Shown here: in pieces, positions 1 through 8,167 of the stretch
Layout of the letters: each line of letters opens with the position of its first letter
Position numbering within the stretch: position 1 is the first letter of the stretch
NCBI GenBank assembly: GCA_003819975.1
Contig: RPPU01000176.1
Span: 1-8,167, forward strand
Reading direction: 5' to 3'
DNA length: 8,167 bases
Source: Desulfobacteraceae bacterium
GTDB lineage: Bacteria > Desulfobacterota > DSM-4660 > Desulfatiglandales > HGW-15
Translations under genes and position numbers: made by a program
The notes under the pieces: model-generated
What the model saw: the letters and a program-made list of their open reading frames with translations, nothing else
Database searches by the model: none
Told to the model about the DNA's origin: nothing

Positions 1-1057
1 GCCCGAGCAATGGACCAACCGCGTCGGCAGCCGTGACCCTCTGCTGCCCCTTTTTCAACGGGTTTTACCCCAAAGCCTGGTCAGGGCCGTTCTTGAAAAC
101 GACCCCTATCCGCTGCGGGCCATGTATGTGCATGCCTCCAATCCCCTTTTGACCTTCAACAACAGCTCTGCGGTTAGGCAAGCTTTGCAAAATCTGGACT
201 TTTTGTTGGTGACCGACCGGTTCATGACCCCCACCGCGGCCCTGGCCGATGTGGTTCTGCCTGCCGCCACTTATTTGGAATACGATAATATTGTGGCTCC
301 GCCCTATTATCCTATTGCCCGCATTCAGCAAAAGGCAATGGAATACGAAGACTGCCGGTCCGATTTTGAAATGATTAACGGCATTGCCCGGCGCTTGGGC
401 TTGGGATCCGATTTTTTTGAAAACATGGATGATTTCTTCAATTTGGTTTTGGAGCCGTCCGGGCTGACTTTCCGGGAATTTCGCGAACAAGGTATTCGGA
501 CGGGCGCTCGGCAAGCCCAAAAATATTTAAGCAAAGGTTTTGCTACGGCTTCCGGGAAGGTCGAACTCGATTCGGCCCGGCTCAAGGATTGGGGCTTTGA
601 CTCCTTACCGGTTTACCGCGAACCGCATGAAGCTTCCGCGGATGAATCGGATTTTACCCAATCCTATCCGCTGATTCTGACAACCCAAAAATCGCGGTTT
701 TTTCGCCATTCCGACGGCAGGCAGATCGAATCCTTAAGAGAGAAGCATTCCGATCCTCTGGTATGGGTCCATCCCGCTGCGGCTGAAAAACTCGCGATCC
801 GGGATGGTGATTGGGTCTATCTGGAGACTCCGCAAGGACGGATCAAACAAAAAGCGCGGTTCTCGGAAAAGATCGACCCGCGGGTGATCGCGGCCGACTT
901 CGGCTGGTGGTTTCCTGAAAAAGGTCCCGAGGATCTATTCAATTGGGCTGAAGCAAATCTGAATATCTTGACCCGTGCTGCGCCGCCGTTTAACGCGGAA
1001 ATGGGCTCTTCCCAATTCCGGGGCATTCCCTGCCGGATTTATAAAGCCGAAGAATAG
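1..1057 (+). CDS. Molybdopterin oxidoreductase (DMSO reductase superfamily), C-terminal part, 5' end missing
   Basis: The reading frame is open from base 2 to the TAG at 1055-1057 (351 codons), so the gene starts before the window. The ATG at 122 is internal. The first part contains a typical molybdopterin-fold segment: VHASNPL, then DRFMTPTAALADVVLPAATY, which matches the family's 'D..LTETA..ADVVLPA' stretch. The last third, from about ILTTQKSRFFRHS onward, is the molydop-binding beta-barrel domain, with HPAAAEKLAIRDGDWVYLETPQGR and a closing PPFNAEMGSSQFRGIPCRIY. Members bind bis-MGD and catalyse two-electron oxo-transfer, dehydrogenation or related reactions. The N-terminal 4Fe-4S motif and metal ligand are outside the window, so the substrate cannot be told. 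The HSDGRQIESLREKHSDPL and FGWWFPE stretches recall ferredoxin-linked anaerobic dehydrogenase and acetylene-hydratase-like members (memory, not searched). It converges on the HydS-like gene, separated by repeat element A, which starts 3 nt after its stop. Confidence 0.88.
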   Translation, partial: PEQWTNRVGSRDPLLPLFQRVLPQSLVRAVLENDPYPLRAMYVHASNPLLTFNNSSAVRQALQNLDFLLVTDRFMTPTAALADVVLPAATYLEYDNIVAPPYYPIARIQQKAMEYEDCRSDFEMINGIARRLGLGSDFFENMDDFFNLVLEPSGLTFREFREQGIRTGARQAQKYLSKGFATASGKVELDSARLKDWGFDSLPVYREPHEASADESDFTQSYPLILTTQKSRFFRHSDGRQIESLREKHSDPLVWVHPAAAEKLAIRDGDWVYLETPQGRIKQKARFSEKIDPRVIAADFGWWFPEKGPEDLFNWAEANLNILTRAAPPFNAEMGSSQFRGIPCRIYKAEE

Positions 1058-1098
1058 AAGATTCACCACAGAGGCACAGAGGACGCAGAGATTTATTC

Positions 1099-1159
1099 TT
1101 GATTTTTCAAACAGTTTTGTGAAGCTCAAAACTGTTGACTTGAGAGGAGAAAAAGTCAA
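1099..1159 (+). repeat. Complex hairpin module of element A
   Basis: The outer arms TTGATTTTTC (1099-1108) and GAAAAAGTCAA (1149-1159) pair with a one-base bulge. They enclose AACAGTTTT (1110-1118), a 9-nt loop and AAAACTGTT (1128-1136), then the motif TTGAGAGGA (1140-1148). Elements B and C carry the same inner hairpin, a 9-nt loop and the same motif, read on the minus strand, with different outer arms. AAACCAATC follows directly. Confidence 0.8.
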
Positions 1160-1278
1160 AACCAATCCTCTCTTTCAGACAAACGAAACAGAAGTTTGAT
1201 TCGTATGACCTCAACATCGTGCCGATCTTTGATCGACTTCATTGGTTTAAAATAAAACGAAATAATTGCACAGATTGG

Positions 1279-1313
1279 TTTTTGCTTTTGGCCCTCTCAG
1301 CCAAAAGCAAAAA
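1279..1313 (-). repeat. Simple hairpin module of element A
   Basis: A perfect 14-bp stem, TTTTTGCTTTTGGC (1279-1292) with its complement (1300-1313), encloses a 7-nt loop that reads CCTCTCA on plus and TGAGAGG on minus. On the minus strand the stem is followed by CCAATC, as in elements B and C, but the stem sequence differs from theirs. Confidence 0.85.
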
Positions 1314-1352
1314 ATATATCAATCTCTGTGTTCTCTGTGTCTCTGTGGTGAA

Positions 1353-2666
1353 TCAATCTTTCCTCTTCAGGTAGATCTCGCGCAGGCGGTCCAGGCGGTC
1401 TTTGGAATAAAAAACACAATCGCTTTTTTGCGCGTCTCCGGCGGCAATGTCTTTGGCTTGCGTCTTGCAATTCGGCGCGCCGCACAGACCGCAATTCAGC
1501 CCGGGCAAATCGGCCAAAACGGCTTCCGCTTCCTTGATACGCTTGATGCGTTCTTTCAAGTCACCCATATCGCCCTTGATGGATCGCGGCCGGATGGGCG
1601 CTTTGGCGTATAATTCCTTACCGGCAAACCGTCTGGCCACTTCTTCTTCAAGTCGCGGATCCGTTTCCGGAAGTTCCGCCATCAAGCGTTGCAGTTTGCT
1701 GCGGGTGATATAAAGATTATCCACGGTCAGGTTGCCGTTGATGCACCCCCCCCAACAAGCATAACACTCCAGAAAGTCCAGATTGCGCAATTTACCCTTT
1801 TCAATGTCGTCAAAAACCCGGATAATGTTTCTGAGACCGGTCAGGGACATATAGTTATAACCCTGAAGATTCCGGCGCTGGCCTTCGCTCATATCCCATT
1901 GGAATAGGTTCGCGCTGCGCAACAAATCCCTTGAAAGGGCCTTATGGTTGCTGATTTCCTTGTGGGATTGAGCGGCGGTCAAAATACCGTTATATACGTC
2001 CGCGATCCCGATGGCGCCGTCCAAATCACTCTTAACTCCTTCAGCCGGCTCGATGATCGAAATACTTTTGGCCTGGCAGGAGGTCACATAGATGGCGGCA
2101 ATTTCTTCCTTGGGGATCCCCAATTCCTTTGAGTATTTGCGTTTTAATTCGCGGCCGGCGAGCTCACGCGGCGGCTCGACGTGGATTAATTGTTCCACCC
2201 CGCCCGGATAGGCGACCTGGATCAAGCGCACAACCACCGGACAGGAACTGGATACCAGCGGCAGCCGGCCTTTCCAGGTCTGCATGTAATCGCGGATGGC
2301 CCGGTTGACCAGTTCGATCTCCTCCGCGATAATCCAGACCGCGTCAAAGCCCATGGCTTTGAGACCTTCCACAATATGCACCGGAGAGATGTTGGCCGGA
2401 AATTGGCCGAAAAGGACGGGTGACGGAACCGCCACTTTGTACTTGAACTTCCAAACTTCTTTCAAGGAACGGGTGGTGGCGGAAATGGCCCCGGTGGGAC
2501 AGACTTTTAAGCAGGAACCGCAATCGATGCAAAGCTCGGGTATAAGTTCGGCCTTGCCGCTGCGCACGCGGATGGCTTGAGTGGGACAAGAGCGCATGCA
2601 GGCCAGGTTGCCCGAACATTTTTCGCGATCGATTTTAAAGCTGTGGGTCCATTCATGCATTGGCAT
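1353..2666 (-). CDS. HydS-like sensory [FeFe]-hydrogenase homologue with C-terminal 4Fe-4S domain
   Basis: This 437-residue soluble protein has three parts. An N-terminal ferredoxin-like region has C17, C23 and C27-P for cluster one, and C46, C49, C52 and C56-P for cluster two. An H-cluster domain spans about residues 75-330. A C-terminal FeS domain has C392, C395, C400 and C417, exactly C-x2-C-x4-C-x16-C. The H-cluster motifs are modified: SSSCP (C142) instead of TSCCP, TSCQAK (C197, K200) instead of MPCxxK, and ECYACWGGC (C304, C308) instead of ExMxCxGGC. The four cluster cysteines and the lysine are kept, but the proton-relay cysteine is serine and both methionine positions are changed. 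This fits sensory group C/D enzymes better than catalytic group A. There is no PAS, kinase or phosphatase domain, which favours group D. It is last in a trio with an anti-sigma-like ATPase and a DRTGG protein, overlapping the ATPase gene by 14 nt, so a signalling role is inferred. The start is ATG 2666 or the in-frame ATG 2660; AGG lies 4 nt before the first. Confidence 0.88.
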   Translation of the reverse strand: MPMHEWTHSFKIDREKCSGNLACMRSCPTQAIRVRSGKAELIPELCIDCGSCLKVCPTGAISATTRSLKEVWKFKYKVAVPSPVLFGQFPANISPVHIVEGLKAMGFDAVWIIAEEIELVNRAIRDYMQTWKGRLPLVSSSCPVVVRLIQVAYPGGVEQLIHVEPPRELAGRELKRKYSKELGIPKEEIAAIYVTSCQAKSISIIEPAEGVKSDLDGAIGIADVYNGILTAAQSHKEISNHKALSRDLLRSANLFQWDMSEGQRRNLQGYNYMSLTGLRNIIRVFDDIEKGKLRNLDFLECYACWGGCINGNLTVDNLYITRSKLQRLMAELPETDPRLEEEVARRFAGKELYAKAPIRPRSIKGDMGDLKERIKRIKEAEAVLADLPGLNCGLCGAPNCKTQAKDIAAGDAQKSDCVFYSKDRLDRLREIYLKRKD

Positions 2667-3090
2667 TCAGCCTGATTCCGGCGGAAACCGTAGTCCCTTT
2701 TCCGACCCGGGATTCGATGTTTAAAAAATCCGAGTTCTTTTTAATGTTCGGCAAACCCATGCCGAACCCGAAACCCATTTCGCGCATTTCATCCGTCGCG
2801 GTCGAATAGCCTTCCTGCATGGCCTGCTGGATATCCGGAATGCCGGGGCCTTGATCCCGGATATCGATGCGGATATCTTCGTCCGTGATCACGAAATCCA
2901 TTTGTCCCCCATCGGCATACATCACCACGTTCATTTCCGCTTCAAAAGCCACCACCACCAGGCGGCGGATGATATCCGGCTCAAAATTGAGGCTTTTGAG
3001 CAAAGCCTTTATCTCCGTGGAATTCTCGCCGGCTTTGTCGAAATTGCGTGAAAAAATAGTGAATGTTTTTTTTAGCAGTTCCTCGACCAT
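2653..3090 (-). CDS. HATPase_c protein, anti-sigma factor (RsbW/SpoIIAB-like) type
   Basis: This 145-residue protein has the GHKL ATP-binding motifs of serine-kinase anti-sigma factors. The N-box is FEAEMN (E50, N54), the G1 box is DQGPGIP (D79 to P85), and the G2 glycines are GFGFGMGLPNI (G106 to I116). There is no histidine-kinase dimerisation domain, and the length is normal for RsbW/SpoIIAB proteins, which phosphorylate an anti-sigma antagonist or hold a sigma factor. No such partner gene is visible here. The ATG at 3090 is chosen because it follows the DRTGG gene's TAA by 2 nt and begins the family-like MVEELLKKTF; an upstream start would run 45 nt into that gene. AAAGG lies about 12 nt before it. 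Its end overlaps the HydS-like gene by 14 nt, indicating translational coupling. ATPases of this type recur beside HydS-like proteins in anaerobes, so it may carry the hydrogenase-like sensor's output. That role is inference. Confidence 0.88.
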   Translation of the reverse strand: MVEELLKKTFTIFSRNFDKAGENSTEIKALLKSLNFEPDIIRRLVVVAFEAEMNVVMYADGGQMDFVITDEDIRIDIRDQGPGIPDIQQAMQEGYSTATDEMREMGFGFGMGLPNIKKNSDFLNIESRVGKGTTVSAGIRLNANA

Positions 3091-3092
3091 GG

Positions 3093-3437
3093 TTACATAG
3101 CGCCTTTCAGGCCTTTCTCGCGCAACAGGCCGCACACATCGAACATTCCAAGACTGGTCGCCAAAACCGGTATTTTTTTCTGACGGGCCAGATCGACCGT
3201 CTTTTCATGGGGTCGCTTGTCGCGGATATAGACAATGGCCCGCACATCGGCGATATCCGCCGTGCGCACGGACTGAATATTGGTCAACCCGGTGATCATC
3301 AGGGCGCCGGGACTGTGAAATGCCAGGATCTCGCTCATACCATCCGAAGCCAGGACCGTGTTCACTTCCAGGCTCAAGTCCATTTCCGGGGTTAGGACCT
3401 CGCATTGCAGGATATTTTTGATCTCTTCCAATTTCAT
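3093..3437 (-). CDS. DRTGG-domain protein
   Basis: This small protein of 114 residues matches the DRTGG domain layout. It starts MKLEEIKNILQCEVLTPE, continues with the VLASDGMSEILAF strand-helix unit, has DVRAIVYIRDKRPHEKTVDLARQKKIPVL in pieces typical of the fold, and ends with the LATSLGMFDVCGLLREKG helix. DRTGG domains occur alone or joined to CBS and phosphotransacetylase-like domains; their ligand is not well defined. No transmembrane segment or cysteine cluster is seen. The ATG at 3437 is chosen over one at 3494: the extra 19 residues would start with SLCPLCLCGE, which is the translation of the CACAGAG repeat and not protein. No clear Shine-Dalgarno sequence is visible before 3437. It opens the trio with the ATPase (2 nt downstream) and the HydS-like gene; this trio recurs near hydrogenase genes, suggesting a sensing or adaptor role. 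Confidence 0.82.
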   Translation of the reverse strand: MKLEEIKNILQCEVLTPEMDLSLEVNTVLASDGMSEILAFHSPGALMITGLTNIQSVRTADIADVRAIVYIRDKRPHEKTVDLARQKKIPVLATSLGMFDVCGLLREKGLKGAM

Positions 3438-3500
3438 CGTTATGGACTGCTTTCTATATTCACCACAGAGGCACAGAGGGCACAGAGAGATCATTTTTCT

Positions 3501-3535
3501 TTTTTATTTTTCGTTGAGAGGACGAAAAATAAAAA
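3501..3535 (+). repeat. Simple hairpin module of element B
   Basis: A perfect 14-bp stem, TTTTTATTTTTCGT (3501-3514) with its complement (3522-3535), encloses the 7-nt loop TGAGAGG (3515-3521) and is followed by CCAATC. The stem differs in sequence from those of A and C, while loop size, loop sequence and tail are identical. Confidence 0.87.
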
Positions 3536-3578
3536 CCAATCTGCCATATAAATAAAAACAGATTTTCACTTGAGATTC

Positions 3579-3644
3579 TTTCTCCTTGCTGTCCTCTCAA
3601 CACAACAGTTTTATGGTTTTCAAAACTGTTTCAGCAAGGAGAAA
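3579..3644 (-). repeat. Complex hairpin module of element B
   Basis: The outer stem is a perfect 13 bp: TTTCTCCTTGCTG (3579-3591) with CAGCAAGGAGAAA (3632-3644). Within it are CCTCTCA (3593-3599) and the hairpin AACAGTTTT (3604-3612), a 9-nt loop and AAAACTGTT (3622-3630). The CCTCTCA segment is complementary to the simple-module loop at 3515-3521; the match extends to 11 nt, GTTGAGAGGAC with GTCCTCTCAAC. Confidence 0.87.
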
Positions 3645-3669
3645 AAAATTCATCTCTGTGATCTCTGTG

Positions 3670-3704
3670 CCACTGGAGTAATTTCAGTCTTATGAAATTA
3701 CGTC
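3670..3704. repeat. 35-nt palindromic segment inserted in the right terminus of element B
   Basis: In other complete termini the first and second CACAGAG units are separated by one base. Here they are separated by 35 nt that include a perfect inverted repeat, GTAATTTCA (3678-3686), a 6-nt loop and TGAAATTAC (3693-3701). The segment is absent from elements A and C. It may be a small separate palindromic insertion or a variant of the element. Confidence 0.65.
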
Positions 3705-3724
3705 CTCTGTGGTGAATCTTTTTT

Positions 3725-5122
3725 TCATTTACTACCTGAAAGCGCCGCGTGCATGGCTTTGGCCGCTTTGCGGCCGGCGCCCATGGCGCTGATCACCGTG
3801 GCTGCGCCCGTGACCACGTCGCCGCCGGCCCAGATCAGGTCGCGCGACGTTTTGCCGGTTTCTTCGTCCACTTCAATGTTGCCCTTTTTGCCGACTTTCA
3901 GTCCCGGCGTGGTCATGGGAATCAGGGGATTGGGACTGTTGCCGATGGCCACGATCACGGCGTCCGCCTTCATCCGAAACTCGGAACCCTTGATTTCTCT
4001 TGGACTGCGCCGACCCGAAGCGTCCGGCTCGCCCAATTCCATTTTAAGGCACTCGATCTCGGTCAACCAGCCCCGTTCGTCGCCGATCAAACGAATCGGC
4101 AAGGTCAGGTAGTCGAAGATCACGCCTTCTTCTTCGGCGTTTTCCGCTTCTTCGGCTCTGGCCGGCAGCTCTTCCTTGCTGCGGCGATAGACGATATGCG
4201 ATTCGTCCGCTCCGAGCCGCAGAGCCGTGCGGGCCGAATCCATGGCCACATTGCCGCCGCCGAAAACGAACACGCGGCCCGGCCGTTTCATGGGCGTGTC
4301 ATGGGCCGGAAAGCGGTAACCTTTCATCAGATTGCAACGCGTTAAATACTCGTTGGCCGAGTAGACGCCGTTGAGGTTTTCGCCCGGAATGCCCATAAAC
4401 CACGGCAAGCCCGCGCCGGCGCCGACAAAAACGCCGTTAAATTCTTCCAGAATACTGCTGATCGTGCGGGTCTTGCCCACGATGTAGTCCAGGTAAACCT
4501 TAACGCCCAGGCTTTTGACATAATCGACTTCGCGCTTGACGATCGCTTTGGGTAAACGAAATTCAGGGATGCCGTAGGTCAATACGCCGCCGGCCGCGTG
4601 CAGGGCTTCAAACATCGTAATCTCATAGCCGAGCAAAGCCAAGTCATTGGCCACGGTAATGCCGGCCGGACCGGTGCCCACAATGGCGATCTTCATGCCG
4701 TTCAAGGCGGCCATGGCCGGCTTTTCGCTTTTGCCCTCGGTCGCTTCGTAATCGGCTAAAAAACGTTCGAGACGGCCGATGGAAACCGATTCGCCCTTTT
4801 TGCCCAAAATGCATCTGTGCTCGCATTGTTCTTCCTGCGGGCAAACCCAGCCGCAGACCGCGGGCAAAGCATTGGTCTCTTTGATTTTCTTGATACCGGC
4901 GCTGAAATCGCCTTCCGCGATGCAATGGATGAATTCCGGGATTTTGACCCCGACCGGGCAACCTTGGCTGCATTGCGGTTTTTTGCAATTCAGGCAGCGG
5001 CCGGCTTCGGCCCGCGCCAATTCTTCGGTGTAACCCAGGGCCACTTCATCGAAATTCTTGATGCGTTCAAACGGTTCCTGCTTCGGCATGGGCCGACTTT
5101 TCAGATCGAGTTCTTTAGCCAA
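3725..5122 (-). CDS. nfnB: NfnB: NADPH-binding subunit of NADH-dependent reduced ferredoxin:NADP+ oxidoreductase (GltD-like)
   Basis: This 465-residue subunit carries FAD, binds NADP(H) and has two iron-sulfur clusters. The cysteine sets are C43-x2-C46-x4-C51-x3-C55-P and C90-x3-C94-x5-C100-x3-C104. The FAD motif is GTGPAG (149-154), the NADP Rossmann motif is GGGNVA (288-293), and the C-terminal FAD contact is WAGGDVVTGAATV. Homologues form NfnAB, a cytoplasmic complex coupling ferredoxin and NADH oxidation to NADP+ reduction by electron bifurcation. The same fold serves as the glutamate synthase small subunit, but no large subunit is here, and the nfnA neighbour favours Nfn or a sulfide dehydrogenase (SudAB)-type enzyme. 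The TTG at 5122 is chosen because AAGGAGG lies 8 nt before it and the protein then begins MAKELDLKSRPMPKQEP, a family-like start. The TTG at 5143 has no such site. Confidence 0.93.
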   Translation of the reverse strand: MAKELDLKSRPMPKQEPFERIKNFDEVALGYTEELARAEAGRCLNCKKPQCSQGCPVGVKIPEFIHCIAEGDFSAGIKKIKETNALPAVCGWVCPQEEQCEHRCILGKKGESVSIGRLERFLADYEATEGKSEKPAMAALNGMKIAIVGTGPAGITVANDLALLGYEITMFEALHAAGGVLTYGIPEFRLPKAIVKREVDYVKSLGVKVYLDYIVGKTRTISSILEEFNGVFVGAGAGLPWFMGIPGENLNGVYSANEYLTRCNLMKGYRFPAHDTPMKRPGRVFVFGGGNVAMDSARTALRLGADESHIVYRRSKEELPARAEEAENAEEEGVIFDYLTLPIRLIGDERGWLTEIECLKMELGEPDASGRRSPREIKGSEFRMKADAVIVAIGNSPNPLIPMTTPGLKVGKKGNIEVDEETGKTSRDLIWAGGDVVTGAATVISAMGAGRKAAKAMHAALSGSK

Positions 5123-5130
5123 TGTTTTTT

Positions 5131-5137
5131 CCTCCTT
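5131..5137 (-). promoter_or_regulatory. Ribosome binding site deciding the nfnB start
   Basis: A strong Shine-Dalgarno sequence, AAGGAGG on the minus strand, stands 8 nt before TTG 5122. It would lie inside the coding region if translation started at the TTG at 5143, so it supports the shorter protein with an unusual TTG start. Confidence 0.8.
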
Positions 5138-5210
5138 AACCAATCGCTCTTCACTAACACGTGCGGGTATTTTAAAGTCCTGACCGCAACCGACTTTGCA
5201 AAGATCTTCT

Positions 5211-5242
5211 ATATTTTTTTCCTTGTTTCAAGGAAAAAATAT
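5211..5242 (-). other. AT-rich hairpin at the nfnA stop, in the nfnA-nfnB gap
   Basis: A near-perfect inverted repeat has arms 5211-5225 and 5229-5242, CCTTG pairing with CAAGG flanked by T and A runs, and a 3-nt loop. It overlaps the nfnA TAA by one base and lies in the 119-nt gap before nfnB. No T-run follows the stem in the direction of transcription, so it is not a standard intrinsic terminator. It could slow or process the transcript and set the subunit ratio. It is unrelated to elements A-C. Nothing else convincing besides the nfnB ribosome site is seen in the gap. Confidence 0.5.
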
Positions 5243-6075
5243 TAGAAGTGCGAAGCGCAACCGCTCTTGCGCAGCGGATGAACTTCTTCAGGGTTATAAG
5301 TGCGCCGTCGATTGAGAAACTCCTGCCAATCGACTTCATGGCCGTCGAAATCCGGGCCGTCCACGCAGGCGAACTTGGTCGTGCCGGCCACGGTCAGGCG
5401 GCAGACGCCGCACATGCCGGTTCCGTCGATCATGATCGGGTTCATGTTCACCATGGTTTTGATGCCCATGGGCCGGGTCATTTCCGACACTTTCATCATC
5501 TGAAAAGTACAGCCGTTCACGATGATCCGGTCCGGTTTGATCTTTTCCAGGGTCAAAATCTCGGACAAACGCGTCAAATGGCCTTTATAACCATTGGTGC
5601 CGTCGCGGGTGATCTCCAATACGCGATCCGTGACCTTTTTATAGCGCTCCTGCCAGTAAAGCAGATACGCGCTGCGTGCTTCGAGCAACACGTAAACCGC
5701 ATTGCCTTTTTCCTTCAAAGCCCGGGCAATGGGATAAACGCTGCCGATGCCGTAACAGCCGCCGATGCAAAGCACCGTGCCGTAGTTTTCTATCTCCGTT
5801 TCCCGGCCGAGGGGCCCCGCAAAAGTCGGAATGGTGTCGCCCGGTTTGAGCCGCGCCAGTTTGGCCGTGGAAGCGCCTACTTGCATAAAAATGACCGTGA
5901 CCGTTCCGGCTTCCCGGTTCCAGTCCGCGACCGAAAGCGGCACGCGCTCGCCGTTCTCATCCGGCCGGACGATCACGAAATTTCCCGGTTGAACCGATCG
6001 GGCCACATCCGGCGCTTCCACCACGAATTCGTGCAAATTCGGCACGATCATCCGGCGTTCAATGACTTTGTACAT
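5242..6075 (-). CDS. nfnA: NfnA: NADH-binding flavin and 2Fe-2S subunit of the Nfn (SudB-type) oxidoreductase
   Basis: This 277-residue protein has the layout of the ferredoxin-NADP reductase-like small subunit. A beta-barrel FAD domain carries RVPLSVAD (44-51) and the stretch KPGDTIPTFAGPLG (77-90). The nucleotide-binding part contains GGCYGIGSVYPIARAL (105-120). A C-terminal 2Fe-2S site has C222, C225 and C237 with D217 five residues before the first cysteine (IDGTGMCGVC). I recall that Thermotoga NfnA uses an aspartate and three cysteines for this cluster, and the pattern here agrees. With NfnB it should bind NADH and FAD and take part in flavin-based bifurcation in the cytoplasm. The ATG at 6075 follows GAGAGGAAG closely. 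The nfnB gene follows after 119 nt, so the two are probably one transcript. Element C lies 58 nt upstream. A sulfide dehydrogenase (SudB) role cannot be excluded by sequence alone. Confidence 0.92.
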   Translation of the reverse strand: MYKVIERRMIVPNLHEFVVEAPDVARSVQPGNFVIVRPDENGERVPLSVADWNREAGTVTVIFMQVGASTAKLARLKPGDTIPTFAGPLGRETEIENYGTVLCIGGCYGIGSVYPIARALKEKGNAVYVLLEARSAYLLYWQERYKKVTDRVLEITRDGTNGYKGHLTRLSEILTLEKIKPDRIIVNGCTFQMMKVSEMTRPMGIKTMVNMNPIMIDGTGMCGVCRLTVAGTTKFACVDGPDFDGHEVDWQEFLNRRRTYNPEEVHPLRKSGCASHF

Positions 6076-6158
6076 TCTTTATCTTCCTCTCGATAAGGTT
6101 ATCTTCTGATCTCAAGTAAATTTAAAAATATTATTTCACCACAGAGATGATTTTGATT

Positions 6159-6193
6159 TTTTGACTTCCCATTGAGAGGATGGAAAGTCAAAA
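6159..6193 (+). repeat. Simple hairpin module of element C
   Basis: A 14-bp stem with one mismatch, TTTTGACTTCCCAT (6159-6172) with ATGGAAAGTCAAAA (6180-6193), encloses the loop TGAGAGG (6173-6179). CCAATC follows. Stem length, loop and tail match elements A and B; the stem sequence does not. Confidence 0.85.
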
Positions 6194-6211
6194 CCAATCT
6201 ACCAACGAGCT

Positions 6212-6281
6212 TTTTTATCCCTCTCGTCCTCTCAACATAACAGTTTTAAGATTTTGAAAACTGTTTCGAGAGGGATAAAAA
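6212..6281 (-). repeat. Complex hairpin module of element C
   Basis: A perfect 15-bp outer stem, TTTTTATCCCTCTCG (6212-6226) with CGAGAGGGATAAAAA (6267-6281), encloses CCTCTCA (6228-6234) and the hairpin AACAGTTTT (6239-6247), a 9-nt loop and AAAACTGTT (6257-6265). The layout is identical to element B with a different outer stem. Confidence 0.87.
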
Positions 6282-6323
6282 TAATCTCCCTGTGCTCTCT
6301 GTGTCTCTGTGGTGAATTCTTCT

Positions 6324-8167
6324 TCATATATCCGCACGTTGCAGGTTCACCCGGACCGGGTTGGAGGGCAAACCTTGGAAGAAATCCCAACCCCGGAATC
6401 CGCTTAAGCCCCCGAAATTGAGCGGCTGAAACGCATACACCGTCCCGGCCGGACAATCCGGGTCTGCTTTGGCTTTGAGTTCCAGTTTTTTGCCGTCCAG
6501 GGATATGGTTACCGTATCGCCCGGCTTAAGCGCCAAACGCTCCAGGTCATCCGGATTCAGGCGCAAGCCTTGCTCCAAGCCCAGTTCTCCCAGGCCTTCC
6601 ACCACGCCGGAGAGGTCCATGCCGCGATGTTGGAAGCCGCCTTGTTCGACCATGAGCAGAAATTCGCCTTTGCCGGCCGGCGCCTGGTTCTTCTTCTCAA
6701 TGATCAACTCGCTTTTGGCCTTGAGCTGACGCGGTTCCCGGTCCGGTTTGGCCGGGAAATGAGAAACAACTTCATGGATTTCTTCCAGAATTTCCTCTGC
6801 GTTTTCGTATTTCAACGCTTTACAATCGAGTTTTTGGCTCAACTCCGCAAAAATCCGCCAATCCGGCCGCACAAAACCGGTTACAGCCCCCGCGATCGGG
6901 TTTTCGATCCCGACCAGCTCCTGAATCCGGCCCTCGATATTGGTTAGAGTGCCGCGGCTTTCGGCAAAACTGGCTGCCGGTAAAAAGGCGTCCACCGCGA
7001 ACGGCGGAAAATAAATGTCCTGGCTGATCAGAAAATCGCAATCCGGCCGTTCCGGAAACGGGGCTTGACCCACCAGATAAATCACTTTGGGTCGTTTGCG
7101 TTTGGCGAGCACGTCGGCCAAGGAAATCTCGGGGCCCTTGGTCTTGACCACGCCGGGCAGTAATTCGCCGAAGGCCCCCAGTTCCAGGGCTCCGCGCACA
7201 TTGGCGCCGTGATAAAGCGGCATAAAAAAAGTTTGCGGCCGTTTGGCCAATTCGAAAAGCGCATCGAGCAATTCGATGTTATTGCTGTACTCGAAAACCG
7301 TTGGTCCCAGGATGACCGCCAGGTGTTCTCCGGCGCTCAGCCATTCAACGGCCTTTTTAAGTTTCTCTTCGTCCACGCCCGCTTCCTTGGCCGTGGTTTT
7401 TAAATTGCTGCGGTGACCGGCCAGGCGTTGCGCCAGGCTGCTCAGCAGCAGGCCTTCGCGACCGGGCGAAGGCTGCAAATGATGATCGGTGTAACGCGCC
7501 AGGTTGGTATCGCGGGCGTCGATGGTCACAAGCCGGGCGCCCGCTTTAAGCGCGCGCCGGATTTGAACGCCGGCCACGGAAAAATAAAAACGCGAATCCA
7601 GACCCACGGCAATGATCGTATCCGCTTGCGCAATCTCTTTGATGGAGATCGGCAGGGAAAAGAGCTTGCTCCACAAACCCAGGCCGCCGGAGAGATTCAG
7701 CCGCGCGGTGGAGTCGATGCTGTTGTTGCCCAGGCAGGACCGCACGAACTTCTGGGCCGCATAAAGGCTTTCATTGGTCAGATCGCCCGACACCAGCATG
7801 AGAAACTCTTCCGGTTTGATTCCTTTCAGCTTGGCGCTGACTTCTCCCTGGGCTTCCGGCCAGGTCACCTCGCGGAAATACTTGCCGCGCCGAAGCATCG
7901 GTTTCTTGGCGCGTTCATGATGATGGGTGGTTTCCGGCAGGGAGAACCGGCCGCGCACGCAGAGTTGGCCGTCGTTGATCTCCGGATCCGGGTGCGGATA
8001 GACCTTGGAAAGCTTGCCGTCTTTATGATGTAAATCGATTTGGCAACCCAGGCTGCAAAACGGACAAGTCGAAATGGCGCTGCCGTCCGGCTTGCCGTCC
8101 CACTTGGAACCTTTATCCGCCAGGGCGCCGGTCGGACAGACCGAGACGCAGGCGCCGCAAAATTCGC
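6324..8167 (-). CDS. NuoG/formate dehydrogenase-like Fe-S and molybdopterin-fold protein, 5' end missing
   Basis: The frame is open from the right edge to the TGA at 6324-6326 (613 residues visible). The partial first codon ends in GC and would be Cys if its missing base is T. It would complete a ferredoxin motif, C-EF-C-GA-C-VSV-C-P. A molybdopterin 4Fe-4S domain follows: C34-x2-C37-x3-C41-x27-C69, then VRGRF. The central molybdopterin-fold domain includes AQADTIIAVGLDS and AVDAFLPAASFAESRG; the C-terminal barrel includes DLERLALKPGDTVTISLDG. In formate dehydrogenase the fold carries a catalytic Sec or Cys followed by His after the 'DxxARL' stretch. Here DSTARLNLSGGLG has neither, and the usual C-x-K-G lysine is R71. 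This suggests an electron-transfer subunit like NuoG or Nqo3 rather than formate dehydrogenase, though a different metal ligand is possible. Upstream Fe-S domains and partner subunits would lie beyond the window. It precedes nfnA-nfnB, with element C between. Confidence 0.85.
   Translation of the reverse strand, partial: EFCGACVSVCPTGALADKGSKWDGKPDGSAISTCPFCSLGCQIDLHHKDGKLSKVYPHPDPEINDGQLCVRGRFSLPETTHHHERAKKPMLRRGKYFREVTWPEAQGEVSAKLKGIKPEEFLMLVSGDLTNESLYAAQKFVRSCLGNNSIDSTARLNLSGGLGLWSKLFSLPISIKEIAQADTIIAVGLDSRFYFSVAGVQIRRALKAGARLVTIDARDTNLARYTDHHLQPSPGREGLLLSSLAQRLAGHRSNLKTTAKEAGVDEEKLKKAVEWLSAGEHLAVILGPTVFEYSNNIELLDALFELAKRPQTFFMPLYHGANVRGALELGAFGELLPGVVKTKGPEISLADVLAKRKRPKVIYLVGQAPFPERPDCDFLISQDIYFPPFAVDAFLPAASFAESRGTLTNIEGRIQELVGIENPIAGAVTGFVRPDWRIFAELSQKLDCKALKYENAEEILEEIHEVVSHFPAKPDREPRQLKAKSELIIEKKNQAPAGKGEFLLMVEQGGFQHRGMDLSGVVEGLGELGLEQGLRLNPDDLERLALKPGDTVTISLDGKKLELKAKADPDCPAGTVYAFQPLNFGGLSGFRGWDFFQGLPSNPVRVNLQRADI

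What the first reader, a model, noticed from the sequence alone, without database searches (positions are those of the whole stretch)
1061..6317. Three copies of a structured spacer element with changing stems and constant loops
Seen: elements A (1061-1353), B (3458-3717) and C (6134-6317) share one layout. CACAGAG termini enclose a simple hairpin with loop TGAGAGG and tail CCAATC, and a complex module with the AACAGTTTT/AAAACTGTT hairpin. The simple stems are TTTTTGCTTTTGGC, TTTTTATTTTTCGT and TTTTGACTTCCCAT: different sequences, same 14-bp length, each with its own complement. The outer stems of the complex modules also differ but pair. Compensatory change with fixed loops is the usual signature of a selected RNA structure. 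Alternative: a non-autonomous mobile repeat whose palindromes are kept perfect by replication template switching. I cannot name a described family with this structure.
Basis: partly seen in the sequence, partly recalled or inferred. Interest (0 to 1): 0.78.

Follow-up and report, generated by a model that had tools for sequence, protein, structure and literature searches.

The report
Palindromic DNA cassettes between operon genes
Three repeats between the genes of one bacterial gene cluster look like gene-less members of a widespread kind of small DNA element, whose gene-bearing relatives carry a nuclease-like protein (GxxExxY) between mirror-image ends; each copy has its own stem sequence that matches its own partner, and this looks like a DNA-level habit rather than a selected RNA.

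Summary
A, B and C share one layout. In the 14-bp simple hairpin 7 of 14 pairs changed on both sides, none on one side only, and one cell is unpaired. The RNA reading is not supported: the inner stems counted hold 100 Watson-Crick pairs and one mismatch, and in the end arms of 96 related elements G-U pairs are equally frequent on both strands (115 v 109).

The CACAGAG ends are widespread: 42 viral-contig stretches, 20 of 199 Acidobacteriota genomes. Gene-bearing relatives carry GxxExxY (PD-(D/E)XK nuclease fold). Of 129 GxxExxY loci tested, 102 have inverted flanking repeats, 95 of these with word-like periodicity; 0 of 54 control windows do. The word differs between elements, mostly agrees between an element's two ends, and clusters on the GxxExxY tree. 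At one spacer (leuC-leuD) six of seven related genomes show such an element, with differing words.

Best reading: A, B, C are gene-less relatives of GxxExxY cassettes, their stems re-matched by arm-templated DNA copying. Not shown: movement, the enzyme's role, or GxxExxY in the window's own genome. The core modules were found nowhere else.

The parts
1061..1353 (-). Element A, in the orientation opposite to B and C; fills the spacer between two convergent genes
1061..1090 (.). A: left end array (CACAGAG / CACAGAG / CGCAGAG)
   Evidence: lies in the inverted repeat I4 (89% complementary)
1093..1165 (-). A: complex module (CCTCTCA plus AACAGTTTT/AAAACTGTT hairpin)
   Evidence: model R2, 83.5 bits (the model was built from these copies)
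1271..1314 (-). A: simple hairpin, loop TGAGAGG, tail CCAATC, stem 14/14
1323..1353 (.). A: right end array
3458..3717 (+). Element B; spacer between the 3093-3437 and 3725-5143 genes of a minus-strand gene run
3458..3488 (.). B: left end array
3500..3543 (+). B: simple hairpin, stem 14/14
3575..3647 (+). B: complex module
   Evidence: model R2, 98 bits (built from these copies)
3653..3717 (.). B: right end array, interrupted by a 24-nt palindrome at 3678-3701
6135..6317 (+). Element C; spacer between the 5242-6075 and 6324-8165 genes
6135..6148 (.). C: left end array, one unit
6158..6201 (+). C: simple hairpin, stem 13/14
6210..6282 (+). C: complex module
   Evidence: model R2, 97.7 bits (built from these copies)
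6287..6317 (.). C: right end array

Best explanation
A, B and C are non-coding members of a broad class of small bacterial DNA cassettes. The cassettes end in inverted arrays of a short word (here CACAGAG); coding members carry a small PD-(D/E)XK nuclease-like gene, GxxExxY, and mostly sit in sense orientation between co-directional host reading frames. The palindromic stems are DNA features: when one arm mutates, the other is re-copied from it (hairpin-templated repair or template switching, most efficient where the loop is short), so stems drift in sequence but stay matched. Shown: layout, shared ends, bracketing of GxxExxY by such ends, word agreement within elements, word clustering on the GxxExxY tree, absence of a G-U strand bias in the end arms of relatives. 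Inferred: that A, B, C derive from or depend on GxxExxY, that GxxExxY acts on the palindromes, that loops and tails are protein contact sites, and that template switching is what re-matches the stems.
Against: No GxxExxY gene in the window, and no whole genome held for it. The core modules were not found in 199 Acidobacteriota genomes (R1 only, no positive control), in viral contigs (none; one search gave 66 stretches with the short pattern, the best stem 10 of 16 and none with the ends nearby) or in genome contigs apart from one chance hit. No target-site duplication in 80 coding elements and no clean empty site was obtained. 48 locus pairs share a flank between loci, most with the element, so movement is slow or old. 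At shared sites one-sided arm changes outnumber matched double changes (71 v 15). 27 of 129 GxxExxY loci have no flanking repeat at the cut used, and 3 of 7 plasmid records have none. Genomes with the ends are also enriched for four-helix and Y1_Tnp genes, so genome-level co-occurrence says little. The viral-contig stretches with CACAGAG ends hold no GxxExxY.
Confidence: 0.6

Rival explanations
1. IVS-like RNA-level cassette: the palindromic ends form a double-stranded stem in the operon transcript that RNase III cuts, so the insert is removed or tolerated; pairing, not sequence, is selected.
For: Sense orientation between co-directional frames (69 both-sense v 5 both-antisense of 106). Coxiella's 23S rRNA intervening sequence is a small ORF-bearing element bordered by a 28-bp inverted repeat and cut by RNase III in vitro (PMC4990558, abstract and passages). 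Four-helix (S23-type) genes have the same bracketed layout in 22 of 25 loci (score 16 or more; shuffle means near 8 in the rows shown).
Against: No excess of G-U pairs on the sense strand (115 v 109; by element 43 v 33, p 0.30); no one-sided G-U step in the window stem. Sense orientation may only reflect the need for host transcription.
Confidence: 0.2
2. Selected cis-acting or small RNA made from each spacer, with constant loops as contact sites; the TGAGAGG loop could pair with CCTCTCA of the complex module.
For: Seven pairs with changes on both sides and constant loops; loop and complement present in 3 of 3.
Against: Lack of G-U pairs; A lies inverted between convergent genes while B and C lie in a minus-strand gene run; no Rfam family at curated score.
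Confidence: 0.1
3. REPIN-type element moved by a Y1 (RAYT) transposase.
For: Two inverted hairpins per element; Y1_Tnp genes in 18 of 20 genomes with the ends.
Against: CACAGAG ends in 1 of 30 Y1_Tnp loci; the five best-scoring of 26 Y1 loci are flanked by other, REP-like palindromes; the unpaired tail is CCAATC, not GTAG or CGTC (tags from PMC3733652, abstract and passages).
Confidence: 0.1

Closest known systems
GxxExxY protein family (TIGR04256, PF13366)
   Same: Relatives with the same CACAGAG ends carry this gene
   Different: A, B and C carry no gene; the bracketing arrays were not met in the papers found (one passage of one paper read, the other two papers seen only as listings)
REPIN / REP-RAYT elements
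   Same: Small, non-coding, intergenic, two inverted hairpins, associated enzyme encoded elsewhere (PMC3116915, abstract and passages)
   Different: End arrays of a repeated word, no GTAG tag, linked gene is a nuclease-fold protein and not a Y1 transposase
23S rRNA intervening sequences with S23 ORF
   Same: Short cassette, small ORF, inverted-repeat border (PMC4990558, passages)
   Different: Protein-gene spacers instead of 23S rRNA; different gene; RNase III excision untested
MITEs of DDE transposons (features recalled)
   Same: Non-coding with terminal inverted repeats
   Different: No target-site duplication in 80 coding relatives; ends are word arrays that differ between elements

Membership tests
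GxxExxY-bracketing palindromic cassettes (class as described here) | Inverted end arrays of a 7-10-bp word, same word at both ends | tested here: met
   Window arrays of CACAGAG at both ends in 3 of 3 (C's left array has one unit); inverted flanking repeats in 102 of 129 GxxExxY loci, 95 of them periodic
GxxExxY-bracketing palindromic cassettes (class as described here) | GxxExxY gene inside | tested here: not met
   No such gene in the window; A, B and C can only be non-coding relatives
REPIN / REP-RAYT | Linked Y1 (RAYT) transposase gene | tested here: not met
   1 of 30 Y1_Tnp loci has CACAGAG ends; none among the window genes scanned; the window's genome could not be searched
REPIN / REP-RAYT | Unpaired GTAG or CGTC tag at one end of the hairpin | tested here: not met
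   Tail is CCAATC in 3 of 3 simple hairpins; tags as in PMC3733652 (abstract and passages)
23S rRNA intervening sequence | Location in 23S rRNA and S23 ORF | tested here: not met
   Protein-gene spacers, no S23 domain among the window genes scanned; no rRNA match in the Rfam scan
23S rRNA intervening sequence | Excision by RNase III | not testable with these tools
   Needs RNA data
DDE-transposon MITE | Target-site duplication | tested here: not met
   80 coding relatives: 0 with 5 bp or more, 0.9 expected from permutation; not tested statistically on A, B, C
Rfam families | Score at the curated threshold | tested here: not met
   Only mir-320 at 27.1 and 23 bits, threshold 55.5 (matches up to E 1)
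Cas4/RecB-type nucleases (for GxxExxY) | Same fold and active-site motif | tested here: inconclusive

The most novel reading that the evidence does not exclude
A pan-bacterial class of self-palindromising cassettes: each element has its own end word, both arms are rewritten together, and the word and the resident GxxExxY nuclease change together, so that at one operon spacer the word turns over while the palindrome persists. The nuclease (Cas4/RecB-like and Holliday-resolvase-like fold) cuts the extruded hairpins and so drives both arm re-matching and spread; gene-less copies such as A, B and C use it in trans. Four-helix (S23-type) genes form a second branch with the same architecture.
Probability: 0.3. 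Interest if true: 0.88.

Novelty: new variant of a known kind. Interest (0 to 1): 0.7.

Why it matters
GxxExxY genes are common (7,997 of 8,000 scored candidates match at E 1e-10 or better), and I found no paper that gives them a function (searches; one passage read). The data give them a genomic setting: they sit inside palindromic word arrays, mostly in sense, between host genes. They also put a widespread bacterial repeat (CACAGAG arrays) into a class, and they warn that perfect compensatory change between copies need not mean RNA selection; the lack of one-sided G-U steps and of a G-U strand bias is a usable test.

Tried and rejected
Rfam: nothing at curated score. Own genome: not held. 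Simple-hairpin pattern in viral contigs: 66 stretches; four passed a loose filter, stems 8-10 of 14-16, none with ends nearby. Distant DNA search of B in plasmids: two 11% matches, to the end array only. Covariance model R1: 0 of 199 genomes, no positive control; R1 and R2 on 29 chosen sources of 357 then held hit only the window. R2 was not run on genomes. Four-helix genes as carriers of CACAGAG ends: rejected (0 of 30), though they have arrays of their own words. GxxExxY in the 42 viral stretches with the ends: none. Target-site duplications: none. Orthology of the leuC-leuD GxxExxY proteins: unresolved; L177 and L253 are near each other, but L168 from another site is as near. Papers: no hit for five end sequences as strings; 'CACAGAG' with 'inverted repeat' gave 36 papers, the 20 listed judged by title only; GxxExxY in 2 papers (one passage of one read); PF13366 in 1 paper, listing only; two searches found no paper, listing only, was not followed.

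Limits of the counts. The 42 viral stretches lie on 33 contigs (my count). The 130 GxxExxY loci are the best-scoring of at least 233 matches in 73 genomes (sum; two genomes were capped), not a random draw; 129 tested, 1 had too short a flank. The score cut of 16 was set after seeing the shuffles. A few of the 102 are long palindromes of another kind (for example L306, L308). One search used 96 of the 102 (6 long alignments dropped). One search used 97 rows with a clear word; its word is a four-letter code, so CACAGAG and CGCAGAG count as one. One search used 80. The orientation count used 106 of 130 with an open frame of 90 codons or more on both sides, judged by longest open frame, not by gene calls. 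One search used 19 non-overlapping pairs; arms had been chosen by their alignment, which favours pairing; 4 of 7 plasmid records bracketed; Prevotella, Persicobacter and Treponema are at shuffle level.
Full report
What is there. The window (8167 bases) holds a redox gene cluster; by Pfam domains and my reading of them: molybdopterin oxidoreductase parts, an iron-only-hydrogenase-like protein, an ATPase-domain protein, a DRTGG protein, a pyridine-nucleotide-disulphide oxidoreductase with an iron-sulphur domain, and a protein with a dihydroorotate-dehydrogenase-B-type iron-sulphur domain. The closest named relative of the hydrogenase-like protein in the listing is 78% identical and labelled Candidatus Krumholzibacteria; a 94% relative is unnamed. 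No whole genome is held. Three spacers are almost wholly filled by elements A, B and C.

The simple hairpins align without gaps over 44 columns. Each stem fits its own partner (14, 14 and 13 of 14) and fits the other copies in 7 to 10 of 14. Seven of 14 pairs changed on both sides, none on one side only; 0 of 500 shuffles reached the observed percentage paired, the number of pairs changed on both sides or the covariation score, while 60 of 500 reached the number of further pair types. Loop TGAGAGG, tail CCAATC and the AACAGTTTT/AAAACTGTT palindrome are constant. The complex module resembles the reversed simple hairpin with a palindrome in its loop.

RNA or DNA. Among 101 counted inner stem pairs there are 100 Watson-Crick pairs and one mismatch, which would be G-U only on the opposite strand (I chose the stems, and only 4 pairs of A's bulged outer stem were counted). 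A selected RNA stem with seven double changes would be expected to show one-sided G-U steps (general knowledge). In the end arms of 96 GxxExxY elements, 3603 aligned pairs hold 115 G-U pairs in the sense strand and 109 in the antisense strand (p 0.74; by element 43 v 33, p 0.30). This gives no sign of strand-specific selection. It does not exclude weak selection, and it concerns the end arms of relatives, not the window's inner hairpins.

What family. TTCACCACAGAGGCACAGAG occurs exactly in 42 viral-contig stretches, and the inner 18 bases in 20 of 199 Acidobacteriota genomes, the backward control in none. The elements with such ends that I printed are 68 to 457 bp with varied interiors; I did not scan all of them for genes. 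One, in L127, is 457 bp and holds a GxxExxY gene between leuC and leuD. In the same 199 genomes GxxExxY occurs in 73, and in 16 of the 20 with the ends (Fisher p 4e-5). But four-helix genes (19 of 20) and Y1_Tnp genes (18 of 20) are enriched too, so only physical linkage discriminates: CACAGAG ends lie in 11 of 30 GxxExxY loci, 0 of 30 four-helix and 1 of 30 Y1_Tnp loci. Some of the 11 are far from the gene: within 250 bp they lie in 8 full-flank loci, on both sides in 4.

The wider class. Taking any word, 102 of 129 GxxExxY loci have an inverted pair of flanking repeats with local score 16 or more (highest shuffle 15), against 0 of 54 windows in the same loci away from the gene (highest 12.5). 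Of the 102, 95 have arms periodic at 6 to 12 bp, against 19% of shuffled arms. Words include CACAGAG, CACCGAT, CGCGAAT, CACCAAG, CACGGAA, ACAGGATT and GCGGAG. Own arms beat the mean of same-word elements in 91 of 92 and the best of them in 61 of 92. Words cluster on the GxxExxY tree (38 changes, shuffled mean 64.4, 0 of 200 as low); shared descent alone would also give this. Both neighbouring frames run in the gene's direction in 69 of 106 and against it in 5. Four of seven plasmid records with GxxExxY are bracketed, including Bacteroides finegoldii with CACAGAG and a Sphingomonas cassette between fabD and fabG.

One site, several words. In the family of G137 seven loci could be compared at leuC-leuD. 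Six show an element between the two genes, with arms that score above all 50 shuffles of each: CACAGAG with GxxExxY (G137); ACAGGGAGG-type ends with a GxxExxY match that covers the gene in part (G059); CACGGAG without the gene (G033); CGCAGAG with the gene (G003); CACGAAG/CACAAAG, 127 bp (G128); and CGCAAAG/CGCCAAG on one side against CGCGAAG on the other, 103 bp (G019), so here the two arms agree only in part. G137 and G003 differ by one letter and share the four-letter code. The seventh (G110) shows GxxExxY near leuD at a contig end, and its second arm was not seen. This may be one old element whose word changed in place, or repeated insertion at one spot; the protein tree does not decide. 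Across 19 shared-site pairs, 15 columns changed in both arms together and 71 in one. My rough expectation for independent change is below one matched double change, but the arms were selected by alignment.

Limits. Movement was not seen: no target-site duplications, no clean empty site, and many elements are shared with flanks between related genomes. One same-genome pair (L167, L251; 86% over 451 bp) lies in different flanks but seems part of a larger palindromic composite. The core of A, B and C was not found elsewhere, so the link between the window and the GxxExxY class rests on the ends and the architecture.

Novelty. No paper found here describes GxxExxY cassettes or the end sequence (search 8; search 26 by title only); most subscription papers and all preprints are outside the library. 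The thing works somewhat like a REPIN or an IVS, but defining features of both were tested and not met.

Noticed in passing
L190-L219: Four-helix (TIGR02436, S23-type) genes are also bracketed by inverted arrays of short words (22 of 25 full-flank loci at score 16 or more), other words than those of GxxExxY, and lie mostly in sense between co-directional frames (15 of 23 both sense, 1 both antisense).
   Followed up: partly
L357-L362, L371: leuC-leuD spacer of seven related Acidobacteriota genomes: six hold such an element with differing words, with or without GxxExxY; the seventh has GxxExxY at a contig end.
   Followed up: partly
window 3678-3701: A separate 24-nt palindrome, GTAATTTCA/TGAAATTAC, interrupts the right end array of element B.
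   Followed up: no
L167 1418-1868, L251 418-868: Two GxxExxY elements of one genome share 86% over 451 bp, including an outer GTAACTACTCAGGT stretch; in L167 the other side has its inverted partner, so the cassette seems nested in another palindromic element.
   Followed up: no
L141, L146, L149, L153, L155: CACAGAG elements of genome G030 hold further GC-rich palindromes inside the ends, as if such elements collect palindromes.
   Followed up: no
L236, L238, L239, L242, L243: These five Y1_Tnp genes are flanked by inverted copies of REP-like hairpins, as known for RAYT genes.
   Followed up: no
window 6212-6289: Weak mir-320 matches (27.1 and 23 bits, threshold 55.5) on the complex module of C; probably a chance likeness of a long hairpin.
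   Followed up: no
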